A stretch of DNA of 64,000 nt from positions 1,550,001 through 1,614,000 of the forward strand of contig NZ_CP119791.1 of the NCBI RefSeq assembly GCF_029338295.1, read 5' to 3'. The notes under the pieces were generated by a model. The model was not told where the DNA came from. It was given only the letters and a program-made list of their open reading frames with translations, and made no database searches. The translations under genes and the position numbers were made by a program. Below, one piece after another: positions 1-64,000 of the stretch (positions within the stretch are counted from its first letter, which is position 1; each line of letters begins with the position of its first letter). Source of the DNA: Haladaptatus sp. QDMS2. GTDB taxonomy: Archaea > Halobacteriota > Halobacteria > Halobacteriales > Halococcaceae.

Positions 1-40
1 GTGAGCTGTGAATCCACCCGCTTTCAATAGGCGTGGAGAA

Positions 41-640
41 TTACCGATCCAGTTCTGAAACCTGGAGCGTGAATCCCCACGTGAAGTGTTCACCACGAAT
101 TGTATGCTGTGACTTGAACCGATAGGTTCCGACAGGGAAACACCCCTGTGCTGTCCAGTCATCCACCACGATGAGTTGGTCGGTGTACGTTTCACCCGGG
201 GCAAGCGTCTGTGTCGGCGTTTCTTCAGTCGTCCACGCCAACTCTCCCGTTTGCTCGCCGAGTTCTGGTCGTGTAAAACACTCTGGAGAGTAATTGGGTG
301 AAGGACTGTCTGGTGCTGAAAATGAATACAAGAGAAGGCCTGGCGCTCCCGCCCACGAACTCGCCCCTTTGTAGTACGGCAGCTGAATGCTGACCTCGCT
401 CTCTCCCACGTTCGTCATCACTGTCTTGAGGCGCGCGGGGGCTTGCGCGGTGATTTCCGCTCGTTCAACCGCGATCGAAAACTCCACACCTGTCTCCGAG
501 GGCACGGCAGCAACGCCGGCCACGCTGACACGCTTTTCTGTGGGGTTCTGGTTGGAGGTGCCGGGTGTGGCAGAAGAGATACACCCCGCTGAGAGCGTGA
601 GACCCACCCCAATCGATTTCACCACCAGACGACGTTCCAT
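41..640 (-). CDS. Putative secreted lipoprotein, unknown function
   Basis: Exported protein of 199 aa that I cannot assign to a named family. Starting at the ATG at 640, the N-terminus has two arginines, a hydrophobic stretch and a lipobox (LSAGC, cysteine near residue 20), so it is probably lipid-anchored on the outside of the membrane. I prefer this start to the ATG at 673 because the upstream 11 residues would precede the signal peptide. The rest is a Thr/Ser/Pro-rich soluble domain with a late LAPGETYTDQL segment, reminiscent of the beta-sandwich domains (BsuPI-like) of many haloarchaeal lipoproteins. The fold is inference. It stands alone at the left edge, divergent from nothing visible. 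Confidence 0.7.
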   Translation of the reverse strand: MERRLVVKSIGVGLTLSAGCISSATPGTSNQNPTEKRVSVAGVAAVPSETGVEFSIAVERAEITAQAPARLKTVMTNVGESEVSIQLPYYKGASSWAGAPGLLLYSFSAPDSPSPNYSPECFTRPELGEQTGELAWTTEETPTQTLAPGETYTDQLIVVDDWTAQGCFPVGTYRFKSQHTIRGEHFTWGFTLQVSELDR

Positions 641-774
641 ACTGACATCTAAACGGCCCAACAATACGAACATTCCCCTTGTCGAAACCTGAACCTACAA
701 AATAGGATGGGTACGACTGAAAACGTGCCCGACTTGCTGAATCCCAGACGTGTAAATCTTGCTTTAATCGGAAT

Positions 775-1830
775 CTACAGCCCCAGAACCACGAACGCGA
801 CAGTGTAACTGGCCGATACTAACGCGAAAAAGACAACCCATTCGACTACGGCGCGACGAATCGACTGCCGGGGGGCAAACCCAGTGGCCACGCGGTTCAG
901 CACCAGCAGGACGGATGTACTCGTCAGGACGAAAAACACCGGATAAAACGTGAACCGGGACTCCCACCGACAGACGTACAGCGCCCCCATCGGTTGCTGG
1001 GTTATCTCCACGAGCACCTCGCTACAGAACGTCACCACCAGCGACGCATACCCCAGCGCTCCCAGAAGGAATCCAATCACGCCGACACTGAGAACCACGG
1101 CGTGCCGCCGCCGAAACGAAGCCCCCACCTGCACCGACTCCTCGGGATCGACCCGATAACACCACCCGAGAAACGTTCTGACCACGGGGAGTCGCCGAAG
1201 CGCCACGACGGTGACGCCCGCAGCCAGCAACCCACCGCCGACCACCACCAGAAAGAGCGAACCGAGAATCACGATGACCGTGACTGCGATCCAGCCTCCG
1301 ACAACCGCGCCAAGTCCGACGACGAGCAGGCTCCGTCCGGTAACGACGTCCTTGCTCAGTCGCTCGCGTGCGACGAGGACGAGGAGGCTCGCGAACACAC
1401 CCATGATCACGGTGAACCCGCCGACTAGGCCCAGCCCCCAGATGATGAATACCTGGTATATCAGGAGATTGCCTTCCGCGTCCCAGACTCCCGTTCGGAT
1501 GGCGTCAAGGGCGAGGATGAACACCCAGGCGACGGGGTGGACCAGCACGCCGGTTATCAGCCCGACGAGGCCGCCGCGCTCGCGGGTCAAGTGCCCGGGT
1601 CGCTCAAAGAGCAGCCACCAGCTGGTTCCGCCGACGAGTCCCGCGGCGAGTCCAGCAAGCAGGGGAAACTCGCGGGTTGGAAGGCCGAAGCCGCCGTAGA
1701 AGATAGTGAAAATCGGTGTCCTCGTCAGAGCAGCGGCGGCAAGCCCACCGACCGCTGTAAATATCGCCGTGGCGAGCAACGCCCAGCGGAGCGTCTTCGG
1801 GTTCGTGCGGGAGTGTCTGGGCCGAGCCAC
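775..1830 (-). CDS. Polytopic membrane protein, unknown function
   Basis: A 351-aa protein with roughly eight to ten hydrophobic segments and short basic loops, so an integral membrane protein. There is no family signature that I recognise. The N-terminus (MARPRHSRTN...) is basic and followed at once by the first membrane helix; the last helix ends at the stop codon. The ATG at 1830 is the natural start. The first copy of a 31-bp repeat (1853-1883) lies just upstream, in the likely promoter. It belongs to a run of orphan membrane proteins that fills 0.7-9.4 kb, with no enzyme or transporter partner nearby to hint at a substrate. Confidence 0.7.
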   Translation of the reverse strand: MARPRHSRTNPKTLRWALLATAIFTAVGGLAAAALTRTPIFTIFYGGFGLPTREFPLLAGLAAGLVGGTSWWLLFERPGHLTRERGGLVGLITGVLVHPVAWVFILALDAIRTGVWDAEGNLLIYQVFIIWGLGLVGGFTVIMGVFASLLVLVARERLSKDVVTGRSLLVVGLGAVVGGWIAVTVIVILGSLFLVVVGGGLLAAGVTVVALRRLPVVRTFLGWCYRVDPEESVQVGASFRRRHAVVLSVGVIGFLLGALGYASLVVTFCSEVLVEITQQPMGALYVCRWESRFTFYPVFFVLTSTSVLLVLNRVATGFAPRQSIRRAVVEWVVFFALVSASYTVAFVVLGL

Positions 1831-1852
1831 TCGTCATGTAAGCCGGCCAAGA

Positions 1853-1883
1853 CTATTAGTAACGGACAGCCTATCGCTCGCGA
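1853..1883. repeat. 31-bp repeat, copy 1
   Basis: Thirty-one bases are identical to 2397-2427. The core reads GGACAGCCTATCGCTCGCGA and is followed in both copies by a related sequence able to form a short hairpin (CTCGC paired with GCGAG or GCGGG around a four-base loop). This copy lies 23 bp upstream of the start of the membrane-protein gene ending at 775. A shared upstream regulatory element or the end of a lost small transposon are both possible. Confidence 0.8.
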
Positions 1884-1929
1884 CGGCGGGTGTGAGTGAT
1901 ACCGTACGCACCTTCGGAAAAGTTCGTGG

Positions 1930-2298
1930 CTATGATGCGTCAGCAATCTTCACTGGAGCAGTTCCTCCTCGTCGTGAATGCAGTGTAATCAGCAAGCCGA
2001 GACTCCACAGTAGCTTGGGGACAAACTCTACTAGACCAGGGACTCCAATGAAGGTCACTAACGCATCACTCACGGCACCGATACCAAGTAAACTGGCTGC
2101 CAAAATGGTCCACGCTCCTCTCCCATGGCGATAGAGTACTTCTATTGCGAGCGCGAGTAGTCCTACTACGAGCAGTTGGGTAATAAACGAACCAGCAATT
2201 CTCTGCGAGGCAATTAGGTTGACTGTGATGTCCACCGCACCCAGAACAATGAGAAAGATGAGAAGCACTCCTTCTTTTCGACTTTCTTGCTGATTCAT
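1930..2298 (-). CDS. Small four-helix membrane protein, unknown function
   Basis: A 122-aa protein with four hydrophobic segments (approximately residues 10-30, 37-57, 65-87 and 90-108) separated by very short loops. The first residues (MNQQESRKEG) are polar and the ATG at 2298 is the only sensible start. No family is recognised. It shares strand and neighbourhood with the larger membrane protein at 775-1830, and a copy of the same 31-bp repeat lies about 100 bp upstream, so the two could be co-regulated; that is inference. Confidence 0.65.
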   Translation of the reverse strand: MNQQESRKEGVLLIFLIVLGAVDITVNLIASQRIAGSFITQLLVVGLLALAIEVLYRHGRGAWTILAASLLGIGAVSDALVTFIGVPGLVEFVPKLLWSLGLLITLHSRRGGTAPVKIADAS

Positions 2299-2654
2299 GC
2301 TCTATTATTGGTAATGAAGCATGAATGTTTTGCGGTGATTTAACATTAAGGTTTAATAGAATGGTGTCGGGTTTTTATACGGTATATGGCGGTGACCTAT
2401 TAGTAACGGACAGCCTATCGCTCGCGAAAGCGAGTGAGATTGGGATGGGGAATACGATGTACGAGAGTACGGACTCGAATCTTCAAAGGAATAATCTCGT
2501 CTTTCTGTGAGAGCCGCCGTCGGCGCTAGCTCACGTAGCTCGGTTCCAGTGAATCGATGTGTGTATTAGTCACAGATCGCTTCCCCGATTCGGTGCGACG
2601 GATAGAACCCTTGATTACCGAAACGTACTTTTCTTGGTTGGGTCCACTACTAGT
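2299..2654. other. Intergenic stretch with second 31-bp repeat
   Basis: No convincing gene. The stretch is A+T-rich near 2299-2390, as expected for the promoter of the leftward gene, holds the second 31-bp repeat at 2397-2427, and continues to the promoter of the rightward small gene at 2655. A 61-codon frame across 2325-2510 is an accident of composition. Confidence 0.5.
2397..2427. repeat. 31-bp repeat, copy 2
   Basis: Exact second copy of 1853-1883. Here the flank reads CTCGC-GAAA-GCGAG, a five-base-pair hairpin with a GAAA loop. In copy 1 the same stem survives through a G-T wobble, which suggests that the hairpin belongs to the element and that structure matters. Confidence 0.8.
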
Positions 2655-2903
2655 ATGTCATTTGACGTGTTTCTGCGTAACGGCTGGCTAGTGCTGTTTC
2701 TGCTCTTAATTGCTGGAGGTCTTTTTGTCGGCGTGTGGAACCAGCAGGATATACGAAACTGCCAACAAATGGCTGAAAATGAGACTGGAGGCGTTGTCGA
2801 GTGTGTGGATTCATTCTCGGACGTAGTGCACTATGGGTCGATGGTGAGTGTCGTCACTGGCGTAATTGGCGTCCTTTGGAAGCTAGTAAACTCAGTAAAA
2901 TAA
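2655..2903 (+). CDS. Small two-helix membrane protein
   Basis: From the ATG at 2655 the product is 82 aa: a hydrophobic helix at about residues 11-28, a polar loop containing two cysteines (NC...EC, roughly 17 residues apart), and a second helix near the C-terminus. The cysteine-bearing loop between two helices suggests an extracytoplasmic disulfide, which is inference. I chose the internal ATG because the 32 residues upstream are basic and unlike haloarchaeal protein, and codon use changes there. Function unknown. Confidence 0.55.
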   Translation: MSFDVFLRNGWLVLFLLLIAGGLFVGVWNQQDIRNCQQMAENETGGVVECVDSFSDVVHYGSMVSVVTGVIGVLWKLVNSVK

Positions 2904-3174
2904 CGGGGACACTCATCCAGACACCACGCAGTTCGCATCCGACACCTAGAACAAACAACGATTGCTTGCCACGACACCCTGTAGGTTCCGTGCGTGCCGT
3001 CTGACAGCAGTCAGGGAGGCAACAGCGGTCATGCTGCATAATATGCACGCTGGTCAGGGGCGAGTCAGCACGGTTGACCCAGTCGAATCGTTCGAGACAG
3101 AGTGTGGATTGACCACTTCGAACAGTCCCTGTTTTCAAAGGAACGTATTTCTCGCTGTAGTTGAAACACAGTGT

Positions 3175-3390
3175 ATGGTTTCCTATCTGTCACTTGTGGT
3201 GGGGATATTTGCGCTGTGGGTTGGCTGGACATTCTATGCAACCCCCCAAACCGCCTTTCGGAGACGTCACTGGCCGTTTCATCCAGAAGGCGATGGACTG
3301 ACTGAAGAAGGTGAGTACTCCTACCGTGTACTCGGGGTGTTCTTTCTTATTACCGGTGCGGGTCTCGTGCTGTGGGGAGTACTCGCCTGA
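3175..3390 (+). CDS. Small two-helix membrane protein, DUF6199-like architecture
   Basis: 71 aa from the ATG at 3175. One helix runs at about residues 3-20, then comes a short basic/aromatic segment (FRRRHWPFHPEG), a charged stretch with GEYSYRVLG, and a second helix to the end. The two-helix layout with an R/H-rich loop resembles small haloarchaeal proteins annotated with DUF6199, but I cannot confirm membership. The 71 upstream codons in the same frame look non-coding, so I take the internal start. No operon partner is visible. Confidence 0.5.
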   Translation: MVSYLSLVVGIFALWVGWTFYATPQTAFRRRHWPFHPEGDGLTEEGEYSYRVLGVFFLITGAGLVLWGVLA

Positions 3391-3765
3391 GTGTCTTCGA
3401 TACAAACACCACATTCAATAGCTACTGATTCAGCGATCAGCGCGGATTCACCTATCGGCTCGTGTATCGTCTGTATCTAACGTTCAGGAAGCCTGTCGAT
3501 CGTATGAATGAGCCAGTCGACAGCGATTCATGGAACTGCTTTCACCAGTATCGTGAGCGGACGAATGCGCCACATGTCCATTTGGGACGAGAGTTCACCG
3601 TCTTTCTCTACCTGAGCAGACCGAATAGGATAGCAGCCAGTCGAGTAATCCATGCCTTGTGGGCAACCAAAACTCTTGGTTCTTGATGAGCTGACGAACA
3701 ATTTTTCAAGGACTACCGCGCTACTTTGGGTTAGAAACTCAAATAATCGGAACGTTTACGCATAC
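3391..3765. other. Intergenic stretch, no feature seen
   Basis: About 375 bp between a rightward and a leftward small gene that converge. I find no gene with haloarchaeal codon use, no tRNA and no strong hairpin. The 74-codon frame at 3462-3686 has an unlikely composition, rich in Arg, His and Asn. Confidence 0.4.
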
Positions 3766-4143
3766 TCAGTACGCCGCGAAGCCGATATCGATGTTACCCT
3801 CATAGATGGTCATGACAAGAATACAGTCACACATCGTGAGTTCTTCAGACCCATCGAGACCACCAGTTGTGGATGCAGAAATCGCATAGGTCTCGTCTAT
3901 CAAGAGATCAGTATCAAACACTTCAACTTGGCCGGGGTCAAGTGTGTTTTCTGCCTCAAAAACGGCACCATCTTGAGCTGAATTGGCCTCGGAAATTGTA
4001 ATCGTAATGGTCGCAGTGTTCTTTGTCCTGTTTGTCACTTCGAGTCGTTTGTGGGCTTTCACGTCTGATGAATCGACTAGCGAGAGACAGCCTGCGATGG
4101 CTGGAATTCCTGCGGCAGTGCCGAGGAGAGTACGCCGATTCAT
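3766..4143 (-). CDS. Putative Tat-exported lipoprotein
   Basis: 125-aa protein beginning MNRRTLLGTAAG and reaching a lipobox IAGC with the cysteine at residue 19, so a twin-arginine-type signal with a lipid anchor, a frequent combination in haloarchaea. The mature part is a small Thr-rich beta-type domain (repeated TITITIS/TLDPGQVEVF patterns) with a late C-x-C pair (MCDCI). No named family is recognised. The ATG at 4143 is well placed and the gene stands alone. Confidence 0.7.
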   Translation of the reverse strand: MNRRTLLGTAAGIPAIAGCLSLVDSSDVKAHKRLEVTNRTKNTATITITISEANSAQDGAVFEAENTLDPGQVEVFDTDLLIDETYAISASTTGGLDGSEELTMCDCILVMTIYEGNIDIGFAAY

Positions 4144-4602
4144 AGGTACAAAGAATCATAAAGCAGCCAACAAATATTTTCTGGAAAGCACGTGTTGGGA
4201 TTGATAGTATAATCAGTTTGAGCGGTATTCACCCCGACTTTTCCGGTGTCACACATTGCTATTCACTTGTATGGGTATCTGTGGAAATCGTCAGTTCGAC
4301 GTATTTGCTTCAAAAATAAGGGTAGTGGAACCCGATTGTGGCACCGACTATAGCGATAAAGGACATAAGGACGTCAAGCTGTGGGCGTCCACTCTGAGCC
4401 TTTAGCAACGATTTGAATTGACATCGTGATACTAAGGCGCTCTCTCCACAATCACTCAGAGTAGGGCCTAAGCGATGAATTTAGAGCGTATCCCTCCACA
4501 GAAAAAGATGGGTGAAAAGGTCATCACAACTCTTCAATTGGGTCTCGATTAGTCTTCGCCTGGTACTTCAGACCAGAATCCTATCCCAAGCAACAAATCA
4601 CG
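4144..4602. other. Intergenic stretch, no feature seen
   Basis: About 460 bp, the longest empty gap on the left side, and A+T-rich. The left end should hold the promoter of the lipoprotein gene. I see no repeat copy, no RNA gene and no frame with plausible protein composition; it may be decayed sequence. Confidence 0.4.
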
Positions 4603-5598
4603 CTAGAGTGAGTCGAAATCGAGGTCGACCACGTACCAATCGAGCACCAGAACGATACCGACACCGACCACAGCAGACCCCACGAACACTACGCCGATCG
4701 CAGGCGAAAAGCCAACCGTCTCAGCCACGCGCGCAACCGGTGCTCTGAGCGCCCCAACGACCATCATCACGAGAAACGCCAGTGTCCCTCGACGATGGGC
4801 GGCCAACGCCCACCGAATCAATCGAGAGACAGACACCAATCCAGTGAACCCACCAAGCACGAACACGAGGACCTCAACTCCGGGTTCGGTCAGACGAGCA
4901 AGCGACCCGCCCAACAAGACCGCAATTAGTGCATCGATGAACCCGCTCAGACTGGTCGCCATCCGCGTGTACTGACCCAGTATCACCAGTAGCAAGGACC
5001 CAGAGATGCCGGGGAGTATCATCGCACTCACGGCGACTGCTCCCGCGATGAACACCGTTCCCAGCCCGCCACCACCCAACAGCGCGGGCGTCCCCGACAG
5101 CATAAAGGCGAGGATAAATCCGAGTCCACCCGCAGCGGCCTGCACTGGTGTTTGGATGCGAAGGGTTCGAAGCAAGATGAGTGCGGAGGCGGCGATGAGG
5201 CCGAAAAAGAACCCGTATAAGAGCGCAGGATACGCCTCGCTTGCGTGATGGACGAGGCGAGTCACCACGACGATGGCGGTGGCCATCCCCGCACCGAGCA
5301 CGAGGACGAAGCCGGCATCCACCTCGTCAGCGAGCGCACGAATTCTGTTGAAAACCCCCTCGCGCTGCGTATGTGGTTGAAGGAGCGTGTGAAAATGGGT
5401 TAGAGAGAGGCTGCTGATGGCGGTGATGAGGCGTTCGTAAATGCCGGCGATGAGGGCGACGGTGCCGCCTGAAACCCCGGGGAGGGCGTCGGCGATGCCC
5501 ATGCACAGGCCGATGGCGTAGGTGCGTCGCCACTCGGGAGAGGTCTGACTCGACTCGGTCAGAGTGCGTGTTTCGGTGTTTGGTGAATCGGATACCAT
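4603..5598 (-). CDS. DUF368 polyprenyl-phosphate transporter (PopT type)
   Basis: 331-aa membrane protein of the DUF368 family. The sequence shows the two family-defining half-repeats: GIADALPGVSGG at residues 34-45 and MILPGISGS at 193-201, each in a re-entrant helix, with about eight further helices. In bacteria this family (PopT) recycles undecaprenyl phosphate across the membrane. In an archaeon the analogous lipid would be dolichyl phosphate used for N-glycosylation, including that of the S-layer; that transfer of function is inference. The start at 5598 gives a normal-length protein with a polar N-terminal tail. It is the only confidently recognised gene in the left 9 kb and has no operon partner. 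Confidence 0.88.
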   Translation of the reverse strand: MVSDSPNTETRTLTESSQTSPEWRRTYAIGLCMGIADALPGVSGGTVALIAGIYERLITAISSLSLTHFHTLLQPHTQREGVFNRIRALADEVDAGFVLVLGAGMATAIVVVTRLVHHASEAYPALLYGFFFGLIAASALILLRTLRIQTPVQAAAGGLGFILAFMLSGTPALLGGGGLGTVFIAGAVAVSAMILPGISGSLLLVILGQYTRMATSLSGFIDALIAVLLGGSLARLTEPGVEVLVFVLGGFTGLVSVSRLIRWALAAHRRGTLAFLVMMVVGALRAPVARVAETVGFSPAIGVVFVGSAVVGVGIVLVLDWYVVDLDFDSL

Positions 5599-5919
5599 TG
5601 GGTGAGGTACAGTGCTTCGCGGCGTTCTGTTAGCTAATTGACTGTATTTGGCTTAAGTTCTCAGTAGCATACCACCGTTCTGTGATAACAAGATCCCGTC
5701 ACAAGCGCTGAAGTAAATGAGAGCACCCAGTGATCAGGGGTGGATTATCGAGAGAAACATCATCGACACGTGGGGCAAACCAGTCCTGACAGTATCACTC
5801 GTGCTGGAACGCTCGTGTGCTAAGCTAGTGGATCCACCGATCACTTCTGTCAGAGAGGGTGTTTTTGATTGGTGTCACTGAGGGTGAACGTACTTGACAA
5901 TGTAGATTGTGCGCTATAT
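5599..5919. other. Divergent promoter region
   Basis: About 320 bp between the leftward DUF368 gene and a rightward membrane-protein gene. Only promoter-like A+T patches are visible, the nearest being the TATATA at 5915-5920 immediately against the next start. No gene or repeat copy. Confidence 0.45.
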
Positions 5920-6489
5920 ATGGCCGATACGAATCGAATTGCAGGGGTGATCGGTATGATCGGGGGGACACTCTGGGCGCTAGTTCCCTTCCTTGACGAC
6001 CTGTTCCCGTTCTACATGAAGACCCTTGCAATCATCCCTATCCTTCTCGCGCTGGCAGTCTACGGAATTTGGTCCCAGAATAAACACGATATCTCGCGTG
6101 TCGACATAGCCCCGCTGATAAGCGGCTTCGGGCTGTTAGCAATCGTCGCACTCTGGTACGCGACCATCTCCACCGGCAATGTCGCCGCTACCTTTGCAAT
6201 CGGTATTCCTGCCCTCATCGGTCTGTTGTTTATTGGGATTGGATCAATCCTTCTTGCATATCGTCTACGAATCGTTCGAGGGCTCCCTCGCTGGATCGCG
6301 TTCTTGTTCGCACTCGCACTACCGACCGATCCTTTGTTCAATGCCGTTGTAACACCCGTGATTGGTGGTGGGATATCTCTCTACGGGCTCGCGTGGATAG
6401 TCCTTGGAGTCCACCTCTGGCGAGATAGTCATCCCGGGATAGAACAGAGTCAGTTCAATGAGAGCCAGTCGCTGTTGTGTTATCTTTGA
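5920..6489 (+). CDS. Six-helix membrane protein, unknown function
   Basis: 189 aa from the ATG at 5920 (MADTNRIAGVIGMIGG...). About six hydrophobic segments are evenly spaced through the chain; the short C-terminal tail is polar. The upstream codons in frame (VSLRVNVLDNVDCALY) are not protein-like, and a helix starting eight residues after this ATG supports the chosen start. Similar small haloarchaeal membrane proteins are usually left unnamed. No partner genes. Confidence 0.65.
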   Translation: MADTNRIAGVIGMIGGTLWALVPFLDDLFPFYMKTLAIIPILLALAVYGIWSQNKHDISRVDIAPLISGFGLLAIVALWYATISTGNVAATFAIGIPALIGLLFIGIGSILLAYRLRIVRGLPRWIAFLFALALPTDPLFNAVVTPVIGGGISLYGLAWIVLGVHLWRDSHPGIEQSQFNESQSLLCYL

Positions 6490-6637
6490 CGGGTAACCCG
6501 GATTCCATCGCTAGCGTTTCACTGACTGTTCCAACCCGGATAGCTCAGAACAGGGCCGTTTGGTTTAGAGAACGTAGCTCAGTCGTCAGAGGAACGTATA
6601 TCTTCAAACCGATAGTAGAGGACGAATACGGACGACG

Positions 6638-7474
6638 ATGTATTCGTGGAAAGTGGGCCCGAAGGAGTCGCTACTTGTACGGGGACTACTGTACGTTGCA
6701 AGTGGTTTGCTCCCGGCATATCTGATTGTATTAGGAGTGAATATTCTCACGATAGGTGTATTTTCTCCTGAAATCCTTGCGATTGGCGCTTTAATTGGCG
6801 TTCTATTTTCACTCCTCCTTACAAGGACCATACTTGCCCTTCGGCACTCACCAACCCATTGGATACTCACAGAATTTCGCAAGGTGATGAACCCGATCTT
6901 GTTCGGCGTTTCGACCGTACTTGCAACGGTAAGTTTGGGAGCGCTTTTTCAATGGGGAATATCGATTCATATCGCGTTTTTTGTGCTGTGCTTCACGTCT
7001 TTCTGGCTGGCAGGACTCCTTAGCTCACAAGGCTCGATCGATCCTCACGAACAGACGCTTAGCTTCGTCACCCACACACACCATGAGATTGCTTTAGATT
7101 CAATACGAAAGAGAAGACAGCTAGTCATTGGCAACCGAAGCTACAATGTACTTACCTTCCAGCGAGATGACGATGTGCTCGTCGACAGGGTTCTCATGAT
7201 TCCGACTGACATCCTCCCCCAGATGGCGTCCCTTCTTGCGACCGAGAACGCAACTCCTGCTCGCTCACCACTCTCGAAAACCTCTATTTCAGTTCTACTC
7301 GCTGGGCTCCTGGTCTTTGGGACGCTTGGGATCGGATTCTCAATCATCGTGTATCTGGGAAGTGGGTCAGTGATTGGGGCAATCCTCATCTCAGCAGTTC
7401 TGTTCGGATTCGTATTGTTCTATTTCCTCCTCGCACACTTCACGAACTTCTTGTCCTCAACCTCCGCAAAATAA
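6638..7474 (+). CDS. Membrane protein with central soluble segment
   Basis: 278 aa. Two pairs of hydrophobic helices in the N-terminal half (about 13-35, 40-62, 85-105, 110-130) are followed by a soluble segment of about 75 residues (SIDPHEQTLSF... to LLATENATP) and two C-terminal helices. The soluble piece is beta-rich by eye and could be a PH-like domain of the kind found between helices in some archaeal membrane proteins; this is a guess from layout. No name assigned. Confidence 0.65.
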   Translation: MYSWKVGPKESLLVRGLLYVASGLLPAYLIVLGVNILTIGVFSPEILAIGALIGVLFSLLLTRTILALRHSPTHWILTEFRKVMNPILFGVSTVLATVSLGALFQWGISIHIAFFVLCFTSFWLAGLLSSQGSIDPHEQTLSFVTHTHHEIALDSIRKRRQLVIGNRSYNVLTFQRDDDVLVDRVLMIPTDILPQMASLLATENATPARSPLSKTSISVLLAGLLVFGTLGIGFSIIVYLGSGSVIGAILISAVLFGFVLFYFLLAHFTNFLSSTSAK

Positions 7475-7541
7475 GTGGTTGCGTTGGTCCCCTCAATGGT
7501 CTGTACATTATTTGCTTGTCTCCCACGAAGAGGCATAGAAG

Positions 7542-8030
7542 ATGGAATGGTCCACCGCCCAGTTTTCGTCGAGGCCCGCCGACTCTCGCCCGGTTCGGGT
7601 TGCCTTCTACGTCGGAGAAGGCGCGATGGCCGGTGCCCTTCTCACCCTCGCCATTTTCGTCGGCCTCTTGCTCAGACGCCTCATTTTGTCAGGATTGCTT
7701 GCTGAGTCCAACCTGCTCGTGGCCGGGTTCATTGCGGTGGTGTTCTTGTTGCTCACCGTGCGGTCGGTGTGGGCCGTCCGGAGAGCTGGCCGTGAGTCGT
7801 CGTCATGGGTTTACGACGAGTGGAGCGAACTCCGTCAGTGGCGGTGGGTGCTCGCGGTCGCACTCCTCGTCACCGGAGCGCATATCGGGCTTTCAGCACT
7901 CCTGTTGACCCAGGCGGGGGTTGCGGGACTTCAGGGAATTAATGTACTCGTGTTTGGCACCTTAATCGCGGGGCTCCTCCTCCGACTGCTTGTTCGACGG
8001 AAGATAGAATCAACGGTGGACAGACCATAG
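7542..8030 (+). CDS. Four-helix membrane protein, unknown function
   Basis: 162 aa with four hydrophobic segments: about 28-50, 57-75, 102-122 and 131-150. Between helices 2 and 3 lies a charged loop (RRAGRESSSWVYDEWSELRQWRW). The ATG at 7542 precedes an acceptable polar N-terminus; an ATG at 7626 would remove 28 residues. G+C content is higher than in the neighbours, closer to the backbone genes. No family recognised. Confidence 0.6.
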   Translation: MEWSTAQFSSRPADSRPVRVAFYVGEGAMAGALLTLAIFVGLLLRRLILSGLLAESNLLVAGFIAVVFLLLTVRSVWAVRRAGRESSSWVYDEWSELRQWRWVLAVALLVTGAHIGLSALLLTQAGVAGLQGINVLVFGTLIAGLLLRLLVRRKIESTVDRP

Positions 8031-8092
8031 ATGGAGAACGAGACTGGGTGTCTGAACGAGTATTTAGATAGCAGAAGTGGAGGTGGGGTTGG

Positions 8093-8338
8093 TTATCGTC
8101 GAACGACCGCGAGACCGAGCAGAATCAATCCAACCGGGAGCATGACAGGCCCAAGCCCCATCGTACACTCCGACCCGTTCGTACAGTAACTGATGACAAC
8201 GCCAACGAAGCGAGTGACCTCAATCCCGAAGAGTGAGACACCCTCTCGTCCGCAGTGGTCCGAGCACGACGTAAAAAAGAGAGCAGGGCTCAAGAAAACC
8301 AATATACCGCCAGTCACACCCAATATCCACTGTTTCAT
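8093..8338 (-). CDS. Small membrane protein with cysteine-rich loop
   Basis: 81 aa from the ATG at 8338 (MKQWILGVTGG). One helix is at the N-terminus and one at the C-terminus. The loop between them holds four cysteines (SCSDHCG and YCTNGSEC), which suggests disulfides or a metal site outside the cytoplasm. The longer start at 8362 adds eight polar residues and cannot be excluded. Its layout echoes the next leftward gene at 8468, which also has a Cys-bearing loop between helices. Confidence 0.55.
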   Translation of the reverse strand: MKQWILGVTGGILVFLSPALFFTSCSDHCGREGVSLFGIEVTRFVGVVISYCTNGSECTMGLGPVMLPVGLILLGLAVVRR

Positions 8339-8467
8339 TCCGCTCCGTAAAGTGGGTTGCAACCGGTAAAACAGCTGTGCCGGCCTGTTCTATGGAGACT
8401 TCAGTCAACTCTCATGCGGTTGTGCTCCTGAAGACCCGGATATCAGCTCGATGCAGCCGATGTGGGC

Positions 8468-8728
8468 CTACGTCGATTGAATGCGGTTGCGCCAGAGGAG
8501 GGACTGGGCGAGACCGACCAGAACAATACCGGTGAGCGCGAGAGAAACGCCGCCGAACAACTCCAGCAGACCGGGTTCTTCACAGGCACCGCCAGCGACG
8601 TCACCTTCGTGGGTGTCGATACAGGCTGGTGCAGCATAGTCCTGATACACGCCCCAACATACAAGCAAGACGCCAACCAGAATGAGAACTACGCCCAATC
8701 GGCGAATCGCATAGAACGTAGAAGCCAT
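8468..8728 (-). CDS. Small two-helix membrane protein
   Basis: 86 aa from the ATG at 8728 (MASTFYAIRRLG). The helix near residues 10-27 is followed by a loop with two cysteines (ACIDTHEGDVAGGACEEP) and a second helix. The arrangement of helix, Cys loop, helix and basic tail matches the gene at 8093-8338 and, loosely, that at 2655-2903, so the three may be diverged relatives. Function unknown. Confidence 0.5.
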   Translation of the reverse strand: MASTFYAIRRLGVVLILVGVLLVCWGVYQDYAAPACIDTHEGDVAGGACEEPGLLELFGGVSLALTGIVLVGLAQSLLWRNRIQST

Positions 8729-8901
8729 TCGTGAGGATTCTCGTACTTCCGCATAGACTTTCTGCTTGAGTGATAACATCAACACTGGCTCCTTTTTGAA
8801 CCTACGGTATAGAGCCGCACTACAAATGGGGCGCGAGGTTGAACACTACTTGGCTTCTCCAAGAGGACTAATTAACTGAACAACATATCCAAAGATAGTG
8901 A

Positions 8902-9417
8902 ATGACGAGAAGTAATCCGCAAAGCTCGCGGCGGGGAAGCGGCATGATCTTTGGCTGGGTGTTGGCTTTGATCGGTGGCCTCGGAGGAGTCGTCGCGTCC
9001 GCACTCACTCACCTCGGCGTGATACTTTTCACGTTTACACAGATATACGCCTCTCAACTAGAATACGTAGATCATGCCGTAGGAGATGCTGGAGTTGTGC
9101 ACTTCGTCCTTATCCTGGGAGGTATCTTCTTCGTAGGAGTGTCAGGAGCACTCCTGTCTCTCGGGATCAGGTTGCTCCAAAAACATTCGGATAAGACGTT
9201 TTATGATAGCGACTCGGTGAAGAGTGACTTTCTTGGCGTGGGCGAATTCGCGTTTATTCTCGGCCCTTCACTGACCGGCGTGGCGGGTATTTTTGTTTTT
9301 GGAGTGAATGCGATTTTACCCAGCTTGCTCGGCGCTACGATCGTGTATTGCATAGGACTAGGCTTGATGTTCCGATCCTACTGGCCTGCCATTCATCCGA
9401 ATCAACCACCTGCGTAG
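8902..9417 (+). CDS. Four-helix membrane protein, unknown function
   Basis: 171 aa. Helices lie at about 15-37, 65-85, 110-130 and 133-152; the N-terminus (MTRSNPQSSRRGSG) is basic, consistent with an inside N-terminus. The loop between helices 2 and 3 is charged. The ATG at 8902 is the only good start. It is the last gene before the repeat-punctuated array: R1 begins about 140 bp downstream of its stop, so it may belong to the array as an outer member. Confidence 0.65.
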   Translation: MTRSNPQSSRRGSGMIFGWVLALIGGLGGVVASALTHLGVILFTFTQIYASQLEYVDHAVGDAGVVHFVLILGGIFFVGVSGALLSLGIRLLQKHSDKTFYDSDSVKSDFLGVGEFAFILGPSLTGVAGIFVFGVNAILPSLLGATIVYCIGLGLMFRSYWPAIHPNQPPA

Positions 9418-9742
9418 TAGGGATTGTTCGCTCGGGTGAAGGCGCAGAAGTGCATGTGCTGATTAGCTGCCCTCTTGCGTGTCCAGGGTTTAGAATCGGG
9501 ATGTGTGTAACCTGCGAGACGGCAGAAGCTAGGAAATTGGCGTCGCCGTCGTCAAGGTGAATAGTCCCTCTGCCTGTCGCACGTCGCTTCTGGCAGAGAT
9601 TGGGTAGCTTTCGGTGAGGCCGTGCTGAATTGAGCGCGCGCATGCAGCAGGGTCGTTACTCCAAGGGAGGGGGACCACAGTCGGGACCTCAGGGAACCGT
9701 CCTTACAAAGGGTCATTTGTCCCAACCACCTACGTAACGTGA
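9418..9742. other. Intergenic gap containing R1
   Basis: 325 bp without a gene. The only structure I see is the array repeat R1 at 9555-9650. The region after R1 should contain the promoter of the gene at 9743, but no strong TATA box stands out. Confidence 0.6.
9555..9650 (+). repeat. Array repeat R1 (~94-bp family)
   Basis: The first, most diverged full-length member. It aligns end to end with R5 except for a two-base insertion in the middle (CGGTGAGG against CTGAGG). Recognisable blocks are GTCGCACG, CTTCTGGCAG, GGGTAG and GCCGTGCTGAATTGAGCGC. It lies between the membrane protein at 8902 and the gene at 9743, in the same orientation as all other copies. Confidence 0.75.
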
Positions 9743-10222
9743 ATGCTTGCTACGCTCTCCGTCGAATCAATCAAATTGGAGGACTCGAAATTCACCAACG
9801 GAGAGCCCGTTTTCACTATCATCGCAGAAGTACCATCAGGACTGGTGATGAGGCTATACGAAGCGGACCACCTTCACATCCACTGGATCCGTCCGAATAT
9901 CACTGAGATATGTGTTTTCGCCCATCCAATCGCGGGAGTCAAGCGACGAAGCACGGTCACGCCCCACATAGAACGCCCAGCCGCTCCGATGTCGGAGTGG
10001 TCTTACGACCTGTACGGAACGATTGCGAAAGTCAACGTATCGGATCCACACAGTGACCGCGAAGGCTTGTATCTACTTGATGTTGGAGAGGGAACGATTC
10101 TCGTCGATTCATCGCTCAGCGAGTTCCTTCCTGCGTCCGAACCTTCTCTGTCAGTTGGAGATGCGCTCTTCATTCCGACCTCCCGTGTCGATATCTACGA
10201 AGACCAACCGCTGAGATGCTAA
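9743..10222 (+). CDS. Hypothetical soluble protein, array cassette 1
   Basis: 159-aa soluble, acidic protein with no membrane segment, signal peptide or recognised motif. Alternating hydrophobic residues suggest a beta-rich fold, with a late segment GLYLLDVGEGTILVDSS. It is the first gene bounded on both sides by array repeats (R1 and R2). Nothing in the sequence gives an activity. Such short soluble orphans would suit an immunity or antitoxin-like role, but I have no direct evidence. Confidence 0.6.
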   Translation: MLATLSVESIKLEDSKFTNGEPVFTIIAEVPSGLVMRLYEADHLHIHWIRPNITEICVFAHPIAGVKRRSTVTPHIERPAAPMSEWSYDLYGTIAKVNVSDPHSDREGLYLLDVGEGTILVDSSLSEFLPASEPSLSVGDALFIPTSRVDIYEDQPLRC

Positions 10223-10305
10223 CCAAAACTCAGTGGGTGAGGTTGGGCTGATTCGTTTGTACGGCGGGTTGAACTCGAAACGCAGTGAATAAAGGGCAGG
10301 CTCTT

Positions 10306-10399
10306 TGCTGAACTCTTCCTCTAAGTTCAGCATGCCGCTTCTGACAGGGACTGGTGAGGTTTCTACGACTGTGCTGAATAGAAAGCGCATATCTTGCAG
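10306..10399 (+). repeat. Array repeat R2 (~94-bp family)
   Basis: Full-length, 94 bp, aligning with R3, R4 and R5 without gaps. It opens with TGCTGAACTC and has CTTCTGACAGGGAC in the middle and TGCTGAATAGAAAGCGC near the end. A seven-base inverted pair, TTCAGCA and TGCTGAA, spans the centre. It lies between a rightward gene (stop 10222) and the 3' end of a leftward gene (10432), only 33 bp from the latter. Confidence 0.9.
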
Positions 10400-10431
10400 A
10401 CGCACCTTCACTACGATTGGTGGCGTCTCTC

Positions 10432-11187
10432 TTATTCAGTCGGCCCAATTGCTAATTCGCGTACAACATCGTCGGAGAACCGATGGTCGTCTGTTCCTGT
10501 TTCAAGACTCTCAACGCCGGATAGATTATAGATGGACCGAAGGAACCGACTCAATCGCTTACGGTTCTCATCTCCAATCTCCGTCTCCTCAAGCCAGATA
10601 GCGGTATTAGACCGAATTTCGAGGTCGTAATAAGACTCAGTACGGTCGGAAAATCCCCGTCGGTGGTGTAGCTCAATCTTGATTGGATCAATGGATGGTG
10701 GTTCATCGACTGGAACCCCGTCCTCGAATGCGCGGTAGCGATCTGAATCGATTGAGATCCAGTGGTCGCCGTCTGCCAGTCGAATATGCGTATCTCCGCG
10801 CAGCAACTTGACCATCCGAATGTAGGGCAGTGTTCCATTTGGGCACTGGAATCCTTCAACGAGGGCCATGAGGTCGCCGTAGGTGATTGGATTGTCTGCC
10901 CGCACCGCGAACCGGTCCTGATGAGAAGGAGACAGGAGGTGTGTTCGCAGGCGCTTTGTTGCAACCGTCTCGAACGTGTCACTGGGATTGACCTCCGGCG
11001 GGAAACATGAGATCGGCATATCCACCTCCATAGGTCTGTACAGTTCCTCCGCTGCGTCAAGCACGGTTCGAAGATATCCGAGCAATTCGTCGGTGACGTC
11101 TGAAGCCGTATCAGCGTCAGAGCGTAACCTGAATCTCCATGAGATTGCCTCTGGTGTAGGGGAGAGGATATCGTGGTTTCTCTTCAT
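10432..11187 (-). CDS. Hypothetical soluble protein, array cassette 2
   Basis: 251 aa, acidic, soluble and without recognised domains. The ATG at 11187 starts MKRNHDILSPTPEA. A central segment (HIRLADGDHWISIDSDRYRA) and a basic C-terminal helix (NRKRLSRFLRSIYNLSG) are the only distinctive features. It is transcribed against the direction of most array genes, yet it is still bounded by repeats R2 and R3 in the common orientation, so the repeats are not tied to gene polarity. Function unknown. Confidence 0.6.
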   Translation of the reverse strand: MKRNHDILSPTPEAISWRFRLRSDADTASDVTDELLGYLRTVLDAAEELYRPMEVDMPISCFPPEVNPSDTFETVATKRLRTHLLSPSHQDRFAVRADNPITYGDLMALVEGFQCPNGTLPYIRMVKLLRGDTHIRLADGDHWISIDSDRYRAFEDGVPVDEPPSIDPIKIELHHRRGFSDRTESYYDLEIRSNTAIWLEETEIGDENRKRLSRFLRSIYNLSGVESLETGTDDHRFSDDVVRELAIGPTE

Positions 11188-11512
11188 CAGAATTTGTCTG
11201 CTTAAGCTTGATGTAGCGATTCACGTCAGCATCAAGCGTTGGTAACTCTACATCCTGTCGATTGATAAAAATATGTGACTATAGTCGAAAGGCGTTGAAT
11301 CTGTAGTTGCTGATATGCTGAACTCACCCTCTGTATCTCGCACGGCACTTCTGACAGGGACAGGGTAGGTTTCCACAACCGTGCTGAACTCAGAGCGCAT
11401 ATCGGTCAGATGGGTCGATGCAACGTTACACCACTCGAATCGTTCGATACAAGGATGTACGTCCAGCTCCTGTTGCGAGAGTTGATTGTATTAGAACACC
11501 AATCTCGTGGGT
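11188..11512. other. Divergent gap containing R3
   Basis: About 325 bp between two divergently transcribed cassette genes. It holds R3 (11316-11409) and A+T-rich patches on both sides that could be the two promoters. No gene seen. Confidence 0.55.
11316..11409 (+). repeat. Array repeat R3 (~94-bp family)
   Basis: 94 bp, the clearest member. TGCTGAACTC occurs twice, at the first base and 66 bp later. GCACGG at unit positions 25-30 can pair with CCGTGC at 64-69, and TCTGAC at 35-40 with GTCAGA at 90-95; the two pairings interleave. By my count it is about 77 percent identical to R4. Confidence 0.9.
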
Positions 11513-12004
11513 ATGAAGATTGAATTTCGCGAATCGGAACATCGCAACCCCATCGAATCGTATGTCTCCTTAAGCGAATGGGAGATGGAGGCTCGAATTC
11601 TGACGGATGAAGGGCCAGTTGAAGCATTTAACGAGGGGTATTTTGATACCTGGATATGGACATTTTTCATCTCGTGTTTGGCTTACCTTCCAGAGATATT
11701 GACGGGGGAGGAAGTCAAGATTCAACCAGACGACAACCCGTGGGATTTGGTGGTTCGCTCCAGCGAGCACAAAATCGAGCTATTCATTGACACGGGTGTA
11801 CGTGGCGGTCGCGGTTCAAATGCCAAGGTTTCACGCTCTGAATTTGCGGAGGGAGTATTCGATGGGACAGAACGATTCCTCACATACATTCAATCCGCTC
11901 GGCCCGATTGGGTAGGCTCCCGTGATTATGAGCTTCTGGATAACGTATTGATGCAGAGAAAAGAATGGTACAACTCGGTGTTCTCGCGGGATGAAATCCC
12001 ATAG
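11513..12004 (+). CDS. Hypothetical soluble protein, array cassette 3
   Basis: 163 aa from the ATG at 11513; a GTG two codons upstream is an alternative. Acidic and tryptophan-containing (YFDTWIWTFF, DDNPWDLVV), with no membrane segment or signal. The pattern of a short beta strand, a helix rich in aromatics and then further strands recalls small immunity-type proteins in bacterial toxin loci, but I cannot place it in a family. It lies between R3 and R4. Confidence 0.6.
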   Translation: MKIEFRESEHRNPIESYVSLSEWEMEARILTDEGPVEAFNEGYFDTWIWTFFISCLAYLPEILTGEEVKIQPDDNPWDLVVRSSEHKIELFIDTGVRGGRGSNAKVSRSEFAEGVFDGTERFLTYIQSARPDWVGSRDYELLDNVLMQRKEWYNSVFSRDEIP

Positions 12005-12054
12005 ACGGAATCAATGGTACGTACACTTGCCTATCGGTTGAGGTACGAATCGCG

Positions 12055-12148
12055 TGCTGCATACACCCTCTCTATTCAACACGCACCTTCTGACAGGGAA
12101 TGGGTGGGTTTCTACGACCGTGCTGAACTCAGGGCGCGTATCATGCAA
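12055..12148 (+). repeat. Array repeat R4 (~94-bp family)
   Basis: 94 bp, gap-free against R3. It carries CTTCTGACAGGGAATGGG and GACCGTGCTGAACTCAGGGC. It starts 51 bp after the stop of one gene and ends about 90 bp before the start of the next, both rightward. Confidence 0.9.
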
Positions 12149-12239
12149 ACCACCGGTGGAGATCTCCGATGTTGTGACCGGACATCCAAGCAATACGAAG
12201 CAACTACCAAGATGATGTACCGCCAACATCAAGAACAGA

Positions 12240-12872
12240 ATGGGTACTGATGTGTACGGCGCAATCGAAGCTGACACCCAACATGGGTGGGTCTATCTTC
12301 AAGCGCTACATCCTCTTATTGGCCGTTCATACAAGACGTTCGGAATGCTGTTCGACGTCCGAAACACTACAGGATTCGAACCAGCGTTCTCCTATCGGGG
12401 TCTCCCGTCCGAAAAAGAACGGTCTCGAGAATTAAATCAGCAGATAGAAGAATTTCTGGATGAAGAATACTCGAATAATGAAAGGCATCACCACAATCTG
12501 GACGATGAATTTGCGGAGTACCGTCCATCATATTTCTTTCTGGATGAGATACTCGCCATCGAGTGGAACGAACAGTCGGACCTGCTCGACGACGAGTACA
12601 GTTTCCTGAATAAGAACAAGGAGCCGATCGGGTACAAGTCCAGACACCCTGGTGGATCTTGGAAAGATATTATCGAAGAATACCAAGCCGAGTTGGACAA
12701 TGGGAACGCCGTTCCCGCACCTGATAGGCAAAGTTACATTCAGCGTCGAAAACTCACCCGGCGCGAGGTGATTTCAGATGACTGGGAATGGTTGATTTTC
12801 GACCTACTCATGGCGTATGGCCGCAAATTCGGATACAATAGCGTTCGAGTTGTTGTCTGGTTCGAGGGATGA
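12240..12872 (+). CDS. MGxD-type conserved hypothetical protein, array cassette 4
   Basis: 210 aa. The start MGTDVYGAIE, then GRSYKTFGMLFDVRN, then RGLPSE and later YRPSYFFLDEIL, match the order of motifs in a widespread but uncharacterised family of phage and bacterial proteins. Those typically read MGxDIH...EVR, RNYxLFxxLAxVRN, RGLPDD, then S-x-L-xL-x-E. I recognise the family from this motif order, not from a search. It implies exchange with viruses or bacteria. A very acidic, His-containing helix (NNERHHHNLDDEFAEYR) lies in the middle. Function is unknown. Bounded by R4 and R5. Confidence 0.7.
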   Translation: MGTDVYGAIEADTQHGWVYLQALHPLIGRSYKTFGMLFDVRNTTGFEPAFSYRGLPSEKERSRELNQQIEEFLDEEYSNNERHHHNLDDEFAEYRPSYFFLDEILAIEWNEQSDLLDDEYSFLNKNKEPIGYKSRHPGGSWKDIIEEYQAELDNGNAVPAPDRQSYIQRRKLTRREVISDDWEWLIFDLLMAYGRKFGYNSVRVVVWFEG

Positions 12873-13174
12873 ATGGTTTCGGGCGCTGTTTGAATCGGGA
12901 ATAGGGACTCCGGACAACACTTTACGAGTCTGGTGATGACTGGTTCTGTGCCTAACGTTCTGCTGAATCTAGCCTCTAAGTCTTGCACGGCGTTTTTGAC
13001 AGGAACGGGGTAGGTTTCTGAGGCCGTGCTGAACTCACGGCGCGGATCGGTCACTGGACTCCCTATCGCAACAGTTGAGATGACACGTACAGAGGAGTAC
13101 GAACCGACGAATCGAAACTGCCGCTGCGTATGGCGCAACGGAGTATTCGCGGGGGTATTGACGACGGTTTCGCC
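12873..13174. other. Convergent gap containing R5
   Basis: About 300 bp between convergent genes. R5 (12961-13054) occupies the middle. No other structure or gene is visible, and no promoter is needed here, which shows that the repeats are not simply promoters. Confidence 0.55.
12961..13054 (+). repeat. Array repeat R5 (~94-bp family)
   Basis: 94 bp, gap-free against R3. GCACGGC (unit positions 25-31) pairs perfectly with GCCGTGC (63-69). The conserved end block is GCCGTGCTGAACTCACGGCGC. It sits between the 3' ends of two converging genes. Confidence 0.9.
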
Positions 13175-13945
13175 TCACCCTCCAAGTAGGCGGCGGATGC
13201 TGCTCATAAATCCGGAGTCAGTTCCATCTTCTGGAACCTCTTCGGGCGAATCGTACGCTGTTACCTCGCCAGTGTCTGTATCGACGACGGTTACGCGGTC
13301 AAGCCCACGCTGTTCTGTGCTTGGGGCGGTTGAGGCATCCCTCGTTCCGTGTTCGGGAGGAGTGGCTGCCGGGTCGTTTCGAAGAAATTCGAGGCCAGAG
13401 TCAGTTGGTTCGATTCCCGTAGCCTCATGGAGTTCTTCGACGAACGAATTGAGCTCGGATACGAAATCGAATGCAGCTGGGTGAAATGCGATTTGGTTGG
13501 TGGGAGACTGGGCGGAGTACGACCGGAACCGGAACTCGTGTTTCATCGCGAGTGCGTACATAACGTCCTGCCCGCCGTAGCCGTCGATACCCCCGAACTG
13601 GACTGCCGCGACTTCATCGTCCGCACCCGCGTTTGTATCGATGATGAGCGTCACGTCAGTCGCGGTTTCCGTTCGCCCATCGAACGTAGCGATAGCTGCT
13701 CGCTTCCACAGGTGCGTCGTCTCGTGGACGATATTCTCTGCCTTCCCCATGACCGTCACATACAGGTAACGGTCAATCCACGCATAGTCGGCACCTCTTT
13801 CACCGCTGTCTGTTTCGACCTTCGCGAACGTGGATTCCTCTTCCGTTGAGAATTCAACCGGGTGGTTCTCTTTAAACCACTCCATCAGTGTCTCCCGAGC
13901 ACTCACGTCATCACACTCGAAATTGTAAACTGTCCAACTGACCAT
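13175..13945 (-). CDS. Hypothetical protein with HETTH motif, array cassette 5
   Basis: 256 aa from the ATG at 13945. An HETTH sequence at residues 74-78 fits the HExxH zinc-protease pattern, but I see no convincing third ligand, so this may be chance. A glycine-rich stretch (FGGIDGYGGQD) follows. The C-terminal third is Thr/Pro/Asp-rich and ends in a short basic amphipathic helix (SSIRRLLGG). There is no signal peptide. Transcribed opposite to most of the array and bounded by R5 and R6. Confidence 0.6.
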   Translation of the reverse strand: MVSWTVYNFECDDVSARETLMEWFKENHPVEFSTEEESTFAKVETDSGERGADYAWIDRYLYVTVMGKAENIVHETTHLWKRAAIATFDGRTETATDVTLIIDTNAGADDEVAAVQFGGIDGYGGQDVMYALAMKHEFRFRSYSAQSPTNQIAFHPAAFDFVSELNSFVEELHEATGIEPTDSGLEFLRNDPAATPPEHGTRDASTAPSTEQRGLDRVTVVDTDTGEVTAYDSPEEVPEDGTDSGFMSSIRRLLGG

Positions 13946-14309
13946 CAAGAGTCTTACGTCGTTATCTGATAAGTATGTAGTGTTGACACAAGGTGTCAGG
14001 GAATTTCCGACACCGTTCTCACTTCAGAAGTGGCCATGTCTGGGATATCCACCAAAGAATGAATTGTATACTGAACGCCTGCTGAATACACCCTCTGAGT
14101 CAGTCACGTCAGTTCTGATTCAACCTAAATGATTCAGCCCGACTTTGCCGAACTCACAGCGCAAATCGGTCAGAAGGTTAGATCTGAATCGCGACATTCA
14201 GTACCAACAATTGCCGCATCAATCACTCGGCGGAAAGGCGCTAATTGGATAAATCAAAACGAGTCAGTGCCAGCGATAGTTTATTGTTGTATTAATTATA
14301 CTACACACT
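13946..14309. other. Divergent gap containing R6
   Basis: About 360 bp between divergent genes. It contains R6 (14080-14173) and, before 14310, a very A+T-rich patch (14279-14305) that should be the promoter of the rightward membrane gene. Confidence 0.55.
14080..14173 (+). repeat. Array repeat R6 (subtype II)
   Basis: 94 bp, with the same ends as R2-R5 (TGCTGAATACACCCTCT and GAACTCACAGCGC) but a different middle (CACGTCAGTTCTGATTCAAC, then ATGATTCAGCC) shared only with R7. TTCTGA near the centre pairs with TCAGAA just past the end. I call R6 and R7 subtype II. Confidence 0.85.
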
Positions 14310-14648
14310 GTGAATGAGCCACGAGAATCGTCGTCGGACAAACAAGTGAGCAGCAGGTGGTGGATACCTATCGGCATGATTGTCGTGATTCTCCCGATAA
14401 TGTCGCTGGCTGCACTCGTATTGCCACCTGACGCGTTCACGTTACTCCTAACTGGTCCGTTACTCATTGTCGGGACCATCCTGAATCTCCTCTCACCGGT
14501 ATTCGTCTATTTCGATAGTCGCTACCTCACGACCGCTTCGGCGTGGGAGCCATCATCGAAATACTATCTGATGTTTCTCCCGCTAATCGGGTACGTACTC
14601 GCCATTGTGTACATTTACAATCGACACAAGCATCTAGGGATCCCGTAG
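14310..14648 (+). CDS. Three-helix membrane protein, array cassette 6
   Basis: 112 aa starting at a GTG (14310). Two close hydrophobic segments (about 18-40 and 43-65) are followed by a loop YFDSRYLTTASAWEPS and a third helix ending in a basic YIYNRHKHLGIP tail. That last pattern is common in haloarchaeal small membrane proteins ending in a KRHxHxGxP-like motif. A frame-internal ATG before the first helix is absent, which supports the GTG. Bounded by R6 and R7. Confidence 0.65.
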   Translation: MNEPRESSSDKQVSSRWWIPIGMIVVILPIMSLAALVLPPDAFTLLLTGPLLIVGTILNLLSPVFVYFDSRYLTTASAWEPSSKYYLMFLPLIGYVLAIVYIYNRHKHLGIP

Positions 14649-14702
14649 GTCTCCGACGTGCACCTAGACTGGAAGATTACTCCGGAACAAACAGATTTGG
14701 TT

Positions 14703-14797
14703 TGCTGCATACACTCTCTTAGTTAGTCACGTCAGTCCTGATTCACCCCCGAATGATTCGGCGCGACCGTGCTGAACTCACAGCGCGAGTGTATCAT
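14703..14797 (+). repeat. Array repeat R7 (subtype II)
   Basis: 95 bp, one base longer than R6 in the middle block. It shares CACGTCAGTCCTGATTCA and ATGATTCGGC with R6 and the common end ACCGTGCTGAACTCACAGCGC with R2-R5. It ends about 40 bp before the start of the lipoprotein gene. Confidence 0.85.
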
Positions 14798-14839
14798 TCT
14801 TCATAGAAAGTACTTATTGCTCATTGACTATATTGCCGT

Positions 14840-15304
14840 ATGAAGCGCCGTGCCCTCCTCGCACTGCTCGGGGCGACTGCGACTGCTGGTTGTTCGACTG
14901 CCTCGGGACTGTTCGGCGGCGAGCAGTACGTCGGACTCGGTGGCCTCGAAGTCGGCAACTTTGACGACGAACCACACACCATCACGGTGCAGGTCGACGC
15001 CGATGGAGAAACAGTGCTCGACCGAACGCTCGAAACCGACGCCCACGCGAACGGCATCATCGACGGTGGTGAACTCCCGTGTGTTTGGCGCGACACGCTG
15101 GGACCGTACGTCGTCCGGGCACGCCATGAGTCGTCTGACGGATGGGTCGAGACGACCCTTGACGACGGTAGCGACCAGTCTGAACTCGTCAAAGCCTCCG
15201 TCCGCGTCGGGTTTCTCGATCAGAGCGACGAAATCGAGGTGCTCTTGCTGAAGGGCGATGTCAAGGACTGTCGGGCTGTCACGCCGACCACCACCTCTGG
15301 CTGA
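14840..15304 (+). CDS. Putative lipoprotein, array cassette 7
   Basis: 154 aa. MKRRALLALLGATATAGC gives a signal with paired arginines and a lipobox (TAGC, Cys 18). The mature domain has the strand pattern of a small Ig-like beta-sandwich (HTITVQVDADGETVLDRTL, YVVRARHES, WVETTLDDG), as in many haloarchaeal lipoproteins, and one further cysteine near the end (DCRAV). The G+C content is backbone-like. Bounded by R7 and the partial repeat R8, whose homology begins 18 bp after this stop codon. Confidence 0.7.
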   Translation: MKRRALLALLGATATAGCSTASGLFGGEQYVGLGGLEVGNFDDEPHTITVQVDADGETVLDRTLETDAHANGIIDGGELPCVWRDTLGPYVVRARHESSDGWVETTLDDGSDQSELVKASVRVGFLDQSDEIEVLLLKGDVKDCRAVTPTTTSG

Positions 15305-15321
15305 GCCGAGATGAGAGGTGG

Positions 15322-15365
15322 TGATATACCCACCCTCTACGTTCAGCACGCCACTTCTGACAGCG
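15322..15365 (+). repeat. Array repeat R8 (5' half only)
   Basis: About 44 bp match the first half of R2-R5 (ACCCTCTAC, TTCAGCACGCCACTTCTGACAG). The second half, with the otherwise invariant GTGCTGAACTC block, is absent. Homology stops abruptly within CTTCTGACAG, marking the right boundary of the array just before the toxin-antitoxin pair. Confidence 0.75.
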
Positions 15366-15429
15366 TCTGGCCAAATCAGGCACAATATGCGAGGGAAGTG
15401 TTTTACTACTGCGCTCACAATGTACACAC

Positions 15430-15750
15430 ATGAGTTCTGGATCGGAGAAAAAACGCGTGCAGTTCCGAGCGCCACGAGGGCTGGTCGATCGCGCCGACAC
15501 CCTCGCCGCGGTGTTTGAGACCGACCGGACGGACATCCTCATCACGGCCCTTCGCGACTACCTTCGAGACGCATCACACTCCGACGAAGTAAAACAGGAG
15601 ATTGCCGAGGCCTACTACGACGACGACATCACCTTCGCGGAGTTGAAAGCCCTCGTCGGCCACGAAGAGGCGGCGAACTTCCGCCTCCTCAAACAACAAC
15701 TGAGCGAGGCGTTCGTCGACGAGGTGGCAGAGGAGCTGGCTGACGGCTAG
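15430..15750 (+). CDS. Ribbon-helix-helix antitoxin
   Basis: 106 aa. The N-terminal half (KRVQFRAPRGLVDRADTLAAV, then RTDILITALRDYLRD) has the strand-helix-helix pattern of RHH/CopG-type DNA-binding antitoxins, and the C-terminal half is an acidic toxin-wrapping region. Its stop codon is immediately followed by the ATG of the PIN-domain gene, so the two are translated together, as in VapBC-like pairs. The antitoxin would neutralise the PIN RNase and repress the operon; this is known of the family and not shown here. It lies just to the right of the partial repeat R8. Confidence 0.82.
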   Translation: MSSGSEKKRVQFRAPRGLVDRADTLAAVFETDRTDILITALRDYLRDASHSDEVKQEIAEAYYDDDITFAELKALVGHEEAANFRLLKQQLSEAFVDEVAEELADG

Positions 15751-16275
15751 ATGGTGCGCATCGTCGCCGATACGTCCGCCCTTGTTAGTCTCGGGACCGT
15801 CGCAGATACCACACCGAACCCGCTTGACCTCCTTCTCGACGCACACGACATCCTCCTCCCCGAGCAGGTCATCGACGAACTCACCGAGACAGCATCCTAC
15901 GACGACCCGTCGGGAGAGGCAGCACAGGCCGTCCTCGACCGCCAGGCCGCCTTCGACGTCCGCAGTGTTGACTTGGACGAGACGTTTCCGCTCGATGACG
16001 GCGAGAACGCGGCCGTTACGCTCGCGAACGAGGTAGAGGCGGTCCAGTTGCTCTGTGACGAGTTCAATCGATTGGCGCTCGTGCATGCATCGCTGGTGGA
16101 TACACGCCTGGTGACGACGCCGGTCGTTCTTACGGCGCTCGTGTGGAACGACGTGCTCTCTGCGGATGCTGCTGAGGAGTTCTTGGAGACGATGAGTGAG
16201 GCCCGGAGCTGGGCAGCGAACACCTACGTCGCACGGGCGAAAGCCACCCTCCAACTGCAACGAGATGATGGGTGA
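15751..16275 (+). CDS. PIN-domain toxin
   Basis: 174 aa. The acidic quartet expected of a PIN nuclease is visible: D7 (VADTSAL), E43 (VIDEL), E85 (LDDGENAAV) and D103 (LLCDEFNRL). PIN toxins cleave RNA in the cytoplasm until bound by the partner antitoxin. The ATG directly follows the antitoxin stop with no gap, which is strong operon evidence. It is somewhat longer than minimal VapC toxins (~130 aa), with a C-terminal helical extension. Its place between the cassette array and the replication gene suits a stabilising module of a mobile region. Confidence 0.82.
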   Translation: MVRIVADTSALVSLGTVADTTPNPLDLLLDAHDILLPEQVIDELTETASYDDPSGEAAQAVLDRQAAFDVRSVDLDETFPLDDGENAAVTLANEVEAVQLLCDEFNRLALVHASLVDTRLVTTPVVLTALVWNDVLSADAAEEFLETMSEARSWAANTYVARAKATLQLQRDDG

Positions 16276-16327
16276 GACGGGGCGAGTGGACCGTCCGTAG
16301 CTCTACGTATTAGGCACCGACAAGGCA

Positions 16328-18864
16328 CTACTCCACAGTCCCGCTGAGAAATCGCTTCGTGCGGCCTAAGAGTGACGAACTCTCTGACTCGGCCTCGTCG
16401 CCGGCGCTGGCCTGCGGAGATTCAGCGCCACTATGAGTCGATGCATCCGCGTCAGTTCGAGCGGTTTGGGTCGTTTCCACCTGTTCGAGCTGAGTTTCGA
16501 GGGCGTCGATTCTCTCGGTCTTGTCCGCGAGTGTTGCTTCGAGTGTGGCGATTCGTTCTCGCAACATCCGAATCTTCTCCACGAGGTATACTCGGCTGCG
16601 CTCAGCACCGGCACCGACATCACCGCCGGTACCCATTGAGCCACTCTCTGGTTCAGACTCCGTTGCCGATGCTGGTTCGTAGAACTCCGACGTCGTCGCA
16701 ACGGCTCGCTCAATCGTCTTCTCACCGTACGTCGACCCATCGGCGTAATGCACAGCGTCCCACTTCTCGCGCATCAACCCTGACTGCTGGAACAGCTGTT
16801 CCATCCGCCCAGCCTCGCCTCCAGTCCAAAACGCCAGCAAACAACACAACGCCATATCAGCCTCCGAGTGGCTCGCATACCCAGACGTATTCCCGTTCCA
16901 GAGGCGGGCGAACTTTGCCCCGTTCGAGGCGTTCCGTGCTTTTCGGAGGAGTTCCTGGTCGTTGAGATCGACATCGACCCTGGGCCCAGACTCTCCGCCA
17001 GCGGCACCAGAGCAATCTGCCTCAATCGCCGAATCGGATTTGGACTCCTCAACGTACTCGCGATGAATCGCCACAAGTGCATCCTGCCGACGGGCAACGC
17101 GCATGGGAGTGACGTCGACGTGGTCGCCCGTGACGGTGAAGAACCGAGCCGTGTCGTCCTCTTTCTCCGATGGGTCGTGGGTGCCGTGGGCGACTGGGCA
17201 GGCTTCTTTGCGTCCGCGGAGCACGCGGTAGGTCACACCACTCGCTTGCCGGCTGTGTTCGACTGCACTTTTTCGCGAGTCGCGCGTGGGGCTGAGGTGG
17301 ATGACGGGCTGGTTGCCGGTGGCGTCTGCGTGATTCAGCCAGGGTTCAGTCGAGACGGCGTAGCTCTTTCCGAGACCCGTTGGCGCGTCGATGACGACTT
17401 CTTCCTGGTGACGAACGTCGTCAAGGAGGCGATTTCGGAGGCGGTCGCGTGCTTCGCCTGTTGAGGGCCACTCGATATCGCGAGAGGCTGCCGCGCGTTC
17501 GCGCTGGTCGCCGTCGAGAGCGTCGAGCTTTCCGAGTGGGAGGGCACTCACTTCTTCATTCGCGTTGGATTCGTACTTCGGGATGTGTGCGCCGCGATCG
17601 CGGAGCGCGTCGACGGCCTTCCAGAAGGATTCGCCACTGGGATAGTCGGTGACGGCAGTGATGAGGTGTTCTTCGAGCGCGACGACTTGGAGTGCATCCA
17701 AGCCTTGCATGCCTTTGCGGTAGACCCAACCATCACCAACCTCAGCAAGGGGAGTTCCGCTCTTCGATTGCGCCCAGCTTGGATTGAGGTCTTTGCTGCC
17801 ATCGCATCGTTCGCGGGTGACGGTCGACCGAAGATGGGTGTCTCCGGGGCCGGTGTGTTGGATGGCATCGAAGACGTCCTGAATGTCGGAGGTGGTCTCG
17901 ATGTAGGCGAGCGCTTCCTTGGACGTGGACGGTTCTGTGGTGAATTGGTCTGGGCGGCCAGCGGGTGGTGCTGCGCGTGTGGCCTCGAGAGCGCCGGGGT
18001 TGGTCGCGAGGAGTTCTTCGACGATATCGTGGATGTCTCTGGTGCTCGTTGCGGTGTCAGGGATGTGGTTTCCGGTGATGGTGAAGTAGCGGCGGCCGGG
18101 ATAGATTTCGAGTTCCGCGTCCGGCCATTCGGGTGTGGAGAGGTCGATGGTGAGGGCGTTCACGCCATCTGGGAGGCAGAAGCCGCCGAGGGCGTGTGCG
18201 CCGGTGCCTGAGGGTGACCACTCACAGAAGGTGCCGGCGAGTTTCTCGAGAAGATCTGCTGCGACAGGGGCGACGTCTCCCGTGTCTGGATTGCGGATAT
18301 CGTCAAAGTCGAGAAGCCCGACGTGAGGTTCTTCGGGAACATCTTCAGCTGGGTCAATGTGGGCGTATTTGTCGTCGCCTTCCCAGTCGTTGCGGTCGGG
18401 GCTGGTGAGATAGTAGGCGAGTCCAAGGTCGTCGTCGTGGTCGACCCAGTTTGCTGCGTCGTCAAAATCGAACCATGCGTCGGGTTTTTGGCGCCGACGA
18501 AGGCGTAGCCACTCCCGTGGCTTGAGTAGCCCCACACAGGATTGCGTGGGACTTTCCTGTCGTCGCTGTACTGCCAGAGCAGCCAGCGGGAACCGTTTTC
18601 GACGAGGTCAATTGGGTAGGTATCAGTTTCGGCCCCGCTGAGGTCGATATCCGATGGTTTGCTCTTGTCGGGCTTCTGGACGCTCGTTTCTGGTTGGGTG
18701 GTGGGTTCTGTCTGGTTGCTGGCGGGGGTGTCGTCGGTGTGTTGTGTGGTGGTTTCGAGTTGGTGGTGGTGGGTTTCGCAGAGGCTGGCGGCGTGGTCTG
18801 TATCGAGAGCGGGGTTTGTGCACGCGGGAAGTGTGCACTTCTGTTTGGAGGGGAGTCCGCTCAT
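16328..18864 (-). pseudogene. PrimPol-helicase replication protein, frameshifted
   Basis: Reading leftward from the ATG at 18864, an N-terminal zinc-binding piece (C-x4-C...C-x2-H) and a primase-type start (SRWLLWQYSDDRKVPRNP) run to about 18490. The frame then breaks at a five-base T run (18485-18489; A run on the coding strand). The continuation is in the -1 frame: KPDAWFDFDDA, GLLDFDDIRNP, CEWSPSGTGAHALGG, ELEIYPGRRYFTITGNHI (an archaeo-eukaryotic primase-polymerase core like that of phage NrS-1), a Walker A DAPTGLGKS, and a C-terminal LLAFWTGG...YGEKTIE domain plus coiled coil. Adding one A would restore a protein of about 840 aa. Either a pseudogene, a sequencing error or -1 frameshifting is possible. 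The gene would start replication of a plasmid-like integrated element. Confidence 0.8.
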
Positions 18865-18962
18865 GCCCGGTCACCTCGGTTGTGGGCGTCGTTAAATGAA
18901 TGTGAGAGGAGGAGAGACCCGTTGGTAGGGGGTTTATTACTTGGCTTGTCAGGAAATTGGTA

Positions 18963-18992
18963 GAAGCCAAAGGAGGGATTTTCCCCCCGACC
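18963..18992 (-). repeat. tRNA-Thr 3'-end fragment (att site copy)
   Basis: On the minus strand this matches the last ~30 bases of the tRNA-Thr gene at 20814-20886. Nineteen bases (18963-18981) are identical to 20812-20830, and GGTCGGGGG is also kept, with a small change in the T-loop. A partial tRNA 3' end on the far side of an integrase is the classic footprint of archaeal tRNA-targeted integration. Confidence 0.85.
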
Positions 18993-19010
18993 ACCGAAAC
19001 CGCACGACAG

Positions 19011-19020
19011 CACGCGCGTG
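19011..19020. promoter_or_regulatory. Palindrome upstream of integrase
   Basis: CACGCGCGTG is a perfect ten-base palindrome 56 bp before the integrase start. It could be an operator or excisionase/integrase arm site. There is no other support. Confidence 0.3.
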
Positions 19021-19075
19021 CGGCTCCGGTTACAGTGTATTCGCAATGCCAGCAGGCACGGAGCGTGGCGATACC

Positions 19076-20080
19076 ATGTCATTGAAGCCAACTCATCCCA
19101 AGGACGCTATGAATCGCTGGATAAACGACAGAGAATCAGAACTTTCCCCGAAAAGTATCTACAATTACTCCGGGCAACTCAACCAATTCACTGACTGGCT
19201 ACTCGAACACGACATTATCAACATGAATGATGTGACGAGCGAGACTCTCCAGAGTTATAAGGAACATCGAAGCGAGTCACTGAAACAAATCAGTTTGAAA
19301 AACGACATGCGAACAATTCGTGCGTGGATACGCTTCTGTGAACGAATACTTGCTGTTCCTAAGGGCCTCCATGAGTACGTTCCTATTCCCACAGTCTCAA
19401 AGGAGGACTCTATCAACGGAACCTACGTTACGAAAGGTGAATCGGACGCTCTGCTCACCTACCTCAAAAAGTACAAGTACGGGACTCTGTGGCACGTAAT
19501 GGGCCTAATTCTATGGAAAACTGGAATGCGACGTAGTGGCCTGCATAGTCTCGACCTTGGTGATGTGGATACCGAGCGAAGCGTGCTAAAGCTCCGACAC
19601 CGGCCTACAACGGGAACCCATCTTAAGAAAGCCTTTGACAGCGAACGTGACGTGATAATCACAGACGAAACAATGCAGGTCATCCAAGACTACATCCACA
19701 GTCACCGCATTGACACACCCGATGAACACGGTAGAGAACCTCTACTGACGAGTCGCCATGGTCGCTACTCTATCAGTTCCATCTCCGGCACAGTCTATGC
19801 GATGACTCGACCATGTTGGTACACAAACACCTGCCCGTTCGATGAAGACATCACAACGTGTGAAGCGACAAAGCGCGACCATGCGAGTAAATGCCCGGGA
19901 AGCCATAGTCCACACGCCTTCCGCCGAGGTCACGCGACCATCGCTGGCAACGTTGGACAGGACAAAGATGTGACCGGGGAACGACTCGACATGAGCCGAG
20001 ATATTCTCGATAAGCACTACGACCTCGGGAGCGCCAGTGATAAAGCCGAACGTCGGCGTCAGCACTTGAAAGACTTCTGA
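19076..20080 (+). CDS. Tyrosine recombinase (integrase)
   Basis: 334 aa from the ATG at 19076; codons upstream in frame include the att sequence and are unlikely to be translated. An N-terminal SAM-like core-binding domain (residues ~10-105) precedes the catalytic domain with R152 (TGMRRSGL), H280-x-x-R283 (HAFRRGH) and Y315 (DKHYDLGS). Four cysteines (247, 253, 262, 273) may hold a zinc, a feature of haloarchaeal integrases. It carries out site-specific strand exchange at att sites, here presumably in tRNA-Thr. It lies between two tRNA-Thr 3' fragments. Whether it also acts on the array repeats R1-R8 to the left is an open question. Confidence 0.92.
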   Translation: MSLKPTHPKDAMNRWINDRESELSPKSIYNYSGQLNQFTDWLLEHDIINMNDVTSETLQSYKEHRSESLKQISLKNDMRTIRAWIRFCERILAVPKGLHEYVPIPTVSKEDSINGTYVTKGESDALLTYLKKYKYGTLWHVMGLILWKTGMRRSGLHSLDLGDVDTERSVLKLRHRPTTGTHLKKAFDSERDVIITDETMQVIQDYIHSHRIDTPDEHGREPLLTSRHGRYSISSISGTVYAMTRPCWYTNTCPFDEDITTCEATKRDHASKCPGSHSPHAFRRGHATIAGNVGQDKDVTGERLDMSRDILDKHYDLGSASDKAERRRQHLKDF

Positions 20081-20091
20081 GGAAAAACGCG

Positions 20092-20102
20092 AGAAGCCAA
20101 AG
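20092..20102 (-). repeat. Short tRNA-Thr 3'-end remnant
   Basis: On the plus strand GAAGCCAAAGG occurs 12 bp after the integrase stop, followed by TGTTT in place of AGGGATTT. Its 11 identical bases equal the 3' tip of the tRNA-Thr gene plus its flank, in the same orientation as the copies at 18963 and 20812. It may be the scar of an older insertion; an 11-base match alone could be chance. Confidence 0.5.
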
Positions 20103-20144
20103 GTGTTTGATTTTTAGATGTTGTGCTAACGCTCGTGTGTGGAC

Positions 20145-20525
20145 TCAATCCCGCGATGGTAGATAATGGCGAATTCGATGTGCCAAATTCTTGTACGGCC
20201 AGATAATACTGCGTGAGTCCGATAATCCCACGTCGCTGAAGATTACCGGAAGTCCAAAAGTCAGGAGTGAAAGCCCAACCAGGACTAATGCAATTCGGTA
20301 CAGCATATCTTCTAAAAAGGGGAAGGACAACGAAAAAATCAGAGCGAACCCTGACAATAGAAGATAAATAAAGGTGAGTCTGATAGCATGGTAGTTTGCG
20401 GCGATTCCATCATTCATTGAAGCCAAATTATGTCTGCGAGAAAGTATTTCTAAGTAAATTGCAACCGCTGGTAGTAACAAAGCAACCAGTTCTAATAGTG
20501 CAAGTGTGGTTTCGTTCCCAGCCAT
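20145..20525 (-). CDS. Small membrane protein of the integrated segment
   Basis: 126 aa from the ATG at 20525 (MAGNETTLALLELVALLLP). Helices at about residues 7-25, 47-67 and 75-95 are followed by a polar, basic C-terminal tail with IRHYLPSRD. The region is clearly A+T-richer than the backbone to its right. It lies between two tRNA-Thr fragments, so it probably arrived with an integration event. Function unknown. Confidence 0.55.
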   Translation of the reverse strand: MAGNETTLALLELVALLLPAVAIYLEILSRRHNLASMNDGIAANYHAIRLTFIYLLLSGFALIFSLSFPFLEDMLYRIALVLVGLSLLTFGLPVIFSDVGLSDSRSIIWPYKNLAHRIRHYLPSRD

Positions 20526-20813
20526 ATCAATAAATTTACTTATCAAGATAAAAGTTCAGCGAAAATGACTACAGATTCATTCATTCGTTTAACCTATGTA
20601 GTCAATTGAGAATCCTGTAATTGTGTGACTGTCCGTACCTTCAGCTACTCCATCGAGATTACCACTATACTGAAAGCCAGTAACCGCTAAAGGGTTCAAA
20701 TCCTTATCCAGCAATATTTGCAGTTGTAAGGGTTCAAAACTATGCTTTGCTGGGAGGTAAGTATTAATAGAAAAGCCCGACGTATGTGCATTCGCCATAC
20801 TCCGCTTCGCGGA

Positions 20814-20886
20814 AGCCAAAGGAGGGATTTGAACCCCCGACCTAATCCTTACGAAGGATTCGCTCTGCCAGCTGAGCTACTTTGGC
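20814..20886 (-). tRNA. tRNA-Thr (CGT)
   Basis: Cloverleaf read on the minus strand: acceptor GCCAAAG paired with CTTTGGC, D-arm AGCTCAGCTGGCAGAGC, anticodon stem AATCC/GGATT with loop TTCGTAA (anticodon CGT, reading ACG), and T-arm GGGGGTTCAAATCCC. Intact despite being an integration target, because the att copy regenerates the 3' end. Confidence 0.97.
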
Positions 20887-20961
20887 GCGTTCTACGCATT
20901 CTAATGTGGTCGGATAACCGCAATAAGGGTTGCGAATCAGTCCGCCCCACGCTCCGTCGTA

Positions 20962-21936
20962 TCACGCTCTCGTCAGGCGAACGTCGAGGCAGACGTTGAG
21001 TTCGTGAGGGGCGTACGAGCGCACCGTATGGAGGGTTTCGACGGTGACGTCGTACTCGGGTGTAGCAGCGTCCCGAATTGCTCGTTCGCCCGGTCCGAAG
21101 GGGTCCTCATCCGACTGGAAGTCGTAGTAGTGGAGGACGCACTCGTCTCCGGCGAGCGAGACGGCGGTGTCCAGAAATTCGTTCGCCGTGTGCGGGAGGT
21201 TCATCACGATGCGGTCGGCCCAGCCCTCGTAGTCAGCCGCCACGTCGCGAACGTCACCGTGAATCGCGGTCACGCGGTCTTCGACCCCGTTCTGGCGAGC
21301 GTTTTCACGCATGTATTTGACCGCGATTTCGTTCAGGTCACAGCCGACCACGTCACAGCCGCGTTTTGCGAAGGGAATCACGAACGGGCCGACGCCGGCG
21401 AACATATCGAACACTCGCTCGCCGGGGGCGGCCTGCTCGGTGACGCGGTGGCGTTCGGTGGCGAGTCGCGGCGAGAAGTACACTTTCGAGAGGTCGAGGT
21501 GAAACTCACAGCCATACTCTCGGTGAACCGCTTCGGTGCTCTCGCCGACGAGGATGTCCCAGTCGCGCACACGGAGTTCGCCCTGAATCTTCGAGGCGCG
21601 ATTGATGACTGTATCGAGTGGGAGGTCCGAGGCCGCGATGGCGTCTGCGATTTTCTGGGCTCGGTCTGCGTCGTCCTCGTCGATGATGGCGATGGTGCCG
21701 ATGCGTTCGTAGGCGGGTTCGAAGCCGAGGATGTCGCCCGGCATGGTGAGCGTCTCCCGTGCTGGGACGTCGTGGCTCACTAGGTCGTAGCCGTCTACCT
21801 TTTCCGTGACGGGGATGAAGAGGAATCCCGCTTCGACGGTAATCTCGTAGTCGTCGTCGATGACCCCGGCGTCGGCGAGAGCTCGTCGAGTCGCCTCGCC
21901 GTCTGCCACGGGCACGCGAACACACGTCACCTCCAT
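20962..21936 (-). CDS. trm5: tRNA (guanine-37-N1) methyltransferase Trm5
   Basis: 324 aa, typical Trm5 length. It methylates G37 next to the anticodon with S-adenosylmethionine, preventing frameshifts. The C-terminal Rossmann domain has the SAM motif DMFAGVGPFVIPFAKRG, then GCDLNEIAV and the family's NLPHTANEF loop; the N-terminal third is the D1/D2 tRNA-recognition region. The start at 21936 gives MEVTCVRVPV. Divergent from dphB with about 100 bp between, a shared promoter region typical of translation-related genes. Confidence 0.93.
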   Translation of the reverse strand: MEVTCVRVPVADGEATRRALADAGVIDDDYEITVEAGFLFIPVTEKVDGYDLVSHDVPARETLTMPGDILGFEPAYERIGTIAIIDEDDADRAQKIADAIAASDLPLDTVINRASKIQGELRVRDWDILVGESTEAVHREYGCEFHLDLSKVYFSPRLATERHRVTEQAAPGERVFDMFAGVGPFVIPFAKRGCDVVGCDLNEIAVKYMRENARQNGVEDRVTAIHGDVRDVAADYEGWADRIVMNLPHTANEFLDTAVSLAGDECVLHYYDFQSDEDPFGPGERAIRDAATPEYDVTVETLHTVRSYAPHELNVCLDVRLTRA

Positions 21937-22035
21937 GGATATTCGACCTCACCCGCCTGCGGGCGTAAGGGCTTCGGTCCCCGGGAGACGAGGGCAGTGC
22001 GGTTCGCTTAACTCGGCGCGTGGCCGAGAGGGCGT

Positions 22036-22869
22036 ATGCTCACCTTCATCGGCCTCGGTCTCTACGACGAACGCTCGATTACCGTCGAAGGGAAGGAGGC
22101 GCTCGGCGAGGTAGACCGCGCGTTCGCCGAGTTCTACACCAGCAAGCTCGTCGGGACGACCATCGAAGCCGTCTCCGACTACCACGGCATCGACATCGAA
22201 GTTCGCGACCGGGAGGGCGTAGAGCAACACCCCGAACCGATTCTCGACGCCGCAGAAGAGGAGTCCGTGGCCTTCCTCACCGCGGGTGACACGATGATTT
22301 CGACGACGCACGTCGACCTCCGCCTTCGGGCGGCAGAACGTGGCATCGAGACGCGAATCATCCACGGGACGACAGCCGAAGCGGCTGCCAGTTCGCTCAC
22401 CGGCCTCCAGAACTATCGTTTCGGGAAGGCGACCACCCTGCCGTTTCCCTACACCGAGTCGATGGGCGTCCCCCAGAGCGTCATCGACACTATCGAGGAC
22501 AACCGCGAGCGGGGCCTCCACACACTCTGCTACCTCGACATCAAAGTCGGGGAAACCCCGACAGGCAATCGGAATTTCGTAAATTCCGCCGACAAATCCG
22601 ACCGCGACGAGTTCATGACCGCCGACGTCGCCGCCTCGCTGCTCGCAGACGACTGGGACCCAGCTATGCTCGCCGTCGTCGTTGCTCGCGCGGGAAGCCC
22701 CGACCCAATCGTCGCCGCAGACCGACTCGCGGCGCTCGCAGAACGAGACTTCGGTGAACCACTCCACTTGCTCGTCATTCCGGGCGATCTCCACCACATG
22801 GAGGGCGAGGCGCTCGCCGAACTGGCCGGTGCGCCACGCGACGCTGTCTCCGAACTGAATCCGAACTGA
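22036..22869 (+). CDS. dphB: Diphthine synthase (diphthamide biosynthesis)
   Basis: 277 aa. It trimethylates the modified histidine of elongation factor aEF-2, the second step of diphthamide synthesis. It belongs to the tetrapyrrole-type methylase family; the sequence shows MLTFIGLGLYDE at the start, FLTAGDTMISTTHVDL in the first domain, then TAEAAASSLTGLQNYRFGK and TLCYLDIKVG. These are characteristic of Dph5/DphB. A TATA-like CGCTTAACT about 28 bp upstream of the ATG suggests a leaderless transcript. Confidence 0.94.
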   Translation: MLTFIGLGLYDERSITVEGKEALGEVDRAFAEFYTSKLVGTTIEAVSDYHGIDIEVRDREGVEQHPEPILDAAEEESVAFLTAGDTMISTTHVDLRLRAAERGIETRIIHGTTAEAAASSLTGLQNYRFGKATTLPFPYTESMGVPQSVIDTIEDNRERGLHTLCYLDIKVGETPTGNRNFVNSADKSDRDEFMTADVAASLLADDWDPAMLAVVVARAGSPDPIVAADRLAALAERDFGEPLHLLVIPGDLHHMEGEALAELAGAPRDAVSELNPN

Positions 22870-22889
22870 ATCGCTGTTGACCGCGTTTT

Positions 22890-23852
22890 CTACCTGCCGT
22901 CGCCGTCCGCTCGCACCGGTTGGTCGAGATTGAACGCTGCTCGCAGGTCGTACTCGTCACCCGTCACGAGGAAGATGAGGTCCTCGATGACGACGAGCAC
23001 TTCGGGGAGTTCCCGCACGACGAACCAGGTGATGAACACGAGCGCCACGACCGCGAGGCTCTGGCTGATGATGCGGTCTGCGATGATGTAAGACACCCGG
23101 TAGGGGTCAGAGAGGGCGAACGCGGACATGACGAGGTCCGGGGCGATGTGGAACTTCTGCTTCCCAAAGCCGATACCGATGAAGATGTTGCGCACGAGAT
23201 TGAGCGCGTAGATTATCGGAATCGACACCGCGAGCGCGCGGAGTTTGTTCCGCAGCGGTGCCCGAACCGCCCCAATCAAGCCGACGAAGATGGCCATGCT
23301 CCCGATGCCCGTACACGCGATGAGGATGGTGTACGTAAGCGAGTGGTTCGGGTCGTCCGCCGCGGTGAAGTAGAACGTAGAGCGGAACGGTGCGTGGCCA
23401 TACTCCGCCCCCGAGACGACCGTCGGGTCCACGCCGAGCAGCGTCATCAGGAACTCCGTCTGGCGAGTGACCGTCTCGATGAGCACCCGCTTCAGCGGCG
23501 TAATCGTCTCGAAGGGCATGAACACGATGCCCATGAGCGCGACGGCGCGCGTCAACACGAACAGCGAATCGCGCCCCTTCCAGAGCAAGTAACCCACGTA
23601 GAGGCTCAGCGGCACGGCGGCGGCGCTCCCGATGCCCTCGATGATGCTCTTTGCCTCGAACGCGAAGTGATGGACGAGTGAGAGCCAGAACGCGGCGAAC
23701 AGCACCCACGCCGCGACGGTTATCGGGCGTGCGAGTTCGCGGTCGCGCAGCTCGACGAGCGCACCCGCCCCGAACGACGCGACGACCAGCCACGCCAGTG
23801 GGTCAGAAAATTGCGATACCCACGCCAGCGCCGCCAGTAGCTCTCCGAGCAT
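22890..23852 (-). CDS. artA: Archaeosortase A
   Basis: 320-aa polytopic membrane protease/transpeptidase that removes the C-terminal PGF-CTERM helix from surface proteins and couples lipid anchoring. The expected catalytic residues are visible: C180 (LIACTGIGS), R221 (NLVRNIF) and R260 (ADRIIS). Their spacing equals that of the published Haloferax volcanii enzyme (C173, R214, R253). About eight helices. It lies immediately downstream of, and on the same strand as, the S-layer gene whose product ends in a PGF-CTERM tail, so enzyme and major substrate are neighbours. Confidence 0.93.
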   Translation of the reverse strand: MLGELLAALAWVSQFSDPLAWLVVASFGAGALVELRDRELARPITVAAWVLFAAFWLSLVHHFAFEAKSIIEGIGSAAAVPLSLYVGYLLWKGRDSLFVLTRAVALMGIVFMPFETITPLKRVLIETVTRQTEFLMTLLGVDPTVVSGAEYGHAPFRSTFYFTAADDPNHSLTYTILIACTGIGSMAIFVGLIGAVRAPLRNKLRALAVSIPIIYALNLVRNIFIGIGFGKQKFHIAPDLVMSAFALSDPYRVSYIIADRIISQSLAVVALVFITWFVVRELPEVLVVIEDLIFLVTGDEYDLRAAFNLDQPVRADGDGR

Positions 23853-24026
23853 TTCCAGTGGGAGAGAGTAAGCGAATCTGAACTAAATGCTTTGTCCTTG
23901 GCCGGGTTTGTGCGCTAAAACTACCAGCCCGCTCGCTCGTGGCGCAGCAGTCGAGTGCTGTCGCTCGTCGGTTGAGCGCGAAAGAAAAGTGGAAATCAAA
24001 GTCGGGACGAAGTCCCGGAGTTACGC

Positions 24027-26582
24027 TTAGTTGCTGCGGCGCACTGCGAGGAGTGCGGCTGCAATGAGCGCGATGACGGCTGCGAGTGCACCGAAGCCAG
24101 GACCGGTTTCCTCGGTCGTGGTTGGCTCGTCGGTGGAGTCAGACGTCGTGGTTGGCGACGAGGTTGCCGTGCCGGTCTCGGTTGCCGTGGCCGTGCCCGT
24201 TGCCGTGCCAGTTGCCGTACCGGTCGTGGTCGTACCGTCGCCGATAGTGATCTGAGCGGAGTCAGTCACTGCGGACCCGTCGTCACCAGCGTACGGACCG
24301 TCGTCCTCGCCTTCGGAGGTGACGAAGTCGTACTCCTGGTTACCGTTGGTGTCCATGTGAGGCATGGCGATGAGCTCCTGGTCCTCTTCGAGGGTTGCGT
24401 TGAGGGAGACCTCAACGTCGGAGTGTTCGCCTGCTTCGAGGTATTCGGAGGTGCCAACGACGCTACCGAGTGCGTCGCCGTCGAGGAGCGTGGAGTCGTG
24501 AATGGTCACGAAGCCGCCCTCGGACATGTTGACGGAGGAGACGACGACCGAGTCACCAGAGGTGGACTGGTCGTCGAAGGTGACGGAGGCCGATGGGCCT
24601 GCGCCGACCGTCCCGTCAACGCTCTCGAGCTCCATGCCGCCCTTGCGGATGGAAGCGTCGAATTCGGCACCGGATGCGACGTTGGACATGTCGAACTCAG
24701 CAGACCACGTACCGTCGGTCTGGACTTCAACGGTGTCCGACTTCAGGAATGGCGAGTCGCTGTTCGAAGAGCGGAGACGGATGGTCAGTTCCGTACCTGG
24801 TGCGAGGTTGCTCGTACCGGTGACGGATGCTGCGGAGCTCTTCGGGATGACGAGGTCGCCGTCCTGAAGGTTGTCGAATTCTGCTTCAGCGTCTTCGATG
24901 GAGAGGTTCGTCGTGACGGTTTCCTCTTCATCTTCGTCGAGGTACGGGTTCGTACCCTCAACGTCGTCTGCAAGGTCGCTACCTTCACCTGCAACACCGA
25001 AGGTAACTTCGTGTTCTTGGCCGTCTTCCATCGCCTCGATGGCGCCAGTGTCAATCACGACAAAGAACGTGTTGTTGTCTTCGTCGGTGTAGAGCTGAGC
25101 CTGCGAGGCGCTGAGGCCTGCGAGGTCGTCTTGGTCGATGACGACTTCTTCCTGGTTTGCGTCAGGGTTGGTCTGCTCGAATTTGAGCTGGAGACCGTTG
25201 CCCACGAGCGTGCTGAGGTCTTCGTCCTCAACGTAGCCGTAGAGGCCGGATGCTTCGACCTGGACGACCAGGCGGTCGCCCTTCACGACGGTGTCGCTCT
25301 CGCTGACCTCACCGAGGAGGTCTTCGAGGTCGTCAGAGTTGGCTGCTGCGTCTGGGGCGACCCACGTCTTGATGGAGTCGGTGGAACGGTCGCGGAGTGC
25401 GAGCGTACCGACGTCTTTCTCGTCAACAACGTCGCCGTCGTCGTCGATTTCATCGGAGGAGGCGACGCGGAGGTCGTAGTCGCCCGTTGCGAGTGGGTCC
25501 TCAAGGTCTCCCGGGATGTCGCCGCCGAGAGTAAGACGAGTTTCTTCGTTCACAATGTCGTCGCCTTCAGCAGAGTAGCTGTCAACCTCTGCGTCGCCAG
25601 CGGTGAACGTGTTCATCTTGATGGTGACCTCGCCGTCCTCGTCATCATCGACGATGTGGACGCGTTCGAGGTAGTTCACGTCTTCGCCACCGATGAAGAC
25701 CCACGCCTCGGTGGAGTCTTCCATGTTGACGGTGATGTACGCGTTGTCACCGACTTCCTCAGTCGTGACCGACTGATCGAAGGCGATGTCCGTGTCCTTC
25801 TCGTTAACCGTGACGGATGCGGAGTCGGACGCGGTGGTATCGTTCACCTGGAAGTCGAACGTGTAGTCACCGACGGTGTCGAATTCGGAGAAGTCAGCAA
25901 CGACGGTGTCGTCTCCAGTGACCTGGAGCGTGACTTCGTCGTCATCCTCGTTCTCAGAGATGAAATTGTTCTGACCCTGGTTGAAGATGTCCGCAAGATC
26001 GTCGCTGTCGAGACCCTCTGCGGTGACGTCGAGCAGGAAGGAGCCACGGTTGGACGTGACGTCGATTTCAGCCGTGCCATCTTGGAGGACTTCCGTGTCG
26101 TCCTCGTCGGTCTCTGTCGTCAGGGACTGAACTGCAGACTCCCACTCGGATGCGGTAACCTGCTCTTCTTCGGTTCCATCTGCTGCAGCAGAACCGACAC
26201 CGTTTGAGTTAACGGTGACAATCGTACCTTTGTAGACAATGACGTAATTGCCGTCAAGGTTGTCCGTATCGATGAGAGTGGCTGCGTTGTCGGTATCGAC
26301 CGTGAATTCGGTCACGAGTCCACCAACTTCGCCGTCACTGTTCACTTCGCGGATCTGGAAGGTGCGGTCACTTGCTGAATCGCCTGGGCCGGCGAAATTG
26401 CTACCATCGAAGTAAACTTCCTGGCCTTGCCAGAAAGTTTCTCCTGAGTCGAGTATGTCATCGGCGTCTGCTGAATTTGCTGCAGCCGCAGAGCCTGCAA
26501 AGGCTACTGTGCCAGCAAACACGGACAGGACCATAAGGCCTGCCAGGAACAAACTCCGAATCTTGGTGTTTGTGTCTGTCAT
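24027..26582 (-). CDS. csg: S-layer (major cell surface) glycoprotein with PGF-CTERM
   Basis: 851 aa from the ATG at 26582. The signal peptide IRSLFLAGLMVLSVFAGTV ending SAAAAN is the type seen on haloarchaeal S-layer proteins. A long, very acidic beta-domain ectodomain follows. A Thr-rich spacer (GTATGTATGTAT..., then TTTSDSTDEPTTTEE), typical for O-glycosylation, leads to GPGFGALAAVIALIAAALL and RRSN, the PGF-CTERM anchor signal processed by ArtA. N-glycosylation sequons (NNT, NLS, NMS) are present. It forms the outer lattice of the cell. An upstream frame from 26648 is the transcript leader, not protein. Confidence 0.93.
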   Translation of the reverse strand: MTDTNTKIRSLFLAGLMVLSVFAGTVAFAGSAAAANSADADDILDSGETFWQGQEVYFDGSNFAGPGDSASDRTFQIREVNSDGEVGGLVTEFTVDTDNAATLIDTDNLDGNYVIVYKGTIVTVNSNGVGSAAADGTEEEQVTASEWESAVQSLTTETDEDDTEVLQDGTAEIDVTSNRGSFLLDVTAEGLDSDDLADIFNQGQNNFISENEDDDEVTLQVTGDDTVVADFSEFDTVGDYTFDFQVNDTTASDSASVTVNEKDTDIAFDQSVTTEEVGDNAYITVNMEDSTEAWVFIGGEDVNYLERVHIVDDDEDGEVTIKMNTFTAGDAEVDSYSAEGDDIVNEETRLTLGGDIPGDLEDPLATGDYDLRVASSDEIDDDGDVVDEKDVGTLALRDRSTDSIKTWVAPDAAANSDDLEDLLGEVSESDTVVKGDRLVVQVEASGLYGYVEDEDLSTLVGNGLQLKFEQTNPDANQEEVVIDQDDLAGLSASQAQLYTDEDNNTFFVVIDTGAIEAMEDGQEHEVTFGVAGEGSDLADDVEGTNPYLDEDEEETVTTNLSIEDAEAEFDNLQDGDLVIPKSSAASVTGTSNLAPGTELTIRLRSSNSDSPFLKSDTVEVQTDGTWSAEFDMSNVASGAEFDASIRKGGMELESVDGTVGAGPSASVTFDDQSTSGDSVVVSSVNMSEGGFVTIHDSTLLDGDALGSVVGTSEYLEAGEHSDVEVSLNATLEEDQELIAMPHMDTNGNQEYDFVTSEGEDDGPYAGDDGSAVTDSAQITIGDGTTTTGTATGTATGTATATETGTATSSPTTTSDSTDEPTTTEETGPGFGALAAVIALIAAALLAVRRSN

Positions 26583-26650
26583 GGTTGATTTATGTGTTGT
26601 ACACACCGGCAACAGCACTTTCACGTCGTCCGCGTTTGGGAGTCGCAATA

Positions 26651-26666
26651 CCCGGGAGAGCCCGGG
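26651..26666 (-). promoter_or_regulatory. Leader hairpin of the S-layer transcript
   Basis: CCCGGG-AGAG-CCCGGG forms a six-pair all-GC stem with a four-base loop about 70 bases upstream of the S-layer start codon, inside the predicted transcript leader. A further GGGCCCGG run adjoins it. Long structured leaders that stabilise the mRNA are known for haloarchaeal S-layer genes; a stabilising role here is inference. Confidence 0.55.
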
Positions 26667-26729
26667 CCCGGAGAGCGTTACTCCGTACTGTCACCATGGG
26701 TAGGGGTACACCACAAAAGATAGCCTGTC

Positions 26730-26741
26730 ATTATAAATGCT
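26730..26741 (-). promoter_or_regulatory. Probable S-layer promoter (TATA)
   Basis: Minus strand GCATTTATAATG, preceded by ACCACAAA, resembles a haloarchaeal BRE plus TATA box. Transcription would begin about 25 bases downstream, near 26705, giving a leader of roughly 120 nt before the ATG at 26582. Confidence 0.6.
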
Positions 26742-26825
26742 TTGTGGTACTCTGCAAATAATGATAACTCGTATCATCCAACGATTCGCCTGTCACCCCG
26801 GGGTTTTACAGACCCTATAATCTGC

Positions 26826-26843
26826 GTCTGACGAAAGTCAGAC
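26826..26843. repeat. Inverted repeat with GAAA loop
   Basis: GTCTGAC-GAAA-GTCAGAC is a perfect seven-pair hairpin with a tetraloop. It lies about 85-95 bp upstream of the S-layer TATA box, so it could be an operator or the end of another transcript. Confidence 0.45.
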
Positions 26844-27046
26844 AATAGTTCAATTCATTCACAGAATGTGGTTTCTCAGACCCAGTGACAGGTCTCTGGT
26901 CTGGCGTTCACGCGCGAGGGCGGGCGCAAATAAGATGTATTAGCGAGAGAATGTCGAGTTCCTAGACACTCAATCGGAATCGACTATTTTCACGACAAAA
27001 TCGCAAAAAACAACTATTACCGGCAGTATTGTCCTGTTTTTCTGGT

Positions 27047-27820
27047 TCAGAGGTCGGCTGCCGTTTCCGGATTCAGAATCTCGACTTCGTGGCCATTCGC
27101 CGTGTGGGTGAACGCATAGCGGAAGTCACAGCTCTCTGGGTCGCGGTACTCTTCGATATCACGGGTTACGAGCGTCTCCCAGTACGATTCTAAGTCGTCC
27201 GTCCGGACGGCGATGTGGCCCCACGCGTCGCCTGTGTCGTAGCTGCGCCCGTCGTAGTTGTAGGTCAGTTCGACGGACATCTCCTCTTTGGCGGCCCCGC
27301 GCGGCTTCATGAAGTAGAGCGCGAAGCTGTCGTGTTCGGAGCGCCGGAACAGCTCGTAGTCGAGTTTGTGCGTGTACCAGCCAATCGCCTTCTCTATGTC
27401 CTCGACGCGGACCATCGTGTGGTCGAGCGACCAGCGCGCGCCGTGGTCGCGCTCGACGATTTCGATTTCGTGGCCGTCGGGGTCTTTGACGAACGCGTAG
27501 GAGCCACCGCAGGAGTCGGGGTCGCGGTAGTCCTCGACGCCCGCGTCCATGAGTTCGTCGTACGCTTCGTACACGTCTTCGACGCGGACGGCGATGTGGC
27601 CCCACGCGTCGCCTGCGTCGTAGCTTCGTCCGTCGTGATTGTAGGTGAGTTCGATGGTCGCGCCGTCCTCGTGCATGTCTTCCGGTCCGAGGTAGACGTT
27701 CGTGAAGGTGTCTGCCTCCCAGCGGCCTTTCTCCTCGTAGCCGAGGTGCGTCTTGTACCAGTCGAGCGATTCGTCTAAGTCTTCGACGCGCATCATCACG
27801 TGGTCGAGTGTCCCTTCCAT
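27047..27820 (-). CDS. Two-domain VOC (glyoxalase-like) protein
   Basis: 257 aa made of two tandem vicinal-oxygen-chelate halves. Each half has a LDHxMxRVEDLD start, an EELTYNxDGRSYDxGDAWGHIAVR block (one per half) and an end GxEIEIVE / GHEVEILN. Metal ligands of glyoxalase I type (H and E) are in place in both halves. Haloarchaea lack glutathione, so the usual substrate would be a methylglyoxal adduct of another thiol; the exact reaction is uncertain. Both halves are equally well kept, as in fused active enzymes. The start at 27820 is unambiguous. Confidence 0.85.
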   Translation of the reverse strand: MEGTLDHVMMRVEDLDESLDWYKTHLGYEEKGRWEADTFTNVYLGPEDMHEDGATIELTYNHDGRSYDAGDAWGHIAVRVEDVYEAYDELMDAGVEDYRDPDSCGGSYAFVKDPDGHEIEIVERDHGARWSLDHTMVRVEDIEKAIGWYTHKLDYELFRRSEHDSFALYFMKPRGAAKEEMSVELTYNYDGRSYDTGDAWGHIAVRTDDLESYWETLVTRDIEEYRDPESCDFRYAFTHTANGHEVEILNPETAADL

Positions 27821-27862
27821 ACCCCCGAATGCGGACCGCGGGCCAAAAAGAACACCGGAGCC

Positions 27863-28324
27863 CTACGTTTCGTGCCGGAAGATGTGGCGCAAATCCGGCC
27901 CGTAGAACCACCACGCGACGGTCCAGAGGGCGACCATGCCGAGCGGGAAGACGCGGTTACCAAGCGAGGCGATGAGGCCGATGGTGAGGTAGAACTGCGC
28001 CCCGCCCGCGAACACGAGCAGGCCACCGGTGAGACGGCGGTCCTCACGGCCGAGGAAGCCGGTCGCGGCACTCACCAGCGCGCCGAGGTAGAGCAGGGTG
28101 CTCGCGGGCCACGCCTGCAACGACCGGGGTAGCCCGAGGGTAAATCGCGTGAGGTAATCGTAGAGATTCGTGAGGTGCAACGGGTTCGTGTTCACGAGAC
28201 CAAAGGAGAACACGAGCGTGAACTGCCCGTTCAGCAGGATGACGGTCCAGGGCAACAGGCCAACTGCGAGAAGGGCAAGCAGGCGACCGATTGTGGCGCG
28301 ATTCGAAGGGGCGTCTGCACCCAT
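27863..28324 (-). CDS. TIGR04206-type membrane protein
   Basis: 153 aa with about four helices. The sequence LALLAVGLLPWTVILL, YLTRFTLGLPRSLQAWPASTLLYL and the end WWFYGPDLRHIF fit the haloarchaeal family named TIGR04206, whose function is unknown; the match is from memory of the family pattern. It starts at 28324, one base from the stop of the upstream Drg GTPase gene on the same strand, so the two are co-transcribed. Confidence 0.7.
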   Translation of the reverse strand: MGADAPSNRATIGRLLALLAVGLLPWTVILLNGQFTLVFSFGLVNTNPLHLTNLYDYLTRFTLGLPRSLQAWPASTLLYLGALVSAATGFLGREDRRLTGGLLVFAGGAQFYLTIGLIASLGNRVFPLGMVALWTVAWWFYGPDLRHIFRHET

Positions 28325-29434
28325 CTACTTGCGGGCGATGATTCGCAGAATGTCTTCGTCTTCGAGTTTGTGGTCCAGCCCGACCTGTTGTTCGTCGTGT
28401 TTCGCACTCGGGCCCGTCACGCGGGCGAAGCGAAACCGGTCGAGCAGGTTCGCGCCGAGTTTCTTACACGCGTCTTCGATGGTGTCCCCGCGCTGGATGA
28501 TGAGCGGCTCCTCGAAGTCCGTCCCTCGACCGGGCTTGTCCATGTAGACGCGGATGAGACCGAGGCGCTCCCAGATTTCCTCTTTGAGTGCGTCGAGTCC
28601 TCGTTCGGCTTCGGCGCTGATGAACACGACGTCGTCGGGGTCGAGCCCCTGCTCGCGGAGGTCCTCGTGGACCGTCTCCAGGTAGTCGCGGTCGATGAGG
28701 TCTGCCTTGTTGGCGATGACCATCGACGGCAGGTACACCCGATTTTTCATCAGGCCGTCGATGAGGCGGTCGACGGTGATGTTCTCGCGGATGACCACGT
28801 CTGCATTCACGAACCCTTTCTCGCGGAGGATTTCTTTGATGACCTCCTCAGAGAGGTCGAGGTCCACGCTCGACGTGATGTTGATGCCGCCTTTCCCTTT
28901 CTTGGTAATCTTGATGGAGGGCGGTTCGGTGTCGAGACGGACCTTGTTGTTATACAGTTCCTCGCGTAGGCGAGCGTAGCGGTCGATTTCGAACACCGAC
29001 AGCATGAAGATGATGAGGTCCGCCGTTCGGACGACGGAGAGTACTTCTCGACCACCACCACGGCCCCCTGCTGCGCCCTCGATGAGGCCGGGCACGTCGA
29101 GCAGCTGGATGTTCGCGCCGTTGTACTGCAACATGCCGGGGTGGACGTTGAGCGTCGTGAACTCGTACGACCCTACTTCGCTTTCTGCGTTCGTGAGGGC
29201 GTTGAGGAGCGTGGATTTGCCAACGCTCGGGAACCCCACGAGCGCAACCGTCGCATCGCCGGTCTTCTCGACGGCGTATCCTTCGCCACCGCCCGCGGAG
29301 GCTTGCGACTCCAGTTTCTCTTTTTTGTCCGCGAGCTTTGCCTTCAGCCGCCCGATGTGCGCCTCGGTTGACTTGTTGTAGGGCGTGTTGGCAATCTCCT
29401 CGCGGATAGATTCAATCTCCTCTTCGAGCCCCAT
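28325..29434 (-). CDS. drg: Drg-type OBG GTPase with TGS domain
   Basis: 369 aa. The archaeal DRG GTPase associates with ribosomes. GTP-binding motifs are visible: G1 GFPSVGKST (67-75), G3 DVPG within LLDVPGLIEGA, and G4 NKAD within VIANKADLID. A helical N-terminus (~1-50) precedes the G domain, and a C-terminal TGS domain ends KLEDEDILRIIARK. Length and order match Drg/Obg family members from archaea. It forms a likely operon with the TIGR04206-type gene. The start at 29434 (MGLEEEIESI) is well supported. Confidence 0.94.
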   Translation of the reverse strand: MGLEEEIESIREEIANTPYNKSTEAHIGRLKAKLADKKEKLESQASAGGGEGYAVEKTGDATVALVGFPSVGKSTLLNALTNAESEVGSYEFTTLNVHPGMLQYNGANIQLLDVPGLIEGAAGGRGGGREVLSVVRTADLIIFMLSVFEIDRYARLREELYNNKVRLDTEPPSIKITKKGKGGINITSSVDLDLSEEVIKEILREKGFVNADVVIRENITVDRLIDGLMKNRVYLPSMVIANKADLIDRDYLETVHEDLREQGLDPDDVVFISAEAERGLDALKEEIWERLGLIRVYMDKPGRGTDFEEPLIIQRGDTIEDACKKLGANLLDRFRFARVTGPSAKHDEQQVGLDHKLEDEDILRIIARK

Positions 29435-29534
29435 TACATGGCTATCGGCGGTGCCCGTCGAAAAACCCTTTCCATTGGGACGGTTGTCAAGTCGATACGT
29501 TAATACGGGGGTGCCGAGTGGGCCTACCTAGTTG

Positions 29535-29738
29535 ATGTCCGATTCAGCTCGCTTCCGCGATAGCACGCAAATCGTGCTTCCGGCAGACGTGTACGCAAAC
29601 GTCCGCGACTCGCTGGAGGCAGAGTTTACGCTAACCGCCACCGAGGAGCGACCGGGTTCGGTTCGCCTCATCGGGAGTCCAATCGACATTAAAGCCGCGA
29701 GCGACTACCTCGTACGGCAGGGCATCCCGGTTCGCTGA
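29535..29738 (+). CDS. Small conserved hypothetical protein upstream of rpl11
   Basis: 67 aa from the ATG at 29535 (MSDSARFRDSTQIVLP). The composition is a short beta-alpha fold with GSPIDIKAASDYLVRQGI at the end, resembling a half KH-like or MoaD-sized unit; no family is assigned. It lies 60 bp upstream of rpl11 on the same strand, but rpl11 has its own TATA box, so co-transcription is not required. Codon use is that of the backbone. Confidence 0.65.
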   Translation: MSDSARFRDSTQIVLPADVYANVRDSLEAEFTLTATEERPGSVRLIGSPIDIKAASDYLVRQGIPVR

Positions 29739-29765
29739 GTGCCCGGCGCTGTGGTCAAAAGACAA

Positions 29766-29775
29766 TTCTTAAAAC
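29766..29775 (+). promoter_or_regulatory. rpl11 TATA box
   Basis: TTCTTAAAAC is centred about 28 bases upstream of the rpl11 ATG, which places the transcription start at or next to the start codon: a leaderless mRNA, the common haloarchaeal arrangement. Confidence 0.6.
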
Positions 29776-29797
29776 CAACCGAGCGGTTGTGTCGGAT

Positions 29798-30274
29798 ATG
29801 GCTGGAACTATCGAAGCACTCGTACCCGGCGGTAAGGCCAACCCTGGCCCACCGCTCGGTCCCGAGCTCGGTCCGACCCCCGTCGACGTGCAGGCGGTCG
29901 TTAACGAGATTAACGACCTGACCGCCGCCTTCGACGGCATGGAAGTGCCCGTCACCATCACGTACGAAGACGACGGTTCGTTCGACATCGACGTCGGTGT
30001 GCCGCCAACGGCAGCACTTATCAAAGACGAGGTCGGATTCGAGACCGGCAGCGGCCGCCCACAGGCCGACTTCGTCGCCGACATCACGGTCGAACAGGTA
30101 AAGAAAATCGCAAAGCAGAAACAGACCGACCTCCTCGCCTACGACGTGAAGAACGCGGCGAAGGAAGTCGGCGGCACCTGCGCCTCGCTCGGCGTCACCA
30201 TCGACGGTGAGGACGCCCGAACCTTCAAACAGCGCGTCGACTCGGGCAAGTACGACGACATCCTCGTCGAATAA
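29798..30274 (+). CDS. rpl11: 50S ribosomal protein L11
   Basis: 158 aa. It binds the GTPase-associated centre of 23S rRNA. The Pro-rich N-terminal domain is plain (GGKANPGPPLGPELGP), followed by the C-terminal rRNA-binding domain (KQTDLLAYDVKNAAKEVGGTCASLG). The ATG at 29798 is the natural start. It is followed, after a structured leader, by the L1-L10-L12 operon, as in other haloarchaea. Confidence 0.97.
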   Translation: MAGTIEALVPGGKANPGPPLGPELGPTPVDVQAVVNEINDLTAAFDGMEVPVTITYEDDGSFDIDVGVPPTAALIKDEVGFETGSGRPQADFVADITVEQVKKIAKQKQTDLLAYDVKNAAKEVGGTCASLGVTIDGEDARTFKQRVDSGKYDDILVE

Positions 30275-30349
30275 ACCGACACAACTGTTCTCACGGTCAC
30301 GCGCCGTTCGACGCTTTTAAGTTAGTCTTGGGCGTGAAATCGGGTGAGG

Positions 30350-30402
30350 CAGGCACGCAGCCTGTTTCATCCCGTAGAAGCTACGAAAGCGTACTACGGA
30401 GG
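30350..30402 (+). promoter_or_regulatory. Structured leader of the L1-L10-L12 mRNA
   Basis: Two hairpins lie between a TATA-like CGCTTTTAAG (30312-30321) and the L1 start: CAGGC/GCCTG (30350-30354 with 30360-30364), then CCGTAG/CTACGG (30372-30377 with 30394-30399). The second encloses TACG/CGTA with an AAGC bulge on one side, and the ribosome-binding GGAGG (30398-30402) overlaps its base. An asymmetric bulge between two stems resembles the L1 site on 23S rRNA. Archaeal L1 is known to repress its own operon, so this is the probable autoregulatory site. Confidence 0.6.
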
Positions 30403-30405
30403 TGA

Positions 30406-31044
30406 ATGATGGCAGAATATGATATAGTGCAAGCAGTCTCTCGCGCACTCGAGGAGGCACCTGAGCGGAAGTTCCGCGAAACGGTGGACCTCGCGATTAA
30501 CCTGCGCGACCTCGACTTAAACGAACCGTCGAAACGTGTTGATGAGAGTGTAGTCCTCCCAGCGGGGACCGGTCAGGAGACCCAGATTGTGGTCTTCGCC
30601 GATGGTGAAACCGCACTCCGAGCAGAAGACGTCGCTACCGTCATGGGTAAGGACGATATCGAAGACCTCGGAGATGACACAAACGCAGCCAAGGATCTGG
30701 CAGACGAGACCGACTTCTTCGTTGCAGAAGTCTCGAAGATGCAGGACATCGGTCGCCACCTTGGTACCGTTCTCGGACCACGCGGTAAGATGCCAACACC
30801 ACTCCAACCCGACGACGACGTCGTCGAGGTAGTGAATCGTATGAAGAACACCGTCCAGCTCCGGAGCCGTGACCGGCGGACCTTCCACACCCGCGTTGGT
30901 GCAGAAGACATGTCCCCAGAGGACATCGCCGAGAACGTCGACGTTATCCTCCGGCGTCTGGAAGCGAACCTGGAAAAAGGGCCGCTCAACATCGACAGCG
31001 TCTACGTCAAGACGACGATGGGCCCGAGTGTGAGGGTGGCATAA
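30406..31044 (+). CDS. rpl1: 50S ribosomal protein L1
   Basis: 212 aa (or 211 from the second ATG at 30409). L1 forms the ribosome's L1 stalk and, in archaea, regulates its own mRNA. Typical blocks are [33 protein letters not shown] and [15 protein letters not shown] good GGAGGTG lies just upstream. The stop codon TAA overlaps the ATG of the L10 gene, so translation is coupled. Confidence 0.97.
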
Positions 31045-32090
31045 TGTCTGCAGAATCCGAGCGCAAAACAGAGGTCATTCCCCAGTGGAAGCGTGAGGAA
31101 GTCGACGCACTCGTCGACATCTTCGATGACTACCAGAGTGTCGGTGTCGTCCGTATCTCCGGCATCCCATCGAAGCAACTGCAGGCGATGCGCAGCGAAC
31201 TCCACGGCAGCGCAGAACTGCGCGTCAGCCGTAACACGCTGATGACGCGTGCGCTGGAAGAAATCAACGACGGGCTCGAGCAGCTCGTAGAGCACGTAGA
31301 CGGGCAGGTCGGCCTTATCGGCACCAACGACAACCCGTTCGGCCTCTTCAAGAAGCTCGAAGCCTCGAAAACGCCAGCCCCAATCAACGCTGGCGAAGTC
31401 GCACCCAACGACATCGTCATCCCAGCAGGTGACACCGGCGCGGACCCCGGTCCGTTCGTGGGTGAACTCCAGCAAGTTGGCGCAAACGCCCGCATCCAGG
31501 ATGGCTCCATCCACGTCTTGGAGGACTCGAAGGTTCTCGAAGAGGGTGAGGAAGTCACCCAGCAGCTCGCGTCCGTCCTCGCGGAACTCGGCATCGAGCC
31601 GAAAGAGGTCGGTCTCGACCTGCGCAGTGTGTACTCCGAGGGCGTGCTGTTCGACCCAGCCGACCTCGCAATCGACGTGGACGAGTACCGCAGCGATATC
31701 GAGCGTGCCGTGGCCCAGGCCCGGAACCTCTCTATCAACTCGGTCTACCCGACGGCGCAGACGGCCCCCGACCTCATCGCCAAGGCATCCGCCGAGGCAA
31801 AGAGCGTGGGTCTCCAGGCCGCCATCGCGAGCCCGGACCTCGCCGACGATCTCATCAGCCGTGCCGACGCGCAGATGCGCGCACTCGCGGCCCTGATCGA
31901 CGACGAGGAGGCCCTGCCCGAGGAGCTTCGCGGCATCGAAGCCGCCGCTCCCGCGCAGTCGGCTGAAGCTGAAGAAGACGCAGCAGACGAATCGACCGAC
32001 GACCAAGCCGCTGAGACCGACGCCGCGGACGACGACGACGATGACGACGAAGACGACGCAGGTGAGGGTCTCGGCAACCTATTCGGATAA
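31044..32090 (+). CDS. rpl10: 50S ribosomal protein L10 (acidic P0)
   Basis: 348 aa, archaeal length with the long C-terminal P0 extension. It anchors the L12 stalk to 23S rRNA. N-terminal rRNA-binding domain ([20 protein letters not shown]), then helices for L12 dimers, ending in an Asp/Glu/Ala-rich hinge and EGLGNLFG, the tail shared with L12. Starts at the last base of the L1 stop codon. Confidence 0.97.
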
Positions 32091-32096
32091 GCAACA

Positions 32097-32432
32097 ATGG
32101 AATACATCTACGCAGCGCTCATCCTGAACGAGACGGACGCAGAGATCAACGAAGAAAACCTCACCGCAGTGCTCGACGCAGCAGGCGTCGACGTCGAAGA
32201 GTCCCGTGTGAAGGCGCTCGTCGCCGCACTCGAGGACGTCGACATCGAGGACGCAATCGAGCAGGCCGCAGCAGTTCCTGCCGCCGGCGCCGCCGCAGCC
32301 CCAGCAGAGGGTAGCAGTGACGACGGAGACGACGACGAAGCCGACGAAGCCGATGCTGCAGCCGAAGCGGACGACGACGACGAGGAAGACGAAGAGGCCA
32401 GCGGCGAAGGTCTCGGCTCCCTCTTCGGTTAA
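32097..32432 (+). CDS. rpl12: 50S ribosomal protein L12 (P1-like stalk)
   Basis: 111 aa. The N-terminal dimerisation domain ([21 protein letters not shown]) and an Ala/Glu/Asp hinge end in EGLGSLFG, the conserved factor-binding tail, nearly the same as that of L10. It recruits elongation factors. Only six bases separate it from L10; it closes the operon. Confidence 0.97.
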
Positions 32433-32559
32433 ACGTCGATTCGACCAACCTTCTCCATTTTTTCAGTTCCCCGAGCGACAGCGCCCGTCGCCGGCCGACG
32501 AGTTACGCAATCGGCCCATCCGCGAGTTTATACCTGAAGCCGGGACCAGTCCGTCCTGA

Positions 32560-33059
32560 ATGCCGCTCCCGAGCGTGAGTGTCCCCGTCGCCCCCGAAGC
32601 CACCTTGACCACCCTCGGGTTCGTCGCCGGCGGGATTTACCTCGGGACGATAAGCGGCCCCATCCCCGGCCTCCACGCGAACAACTTCGCCCTTTACTCG
32701 CGGCTGGCGTGTCGTTCGTCCCCGGCCCGCCGGCCCTAGTTGGCGTCGCGATGCTCGCCGCCATCGCAATCGCTGCCGCCGTCGCCTTCGTGCTCGTGAG
32801 GGTGGTCGGCGACTGGTATCTCGAAGCGGTCGGGTCGCTCGACTACGCGACACTCTCCGTCGTCGTCCTTTGCCTGCTCTGCCTGCTGGCGTGGTTGTTC
32901 GCCGGGGGAGTCGGCGTCGTGGTGCTCTGCGTCGCCACGCTGGTCGGACTCGTCCCCGTCTGCCTCGGCACGCGACGTGTCCATCTCATGGGCGTGTTGC
33001 TTGGCCCGATAATTCTCGGTGACGTGTGTGCGAAATTCCTCCTCTTCTGCCAGTTGTGA
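32560..33059 (+). pseudogene. Decayed DUF112/TctA-type permease
   Basis: The ATG at 32560 opens a frame with TLGFVAGGIYLGTISGPIPG and LHANNFAL, the first-helix signature of haloarchaeal DUF112 (tripartite tricarboxylate-type) permeases. At about 32690-32697 the frame breaks; in the next frame the sequence continues LAAGVSFVPGPPALVGVAML. Instead of the expected central ~250 residues it jumps to a C-terminal part ending LGTRRVHLMGVLLGPIILG. So there is one frameshift and one large internal deletion in a gene normally around 400 codons. It lies between the L12 gene and the NCS2 permease; the remnant cannot transport. Confidence 0.72.
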
Positions 33060-33156
33060 GGCATCCACATGCGGATACACCGATGTGTTTAAAAGCATTC
33101 CATACAGGATTGTGGATAGATGTTCGAATTGGCAAAACCGTGGCAGGAGGGCACCA

Positions 33157-34710
33157 ATGGCAGATAACGAGCCGACGCAAGAGGCCGGGTTCGTCGAGTA
33201 CGGAATCGAGGACAAACCGCCGCTCGGTGAATCGGCACTCCTTGGTATGCAACACTACCTCACGATGGTCGGAGCGAACATCGCGGTGCCACTCATCCTG
33301 GCCGGAGCAATGGGTATGCCCCCGGAGATTACCGCCAGACTCGTCGGGACGTTCTTCGTCGTTTCCGGGATTGCAACGCTCGCCCAGACCACGTTCGGCA
33401 ACCGCTATCCAATCGTCCAGGGCGCGCCGTTCTCGATGCTCGCACCAGCGCTCGCCATCATCGGCGTCGTCGGCAGCTTCCCCGGGGACCCCGGCTGGGA
33501 AGTGATGATCGTCCACTTACAGGGCGCTATCATCGCGGCCGCGCTCGCAGAGGTGGCAATCGGTTACTTCGGCGTCGTTGGCAAACTCAAGCAGTTCCTC
33601 TCGCCTGTCGTGGTCGCGCCGACCATCGCACTCATTGGCCTTTCACTCTTCTCCGTCCCACAGGTTACCCGAGCAGACCAGAACTGGTGGCTTCTTGGAC
33701 TGACGTTGTTCCTTATCGTCCTGTTCAGCCAGTACATGAAAGACAATAACAAAGTGTTCAAACTGTTCCCCGTTCTGCTGGCAATCGTTGTCGCATATCT
33801 CGTTGCGGTCGTTCTCTCGGTGACGGGCGTCTACACGTCGAGTACGCTTGGATACGTGGACCTTGCCACCGTGACCGAGGCTCCCCCACTGCTCCCAATC
33901 TACCCACTCCAGTTCGGCATGCCCGTCTTCGAAACGTCGTTCATCGTCGGCATGTTCGCGGGCGTCGTCGCTTCCATCGTCGAATCCTTTGGCGACTATC
34001 ACGCCGTTGCTCGCCTCTCAGGCGTCGGTGCGCCGAGTGAAAAGCGCATCAACCACGGCATCGGGATGGAGGGGCTGATGAACGTCTTCGCGGGCATCAT
34101 GGGTGCTGGCGGTTCGACCTCCTACTCCGAGAATATCGGCGCAATCGGCCTCACGGGTGTGGCCTCCCGCTACGTGGTGCAGGTCGGTGCGGCCGTCATG
34201 CTGGTGATGGGCTTCATCGGCTACTTCGGCCAACTCATCGCCACCATCCCCGACCCGATTATCGGCGGCCTGTTCATCGCCATGTTCGGGCAAATCGTCG
34301 CCGTTGGCCTCTCGAACCTGAAGTACGTCGACTTGGATTCCTCGCGAAACATCTTCGTCCTCGGGACGGCCATGTTCGCGGGCCTCGCGATTCCGGCCTA
34401 CATGAGCAACGTCGCCGCAGTAGACCCGAACATCTCCGGACCGGAGATGCTGCGCATGGGTCTCGAAGGAATCCCACTCCTCGGTGCGGTCCTCGGCAAC
34501 CAAATCGTCGCGGACACGCTGTTCGTCTTCGGCGGCACGGGCATGGCAGTCGGCGGCCTCGTCGCGCTCGTCCTCGACAACACCATCCCCGGGTCTGACG
34601 ACGAACGCGGCCTCACCGTCTGGCAGGCAATCGCCGAGGACGACGAGGACTTCCAGACCTTCTTCGAGCGCCGCGGAAGCGACAGCGGGTCGCCCGAAAG
34701 CGCAGACTGA
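33157..34710 (+). CDS. NCS2 xanthine/uracil-type permease
   Basis: 517 aa from the ATG at 33157, with GGAGG seven bases before it. NCS2 (nucleobase:cation symporter 2) signatures: LLGMQHYLTMVGANIAVPLI at the start, GNRYPIVQGAPFSML, and ESFGDYHAVARLSG, in which the Glu and Gly-Asp lie on the substrate helix. About 12-14 helices. It imports a purine or pyrimidine base; the exact base is not decidable here. The TATA-like GTGTTTAAAAG at 33086-33096 is about 60 bp upstream. Confidence 0.9.
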   Translation: MADNEPTQEAGFVEYGIEDKPPLGESALLGMQHYLTMVGANIAVPLILAGAMGMPPEITARLVGTFFVVSGIATLAQTTFGNRYPIVQGAPFSMLAPALAIIGVVGSFPGDPGWEVMIVHLQGAIIAAALAEVAIGYFGVVGKLKQFLSPVVVAPTIALIGLSLFSVPQVTRADQNWWLLGLTLFLIVLFSQYMKDNNKVFKLFPVLLAIVVAYLVAVVLSVTGVYTSSTLGYVDLATVTEAPPLLPIYPLQFGMPVFETSFIVGMFAGVVASIVESFGDYHAVARLSGVGAPSEKRINHGIGMEGLMNVFAGIMGAGGSTSYSENIGAIGLTGVASRYVVQVGAAVMLVMGFIGYFGQLIATIPDPIIGGLFIAMFGQIVAVGLSNLKYVDLDSSRNIFVLGTAMFAGLAIPAYMSNVAAVDPNISGPEMLRMGLEGIPLLGAVLGNQIVADTLFVFGGTGMAVGGLVALVLDNTIPGSDDERGLTVWQAIAEDDEDFQTFFERRGSDSGSPESAD

Positions 34711-34876
34711 CTCGCGGACACGGCGGTTCGTCGTACCTTCTCGCCCGCTGTTTGTTTCAACTCTCCTACGTCAATCGTAAATCATTATATACGGGGCGTC
34801 GCATGGTAACACGGTTCAGTCGAAACTCGCAGATAAACGCGTTGGCCGGTGTGACGAGGAGGGCCGGAGGAATCCG

Positions 34877-36631
34877 ATGCCAGACGACGAATCAGACACA
34901 CAACACGGGACGGATGCCGAGTCTGTCGGTGATGTCGACCACGACATCTACACGACCGAAGACGTCGGCAAACAGTATCGAGAGACAGTCTATCGCGACC
35001 TCGACTACGAATCGCTCGATGTCGCACCCGCGACGGCCGACTATCCAGACAGCAGCGAAGGGGGTTACCGATTGGCCGACCTCCCGAAGGTGCCGAAGGT
35101 GCGCCACATCGTCGGACCGAGCGCCATCATGCTCGGGGCGTCGCTCGGCAGCGGCGAGACGATGTTCTGGCCGACTATCGTCGCCGATTACGGTTGGGCG
35201 CTCTACTGGGCGTTCTGGATCGGTGTCATCACGCAGTTTTTCATCAACACCGAACTCCAGCGGTGGACGATGGCCACCGGGGAGAGCATCTTCCGCGCAT
35301 TCGAGCGGTTGAACGGCATCTGGCCGTGGTTCTTCCTCGCCGCCGGCTTCTTCCACCTCGGGTGGCCGGGGTGGGCCGCAGGTGGTGCTGAAGTGCTCGC
35401 GGCGTGGACCGGCATCGTCCCTCGCGGGGATTGGTGGATGATTGGCGTCGTCACGATGTTGCTCATCTGGGCGTCCTACATGGCTGGACCAGTCATGTAC
35501 AATGTCATCGAGAACATTCAGCTCGCTCTGATGGCTGTCGCCATCTTCGGTGCGGTCGTCCTCGTGTTCGCCGTCGGGACGGTCGGACAACTGGCGAACG
35601 TGCCAGCGGGTGCGGTCAACTTCGGCGCACTTCCCCCGCAAAACGAGATGAACATCGCCGTGTTCCTCGGCGGCCTCGCCTACGCCGGGGCGGGCGGCTA
35701 CATCAACCTCTCACAGGGCGTGTGGGCTCGCGAGAAGGGGTACGGGATGGGGACCTACCAGGGCCGAATCAAGAATCCGCTTCGGGGCGCGACCCCGGAG
35801 ACCGTCCACGACGGCTTCGCATTCGAACCGACCGACAAGAACCTCAAACGCTGGCGCGGATGGTGGAAGGTCACCCAGCGCGAACACTTCCTCACCTTCG
35901 TGATTGGGCTACTCGTCGTCGCGACGGTCGCGATGACCATCGCAGCCGAGTTCGCCACCTCGGTTCCAGGCGGCGATGGTATCGCCATGTGGGTGGACGT
36001 CGTCATTCCGAACCTGCCGGGCGGCGCGCTCGTCGGGAACCTGATGTACGCCGTCATCTTCATTGCGCTATTCAGCACGCAGTACGCCATCGTCGAATCG
36101 TTCGTCCGCAACAGTGTCGACATCCTCTACGAGGGCTACGGGCGAGATGCGGGCTGGGACCTCTCACGGACGTTCCTCGGCCTCCTTACCCTGTTCACGG
36201 CGTGGGGTATCCTCATCATCGTCGGGACCGGCCTCCTCAACTGGGGTCAACCGTGGATTCTCCTCGTCATCGGCGCGGCCATCGCGGGCGTGATGATGTG
36301 GCCGTACAACGCACTGACCATCATCCTCAACACGACGCGACTGCCGGAACACACCCAACCGGGATGGGGCCGCGTCGTCGCGATGTGGTGGGCAACCGGC
36401 TTCTTCGGCTACTTCAGCGTCCTGCTCATCGGGAGCCAACTCGTGTCCGTCACCGGGAGCGCAGCGTTCGAAACGACACTCGGCGTCGTCGGCAGCGGCG
36501 TCGGTGGCTACGCCCTCTGGGCGATTGCCCTCATCGTGCAGGTGTACACGATGTATCGCAGCGCCACGGCGAAACTCGAAGCCAGTGGCACCGTTGAGGA
36601 CGCAGAGAAGGCGAGCAGCCTCCTCTCCTGA
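34877..36631 (+). CDS. Nramp-related transporter without the DPGN motif
   Basis: 584 aa, about 12 helices, preceded by an acidic 75-residue cytosolic tail. The first-helix segment reads GPSAIMLGASLGSGETMFWP; it is collinear with the Nramp helix that normally holds the metal ligands D-P-G-N, but those residues are absent. Helix 6 (GGLAYAGAGGYINLSQ) likewise lacks the usual M-P-H. So it belongs to an Nramp-like clade of unknown substrate. A purine-rich ribosome-binding site and a TATA at 34785-34790 support the start at 34877. Confidence 0.75.
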   Translation: MPDDESDTQHGTDAESVGDVDHDIYTTEDVGKQYRETVYRDLDYESLDVAPATADYPDSSEGGYRLADLPKVPKVRHIVGPSAIMLGASLGSGETMFWPTIVADYGWALYWAFWIGVITQFFINTELQRWTMATGESIFRAFERLNGIWPWFFLAAGFFHLGWPGWAAGGAEVLAAWTGIVPRGDWWMIGVVTMLLIWASYMAGPVMYNVIENIQLALMAVAIFGAVVLVFAVGTVGQLANVPAGAVNFGALPPQNEMNIAVFLGGLAYAGAGGYINLSQGVWAREKGYGMGTYQGRIKNPLRGATPETVHDGFAFEPTDKNLKRWRGWWKVTQREHFLTFVIGLLVVATVAMTIAAEFATSVPGGDGIAMWVDVVIPNLPGGALVGNLMYAVIFIALFSTQYAIVESFVRNSVDILYEGYGRDAGWDLSRTFLGLLTLFTAWGILIIVGTGLLNWGQPWILLVIGAAIAGVMMWPYNALTIILNTTRLPEHTQPGWGRVVAMWWATGFFGYFSVLLIGSQLVSVTGSAAFETTLGVVGSGVGGYALWAIALIVQVYTMYRSATAKLEASGTVEDAEKASSLLS

Positions 36632-36649
36632 CTCCACATCATCTTTCAG

Positions 36650-37066
36650 ATGACCAGTACACAGACCGCACCTCTCTCGAAGTCGATGTTCGCCCTGTTC
36701 GTGAGATACCGGTACGCGATTTACGCGGCGGGACTCGTCGCCATCGCCCTGCCCGCGGTCCTCGCACGAGGCGTCGGCTACACCGTCGCCCCGACGATTC
36801 GGACGGCGCTCGTCGTCGGCAGTCTCACGGCAATGGCCGTCACCTACCTCGCAGAGCGGAGTGCAGGCGACGAACGCGACGCAGTCGGAACCGAATCCAC
36901 AGGCTATTCGCTGCGCCGTCGCGCGAGCGCCGCGGGTGCGGTCGCCGGCATCGCTCTCGGCGCGTATCTCGCCGTCACCGGCGAACTCGTCGTCGGCCTG
37001 CTGTTCATTGGGGGTGCGCTGCTGTTCGGACAACTGGCGTTCGGCGGAGGACGACGCGATGAGTGA
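36650..37066 (+). CDS. Small membrane protein, unknown function
   Basis: 138 aa with two pairs of helices (about 18-36 and 42-65; then 88-105 and 108-128). The start ATG is 18 bp after the Nramp-related gene's stop, and its end overlaps the start of the next gene (GATGAGTGA), so the three rightward genes form an operon. This makes a role related to the transporter possible. No family recognised. Confidence 0.65.
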   Translation: MTSTQTAPLSKSMFALFVRYRYAIYAAGLVAIALPAVLARGVGYTVAPTIRTALVVGSLTAMAVTYLAERSAGDERDAVGTESTGYSLRRRASAAGAVAGIALGAYLAVTGELVVGLLFIGGALLFGQLAFGGGRRDE

Positions 37067-37583
37067 CGCACCACCAGCGTCGGCGAACCCGGACGACGAC
37101 CTGCCAAGCACAAACGTCACCGTCGAGTGCCACGTCCACTTCGGGATGACCGGGTCGTTCCCGCTTCGACTCGCGGAACTGTTCTTCGCGGACGACGGCC
37201 TCTACGTCGCCGAATACGCCTACATCACGCCGATGTTCGGCCTCGGCACGAAGAAACACCACCGCGAGGCGGGCGCGATGCAGGCCATCTACGACCATCA
37301 CGGCTTAGACGAGGTACTGTTGCAGGCGGACGCGGTGACGTGGCACAACTACGAGAACGTCGTCTCGATAACCGTCTACGACGGCGGGCGCGTCGGGCGA
37401 CCAAAACTCACGATCGAAACCGCGAGCGGAAAGGGACACGCCTACCGCCTTCATGACGTGTCGAACCTGCCGAGCCTCGTCGCCGACCTCCAGTCAGTGG
37501 GCGACCATCACGGCTTTACGGTCACAGAAAAAGACGGCGTGGGCTACTCGCTGCGCGAGAGCGTCTCGCGCGCCTTCGGGTGA
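37059..37583 (+). CDS. Conserved hypothetical protein of the transporter operon
   Basis: 174 aa from the ATG at 37059, overlapping the previous gene by eight bases. Soluble, with His-containing strands (ECHVHFGMTG, KKHHREAGAMQAIYDHHG, TWHNYENVVS). The overall pattern looks like a PH-like or DUF-type sensory domain, but I cannot name it. It overlaps the end of the convergent gene at 37544-38182 by 40 bp. Confidence 0.6.
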   Translation: MSDAPPASANPDDDLPSTNVTVECHVHFGMTGSFPLRLAELFFADDGLYVAEYAYITPMFGLGTKKHHREAGAMQAIYDHHGLDEVLLQADAVTWHNYENVVSITVYDGGRVGRPKLTIETASGKGHAYRLHDVSNLPSLVADLQSVGDHHGFTVTEKDGVGYSLRESVSRAFG

Positions 37584-38182
37584 ACGTCTCGCCCCAGCGC
37601 GCCCTCTCCTCGCCGATTCTCGCTCGCCTCGATGAACGCGTGTCCAAAGAGCGCGACAAGCATCCCAATCGCGTACAGCACCGTGAGCGTCACTGCGAGG
37701 CCGCGCCGAACGGCCGGACTGTTCGCCGTCGTTCGTCTGCGTTCGAGCTTCGCACACCGGACGATGAGCCATCGGACCGCCTGCGCTGTGTGCGAGTCGG
37801 GATGTGCTGCGAGCGTCGCTGCGACTGGTGGACTGGTGCGGTAATAGAATTCGACGAGCGTGCGGCCCACTCGATTCCCCGCGAGCACCTCGTCTCTGAA
37901 CTGCCGGAGTGCATCGAGCGTCTCGCCCTCCCCTGCGACGGCAGTGGTGAGAAAACACGACGAGTGGTGTTGGATTACGTCGAGGCGGCGAATGTCGTCT
38001 TTCTCGTAGCGCGTGGACTGCTCGCCCTCGAACTCCCACTCCGGCGAGACGACGAACCCGTCGTCGGTGTGGCGGAGGTAGACGTCAGCGTGCTCGATTT
38101 CCTCGCCGTCGCGGGTGACGACAGTGACGTGCTTTCGCCGTCCGTCACCGACGCCAACCGGGGAGGACTCCTCGTCGGGCAT
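37544..38182 (-). CDS. CFI-box-CTERM type protein
   Basis: 212 aa. The middle holds SCFLTTAVAGEGETLDALRQ followed by FRDEVLAGNRVGRTLVEFYY. This matches the CFI-box motif (C-F-I/L-A/T-T-A...F-R-D-x-L) found near the C-termini of many bacterial and archaeal proteins of unknown role. One hydrophobic helix follows (TLTVLYAIGMLVALFGHAFI). The N-terminal part is a soluble beta-strand domain (HVTVVTRDGEEIEHADVY). Its last 40 bases overlap the end of the rightward operon, an unusual convergent overlap. Confidence 0.65.
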   Translation of the reverse strand: MPDEESSPVGVGDGRRKHVTVVTRDGEEIEHADVYLRHTDDGFVVSPEWEFEGEQSTRYEKDDIRRLDVIQHHSSCFLTTAVAGEGETLDALRQFRDEVLAGNRVGRTLVEFYYRTSPPVAATLAAHPDSHTAQAVRWLIVRCAKLERRRTTANSPAVRRGLAVTLTVLYAIGMLVALFGHAFIEASENRRGEGALGRDVHPKARETLSRSE

Positions 38183-38233
38183 TAGAACGGTGGTTCGCAG
38201 AGGACCGTGAAAAACGTTCGCCGGGTTAGGTAT

Positions 38234-38791
38234 TCAGTTGCGCCATTTGATGGAACAACCACGAGACGGCAGGAACCCCTTCTCTACCTCTTCGCCCGCG
38301 CGGACGGCCTCGATGGCCTCCCGCATGTCGTGTTGGGTCGGTTCCTCGTCCGGTGAGAGGGCGTCGTCTAAGCGACCCTGCCACGCGAGTTCGAACGACC
38401 CATTCTGCCGACGGAACAGGAACGGGTCGGGCGTGCACACCGCACCGTAGTCTCGCGCCACGTCCTGGGATTCGTCGAACAGGTAGGCGTCGTACTTGAC
38501 CGTGCCGTCGGCGACGAGTTCTTGCATTCGCTCGAAGGAATCGTCCGGGTACTGCGCCGGGTCGTTCGGGTTGATGCCGACCACATCCACGTCGTCGTAC
38601 TCGGCGGCGAGGGCGTTCAGCACGCCGATTTTCGCCTTCGCGTAGGGGCAGTGATTGCACGTGAACACGACGAGCAGGGCCTCGTTGTCGGCGAACGAGT
38701 CGAGCGAGTAGGTTTCGCCGTCGGTTCCCGGCAGCGAGAACGCGGGTGCGTCGTCGCCAATCGAGAGTTTTGCTTCGGATTCGAGCGCCAT
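38234..38791 (-). CDS. Thioredoxin-fold peroxiredoxin-like protein
   Basis: 185 aa from the ATG at 38791 (MALESEAKLSIGDDAPAF). An AhpC/TSA-like fold (FSLPGTDGETYSLDSFADN, then LLVVFTCNHCPYAKA) with a C-x-x-C active pair (CNHC) where thioredoxins have CGPC, and VCTPDPFLF at the cis-Pro position. A thioredoxin-family redox enzyme, likely acting on cytoplasmic peroxides or disulfides. A third cysteine pattern (RGCSIKW) is at the C-terminus. The in-frame upstream ATG at 38863 adds 24 residues of doubtful sequence. Confidence 0.82.
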   Translation of the reverse strand: MALESEAKLSIGDDAPAFSLPGTDGETYSLDSFADNEALLVVFTCNHCPYAKAKIGVLNALAAEYDDVDVVGINPNDPAQYPDDSFERMQELVADGTVKYDAYLFDESQDVARDYGAVCTPDPFLFRRQNGSFELAWQGRLDDALSPDEEPTQHDMREAIEAVRAGEEVEKGFLPSRGCSIKWRN

Positions 38792-38877
38792 GTGCTGAGA
38801 ATGGCGCTCCGAGAAAAAGTGTGTTCTGTCAGGTACAGTACTCTTCTTCTCGCGCCCGGACATAGCGAAGTGAAGAT

Positions 38878-39366
38878 TCAGTGTTCCGTTAACAGGTCAG
38901 GTACACGGCCACGACCGAAGAGAAGCGTCGAGACGTGGTTCCACACCCTCAAAAGGGCCACCGCACCAAAGAATGGGACGAATACCAGCAGCATGTTCCC
39001 GGTGAATCCCGCCGGTGAGGAGGTGGAGGCCGCCGTCACGAAGGTCCACAGCCAATAGAACGCGACCACGCCGACCAGAAACAGGGTCAGTCGAATCGCG
39101 GATTCGAGAACCATGTTGAGCGAGGAATTCTCCGTGAAGGATGGTGGCGGGCGGTTCCACGTCGAAAAGAGGACGGCACCGCCAGCGAGGGAGAGGACGA
39201 GGGCGTACGGACCGCCCGTGCCTGCGTCGTGGGACATCCCCACGGACGCGGCGAGGTTCGCCCACACGAGGAAGGTGAAGATGGCACCGACCACGAGCTG
39301 GAAGCCCCGCTTGAACGAGAGGAAGGTAAAGTCCTCGGAGTACACCTCCGCGTAATGTGAGTCCAT
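38878..39366 (-). CDS. Four-helix membrane protein
   Basis: 162 aa. Helices at about residues 20-38, 52-70, 85-105 and 120-142; the cytosolic-looking N-terminus (MDSHYAEVYSEDF) is acidic. No family is assigned. It sits between the thioredoxin-like gene and a half-size EamA transporter, all leftward but with gaps of 40-90 bp, so an operon is possible but not shown. Confidence 0.6.
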   Translation of the reverse strand: MDSHYAEVYSEDFTFLSFKRGFQLVVGAIFTFLVWANLAASVGMSHDAGTGGPYALVLSLAGGAVLFSTWNRPPPSFTENSSLNMVLESAIRLTLFLVGVVAFYWLWTFVTAASTSSPAGFTGNMLLVFVPFFGAVALLRVWNHVSTLLFGRGRVPDLLTEH

Positions 39367-39406
39367 TGCTCAAACTGCGCTGTACCGTGACAAAAGCGTT
39401 CTGCCG

Positions 39407-39823
39407 CTACTCGACGGTCACGAGGTAGACGGCGACGCCCGCGAGTACGATGCCGAGGGCCTTCCGCGCGGTCAGCGACTCGCCGAGGAAGGCGATGCCG
39501 ACGACGGAACTCGTGACGAGGAACATCCCGAAGATGGGGACGACGACGCTCACCGGGCCGAGGGCGAGCGCGCGGTAGTAGGCGATGATGCCGACGGTGA
39601 GGCAGATGCCCGCCCCGAGCAGGTAGGGTGCGTTCGCGGGCGTGACCGCGTCGATGACCGATTCGTCGTTGTAGACGACGAGGCCGAGCGCGACAACGAC
39701 GAGCATCCCGTTCGTAATCGTCGCGACCACGTCGCTCGAAAGGTCTTGCGTCGCAACCTTCGTGAGGGGGGCGACGAGGGTGTAGGAACCGAGCGCGAGA
39801 AGGGCGTACCAGACGTAGTTCAT
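39407..39823 (-). CDS. EamA-domain transporter, half-size
   Basis: 138 aa from the second ATG. A single EamA unit (five helices: YVWYALLALGSYTLVAPLTK to SLTARKALGIVLAGVAVYL) instead of the usual two, so it must dimerise to transport, as SMR/EamA half-proteins do. The GESLTARKALGI end is the canonical EamA sequence. Substrate unknown. It is followed by an MFS gene on the same strand. Confidence 0.85.
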   Translation of the reverse strand: MNYVWYALLALGSYTLVAPLTKVATQDLSSDVVATITNGMLVVVALGLVVYNDESVIDAVTPANAPYLLGAGICLTVGIIAYYRALALGPVSVVVPIFGMFLVTSSVVGIAFLGESLTARKALGIVLAGVAVYLVTVE

Positions 39824-39859
39824 CGTCACTCTCTCAGAACTGGTCGTTTAGATGTGTGT

Positions 39860-41119
39860 CTACTCGCTCGTGGTTGGGGCCGTGGTGTCGTGTGCCGCAC
39901 TCACAGAGCGGATGGCGAGCGCGAGTGCGACGGCGACGGCGGCGAGCGCGGCAACGAGGTAGAAAGCGAGGCCGACACCCGCCACGTCGATGACGTACCC
40001 GAACACGGGTGGGCCGATGGCCCCGCCTGCCGAGATGCCAATGGTCATGAGCGCGAAGTTCTTGCCCACGTCTTTCCGGGCCGAGGCGCGGTCGGTCAGC
40101 TTCGCCCGGGCGGGACGACTTACGTCGATGGTACTCGCGAGGACGAGGACCAGTGCGAGCGCGAGCAGAACGGGAACCGACCCGGAGGCGAGCACCGCCG
40201 CGAGCACGGCAAGCGCACCGTACCCGGCGAGCAGGACGTTATCCGTGAGGGTGCGGTCTGTGACCCACCCGCCGAGCAGGATGAAGCCGGCCCCGACGGC
40301 GAGCATGGCCGAGGAGGCGAGGCTGGCGTCTGCGGGGGCGAAGCCGTACCCGGCGGCGAGAAGCGTCTGGGAGTAGGTCCGAACCCCCCACGCCGCGAGC
40401 GAACTCACGAACCAGAGCGTCGTGAGCAGGAGGATGACCGGCGTCGTGATGAGCGTCCGCAGTTCGCTCGCGAAACTCGGGGCGATGGCGTCGGGTTTCG
40501 ACGCCTCAGCCGGCGGATGGGTCACGTCGCGCCCGACGTACCGGGCGAACGCGCCGAGGCAGACGACGGCATAGAGGCCGCCGAACAGAGCGATGGCGAG
40601 GAACGCCTCGCGCCAGCCAAACCCAAGCACCAGCGCGAGCGGGACGAGAGCGAACGGCGCGGCGAGGCCGAGCGCGCCGGTGAAGCCGTGGACGCTGTAC
40701 GCCCGGCCGCGTTTGCCCTCTGTCGTCGCAGCGGCGAGCAGCGGGTAGTGGGCAGGGTGGTGGCCCGCGACGCCGATGCCGAGGACCACCTGCGAGACGA
40801 GCAACCACTCGTAGGTCGGGGCGATCGCGGCGAGAAACGCGCCAAGTGCGCCAAAGCCGAGCGACAGCGAGAGGACGAGTGTCCGACTGTGCGCGTCAGA
40901 GAGGTAGCCGTAGGGCAGTTGCAACAGGGTGACAACGGCCCCGAGGACGCCCACGGCGAGTCCTAACTGGGCCGTGGAGACGGAAAAGACAGGCCCGAGC
41001 AGCGCGAAGGCTGGCGGCAAGAGCATGAGATACATGTGATTCACGAAGTGTGAACCGCCGACGAGTGAGACGACGAGCGACGACTCGTCTGTGCCGAGGG
41101 GTGCGCGAGGAGGTGACAC
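39860..41119 (-). CDS. MFS transporter
   Basis: 419 aa with 12 helices. The loop between helices 2 and 3 reads GYLSDAHSRTLVL, a variant of the MFS motif A (GxLaDrxGrR). A second family pattern, GIGVAGHHPAHYPLLAAATT, follows helix 4 and is typical of the fosmidomycin-resistance-like MFS subgroup. That subgroup assignment is from memory of the pattern. Uptake or efflux substrate cannot be read from the sequence. It is divergent from the nitrilase gene. Confidence 0.82.
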   Translation of the reverse strand: MSPPRAPLGTDESSLVVSLVGGSHFVNHMYLMLLPPAFALLGPVFSVSTAQLGLAVGVLGAVVTLLQLPYGYLSDAHSRTLVLSLSLGFGALGAFLAAIAPTYEWLLVSQVVLGIGVAGHHPAHYPLLAAATTEGKRGRAYSVHGFTGALGLAAPFALVPLALVLGFGWREAFLAIALFGGLYAVVCLGAFARYVGRDVTHPPAEASKPDAIAPSFASELRTLITTPVILLLTTLWFVSSLAAWGVRTYSQTLLAAGYGFAPADASLASSAMLAVGAGFILLGGWVTDRTLTDNVLLAGYGALAVLAAVLASGSVPVLLALALVLVLASTIDVSRPARAKLTDRASARKDVGKNFALMTIGISAGGAIGPPVFGYVIDVAGVGLAFYLVAALAAVAVALALAIRSVSAAHDTTAPTTSE

Positions 41120-41219
41120 GATGGATACAGGTCGTAGTTCAGGGGGCTTAGCCCTCTCGACTGTGACAAACCCACTCGTGAAGGCTAGTGATTTTACGCT
41201 CCGCTGCGAACCTCCGAAT

Positions 41220-42035
41220 ATGAGTCAGTTCACCGTCGCCGCCTGCCAGCTCGACTCCCGAGACGACAAGGAGGACAACGTCCGCCGGGCGCTCTCGTTC
41301 GTCGACGAAGCCGCGAGCAAAGACGCAGACATCGTCGCGTTTCCCGAGATGTTCCCGTACATCGGGCCGAAAGACGCCTTCTCCGACGTCGCAGAGGAGA
41401 TTCCCGGGTCGCTCACCGAACGCCTCGCCGCTCGCGCCGAGGACTACGGGATGTACATCCACGCCGGGAGTATGTTCGAACCAGCGGACGACGGGCGAGT
41501 GTACAACACCACGGCCCTCATCAACCCCGACGGCGACATCGCCGCGACCTACCGCAAGGTCCACCTGTTCGACATCGACGTGCCCGGGGGCGTCACCTAC
41601 CAGGAATCAGAGCGCGTCGCCGCCGGGAACGAGGCCGTCGTCGCGGAGACCGCCCTCGCGAACTTCGGGCTCTCTATCTGCTACGACCTGCGCTTCCCCG
41701 AACTGTTCAGCACGCTCGCGCGAAGCGGCGCAGAAGTCATCTTCCTCCCGGCCGCGTTCACGCTCTTTACCGGGAAAGACCACTGGGAACCGCTGCTTCG
41801 CGCACGCGCCATCGAGAGCCAATGCTACGTCGTCGCGCCAGCACAGATTGGTGAGAAACCAAAATCCGCCCAGACGTACGGCAAAACGATGGTCATCGAC
41901 CCGTGGGGCAACGTGGTTCGTCAGGCAAGCGACCGGGAGGAACTCATCACCGCGCCGATAGACCTCGATTACGTCGCAGACGTTCGCCGGGATTTACCGT
42001 CGCTTCAGCACAAACGCGACGACGTGTACTTCTGA
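41220..42035 (+). CDS. Carbon-nitrogen hydrolase (nitrilase superfamily)
   Basis: 271 aa. The catalytic triad is in place: E43 (FPEMFPYI), K113 (YRKVHLFD) and C154 (SICYDLRFPE). The C-terminal PAQIG...QTYGKTMVIDPWG matches the Nit2/omega-amidase branch, so deaminated glutathione-like or alpha-keto-amide hydrolysis is likely. A TATA-like GATTTTACG sits about 30 bases upstream of the ATG at 41220. Cytoplasmic; it converges with the Fe-alcohol dehydrogenase gene cluster. Confidence 0.93.
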   Translation: MSQFTVAACQLDSRDDKEDNVRRALSFVDEAASKDADIVAFPEMFPYIGPKDAFSDVAEEIPGSLTERLAARAEDYGMYIHAGSMFEPADDGRVYNTTALINPDGDIAATYRKVHLFDIDVPGGVTYQESERVAAGNEAVVAETALANFGLSICYDLRFPELFSTLARSGAEVIFLPAAFTLFTGKDHWEPLLRARAIESQCYVVAPAQIGEKPKSAQTYGKTMVIDPWGNVVRQASDREELITAPIDLDYVADVRRDLPSLQHKRDDVYF

Positions 42036-42036
42036 G

Positions 42037-42312
42037 TCAGGTCGTCTGCGCCTCGTAGGCGGCCGGGTCGAGCAGCGCTTCGAGCTCTGCGTCGTCCGCG
42101 AGGTCGAGGGTGACGAACCAGCCGTCGCCGTACGGGTCGTCGTTTACGAGTTCTGGTGCGTCGGTCAGATCGTCGTTTACCGCCTCGACCGTGCCCGAAA
42201 CCGGCGCGTACACGTCGGAGACGGCTTTGATGGACTCGACCACGCCGAACTCGGTCGTCCGGGCGTCTCGCTCGGCGTGGCGCTCCCGGAGTGGTGGTTC
42301 GGGAAGAGTCAT
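42037..42312 (-). CDS. Truncated GcvH-like lipoyl protein
   Basis: 91 aa. From residue ~21 the chain follows the C-terminal two thirds of glycine-cleavage H protein: [20 protein letters not shown] with the lipoyl lysine at K29, then [16 protein letters not shown] and the helix DDLL-like tail ([15 protein letters not shown]). The first ~45 residues of a normal GcvH (ESHEW start to the ELP loop) are missing, so the lipoyl domain's N-terminal strands are absent. Its ATG overlaps the stop of the alcohol dehydrogenase gene (TGATG), which implies translational coupling. It could be a decaying copy or a minimal lipoyl carrier. Confidence 0.75.
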
Positions 42313-43508
42313 CACTCGAGTGCTGTTTCGTACTCGAACACGCCGTCGAAGGCGCGTTCGAGGATGCCTTCTAAGTCCTCGCACGTCGTGACGCGCGGGT
42401 TGCCGGTGAGACTCCCGTCTTCGAGGGCTTGCTCTGCGAGTTCGGGAATCGCCTCACGCTCTGCGTCCGTCTCGGAAAGCGTTCGGGGAATGCGAACGTC
42501 GTCGCCGAGTTGCCGCGTGGCGCGGACGGCCTTGTACCCCTCATGGCGAGCTGGGGCCTCCTCGTCGACTGATTCTCCGAGTGCAGCCGCGATGTCGGTC
42601 AGTTTATCTGGTACCTGCGGGAGGTTGAACTCCATCACGTAGGGCAGGATAATCGCGTTCGCGAGACCGTGTGGGACGCCGAATTTTCCGCCGACCTGAT
42701 GGGAGAGGGCGTGGACCGCGCCGAGGCCAGCACCGTTGAACGCCATTCCCGCCTGTGTACTCGCACGGGCCAGTTTCGCGAGCGCCTCGTCGTCACCGCC
42801 GCGGTACTCGACGGCCCTCGTCAAGTGGGTTCCGACCTTCTCGATAGAATCGAGAGCGAGCGCCGAGGTCTGACTCTGGGCGTTGATGGAAACGTAGGCT
42901 TCGACGGCGTGCGTGAGCACGTCCATCCCCGTCGCGGCTTTCACCAGCGGCGGGGCGCTCTTGGTCAACTCGGGATCGACGAGCGCGAGGTCCGCGAGGA
43001 GCGTCACGTCGCCGATTTCTTCTTTGACGCTAGTCTCCGCGTCCTTGACGATACACCAGTGGCCGACTTCGCTTCCGGTCCCCGAGGTGGTGGGAATGTA
43101 AATGCTCGGCGGCGTGGGGTTCGGCACGTTGCCAGAGCCCTTGAAGTCGAGAATGTGGCCGTCATTAGTCGTGAGGATGCTCGCGGCTTTCGCGGTGTCC
43201 ATCGACGACCCGCCGCCGATACCGAGCATGAGGTCCGCGTCTGCGTCCTCGTAGGCGTCCGCCGCGGCGTGGACGACCGTATCGGTTGGGTCGGGTTCGA
43301 CGCCGTCGAACACCGCGTAGTCTACCCCCGCCTCGGAAATCGATTCGAGCACCGGTTCTAACACCCCAGCCTCTCGCACGCCGCTGTCGGTGACGACGAG
43401 GACGGTATCTGCACCGAACTGTTTTGCGTACGTGCCAGTCTGGGATGCCGTTCCGGCACCGAACAGCACCCGGTTCGGGACGTTCCACATGTGAGATTGC
43501 TGTGTCAT
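42312..43508 (-). CDS. Iron-containing alcohol dehydrogenase
   Basis: 398 aa of the group III (Fe-ADH) family. NAD-binding [11 protein letters not shown] (98-108) and TTSGTGSEV are present, as is the metal site with [13 protein letters not shown] and [19 protein letters not shown] (Asp and three His). It oxidises or reduces an alcohol/aldehyde pair in the cytoplasm; the substrate is not decidable. The start at 43508 gives [11 protein letters not shown]. The stop overlaps the truncated GcvH gene. Confidence 0.93.
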
Positions 43509-43717
43509 GATAGGCTTCGTTGTCGTGTCGTGCGTCGCAAGCTACCCCGCCGGAAGGAGTGTTTCCCGAAAGCGGCGGGAACTGGCAGATACGCACTGGA
43601 CGCGCGTCCTGTGTGTTGCTCTCTAGCGTGCAAGGTGATTCTGCCACATACCTGCGGACATATAAATATTCACCACCGACCAGCCTAAGTGTCCTGCAGG
43701 TGATATAGCGGTGGAGA

Positions 43718-43999
43718 ATGGCAGAAATCACCGCACAAGATGACTTCGAAGTCCGTTTCATCCGCACTCCGGAGCAGTACGCCATCGGCGTTCGCGTGAG
43801 GGCCGAGGACGGAACGTGGTCAGCGCAGGCGATGCTCACGGCGGGACAGGTCGACCAGTTCATCGACGAACTGGCGACCGCACGCGATAAATCTCGCCGC
43901 GCGTCGATGCGCGAACTCGCCCAGGCAGCGGGCGCAGACGATGAGGAACTCGAAGAACTCTTAGACGAAGCACTGCCACTCGACGAGGACGAACCCTGA
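43718..43999 (+). CDS. Small acidic conserved hypothetical protein
   Basis: 93 aa, a single soluble domain with strands (DDFEVRFIRTPEQYAIGVRV) and a C-terminal acidic helix (DDEELEELLDEALPLDEDEP). A clear TATA (ACATATAAATATT, about 43658-43670) and a weak purine-rich ribosome-binding site precede it. Monocistronic. Function unknown. Confidence 0.65.
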   Translation: MAEITAQDDFEVRFIRTPEQYAIGVRVRAEDGTWSAQAMLTAGQVDQFIDELATARDKSRRASMRELAQAAGADDEELEELLDEALPLDEDEP

Positions 44000-44111
44000 A
44001 TTATGCGTCTTCGTCGAGCGGGTACAGCGGCCGCGAGAGATGTTCGTAGGTGAACTGGCTGAGGTCCGGGATTGCCATGCCCGGGGTCGTGAGAAAAGAG
44101 GCGGCCCGCGG

Positions 44112-45332
44112 TCAGTTCATCCGTTCGACTTCGTACCCTGCACCCTCGATTGCACCACGAATCGACTCTGCGTGTTCGGTCCCGCTCGTGACCACCTGGA
44201 AGACCAGATAGGCTTCGCCGACTCGCAGGTCGTCGACCGCCCGGTCGTGGCGCACGTCGCGGATGTTCGCCCCCTGTTCTGCGATAATGCCGGAAATTTC
44301 GGTCATCTTGCCCGGCTGGTCCTCGATCTTCACGCGCAGGCGCAGGAGCTGGCAACGTTCGGTGAGCGCGTGGGTCAACACGGTCTGGAGCATGGACATG
44401 TCGATGTTCCCGCCACAGAGCAGTGGAACGACGGTTTCTCCCTCCACGTCGAGTTTGTCGCTCAGAAGAGCGGCGATGGAAACCGCACCCGCACCCTCGA
44501 CCAGTTGCTTTGCGCGTTCCAGAAGAATGAGAATCCCGTTCGAAATCTCGTCGTCAGAAACGGTGATGACCTCGTCTACGTGCGCCTCGATGAGTTCGTA
44601 CGTTAGCTGGGAGATGCCACCGGTGGCGATGCCGTCGGCGATGGTGTTCGGGTGGTCGATTGAGTGTGGCCCACCCTTGTCCAGACTTTCGGGAACTGTA
44701 GACGCCGAATCCGCCTGCACCCCGACGACGCGGATATCCGAATCGAGCGCCTTGAGTGCGGTCGAGATGCCACCGATGAGGCCCCCGCCGCCGATGGGAA
44801 CGATGACCGTGTCCACGTCGGGGAGGTCCTCGTAGATTTCGAGGCCGATGGTTCCCTGCCCGGCCGCGATGTCCGGGTCGTCGTATGCGTGGACGAAGAT
44901 GGTGTCGTCAGCCTGCGTGAGCGTCCGGGCGTAGGTCATCGCCTCGGGGAAGTTGCTGCCGTGTAACTCTACGTCTCCGCCGTAGTCGCGGGTCGCGTCG
45001 ATTTTCGCCTGCGGTGCGTTCTTCGGCATGACGATCGTCGAGTCGATGCCGACTTTCGTCGCGGCGAGGGCGACCCCCTGGGCGTGATTCCCCGCGCTCG
45101 CGGCGACGACTCGGGTCACGCCACCGGCTGCTGCAACTTGCTTGAGTTTGTTGTACGCCCCGCGGGTCTTGAACGACCCCGTCCGTTGGAGGTGTTCCAT
45201 CTTGAGGTGGACGTCCGCGCCGGACATCCGACTGAGCGAGCGACTCGTCTCTACGGGCGTGTGGCGCACGACGGCCTCGTCGTCGAACCGCTCGCGGGCC
45301 GCCTGAATGTCGCCGAGTTCGATACTGACCAT
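44112..45332 (-). CDS. ilvA: Threonine ammonia-lyase with ACT domain
   Basis: 406 aa. It deaminates threonine to 2-oxobutanoate, the first step of isoleucine synthesis or of threonine catabolism. PLP binding lysine K55 in GSFKTRGAYNKL, the substrate/PLP pocket SAGNHAQGVALAA, and the glycine loop PIGGGGLIGGIS are all present. A C-terminal ACT domain (LRVKIEDQPGKMTEISGI) suggests allosteric control by an amino acid. The start at 45332 agrees with the family. Confidence 0.93.
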   Translation of the reverse strand: MVSIELGDIQAARERFDDEAVVRHTPVETSRSLSRMSGADVHLKMEHLQRTGSFKTRGAYNKLKQVAAAGGVTRVVAASAGNHAQGVALAATKVGIDSTIVMPKNAPQAKIDATRDYGGDVELHGSNFPEAMTYARTLTQADDTIFVHAYDDPDIAAGQGTIGLEIYEDLPDVDTVIVPIGGGGLIGGISTALKALDSDIRVVGVQADSASTVPESLDKGGPHSIDHPNTIADGIATGGISQLTYELIEAHVDEVITVSDDEISNGILILLERAKQLVEGAGAVSIAALLSDKLDVEGETVVPLLCGGNIDMSMLQTVLTHALTERCQLLRLRVKIEDQPGKMTEISGIIAEQGANIRDVRHDRAVDDLRVGEAYLVFQVVTSGTEHAESIRGAIEGAGYEVERMN

Positions 45333-45429
45333 CGTTGCATAATACCGAATAAGGAGGTATAAACAGTTTCGCGTTATCTGCCGGGAACCTAAAAACGGGT
45401 CGTCGAATTCGCGGCGGAGACCAGTGTGT

Positions 45430-45978
45430 TCAGATCCACTTCTCGCCCGCCGTGATGACCACGTCGAGCCAGTTTTCGCGTGGCGGAAGCGGGCAGGTGA
45501 AGGCGTCTGAGTAGGCGCAAAACGGGTTGAACGCGAGGTTGAAGTCGAGCGTCAGTTCGTCGCCGTCTTCGAGGCCATCCTCGGTTTCGAACTCCATGTA
45601 GCGACCGTACTGGAACGTCTGCTGTCCCGTGGTTTTGTCGCGGAAGGGGACGAAGTACGGGCCGTCTCCCTGTCGATACGCGGCGAGGGTGTACTCTCCT
45701 TCGCCGAGATTGAACGTAAGCGTGAGCGAGCGTTCGTACTCGACTTCCGGGCCGGCCGTGGTTTCGAGCGAGACGGTTTCCGGATCCTCGTGGACCGTGG
45801 CCGTGGCTTCGACCCGGTAGTCAGGGTCCGGCGCGAAGTACTGGAGGCCGTCGAACTCGTCGCGGTTTTCCGGAGCGACCGGTGACTGGCGGTGGTCGCT
45901 GAAAAATTGGTCTTTCTCCTCACGGTGGGCTTCCAGTTCCTCGGCCCACGTGGCTGCATCGAACGTGGCGTCCGTCAT
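45430..45978 (-). CDS. DUF1684 family protein
   Basis: 182 aa. The family pattern is visible: FSDHRQSPVAPENRDEFDGLQYFAPDPDYRVEA, GEGEYTLAAYR, FVPFRDKTTGQQTFQYGRYME, and the C-terminal FNPFCAYSDAFTCPLPPRENWL. DUF1684 proteins are widespread, cytosolic and of unknown function. It is leftward between ilvA and the protease gene, with no close coupling. Confidence 0.9.
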   Translation of the reverse strand: MTDATFDAATWAEELEAHREEKDQFFSDHRQSPVAPENRDEFDGLQYFAPDPDYRVEATATVHEDPETVSLETTAGPEVEYERSLTLTFNLGEGEYTLAAYRQGDGPYFVPFRDKTTGQQTFQYGRYMEFETEDGLEDGDELTLDFNLAFNPFCAYSDAFTCPLPPRENWLDVVITAGEKWI

Positions 45979-46048
45979 TAGCGGCGTTATCAGATGCGCA
46001 CGGGTAACGCTTACGTCATCGGAGAAGGGGGACCACAGGATACGAGAC

Positions 46049-47626
46049 TTACTGCGTCTCGGTGATGGTGAGGGTGTAACTGCCGCTGCCGCTGTAGGAA
46101 TCGACGAGGATGTGGAGGTCCGTCGAGTCGTCCGGCGCGGAGATGGTGATGTTCTCCTCGCTGTTCGCGCTGTAGGAGCGGTAGTCGTAGGAGTACGTGG
46201 TCGGGCACGTTCCGGTGCCGTCGTTCACGTACAGGTCGAAGTCCGCAGAGGTGGGACCAGCGAGGTCCACCTCGACCTGACTTGGATTGGAGTACGTCCA
46301 CGCGTACGACCAGCAATCGGAGTCAGAGGAACTCGAGAGCGAGTCGTTGACCGTCGTCGAGTCCGTTTCGCCGCCGCCACCGCCACCGGAGTTCGCCGGG
46401 TCGGTGTTGACTGCGTTCGCGGCGTCCACGCGGCCGTTGCCCTGTTCGTTCGAGCTGTGACCCATGTCCACGGCTGTGGCGTTCAGGTGGTCGCGCAGTT
46501 CCGTGTTCGAGATGTCCCACTGGGCGAGCGTGAGTCCGGCGACTCCTGCGACGACGGGCGTCGCCATCGAGGTTCCGGAAATCTTGTTGTAGCCGTCGTC
46601 GGTCCACGTAGAGAGGACGTCCGTACCGGGTGCACAGAGTTCGACTTTGCTGCCGGTGTTCGCGTAAGCCGCCATCGACCCGTCGGGGTCGAGCGCGGAG
46701 ACGGCGACACACTCGCTGTAGGCAGCCGGATAGCTGACCGAGGTGCCGTAGTCGTTCCCCGTCGCGGCAGCGATATAGACGCCCTGGGTGTTGTAGGCGT
46801 ACGAGACGGCGTCTTTCATCGTCTGCGTGTAGCCGCCACCACCGAGGGACATGTTGATGACATCGGCACCGTTGTCGGCAGCCCACGTCACGGCGTCTGC
46901 GATGTCGGAGGTCGAACCGCTCCCCTCCTCGCTCAGGGCGCGAGCCGAGAGAATCGAGGAGTTTCCAATGCCGGTGATACCCTCACCGTTGTCGATTTCA
47001 CCCGCTGCGATACCGGCGACGTGGGTCCCGTGGTACTCGTCTGCGAGCACGTCCGGGTACGGGTCCGAGTCGTCGTCGACGAAGTCGTAGCCGTAATTGG
47101 CCACGCTACCGTCCATGTTCCCATCGAGGTCAGGGTGGTCGTACTTGACACCTTGGTCGACGACGGCGATGGTCACGCTCGAACTGCCGAGCGTCGTGTC
47201 CCACGCAGCGGCAGCGTTGACCATCTGGTCTGCGTATTGGTCGCCATAGCGGGTGTCGTCCGGTGTGTAAAATGCCGTGTGAGTTGTGTTGTCCTCTGCG
47301 TACTTGATGTACTCCTCCTTCCGAACGCGCTCTTTGAAATTCTCCTTCGCGTTCTCGTCTGCGTTCTCGTTGAATCGAACCGCGACGTACCGAAGCCGAT
47401 CATTGTCGTGAACCGCTTTCGCGTTTTCCGGAACGTGTTTCTCCACCTCCGCCCGGTGGTCACCTGCGCCCTGTGAAACACCGACGAGTACCTCGTCCTC
47501 TTTCGATCCTCGTCGTCGGCCGTTGTTCGGCCCCTGTGCCGCCGCCTGTCCCATCGAAGCGAGCAGTGCAGCGGACCCGGTTGCTTTCAGAAATTTACGC
47601 CGTCCAAGTGGGAGTTTGTCACCCAT
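46049..47626 (-). CDS. Tat-exported subtilisin-like protease (halolysin type)
   Basis: 525 aa from the ATG at 47626. The twin-arginine signal GRRKFLKA ends before QAAAQG, then comes a ~90-residue inhibitor propeptide (I9-like VRFNENADENAKENF). The S8 catalytic domain has D157 (AVVDQGVKYDHPDL), H202 (HGTHVAG), N291 (ATGNDYG) and S353 (SGTSMATP). After a Gly-rich linker (SGGGGGG) a C-terminal pre-peptidase (PPC-like) beta domain ends the chain, as in halolysin R4. Secreted folded by Tat, it degrades extracellular protein. Confidence 0.93.
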   Translation of the reverse strand: MGDKLPLGRRKFLKATGSAALLASMGQAAAQGPNNGRRRGSKEDEVLVGVSQGAGDHRAEVEKHVPENAKAVHDNDRLRYVAVRFNENADENAKENFKERVRKEEYIKYAEDNTTHTAFYTPDDTRYGDQYADQMVNAAAAWDTTLGSSSVTIAVVDQGVKYDHPDLDGNMDGSVANYGYDFVDDDSDPYPDVLADEYHGTHVAGIAAGEIDNGEGITGIGNSSILSARALSEEGSGSTSDIADAVTWAADNGADVINMSLGGGGYTQTMKDAVSYAYNTQGVYIAAATGNDYGTSVSYPAAYSECVAVSALDPDGSMAAYANTGSKVELCAPGTDVLSTWTDDGYNKISGTSMATPVVAGVAGLTLAQWDISNTELRDHLNATAVDMGHSSNEQGNGRVDAANAVNTDPANSGGGGGGETDSTTVNDSLSSSSDSDCWSYAWTYSNPSQVEVDLAGPTSADFDLYVNDGTGTCPTTYSYDYRSYSANSEENITISAPDDSTDLHILVDSYSGSGSYTLTITETQ

Positions 47627-47759
47627 GGTGCGACTTAACAACAGACACTACATTATTTAAATTTTATTATATCTATTAATGAAAATAAAACAGTTCTAGC
47701 TTGACACGATTTCTGCACCGAGTAGCGGCTTTTTTAATGGCAGTGGCATACTTCACAGA

Positions 47760-48314
47760 ATGGCACCCCCGGCAATCGTTGCAATTTCGGGCAGCAGACG
47801 GACGCAGAGCTACACCAAACGCAGTCTCCAGCACGCGCTCCGCGCCGCCGAGGCGGCAGGCGCGACGACGGAGCTCATCGACCTGGGCGCAGTGGAGTTG
47901 CCCCTCTATCACCCGGGTCACGAGGAATCCGCCGAACTCGAAGCGCTCCTTCGCACTGTGCGAGAGGCGGACGGCGTCATGGTCGGGTCGCCCGTCTACC
48001 ATGGATCGTACTCCTCTACGTTCAAGAATTTCCATGACTACTGCGGGTTCGACGAATTTTCCGACACCGCAGTTGGCCTCCTTGCCGTTGCGGGCGGGAG
48101 TTCCTACGGAAGCACCTTAGACCACATGCGAATCACCGTTCGAGGCGTCCACGGCTGGGTGATGCCCCACCAGGTCGGTATTCCGAACGTCCGCAAACAG
48201 TTCGACGAAGCAGGCTACGTCGACCCGGCGCTCGAAGCGCGCGTGGAGAAACTTGGCACGCAGATCGTCGAGTACGCACAGCGCCTCCGCCGGCCGATAG
48301 ACGAGGCACACTGA
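47760..48314 (+). CDS. NADPH-dependent FMN reductase
   Basis: 184 aa of the flavodoxin-like FMN reductase family. GSRRTQSYTKRSL is the FMN-phosphate loop and VGSPVYHGSYSSTFKNFHDY the flavin-ring contact. It reduces FMN or quinones with NAD(P)H. A TATA-like CTTTTTTAATGG about 28 bases upstream of the ATG suggests a leaderless message. Confidence 0.9.
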   Translation: MAPPAIVAISGSRRTQSYTKRSLQHALRAAEAAGATTELIDLGAVELPLYHPGHEESAELEALLRTVREADGVMVGSPVYHGSYSSTFKNFHDYCGFDEFSDTAVGLLAVAGGSSYGSTLDHMRITVRGVHGWVMPHQVGIPNVRKQFDEAGYVDPALEARVEKLGTQIVEYAQRLRRPIDEAH

Positions 48315-48348
48315 CCAGTAATACTGGCCCGTAATACTGGACAGTATT
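48315..48348. promoter_or_regulatory. Palindromic operator candidate upstream of GrpB gene
   Basis: Two nested palindromes share the half-site AATACTGG: CCAGTA-A-TACTGG at 48315-48327 and AATACTG-GA-CAGTATT at 48333-48348. The repeated AATACTGG copies begin 13 bp apart. They lie between the FMN reductase stop and the GrpB start, where a repressor would act. Confidence 0.5.
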
Positions 48349-48369
48349 TCTGACCGGTACGATTCAGGC

Positions 48370-48891
48370 ATGAGTCAAACACCGATTACCCTCGCCGACT
48401 ACGACCCGGACTGGCCTGCGGCCTTCGACGCGGAGGCGAGTCACATCGAGTCGGTAATCGGCGAGCACATAGAGCGAATCGAACACATCGGTAGTACGGC
48501 GGTTCCCGGCCTGCCCGCCAAACCAATCATCGACATCATGGTCGGCCTCGACGCGCTCGCGGACGCGGCCAGGTGCCTCGGACCACTCGAAGCACTCGGG
48601 TACGAGTACGTCTCTACGTTCGAGGATGTGATGCCTGAACGCCGATACTTAAGGAAGAGCGAGGGCGACACCCGCACCCATCACCTCCACATGGTCGAGA
48701 CAGCGAGCGACTTCTGGGAGCGCCACCTCGCCTTCCGCGACTACCTCCGCACCCATCCGGAGGTTGCCGCCGATTACGCCGACCTGAAACGGGACTTGGC
48801 CGCAGCACATCCACACGACATCGGCGCGTACACCGACGGTAAAGACGACTTCATCAGACGGGTCGAACGACAAGCGCTCACAGACCAGTAA
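48370..48891 (+). CDS. GrpB family protein (UPF0157)
   Basis: 173 aa. The family core is plain: YDPDWPAAFDAEASHI, IEHIGSTAVPGLPAKPIIDI (nucleotidyltransferase-like G-S and D-x-D region) and RTHHLHMVETASDFWERHL. GrpB proteins are small nucleotidyltransferase-like enzymes, some linked to dephospho-CoA kinase; the substrate here is unknown. Overlapping palindromes upstream may regulate it. Confidence 0.9.
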   Translation: MSQTPITLADYDPDWPAAFDAEASHIESVIGEHIERIEHIGSTAVPGLPAKPIIDIMVGLDALADAARCLGPLEALGYEYVSTFEDVMPERRYLRKSEGDTRTHHLHMVETASDFWERHLAFRDYLRTHPEVAADYADLKRDLAAAHPHDIGAYTDGKDDFIRRVERQALTDQ

Positions 48892-49512
48892 TCAGTCGAG
48901 ACGGGTGACGATTGCGAGCAGTGCATGATGGTTGTACTTGCTCGGGTCGGTGGACTCGAACGTCGATTCGCGAATCTCCTCGATTCGCCACCCTTCACCG
49001 AATGCCTGACCAATGAGGTCCTCGTTCGTGCTCGGACCCATTCGCCCATCCCGCTCGCTGAAGCCGAGCATGATGTAAGTGCCACCGGGGACGAGCGCCG
49101 ACCGGAGGCTCTCGCCGTAGGCTTCCACCTCGTCAGGACCGAACACGTGAAACAGCCCACAGTCGGTGACGGTGTCGAACTGCTGGCCGAGGTCGCCAAG
49201 CGCGAACGCGTCGTGAACCTCGAACTGTGCGCGGTCTGTCAGGCCGCGGTCAGCTGCTTTCGCTCGTGCCTTTACAATCGCATTTTCCGCCGCATCCACG
49301 CCGAGAACTGTGTGTCAATGTTCAGCGTAGAACAGCGCGTTTTCACCCGTTCCACAGCCAACGTCGAGGATACTGCCGTCGATAACGCCTGCATCGACGA
49401 GTTCGACGAGTGTGGGTTGGGGACGGCCGATGTCCCACGGTGGCGTTCCGGCGGCGTACGACTCGTTGAAGTCGAGTTTTTCGGGCGACTTTTCGTTCTG
49501 TTCGTCCGTCAT
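48892..49512 (-). pseudogene. Class I SAM methyltransferase with in-frame TGA
   Basis: Reading leftward from the ATG at 49512: [20 protein letters not shown], then [18 protein letters not shown] (SAM motif I), a TGA stop (49315-49317), and in the same frame HTVLGVDAAENAI, DCGLFHVFGPDE and the rest of a typical ~200-aa thiopurine-type methyltransferase. Related proteins have glycine at the stop (AEHGHxVLGVD), so one G-to-T change (GGA to TGA) explains it. A nonsense pseudogene, unless it is a sequencing error or an unusual readthrough. It converges with the end of the GrpB gene without overlap. Confidence 0.8.
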
Positions 49513-49712
49513 CGGCTCCCTCTCAGTCGCTGCATATTTGAACGAACAACGAGTGAGTGGATAAGTCACCCGTCGGTTGCACTGGCGCACGCTGCCAGTA
49601 ACCCTGCCTCCCACCCGGACGGGTACCGTCGCGGATACCGGTTCTATATCCCATTATACAGTTTATTGCACCGGTAGCAAGTCTTTTTGTGGGCGGTCGT
49701 TTCTCACCGGGT

Positions 49713-50201
49713 ATGAGCACGCGAGATGAGCTTTTGGCGCTCCTCCTCGAGAATGCCCGCTACTCGACTGAAGACCTGGCCCGGCAGATGGGCGCAGACG
49801 AAGCGGAGGTAACGGCGGCAATCGAGGAACTGGAGGCCTCGGGCCTCATTCGCGGCTATCAGGCGGTCGTCGATTGGGACCGTGCAGACCGCGAACGAAT
49901 CCGGGCGCTCGTCGAGTTGAACGTCACGCTCGACCGCGAGACCGGCTACGACGACATCGCCGACCGACTGGTGAAATTCCCGCCGGTCAAATCGCTCCGG
50001 CTGGTGAGTGGCGATTACGACTTCGCACTCGAAGTCGAGGGAGACTCCCTGCGCGAAGTATCGAAGTTCATCAGCGAAAAAGTGGCTCCCGTCCCCGAAA
50101 TCACGCAGACGGTGACCCACTACATCATGGAGACGTACAAGGACCGCGGCTTCGAGATGGGCGACGGCCACGACGATGGTCGGCTCTCGTTTTCGCCATG
50201 A
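49713..50201 (+). CDS. Lrp/AsnC-type transcription regulator
   Basis: 162 aa from the ATG at 49713. N-terminal winged HTH (LALLLENARYSTEDLARQMGADEAEVTAAIEELEASGLI), then an Lrp-type RAM/ACT ligand domain with the conserved VKSLRLVSGDYDFALEVEG. It binds DNA as a feast/famine regulator responding to an amino acid. Its last codon overlaps the next ATG (CCATGA), so it is co-translated with the aminotransferase and probably controls it. Confidence 0.92.
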   Translation: MSTRDELLALLLENARYSTEDLARQMGADEAEVTAAIEELEASGLIRGYQAVVDWDRADRERIRALVELNVTLDRETGYDDIADRLVKFPPVKSLRLVSGDYDFALEVEGDSLREVSKFISEKVAPVPEITQTVTHYIMETYKDRGFEMGDGHDDGRLSFSP

Positions 50202-51337
50202 AAATTGCAGACCGCGTCCAGCAGATTCCGCCGTCAGGAATCCGCAAGTTCTTCGAAATCGCAGAGGAGATGGACGACGTCATCTCTCTCGGCGTCGGCG
50301 AACCCGACTTCACCGCGCCGTGGGCGGCCCGCGAAGCGGCCATCGAGTCGCTCAAGGACGGCAAAACGTCCTACACGGCCAATCGCGGGATGCGAGAACT
50401 CCGCGAGGCGATCGCAAAGCGAGTTTCAGTGCAATACGACTTCACGTACGACCCAGACACGGAGGTTCTCGTCACCGCGGGCGCGAGTGAAGCCCTCGAC
50501 GTGGCGTTTCGGGCGCTCGTCGACCCCGGCGACGTAGTAGCCATTGCACAACCGTCGTACATCTCGTACGTGCCGGGAGTCACATTCGCCGGTGGGGAGC
50601 CGCTTCCCGTTCCAACGCATGAGGAAGACGACTTCAAACTCACGCGCGAGGTGCTCGAGGCAAACGGCGTCGCCGACGCGGACCTGCTGGTGCTTTGTTA
50701 CCCGAACAACCCGACGGGAGCCATCATGACCGAGTCAGAGCTCGCTGAGGTCGCCGCGTTCGTGCGCGAACACGACCTGACGGTCCTCTCGGACGAAATC
50801 TACGCCGACCTCACCTACGGCGAGGAGCATACCTCGATTGCGACGTTCGAGGGGCTTAGAGAGCGAACCGTGGTGTTCAACGGGTTCTCGAAGGCCTACG
50901 CCATGACGGGCCTGCGCCTCGGTTACGCGCTCGCACCGGCGAAGACCATCGGGGCGATGAATCGTGTCCACCAGTACTCGATGCTTTCCGCACCGACGAC
51001 CGCCCAGTACGCTGCACTGGAGGCACTCGAGTCGTGCGACGGCGACGTAATCGAGATGCGAGACCAGTACAATCGTCGCCGGCAGTTCGTCCTTTCGCGG
51101 TTCGAAGAGATGGGTATCGACTGCTTCGAGGCCAAGGGGGCGTTCTACGTCTTCCCCGAGTGTCCGTGGGAAGACACGGACGCGTTCGCAGAACAGTTAC
51201 TTCAAGAACAGAGCGTTGCCCTCGTCCCCGGCCACGTCTTCGGTGAGAGTGGTACGGGTCACCTTCGCGTCTCATACGCGACCGGGCTCGACGACCTGCG
51301 CGAAGCGATGGCCAGAATCGAAGCGTTCCTCGACTAG
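50198..51337 (+). CDS. Class I/II (PLP) aminotransferase
   Basis: 379 aa, fold type I. Motifs: GVGEPDFTAPWA, TAGASEALDVAF, CYPNNPTGAIM, then the PLP lysine K232 in FNGFSKAYAMTGLRLGY and the Arg that binds the carboxylate in GTGHLRVSYAT. It fits the aspartate/aromatic aminotransferase group that transfers amino groups between amino and keto acids. It starts within the stop of the Lrp gene (ATGA overlap). Confidence 0.92.
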   Translation: MKIADRVQQIPPSGIRKFFEIAEEMDDVISLGVGEPDFTAPWAAREAAIESLKDGKTSYTANRGMRELREAIAKRVSVQYDFTYDPDTEVLVTAGASEALDVAFRALVDPGDVVAIAQPSYISYVPGVTFAGGEPLPVPTHEEDDFKLTREVLEANGVADADLLVLCYPNNPTGAIMTESELAEVAAFVREHDLTVLSDEIYADLTYGEEHTSIATFEGLRERTVVFNGFSKAYAMTGLRLGYALAPAKTIGAMNRVHQYSMLSAPTTAQYAALEALESCDGDVIEMRDQYNRRRQFVLSRFEEMGIDCFEAKGAFYVFPECPWEDTDAFAEQLLQEQSVALVPGHVFGESGTGHLRVSYATGLDDLREAMARIEAFLD

Positions 51338-51661
51338 CGTCAATCTTCTCCCGCTTTTCGGTTTTATAGCGTGAGCGACGGCAAGGTGTGATAAATCGTA
51401 TGACACGATACGAAACGATACGGATAGCTGGAACGTTGACCGCGAGCAATGCAGTCGTCTTCCTTACACGAAGGCGGAATCGAATGCATTAGTTTTCCAT
51501 CAACAGACCCCTATGTTTCCGAGAATCGTAACACGGAAATTGACTATTAATCAAGAGCGTCACGAAATTTGAATCATTTCGCTCTTCATAATCAAACAGT
51601 GTAAGAATTCATACAAATAAGCGCAACACTTTTTCTCTCATACGGAGTATTAAAACAGGAA
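51338..51661. other. Pilus operon upstream region
   Basis: 324 bp with no gene. Near its left end the direct repeat ACGATACG occurs twice, exactly 10 bp apart (51405-51412 and 51415-51422), and CGTAT-ATACG flanks the first. One-helix-turn spacing suits a regulator binding one face of DNA. The right part is strongly A+T-rich and should hold the promoter of the pilus operon, ending in a short purine-rich stretch before the ATG at 51662. Confidence 0.55.
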
Positions 51662-54250
51662 ATGGGGAAGAATAACGCCGACGATGCTGGCTTCGACCAG
51701 TCCGGCGACGGGGGGGATACCGTCACGGAAACGACCGAGGAAACCTCTGTCGGTGCAGTAATGGGTGCTTACACGTGGGAAGATTTCAAGCATGAAGTCT
51801 ATCTCGACGCGGACGGGCAGCGCCCGAAAGACCTTCTTGGAGAGGTCATCGAGTTCGACCCGAGTGAATATCTCGGGTTCGACCCTGCAGAGACAGCAGA
51901 ACGAATTACCAACGGTGCCACCCGAGCGAAGAGGCTCGACGCGTACTTCGACTCGTTCCTCGACGTAGAGCACGTCGAAGTCGCACTCGGAGAGTACTAC
52001 TGGGAACACTTCAAACTGGAGTACTACTACGATGAAAACGGCCTCCCGCCGGTAGACAAGAAAACGGGAACCGTCCGCGAATTCCACCCGGAGGAGTTCC
52101 TCGGACTCGACCCGGCCGCGCTGCCGAACGTCGTCAGCTACGGGAACAAGGTCGCAGAATCACTTGCAGAAACCGTCGACGAGCGCACTGTCACCGTCCT
52201 CGAGGACCTAGACGAAGACGCGTTCTTCACGAACCACGATGGGACGAAGACTGTCGTGAGCCGGTACGATCTCGAAAAGGCCGTGCCGCTCTCGAAGAAA
52301 TCTCACTTCCGCGAGGTCGACCGCTACTGGGTCAACAAGCCATTCGCGTTCGTGAGCATCTTCCTCTCGACGAAGGAAAACGAACACAAGTACTACCTCA
52401 TCGAACCGTACCTCACGCCGATCGAGCATGAGCTGAAGGAGTTCCTCACCGGGAAACTCCGCACGGCAATTAAGTACTCTGACGAGGAAATCATCGTCGA
52501 AGGAGACGAGGCCGACCGAGGGGCAGTCATCGCCCGTGAGACCGAACAGCTTCTCGAACGGTACGACCTGTTCGCGCGGCCGGCGGAAGGCAAGCCGAGC
52601 CTCAAAGACCAGTTCATGGGCCTCATCGGCAAAGCGCCAGAGCGTGAAGTCGATACCACCGTCCGCGACCTGAACGGCATACAGACCCGTCCCGAACCCG
52701 CGATACTCGAAGAGGACGCGAAGACCGTCACCGAGTACCAGGTCGAGAAGTTGCTCTACATGCTGAAACGCGACTTCGTCGGCTTCGAACGCATCGACGG
52801 CGTCAAACACGACATCAACGTAGAGGACGTTTCGTGTGACGGATACAACTCGCCCGTTTTCGTCTATCACTCGGACTACGAGCAAATTATCTCGAACATC
52901 TTCCACGGTGAGAAAGACCTCGATGACTTCGTCGTCAAGATGGCCCAGCGGTCGGGCAAGGGTATCTCGAAGCGCCAGCCACAGGTCGGCGCGACCCTGC
53001 CCGATGGCTCGCGTGCCCAGCTCACGCTCGGCCGCGAAGTGTCCGACCACGGGACGAACTACACCATCCGTCAGTTCAAGGAAGTGCCGTTCACGCCAGT
53101 CGACCTCATCAACTGGCACACCTTCTCGCTCGACGAGATGGCCTACCTCTGGCTGTGCATCGAGAACAACAAGTCGCTCATCTTCGCCGGTGGGACGGCA
53201 TCCGGGAAGACGACCAGCCTGAACGCGGTGTCGCTGTTCATCCCGTCGAAGTCGAAGATCGTGTCCATCGAAGACACGCGCGAAGTCGAGTTGCCACAGC
53301 GCAACTGGATTGCGTCCACAACCCGTCCGTCCTTTACAGCCGACGACAAGGGTGACGTAGACGAGTTCGACCTGCTCGCGGCCGCACTGCGTCAGCGCCC
53401 CGAGTACATCGTCATGGGTGAGATTCGCGGTGAAGAAGGCCGGACGCTGTTCCAGGTCATGTCCACGGGTCACACCACCCTGACGACCTTCCACGCCGAC
53501 TCCGTCGGTGAGGTCATCAAACGCTTCACGACCGAACCAATCAACGTCTCGAAGACGATGTTCACGGCGCTCGACCTCGTGAGCATTCAGACCTCGACGC
53601 GTGTCCACGGCAGTAAGGTTCGCCGGAGCAAGTCCATCACCGAAATCAACCACTACGACCCAGAGAACGACGAGATCAACGTCCAGGACGTGTTCCAGTG
53701 GCAAGCGGAGAGCGACGAGTTCCTGCGCATGGGCGAGTCGAACACGCTAGACGAGATTCGCTTCGACCGCGGGTGGTCCTACGACCAACTCGACGAGGCA
53801 ATCTACCTGCGCAAGATTGTCCTCGCCTACCTCATCAACCGCGGGCTGAAGAGCTACCCACAGGTCGCCGCGACCATGCAGGCATTCATGAACGACAACG
53901 ACACTATCATGACCCTCATCGCGAACGACGATCTCGAAGCACGCTTAGAGGAACTCCGGCAGATGGAGTCGGTCATGATCGACATCGACCCGGAGAAGGA
54001 AGCGATGATTCCGCGCCCGGACCCGTACGCAGAGCTGCGCGCATACACGGACGAACTACTCGCAGAAGCAGAAGAAGAACTGTTCCCGCGCTACCGCACG
54101 GCTGAATCACCGGCTCTCGCTCCAGCACTCACGACGGGTGTAGATGAGGCGGGTGCGGCGACCGACGGCGGCGACGACGAGGACGACACAGAGCCCTTCG
54201 AGGAGTTCGACTTCGGCGGCTTCGAACCGCTCAAGGAGGAAGACGAGTAA
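51662..54250 (+). CDS. pilB: Type IV pilus assembly ATPase PilB
   Basis: 862 aa, a GspE/VirB11-type secretion ATPase. The N-terminal ~430 residues are the haloarchaeal-specific acidic region; the motor has Walker A GGTASGKTTS, Asp box SIEDTREVELPQ, Walker B YIVMGEIRGEEGR and His box STGHTTLTTFHADS. It powers assembly of type IV-like adhesion pili. The C-terminus is a long acidic tail. It is first in a rightward operon: pilC follows directly after the stop codon (TAA ATG). The length suggests the PilB3 group. Confidence 0.94.
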   Translation: MGKNNADDAGFDQSGDGGDTVTETTEETSVGAVMGAYTWEDFKHEVYLDADGQRPKDLLGEVIEFDPSEYLGFDPAETAERITNGATRAKRLDAYFDSFLDVEHVEVALGEYYWEHFKLEYYYDENGLPPVDKKTGTVREFHPEEFLGLDPAALPNVVSYGNKVAESLAETVDERTVTVLEDLDEDAFFTNHDGTKTVVSRYDLEKAVPLSKKSHFREVDRYWVNKPFAFVSIFLSTKENEHKYYLIEPYLTPIEHELKEFLTGKLRTAIKYSDEEIIVEGDEADRGAVIARETEQLLERYDLFARPAEGKPSLKDQFMGLIGKAPEREVDTTVRDLNGIQTRPEPAILEEDAKTVTEYQVEKLLYMLKRDFVGFERIDGVKHDINVEDVSCDGYNSPVFVYHSDYEQIISNIFHGEKDLDDFVVKMAQRSGKGISKRQPQVGATLPDGSRAQLTLGREVSDHGTNYTIRQFKEVPFTPVDLINWHTFSLDEMAYLWLCIENNKSLIFAGGTASGKTTSLNAVSLFIPSKSKIVSIEDTREVELPQRNWIASTTRPSFTADDKGDVDEFDLLAAALRQRPEYIVMGEIRGEEGRTLFQVMSTGHTTLTTFHADSVGEVIKRFTTEPINVSKTMFTALDLVSIQTSTRVHGSKVRRSKSITEINHYDPENDEINVQDVFQWQAESDEFLRMGESNTLDEIRFDRGWSYDQLDEAIYLRKIVLAYLINRGLKSYPQVAATMQAFMNDNDTIMTLIANDDLEARLEELRQMESVMIDIDPEKEAMIPRPDPYAELRAYTDELLAEAEEELFPRYRTAESPALAPALTTGVDEAGAATDGGDDEDDTEPFEEFDFGGFEPLKEEDE

Positions 54251-56251
54251 ATGGCTCCGGAAACGATGAGCGGTAGCAGCAGCTTCGAAGGAAAGTCCAT
54301 CAGCGACGCCTTCTACCCGCTGTACCGCCGCCTCTTTAGCGAGGACAGTGAATTCGTCGCCGACGTAGAGGAGAAACTCGCAGCTGCGCGAATGCCACAC
54401 ACGGTGGAGTTCTTCCTCTCGTGGGCACTCGCGATTGGAGTGCTCCTCGGGCTCATGCTCTGGCTCGGTGGCATCGCCATCGGCTACGTCATCTTCGTGC
54501 TGTTCATCGAGGAGGCGCCAACGCTCCTCGGTCTCAAGCTTTCACCCCAGCTGTTCGCCATCGTTGAAGCGTTAAAGATACCCGCGCTGATCCTTGTAAC
54601 TGGCATTATTTTTGGGCTGGTCGGCTTCGGCATCGGGTTCGGTGCGATCGTCTCCGTGCCGTACTACCGCGCCGGTGAGCGAAAGCGGGAGATCAACATG
54701 CTCTTGCCTGACTCCATCTCGTTCATGTACGCTCTCTCGGTGGGTGGCATGAACCAGATCGAGATCCTCCAGGCCATGGCGAAAGCAGAGGACACCTACG
54801 GTGAGGTGGCAAAGGAGTTCCAGAGTATCGTCCTCGAAACCGAATACTTCGACACCGACTACCGCTCTGCAATTCGCAATCAGGCGATGCAATCGCCAAG
54901 TGACGAGCTCGGGCAATTCCTCACGGACATGCTCTCTATCGTCAACTCCGGTGGTGATATGACACGGTTCCTTGACGACAAGAAGGAAAAGCACATGCGC
55001 ACCGCAAAGCAGGAACAGGAACTCCAGCTCGAAACCTTAGAGCTGTTCGGCGAGATGTACATGACGCTCTCGCTGTTCCCGCTGCTGCTCATCATCATCC
55101 TCGTCATCATGAGTATGCTCGGTGAAGCACAGGACTTCATGCTCTACGGGACGGTCTACGGCCTCATCCCGATGACGGGAATTGGCTTCCTCGTGCTCGT
55201 CGCGACGGTCAAGTCTGGCGAACCAGGTGACGGTTACCTACACGAAGATGACCCGGACATCCAGCGGCGCGAACGCGGGATGCTCGGCCTCGGCCTCATC
55301 GAGCGCTACGCGGGCACCTACGCGGTCTTCGACCGCATCAAAAGCAAGGAAGGCACCTTCGTCACGATGGAGCTACTGCGAAAGCCACACCACTTCTTCC
55401 GTGACTACCCGCTCGCGACGCTCGCACTGACCGTGCCAGCAGCAATCGTGTTGCTCGGATTCTGCATCATGGCGGGGCTCGCGCCTGCGTCGTTCGAGGA
55501 GCTTCAGTCGAACCCCGTCGGTGGGACGTTCTTCTGGGTGTACATGCCCATGTACGTCACGCTGCTTCCACTCGCGGTGTTCAACGAGTGGAACCTGCGC
55601 TCGCGATGGAAGATCATCAAGAACCTCTCTGATGACCTTCGCAAACTGTCGAGTGCCAACGACACGGGATTGACCCTGCTCGAATCGCTGAAAGTGGTCG
55701 CTGACACGTCGCGTGGGAAACTGGCAGAAGAATTCGAAGCCATTCACGCGAAAGTGAACTACGGCATGAGCCTCAAGGAGGCCCTTATCGAGTTCAACAA
55801 CCACTACCACATTCCGCGCCTCGCACGCACGGTCAAACTCGTGAGTAAGGCACAGGAGACATCCAGCAACATCACGGACGTTCTCTCGACGGCCGCACAG
55901 GCCTCCGAGAACCAGGACGACATCGACCGCGAGCGGGTCGGCCGCACCCGCATGCAGATCGTCATCATCATCATGACTTACCTGGTGTTGCTCGGCGTCA
56001 TGGCCATCCTCAAGGTGAAATTCCTCGACACGATGGCTGGCCTCTCTGCGCAAGCGAGTGGTGACTCTGGGGCCTTCGGTGGCGGGCTCAACATCGACAT
56101 GCTGACGATGTTGTTCTTCCACGCCGTGACCCTGCAGGCGCTCATGTCTGGATTCATCGCCGGCTACATGCGCGATGCAAGTCTCCTGAGCGGAGTGAAG
56201 TACGCAGTCATCCTGCCAACCTTCGCCCTGCTCGTCTTCATGCTAATATGA
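54251..56251 (+). CDS. pilC: Type IV pilus membrane platform PilC (TadC-like)
   Basis: 666 aa with two T2SSF-type modules: the first at about 110-300 (YALSVGGMNQIEILQAMAKA), the second at about 440-590 (KVVADTSRGKLAEEFEAIHAKVNYGMSLKEAL), each flanked by hydrophobic helices (about eight in total). It is the platform on which the ATPase adds pilin subunits. It is coupled to pilB with no gap and to the next gene (stop TGA overlapping ATG at 56248). Confidence 0.93.
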   Translation: MAPETMSGSSSFEGKSISDAFYPLYRRLFSEDSEFVADVEEKLAAARMPHTVEFFLSWALAIGVLLGLMLWLGGIAIGYVIFVLFIEEAPTLLGLKLSPQLFAIVEALKIPALILVTGIIFGLVGFGIGFGAIVSVPYYRAGERKREINMLLPDSISFMYALSVGGMNQIEILQAMAKAEDTYGEVAKEFQSIVLETEYFDTDYRSAIRNQAMQSPSDELGQFLTDMLSIVNSGGDMTRFLDDKKEKHMRTAKQEQELQLETLELFGEMYMTLSLFPLLLIIILVIMSMLGEAQDFMLYGTVYGLIPMTGIGFLVLVATVKSGEPGDGYLHEDDPDIQRRERGMLGLGLIERYAGTYAVFDRIKSKEGTFVTMELLRKPHHFFRDYPLATLALTVPAAIVLLGFCIMAGLAPASFEELQSNPVGGTFFWVYMPMYVTLLPLAVFNEWNLRSRWKIIKNLSDDLRKLSSANDTGLTLLESLKVVADTSRGKLAEEFEAIHAKVNYGMSLKEALIEFNNHYHIPRLARTVKLVSKAQETSSNITDVLSTAAQASENQDDIDRERVGRTRMQIVIIIMTYLVLLGVMAILKVKFLDTMAGLSAQASGDSGAFGGGLNIDMLTMLFFHAVTLQALMSGFIAGYMRDASLLSGVKYAVILPTFALLVFMLI

Positions 56252-56769
56252 ACGGACGCGCACAAACTTCGATGGACTTCCTGGTGGGGATGAGCATGTT
56301 CCTCATCATTGTCATCTTCGTACTCTCGTTCGTGCCCGGCATGATCGAGCCGTTCAACGACAGCGTCCAAGAGGACACGGTGGCGGTGGACCGAGTTGCC
56401 ACACAACTATCGAAGAATATGCTCGGTTCGACCGGCGAACCTTACCTATTGGACGGTCAATGTACAGGAGCATTCTTCGGTGGAACTGACCCTGGGAATT
56501 GTAACTTCGAACCTGCCGACAGTGTTTATGACAGAGTAGGAATCAATGAAACGTTCCAGAAACTCAACATCACCATCGAGCGCGACACGGATGGGGACGG
56601 CGACCGAGAAATCCTCAGGCTGGACAGCAACGGGGAGATTGTCCCAACTGGTGGGACCCTCCTCAGAGAGGGCAGCGTCCCGCCCACTTCGAGTGGATCG
56701 GTGGTCGTCGCCCGACGCGTCGTCTACCTCGACGGACAGGACGTGTCACTCATCGTGAGGATGTGGTAA
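56248..56769 (+). CDS. Pilin-like small membrane protein (DUF7287-like)
   Basis: 173 aa with an N-terminal QTSMDFLVGMSMFLIIVIF helix preceded by MNGRA, recalling a class III/pilin signal, and a soluble beta-type remainder. Related haloarchaeal proteins (DUF7287-like, from memory) start RGQTSxDFLxGM. It sits directly in the pil operon, overlapping pilC by four bases, so a role as minor pilin or pilus-assembly factor is likely. Confidence 0.72.
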   Translation: MNGRAQTSMDFLVGMSMFLIIVIFVLSFVPGMIEPFNDSVQEDTVAVDRVATQLSKNMLGSTGEPYLLDGQCTGAFFGGTDPGNCNFEPADSVYDRVGINETFQKLNITIERDTDGDGDREILRLDSNGEIVPTGGTLLREGSVPPTSSGSVVVARRVVYLDGQDVSLIVRMW

Positions 56770-56771
56770 TC

Positions 56772-57377
56772 ATGCGAGCACAAGCACACACACTCGAAGG
56801 CATCGTCGCGTCGTTCCTGCTCATCACTGGGCTGGTCTTCGCGCTTCAGGCAACGGCGGTCACGCCGCTGTCTGCGAGTACGTCGAGCCAGCACATCGAG
56901 AATCAGGAGCGCGCAATCGCAGAGGGCGTCCTCGCCGCGGCGCTGGAGAACGGCACGCTGGAAGTTGCCCCAGTGTTCTGGGACAATCGAACCGATTACC
57001 TTCGGTTCCATAACACCTCTTCCAGACAGTACTACGTCGATAATCTGCAGCCAAATTTGACTTTCACTAATATGCTCGAACGGAACTTCGGGGATGCGGG
57101 TATCGCGTACAACGTAAATATCGTTCACATGACTGAAACGGGGGCTGAGCGGGAACGCCGCCTCGTCTACCGTGGGGTGCCGAGCGATAACGCGGTCACC
57201 GCGTCTCGCATTGTGACACTCTATGACGACGATGTGCTCTACGACCACGAAGGCAACCCAACCACCTACACGGTGAGCAAGGGTGCCGACGAAGGCAAAT
57301 TCTACATGAGCGACGCCGCGCCCGAAAGCGCGGTGTTCAACGTGGTCAAAATCGAGGTGGTCGTATGGCGAATGTAG
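56772..57377 (+). CDS. Pilin-like protein (DUF7288-like)
   Basis: 201 aa from the ATG at 56772, two bases after the previous stop. N-terminus MRAQAHTLEGIVASFLLITGL, a hydrophobic helix after a short polar start, then a soluble domain; the end KIEVVVWRM is typical of its haloarchaeal relatives. Part of the pil operon. A minor pilin or structural subunit is the likely role; no direct motif for activity. Confidence 0.68.
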   Translation: MRAQAHTLEGIVASFLLITGLVFALQATAVTPLSASTSSQHIENQERAIAEGVLAAALENGTLEVAPVFWDNRTDYLRFHNTSSRQYYVDNLQPNLTFTNMLERNFGDAGIAYNVNIVHMTETGAERERRLVYRGVPSDNAVTASRIVTLYDDDVLYDHEGNPTTYTVSKGADEGKFYMSDAAPESAVFNVVKIEVVVWRM

Positions 57378-58294
57378 ACGACCGGGGCCAGATCATTCTG
57401 GTCATCGGGCTCGTCCTCGCCGTGATGTTCGTCGCACTCGCGTTAGTGCTGAACACGGCCATCTTCACGGAGAACTTGGCCACGCGGAGCAACGACGGCG
57501 CGTCCGCAGACGTGTTCGAGTTCCAGGACGACGCCGTGTCGAGCGTCGAGGGTGCGATTGCCTATGCGAACGCACACGACAACGGAAGTTCCACAACGCT
57601 CTCTGACAGCATCGGTGATAGCGTCGATGATTATAATACGCTCAGTTCGAGCCACAACGCAAAAAGCGGCAAATTCGTGTCGGCTTCCGTGACGTCAATG
57701 ACGGACGGCAAGCGCATCTTCCAGACCTCTTCGTCTGCGCTTGACAGCGCAGCAGGCAGTCCTGACTGGACGCTCGCGACGGGCGTTTCAAACACGCGAG
57801 ACTTCAGCATGAAGGTCAACCCGTCTATCACCTGCGTGACGTTGACGGATTGTTTCTACGTCGAATTCGCAGACGCGAGCGGCAACACGTGGCATATTTA
57901 TGTGGAAGATCCGGACCTCGATTCGAGCGATACGAGAATTACGGTTAAAAACGCGGGCGGAACGCAAAAGTCGTGTACTGTAGGAGTAGAAACGGCCAAG
58001 GTCAACGTAACCGAAGGGACCATCAGTGGCGAGTCATGTGAGGCTTTGTCACTCCTCTCCACTCTGCCGAACTCCTACGACATCCACTTCCGGAACGGCG
58101 GCGACGGTTCAATATCTGGCACCTACGATGTTATCCTCGAGACGACGTCCGATACCGGCAACTTCGGCTCTGCACCGGATGAACCACGCATCGCGAACGC
58201 CATCTATTCGGCGACCATCGAAATCGACTACCATCACCCAGAGGTCTCGTACTCGAACACCGTTCGCGTAACCTCTGACGGAGACGAGCTATGA
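57365..58294 (+). CDS. Pilin-like surface protein (DUF7261-like)
   Basis: 309 aa. The short N-terminal MANVDDRGQ precedes a long helix (IILVIGLVLAVMFVALALVL), then a beta-rich ectodomain with one disulfide-like pair (TCVTLTDCF). The pattern MxxxDRGQxxLVxxxxLAV is the archaeal Tad/Flp-like minor pilin start. Overlaps the previous gene by 13 bases, so translation is coupled. Confidence 0.72.
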   Translation: MANVDDRGQIILVIGLVLAVMFVALALVLNTAIFTENLATRSNDGASADVFEFQDDAVSSVEGAIAYANAHDNGSSTTLSDSIGDSVDDYNTLSSSHNAKSGKFVSASVTSMTDGKRIFQTSSSALDSAAGSPDWTLATGVSNTRDFSMKVNPSITCVTLTDCFYVEFADASGNTWHIYVEDPDLDSSDTRITVKNAGGTQKSCTVGVETAKVNVTEGTISGESCEALSLLSTLPNSYDIHFRNGGDGSISGTYDVILETTSDTGNFGSAPDEPRIANAIYSATIEIDYHHPEVSYSNTVRVTSDGDEL

Positions 58295-58728
58295 TGGACA
58301 ACAGAGGTGTCTCCTCGACGCTCAACTACGTCCTCGGTCTCGGGGTCGCGACGGTGCTCGTGATGGGCCTACTCATCGCGGGCGGCAATCTCATCGAGGA
58401 CCAGCGCGAGCAAGTCACTCGAAACGAGTTGTCCGTCCTCGGCCAGCAGGTCGTGAGCGACCTCGCTGCGGCCGACCGATTCACGCAAGAGGGCGGGGAG
58501 GTCACGCTGAATCGCGACCTGCCGAAATCGGTGGCAGGACAGACCTACAGAATCACGGTTACACACAACACTGGCCAGCAGTACTACCTGACACTCACCA
58601 GCGCTCGGACCGACACGTTGGTCCGAATCGAGTTCGTTTCGAAGACGACGATATCGCCGTCGTCGGTCGATGGTGGTCCAATCAAAATCGTGGGTGATGG
58701 TGCAGTGGTGGAGGTACAAAATGGATAA
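58291..58728 (+). CDS. Pilin-like protein (DUF7266-like)
   Basis: 145 aa. MMDNRGVSSTLNYVLGLGVATVLVMGLLIAGG is a typical haloarchaeal pilin-type N-terminus (DNRGVSxxL...). It overlaps the previous gene by four bases (ATGA). The soluble part is Thr/Ser-rich. Likely a minor pilin. Confidence 0.7.
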   Translation: MMDNRGVSSTLNYVLGLGVATVLVMGLLIAGGNLIEDQREQVTRNELSVLGQQVVSDLAAADRFTQEGGEVTLNRDLPKSVAGQTYRITVTHNTGQQYYLTLTSARTDTLVRIEFVSKTTISPSSVDGGPIKIVGDGAVVEVQNG

Positions 58729-59473
58729 TCGAGCGGTGAGCGAAGTACTTGGGTTCATCCTCATCTTCTCGCTCATCTCATTGACTATCGGCGTCATCTA
58801 CGTCACGGGACTGGGTGGACTTGCCGATACGCGAGATGCAGAGCGCGTGAACAACGCAGAGCGAGCCTTCGACGTGTTAGCGCACAATATGGAGGATATC
58901 TCCGAACACGGCGCGCCGAGTCGAGCGACGGAGGTTCGTCTCGCTGACGCCCAGCTCTCGGTCAACGAGGAGGTAGAGATTCAATACACCTTCATCGACC
59001 AGAGTGGGGTGACGGAACCGACGTCGCTGCCGGTGGTCATCAAGCCCATCGTCTACGACTCACAGACGGGAACTGACATCGTCTACGAAGCTGGGGCGGT
59101 CATTCGTGAGCAACCGGACACCGCGCGAATGGTGCGAGAACCAGGATTCGTCTTCGACGAAGACAACCCAACGAACCGAAATCCGCTGTTCATGATCGTC
59201 CAGACGACTTCGACGACCAATCAGGACATTGGCGGATCGAAGACGGTTCGCGTCAGAGCGATTCACGAATCGACCGTCGTCGAATCGACGGGGTCGAATG
59301 GCCCGTACACGATGAAGGTGTCCGTGACCAGTCCGCGCTTCGAGGCCTGGGAATCGTACTTCGAAGGGAAGTGCAACGACGTTACGACGACCGACACAAC
59401 AGTAACGTGTACGCTCGAAAACGTGGACAAGGGTTACGTGACGAAAGTGCAGACGACCATCGAAATCGAATGA
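58721..59473 (+). CDS. Pilin-like protein (DUF7289-like)
   Basis: 250 aa from the ATG at 58721, overlapping the preceding gene by eight bases. MDNRAVSEVLGFILIFSLIS is the archaeal pilin N-terminus; after the helix comes a long beta-rich ectodomain with a C-terminal Cys pair (KCNDV...TCTL). It ends the rightward operon. Major or adhesive pilin subunit candidate. Confidence 0.7.
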   Translation: MDNRAVSEVLGFILIFSLISLTIGVIYVTGLGGLADTRDAERVNNAERAFDVLAHNMEDISEHGAPSRATEVRLADAQLSVNEEVEIQYTFIDQSGVTEPTSLPVVIKPIVYDSQTGTDIVYEAGAVIREQPDTARMVREPGFVFDEDNPTNRNPLFMIVQTTSTTNQDIGGSKTVRVRAIHESTVVESTGSNGPYTMKVSVTSPRFEAWESYFEGKCNDVTTTDTTVTCTLENVDKGYVTKVQTTIEIE

Positions 59474-59479
59474 ACCTCG

Positions 59480-61081
59480 CTAGCGAAATCGCACCGTAAT
59501 CTCATTTTCCGTGATGTGGAGGAACGTAATGTATCGAGAATCATCGGTAACTTCGTAGTCGAGATAGCCCGACGATTCACTGGCGTCCACGCGGCCTGCA
59601 TTATTCTCGTTGCCCTTCCCGGGTCCTTCGTGGACGGTGAGTTCGAACGTCGGCCCCATCAGCGAGAAGTAATGGTTTACGAGAAAGTCGAGCGATTCGG
59701 CATCGGCGTCTTCGGTGTACGTTGGATCCGTTTCAGCGGGGTCGCTACAGACCCCGTCGCCGTTGGTATCGCAGTCTGCTTCGTGCTGGTCGATCGTGGT
59801 CGAAGACGGTGCGTCGTTGGCGACGATTTCGGGGCCGTAGTTCCACTTGTTGTCGCTTCCCTGGGTATCAATGTCGCCGTACGTGAGGGACGTGTCACTT
59901 GTGAAGTCGATGGTAAGTACCTTCTCGTCGCAGTCGATATCGACGTTCGGATCGGTATACGGGTCGATGGCTTCGTTTTGCCACTCCTGGTGAACCCCTG
60001 TCGTCGAGTTGTAGTAGTAGATACTCACGTCGAGTGTGCCCGGATTAGCTCCGCACAGGTTCTGGGTTGATGCGACGTGAAGCTCGAATTCGGTGTTGGG
60101 TCTGTCTTTCGTGTAGAGCGACCAGTGGAGTTGATTGAACCCGTTTTTGTCCCCGTGAAGCTCGACTTGAAACTCGTTCACTTTGTGATTCGTCGCCATC
60201 GACGGAACGTCCACAGAGCCGTCCGGCTCCGGTATCTGGAAGTCCCGTAGCGGGTTGCCGGTCGATTTCAGCTGTAAGGTGACGGTTTCGTTATCGTGGT
60301 CTGCGTACACAGCACCCGTCGTCCGCGTTCTGAAGTACTCCGCCCAACCTTCGGAGTAGGGGCCTTTCACGGTGATGTTGATCGTGCCTTTGTTGAGTGG
60401 GTTCTCGTACAGGGCCCCGGTTATGTTGTACGGTGCACCCCGTTCGGTTCCGTCTGCGGCTTTCGCCGCTGCGGTAGTGTTCGGGAAAACGTGACGTTCG
60501 CGCTGTGTCGGGTCGATGGTGACGGTGGTTGCCCCGGAGATGTATCCCGAGCCGGTCGTGCGAATCAGCGGGAGGGTGAGCGTCGCATCACGATAGTGAA
60601 ATTCCGGTGGAGAGATCATTCGCGCTGGCCCGTCGCCGTCTTTTCGCCAAACGCCTCCGCCCTGATAGGCGATTTCCGAATCGTCGGTTGTGAAGACGAG
60701 GGCTCCGAGACTCTGATTGTAGATTGTCTCGGTGTCCCCGTTTCCGGTGTAGTTGTTGTGGGTGACGCGAATCCACCCCGTACGTTCGCGGATTTCGTAA
60801 TTTCCGTTTGCGTTCGGGAAATCGAGGGTTTGTTGGCTCGATGCGCCTAGCGCGACCATCGCGGCGCGTGAGTCGAACAGTGTGAGCGTCTGTTCTGCAC
60901 GTTCGAGTTCGGATTGCTGACGGGTATCTTCGATAACGACCGCACCGAAAGCGGCCACTGCGGTCGTTCCCATCACCACGAGCGCCATGATGAGAATTGT
61001 GCCAACTGGTTCCATCTGTCCACGAGTGTCGCCCGTGAGAGAGAACGAAGTACACACTCGCGGCCCGGAGGACCCGGTCAT
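59480..61081 (-). CDS. Pilin-like large surface protein (DUF7289-like)
   Basis: 533 aa. After the short polar start and RGQMEPVGTILIMALVVMG the chain forms a long acidic ectodomain with N-glycosylation sequons (NYT, NQS, NTT, NIT) and a Ca-binding-like stretch (DCDTNGDGVCSDPAETDP). It faces the pil operon with only six bases between the two stop codons, and shares its pilin-like start. A surface adhesin or structural subunit of the same machine is likely. Confidence 0.72.
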   Translation of the reverse strand: MTGSSGPRVCTSFSLTGDTRGQMEPVGTILIMALVVMGTTAVAAFGAVVIEDTRQQSELERAEQTLTLFDSRAAMVALGASSQQTLDFPNANGNYEIRERTGWIRVTHNNYTGNGDTETIYNQSLGALVFTTDDSEIAYQGGGVWRKDGDGPARMISPPEFHYRDATLTLPLIRTTGSGYISGATTVTIDPTQRERHVFPNTTAAAKAADGTERGAPYNITGALYENPLNKGTINITVKGPYSEGWAEYFRTRTTGAVYADHDNETVTLQLKSTGNPLRDFQIPEPDGSVDVPSMATNHKVNEFQVELHGDKNGFNQLHWSLYTKDRPNTEFELHVASTQNLCGANPGTLDVSIYYYNSTTGVHQEWQNEAIDPYTDPNVDIDCDEKVLTIDFTSDTSLTYGDIDTQGSDNKWNYGPEIVANDAPSSTTIDQHEADCDTNGDGVCSDPAETDPTYTEDADAESLDFLVNHYFSLMGPTFELTVHEGPGKGNENNAGRVDASESSGYLDYEVTDDSRYITFLHITENEITVRFR

Positions 61082-61214
61082 AGATACTCCCTGGCAGTGT
61101 CAGACTATAAAACATTCTGTCACTCAGTGAAATTATCTCTCGTTGAAGTGTTCCCGGATGTGACCCCCGCCCGGAAGACTATATCTTTGCGATGCGACAG
61201 TATCAATACACGAG

Positions 61215-61739
61215 ATGTACGACAACATATTGTTCCCAACCGACGGGAGTCTTGGGATGTCGAAGGTGCTTACGCAGTGTCTCTATCAGGCGAGACAGAG
61301 CGGGGCGACCGTCCACGTCGTGTACGTCGTGGACGTGCGGTCGTACATCATCCTGCCTGAAGAAACTCAGGAACGTATCGTCGAACTCCTCGTGGAGGAG
61401 GGACAGCGCGCACTCACCGAGGTAGAAACGCGGGTGAAAGACAAGCCGGACTTTGAGGACGTATCGTTCGTGTACGAAATTCTGCAGGGAATTCCGCACG
61501 AAGCCATCCTCGAATACGCTCGCGAAGCGGACATCGACCTCATCGTAATGGGAACGCACGGGCGAACCGGGGAGCGAAAGCGCGTGCTCGGAAGCATCGC
61601 AGAGGAAGTCGTGAGAGAGGCGAGTTCACCCGTCCTAACGGTTCGTATCCGCGACGAGGACGTCGCGAAGATACGAGAGGAGATTATGGGTGAGGTAGCG
61701 GTGGACGAACCTGAGGAATCTCCGCGCTATATCGAGTGA
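61215..61739 (+). CDS. Universal stress protein (UspA family)
   Basis: 174 aa. One Usp domain: MYDNILFPTDGS (ATP-binding start), IVMGTHGRTGERKRVLGSIAEEV (Walker-like G-2x-G-9x-GS) and VLTVRIRDE at the end. Nucleotide-binding stress protein, cytoplasmic. A TATATC box at 61181-61186, ~30 bp before the ATG, indicates a leaderless transcript. Its last bases overlap the convergent gene at 61727. Confidence 0.93.
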   Translation: MYDNILFPTDGSLGMSKVLTQCLYQARQSGATVHVVYVVDVRSYIILPEETQERIVELLVEEGQRALTEVETRVKDKPDFEDVSFVYEILQGIPHEAILEYAREADIDLIVMGTHGRTGERKRVLGSIAEEVVREASSPVLTVRIRDEDVAKIREEIMGEVAVDEPEESPRYIE

Positions 61740-62179
61740 GGACGTGCTGATTTTCGACCCGTAAGTTCGACGGTATCGAGCACGTACATCGAGAAGACGA
61801 GGTCCTCTGTCGGCGTCTCGAAGATGTCGAGCAGGGGCAAGTCGGCCTGCCTCAGTGCCCGGACGACTTCGAGATTCAGTTCGTCGTCCGCAATCTCACG
61901 GAGGTGACCTGCCGCGATGACGCTTCGCCACTCACCGTCCACCTCGTCGTAAACGACGAGACGCGCCGTCTCGGTGTCTTCTACGTAGGCTCGTTTCTGG
62001 CTCTCGGGACCGTAACCGAGCCGGAAGTAAAACCGCGTCGTGGCCGGGTCGAAGCCGTAGGAGATGGGAATCGCGTAGCTGTCGGCGTCGCGAGCCAGCG
62101 CCAGTACGCCGGATCCGCCGCGGTCGAGAAACGCCTCGATCTCCGCGTCGCCCATCACCGACGAGTGGGTGTCACTCAT
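61727..62179 (-). CDS. Pyridoxamine 5'-phosphate oxidase-like protein
   Basis: 150 aa from the ATG at 62179 (MSDTHSSVMGDAEI). A split-barrel FMN-binding fold: GVLALARDADSYAIPISYGFD and FYFRLGYGPESQKRAYVEDT. Haloarchaeal genomes carry many such small flavoproteins of unknown reaction. The upstream in-frame start at 62206 adds nine poor residues. It overlaps the UspA gene's 3' end by 13 bp in a convergent arrangement. Confidence 0.85.
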   Translation of the reverse strand: MSDTHSSVMGDAEIEAFLDRGGSGVLALARDADSYAIPISYGFDPATTRFYFRLGYGPESQKRAYVEDTETARLVVYDEVDGEWRSVIAAGHLREIADDELNLEVVRALRQADLPLLDIFETPTEDLVFSMYVLDTVELTGRKSARPHSI

Positions 62180-62227
62180 AAGTGGACTGACGTGAGCAGC
62201 GTGCAAAAAGCTAGGTCTAGGTGGCTG

Positions 62228-62461
62228 TCAGTGCTGGTGGGTGAACAACAGCACGTCGTCGTCGTGCATCGAGACGCAGAGGTCGAGCAACCGGCTCAGT
62301 TCGAGGCTGTTGTACTCGTCTTCGCACACGACGAGGTCGTCGAATGGTTTTTCGCAGGCAGGACAGGCGATGCTCACCGTGTTCCGGTAGGTCGTCACAC
62401 CACCTGCGCTTTCGTGGGGCGTGAGCGACTGCACCAGGTCGTCGTAGGTGTCTGAATCCAT
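62228..62461 (-). CDS. Small zinc-ribbon-like protein (DUF7385-like)
   Basis: 77 aa with a C-x-x-C pair (ACPACEKPFDDLVVCEDEYNSLEL) and a C-terminal HDDDVLLFTHQH. Its relatives in haloarchaea are often annotated as a flagella-cluster-type protein (DUF7385-like, from memory). The cysteine pattern suggests a single zinc knuckle, incomplete by eye with three Cys plus His. Function unknown. Start at 62461. Confidence 0.68.
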   Translation of the reverse strand: MDSDTYDDLVQSLTPHESAGGVTTYRNTVSIACPACEKPFDDLVVCEDEYNSLELSRLLDLCVSMHDDDVLLFTHQH

Positions 62462-62509
62462 CGCTAGAGTGGTCGTCGTCGATCCGTGATAACTCTAGGT
62501 ACGGGAACG

Positions 62510-63070
62510 TCAGAAGTACCCGCTCATCCCAGGCATAAGGAGGGTGAGCACTAGCACGATGATGAAACTGAGAGCAATGAAGCTGATAATTCCGAACACA
62601 CCGCCGAGAACAACCGCACTCGACGCGAGGAACCCGCTCATACGATGACGGTTCTGGAGCCCCTTCGCTTGCATCGAGAGTCCATAGACGATGGCGATGA
62701 GGTTGAGAACTGGAATCCAGCCGACAGAGAGCAGCAAGGCGGTGGGGTACGCCAGCGCTTCGACGGTGCGCTTTAACCCCCGTGCCCCGAACGCGCTCAC
62801 CACCGCGTGCGTACACACGACGTGACAGAGGAAACTCGTGTAGCCGAACAGACTGGCCAGGATGACGACAAGCGAGACGCTCGAAAAGACCGAGGAGAGC
62901 CCGGTCAAATCGACCACCGCACTCACCCCTCCGAGTAGCATTCCCCCTACCACTGCCGAGGCAGCGGCGTAAACGAGGGGGAATCGAACGTCCCTACTCG
63001 ATTCATAGAACGCTTCTGAAGATAGGATGACTGAACGGGCACCATTGGCCCCTGTCTGTCGGCTTTTCAT
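62510..63070 (-). CDS. Yip1-domain membrane protein
   Basis: 186 aa. Five helices with the Yip1-like sequence SSEAFYESSRDVRFPLVYAA...FLCHVVCTHAVVSAFGARG. The start of the family's domain (SEAFFxxxRDxRxPLxYA) is clear. Archaeal Yip1-domain proteins have no firm function. Start at 63070 is the best ATG; a leading polar 20 residues precede the first helix. Confidence 0.8.
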   Translation of the reverse strand: MKSRQTGANGARSVILSSEAFYESSRDVRFPLVYAAASAVVGGMLLGGVSAVVDLTGLSSVFSSVSLVVILASLFGYTSFLCHVVCTHAVVSAFGARGLKRTVEALAYPTALLLSVGWIPVLNLIAIVYGLSMQAKGLQNRHRMSGFLASSAVVLGGVFGIISFIALSFIIVLVLTLLMPGMSGYF

Positions 63071-63375
63071 GACATCTGGTTTACGGGTATGCCGGTGTTA
63101 GTTATACTACGGATAGCAATTTTCCGCTAGCGTACCTGTCCACTACTGTGAAATAACAGTCTTTTAATCAGACCCTTTAACGCGAGGTGCTGTGCCGACA
63201 GAAACTCGAACCAGAGAGTGCCTTCAACATTGTCATACTCATTGAAATCGACGCGTACTGCGGACAATCGAAGTACTAATATGGGGAGAGTCGTTCATCA
63301 GTGTACGTTCGTCGGATACAATCCAGACGGTGCGTGACTCGCTTCGCTCGTCGTGTTGTATCGCGAAAATAATAG
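63071..63375. other. Intergenic stretch left of tRNA-Ala
   Basis: 305 bp, A+T-rich, with no gene. The left edge carries the promoter of the Yip1-type gene; the right edge borders the tRNA 3' end. I see no att-like duplication of this tRNA. Confidence 0.45.
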
Positions 63376-63447
63376 TGGACTTGCCGGGATTTGAACCCGG
63401 GGCCTCTCCCATGCCAAGGGAGTGATCTACCCCTGATCTACAAGCCC
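63376..63447 (-). tRNA. tRNA-Ala (GGC)
   Basis: Minus-strand cloverleaf: acceptor GGGCTTG paired with CAAGTCC (one G-U), D-arm TAGATCAGGGGTAGATCA, anticodon stem CTCCC/GGGAG with loop TTGGCAT (anticodon GGC, reading GCC), T-arm CCGGGTTCAAATCCCGG. Discriminator A, 3' CCA not encoded. Confidence 0.97.
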
Positions 63448-63536
63448 GCGTCAGCAATATTCGCTTTCCGGCGGTTGTTCATAAACCCATCGAACCACCT
63501 TCGGGAGGGCGAAAATGCGCATAGAAACCGTTTAGT

Positions 63537-63660
63537 GGCTCAGGGGGTGAACTACCCGTGGGAACAACACGGCCGCAAATCTGACATCGCCGTGCACTTG
63601 CACGGCTCTGGGATTGCGGTAGTGACCGGCGCGTCCCGCGCCGAAACGTCTAGAGCGGTC
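63537..63660 (+). other. GC-rich structured stretch upstream of rps15
   Basis: Between the tRNA and rps15 lie two strong hairpins: GCCGTG-CACTTG-CACGGC (63589-63606) and GGCGCG-TCC-CGCGCC (near 63628-63642), plus GGGTGAACTACCC further left. There is no coding frame of plausible composition. It may be a transcribed small RNA or an rps15 leader. I could not match it to a known RNA. Confidence 0.4.
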
Positions 63661-63682
63661 TGTGCGGTTCCTATCCTCAACT

Positions 63683-64000
63683 ATGGCACGAATGCACACT
63701 CGACGCCGCGGCTCGTCCAAATCGGACCGACCCGTGGCTGACGAACCACCGGAGTGGAGCGACGTCGACGCAGACGCAGTCGAAGAGCGCGTCGTCGAAC
63801 TGGCAGAACAGGGTCACACCCCAGCCGTCATCGGACTCAAACTCCGTGACGAAGGTGTTCAGGGCACGCCTGTCCCGAACGTCAAGCTGGCGACGGGCAA
63901 GAAGGTCACCCAGATTCTCGAAGAGAATGACGCGAAGGACGACCTTCCAGCAGACCTCCGTAACCTCATGACGCGCGCCGTGCGTCTCCGAGACCACATG
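63683..64000 (+). CDS. rps15: 30S ribosomal protein S15 (partial, runs off window)
   Basis: The first 106 codons of archaeal S15 (eukaryotic S13 family). MARMHTRRRGSSKSDRPV, the archaeal basic start, continues with PPEWSDVDADAVEERVVELA, GHTPAVIGLKLRDEGVQGTP and LPADLRNLMTRAVRLRDHM, ending at the window edge. S15 binds 16S rRNA early in 30S assembly. About 45 codons are missing on the right. Confidence 0.96.
   Translation, partial: MARMHTRRRGSSKSDRPVADEPPEWSDVDADAVEERVVELAEQGHTPAVIGLKLRDEGVQGTPVPNVKLATGKKVTQILEENDAKDDLPADLRNLMTRAVRLRDHM

Follow-up and report, generated by a model that had tools for sequence, protein, structure and literature searches.

A cassette array in Haladaptatus

The window, by which we mean the whole 64,000-nucleotide stretch of Haladaptatus sp. 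QDMS2 DNA analysed here, carries an array of seven full repeat units and one terminal half unit at 9555-15383, all on the + strand. Full units hold a left (L) and a right (R) core joined by a linker, as in R3, which was assigned as a full repeat by full-length HMM and CM matches. Consecutive units are separated by one ORF each (112-257 aa), and none of these ORFs has a confident Pfam match.

9555..9649, +: R1, full repeat with degenerate left end; R core 9623-9649
9743..10222, +: cassette ORF, 159 aa; no Pfam match
10306..10398, +: R2, full repeat; L core 10306-10332, R core 10372-10398
10432..11187, -: cassette ORF, 251 aa; no Pfam match
11316..11408, +: R3, full repeat; L core 11316-11342, linker 11343-11381, R core 11382-11408
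11507..12004, +: cassette ORF, 165 aa; no Pfam match
12055..12147, +: R4, full repeat
12240..12872, +: cassette ORF, 210 aa; no Pfam match
12961..13053, +: R5, full repeat
13175..13948, -: cassette ORF, 257 aa; partial DNA-level homologues (71-72%) in other genera
14080..14172, +: R6, full repeat
14310..14648, +: cassette ORF, 112 aa; weak DUF7534 match
14703..14796, +: R7, full repeat; R core 14770-14796
14840..15304, +: cassette ORF, 154 aa; lipoprotein-like N-terminus; DNA-level homologues (77-84%) in other genera
15322..15383, +: R8, terminal left half only (nhmmer match, model positions 1-58); L core 15322-15348

R8 forms the 3' end of the array and is without the GGATTTCAACAGAGCC end found in other arrays. 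Just 3' of it, at 15430-16275, lie adjacent small ORFs of toxin-antitoxin-like character, the first with a weak ribbon-helix-helix match. These are followed by a protein with an NrS-1-like polymerase HBD domain (16328-18535, -), which adjoins P0002, a tyrosine recombinase with SAM and Phage_integrase domains (18941-20080, +). The segment 16328-20080, next to the array, probably represents a plasmid or provirus that has integrated.

Repeat arrays across Halobacteria

The genome containing the window (3.88 Mb) yielded 51 repeat matches, and copies occurred in 29 of the 41 genomes of the order that were searched; named matches span about fifteen genera, all of them Halobacteria, on chromosomes as well as plasmids. 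A genome-wide search with a long exact repeat pattern gave no match, a shorter exact pattern recovered 11 loci, again all in Halobacteria, and the repeat was absent from the phage collection searched. Among open-access papers, we found none on this repeat.

Units separate cassettes of one or two genes in same-orientation arrays, with a median unit-to-unit distance of 914 bp. Neighbouring copies share their orientation in 118 cases and oppose each other in 20 (P = 4e-18), whereas the longest ORF of each cassette is oriented at random (50 versus 47). Array 5' ends have a right half-site in common, and 104 of 115 classified transitions agree with the order right half, full, full, left half, with 11 inconsistent. 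One genome carries more than 15 units in one orientation on contig C23 (L098-L101 of G010, about 29-87 kb), together with a recombinase gene and a decayed recombinase copy. Contig C2 of the genome containing the window has a 19-kb stretch twice at 99.9% identity (L030 811-19900 and L032 1-19100), each copy carrying a one-cassette array.

Opposed palindromic cores in the 93-bp unit

The full unit consists of two 27-bp imperfect palindromes, the cores, which face each other 66 bp apart. L cores read outer arm, NCCTCT, inner arm, and R cores read inner arm, AGRGCG, outer arm, the reversed R spacer being CGCYCT; the arms are variants of TGCTGAATACA, TGCAAGATACA or TGACCGACTCA. Counted from the outer arm inwards, 104 of 140 L cores carry C at position 13, and 88 of 93 R cores carry G there. 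Correlations between arm types, examined for the possibility that the linker is an insertion into a pre-existing palindrome, were weak everywhere and uninformative.

This layout explains most of the symmetry that the original prediction had noted in R3. The direct repeat TGCTGAACTC is present as written at unit positions 1 and 67, that is, 66 bp apart, because the cores are opposed palindromes and the outer L arm therefore resembles the inner R arm. Likewise, GCACGG (25-30) and CCGTGC (64-69) pair because they are the two inner arms. The second pair, TCTGAC (35-40) with GTCAGA (90-95), is also there but appears fortuitous. Although the variants quoted for R2, R5 and R6 all occur in the sequence, the R2 variant, put forward as a possible compensatory change, reflects an L-core inner arm that is simply of type TTCAGCA; TGCTGAA-type inner arms are found in the R cores of 77 of 93 copies in any case.

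Single-strand folding and covariation

From the interleaved pairs a pseudoknot-like fold had been proposed, with single-strand recognition as at integron attC sites. Under such an explanation, one strand of the repeat would fold as a nested hairpin or pseudoknot and be recombined single-stranded by an integron-type integrase. As with attC, each site between gene cassettes is indeed built from two simple sites in inverted orientation, and R3 alone can form a stem from CTCTG/CAGAG plus GCACGG/CCGTGC. However, single-stranded R3 DNA folds no better than its shuffles (z = 0.05 for the + strand and -0.59 for the - strand), and z ranged from about -1.5 to +0.2 for six units folded on both strands.

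RNAalifold gave no consensus pairs on 19 copies and none on 144 copies. In the 144-copy alignment, which was built with a sequence-only model, covariation of the interleaved pairs was 0.042 versus 0.045 (sd 0.004) in shuffles, with 368 of 500 shuffles scoring at least as high, and that of the nested attC-like pairing was 0.051 versus 0.059, with 486 of 500 as high. Lacking both excess folding and covariation, the proposed single-strand structure is not supported in either its interleaved or its nested form. The only pairing above its own shuffles, and weakly so, is the dyad within each 27-bp core (65.1% paired versus 64.0% in shuffles; score reached by 0 of 500 shuffles), as expected for recombinase sites that are double-stranded. 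Random gene orientation within cassettes also counts against attC-like recombination, which, together with the integrase comparison given below, leaves us regarding it as extremely unlikely.

Cassette exchange between arrays

Near-identical cassettes recur in other arrays, in other genomes or in another order. A 1638-bp block at 98.7% identity, set between unrelated flanks, is common to arrays of two species of the genus (L034/L103), with identity running from the centre of an R core to the CCTCT of an L core. The cassette common to L036 and L146 (96.8%) has the same breakpoints, and the array ends have diverged on both sides. L028 and L145 have a linker plus cassette in common (96.3%), from L centre to L centre, and plasmids of two Haloarcula marina strains carry cassettes X (97.7%) and Y (98.6%) in different order, broken at CCTCT and AGCGC. 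The 11 resolved breakpoints, read by eye from the exchange alignments including the two H. marina plasmids, fall in one common interval per core, at unit positions 15-18 in L and 79-84 in R; they derive from few clean events, about five units.

Breaks so tightly confined to points within the cores indicate site-specific recombination at both cores, which we infer from its products as seen in sequence, and such confinement is not expected from homologous recombination. The latter would treat the units as ordinary dispersed repeats between which cassettes are swapped. Haloarchaea readily recombine, identity among the numerous copies reaches about 90% across the 93 bp, and some of the few exchange events could have arisen in this way. 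Yet the breakpoints occupy an interval of 3-5 bp per core rather than lying throughout the repeat, the linkers flanking exchanged cassettes differ on both sides, and a specific recombinase gene occurs between cores, so we consider this explanation unlikely. The prediction of integron-like recombination sites is supported insofar as cassettes move and break at fixed points of the repeat, but the folded-strand mechanism attached to it is not.

A small tyrosine recombinase between the cores

A search for tyrosine recombinases identified P0003, a 241-aa protein encoded within the large G010 array. In other haloarchaea, genes of this type (235-241 aa) lie between an L and an R core, replacing the middle of the linker, and they also adjoin cores in Halorussus and H. 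marina. We fetched 30 P0003-homologue loci by protein similarity alone and then scanned them for cores: 23 of the 30 had a core match, compared with none of 40 loci of other PF00589 integrases (Fisher P = 1e-12). The matches usually abut the gene, with only a few bases between the stop codon and the end of the left-half match and with the right-half match just before the start codon; most close homologues have an L core on one side of the gene and an R core on the other. At L214, L216, L218, L219 and L223 the recombinase gene is reversed relative to L and R; the distant homologues at L226 and L228-L230 (50-66% identical) have no detectable cores.

The P0003 family belongs to the tyrosine recombinase superfamily by PF00589 membership, catalytic set and fold. 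Arg72, Lys131, Arg191, Trp214 and Tyr223 are invariant and His188 is present in all but one of 21 sequences, a CxCGYC motif is conserved, and the predicted structure (pLDDT 76) is matched by those of XerA, lambda Int, IntI and Cre, with Z scores of 13-16. Pfam finds no N-terminal SAM-like domain in P0003, and against the integron-integrase model TIGR02249 the protein scores 20.9 bits where the cut-off is 265, which argues further against attC-like recombination by an integron-type enzyme. Among viruses, the relatives of P0003 are integrases of haloviruses and include Int1 of phiCh1 and phiH; a scan of viral contigs for P0003 found no relative.

At E <= 1e-15, we found no P0003 homologue in the genome containing the window or in repeat-rich relatives including G003 and G016. 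With no close copy there, the array in the window is either idle or served in trans. Two other candidates for the enzyme were rejected: P0001, a tyrosine recombinase beside a repeat copy at C1:1546.5k, and P0002 show no correlation with copy number, and no core was found at loci of P0001/P0002-type and other PF00589 proteins in relatives.

Array ends

Arrays in several genera are enclosed by a pair of inverted GGCTCTGTTGAAATCC ends, whose spacing from the outermost cores is fixed. Exact 8-bp target duplications flank L116 (GTTCAGGT) and L119 (ACGTCGGT), the duplication at L034 matches in 7 of 8 bases, and other GGCTCTGTTGAAATCC-ended arrays have none. Ends of this kind with 8-bp duplications suggest that arrays may in addition be transposed as a whole. 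A stronger proposal would make the entire array a non-autonomous transposon with GGCTCTGTTGAAATCC ends, its internal repeats being insertion remnants without a role. The inverted ends at fixed core distance in several genera, with exact duplications at two loci and a near-exact one at a third, speak for it. Against it, the L036/L146 cassette moved without the ends, near-perfect identity stopping at the cores; the breakpoints lie at cores, not ends, in five units; and many arrays lack GGCTCTGTTGAAATCC ends, including that of the window, where none occurs at the 3' end. An IS6 origin of the ends was also rejected, since the genome containing the window has no IS6-type PF13610 transposase and the PF13610 loci in relatives are without these ends. 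We therefore judge it very unlikely that the array is a transposon in which the repeats play no part.

The 3' ends of the L106, L107, L148, L153, L161 and L171 arrays carry other conserved ends, such as GGAAAGTACGAAGACTTCAGCGAATCCCTATAG, and these differing conserved 3' ends suggest further platform types.

Proposed cassette system and comparison with known systems

We propose, with a probability of roughly 0.78, that a small tyrosine recombinase uses the 93-bp unit as a paired, double-stranded site and that the unit itself is a gutted element. The recombinase would bind the 11-bp arms and exchange strands in the central bases. When two directly oriented cores recombine (L with L, or R with R), a gene would be excised, inserted or exchanged together with one linker, and recombination between the inverted L and R cores, which typically differ by one spacer base, would flip a cassette, fitting the random gene orientation. 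Since the recombinase gene lies between L and R cores, the 93-bp unit looks like the element minus its gene; an ordinary unit would then be a copy of the recombinase element with an internal deletion, much like a MITE.

The resulting cassette system works like an integron, yet its recombinase scores far below the integron integrases and its sites give no sign of an attC-like fold. Integrons, including those of archaea (PMC9668308), likewise have arrays of mostly single-gene cassettes and paired, mutually inverted tyrosine-recombinase sites, and they exchange cassettes with breakpoints inside the site, as the site-specific exchanges found here do. In contrast, the haloarchaeal recombinase is not IntI and is without a recognizable N-terminal SAM-like domain, its sites give no folded-strand signal, genes occur in both orientations, and the recombinase gene lies inside the spacer between two cores, within the array rather than at its head. 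The archaeal-integron paper does not mention haloarchaea (PMC9668308), and the word 'cassette' is absent from a review of archaeal tyrosine recombinases.

Three further systems invite comparison. In shufflons, the recombinase Rci carries out multi-site DNA inversion, and the inverted segments supply one gene with alternative 3' ends. As would be the case in the haloarchaeal arrays, a single locus there contains several inverted sites for the same tyrosine recombinase, with segments in both orientations; the haloarchaeal segments, however, are whole unrelated genes exchanged between genomes. Int1 of phiCh1 and phiH is encoded inside invertible tail-fibre segments described as flanked by inverted repeats (PMC6210493), and thus shares with P0003 homology (42-44% identity) and the placement of a small tyrosine recombinase gene between inverted sites. 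Int1, however, flips the tail-fibre genes of one virus, whereas the haloarchaeal site pair serves as a spacer, dozens of times over; the Int1 invertible region of phiCh1 has no core match. SMR-A of Haloquadratum walsbyi is about 110 bp long, with inverted terminal repeats and no target duplication, and is inserted in palindromes with no known mobilizer (PMC3119063). Compared by its published description, it resembles the haloarchaeal repeat in size, inverted ends, lack of target duplication and palindrome insertion, but it is not reported as a cassette spacer (PMC3119063).

On balance, we lean towards a broader reading in which haloarchaea possess a second, independently evolved system of cassette capture and shuffling that parallels integrons, using a small Int1-type recombinase and double-stranded palindromic cores, and spreading its own gutted element as the spacer. 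If so, the arrays of mostly unnamed genes across Halobacteria would be mobile cassettes of an integron-like system, through which genes on haloarchaeal plasmids and islands could turn over and which would perhaps explain how haloarchaeal small mobile repeats move; the candidate enzyme and its defined sites would be open to direct testing.

Elsewhere in the window, an element of about 500 bp (2894-3393) is 93% identical to a second locus of the genome (L027 1374-1875) and contains a distant core-like match at 2975-3040; it may be a further gutted element of this type.
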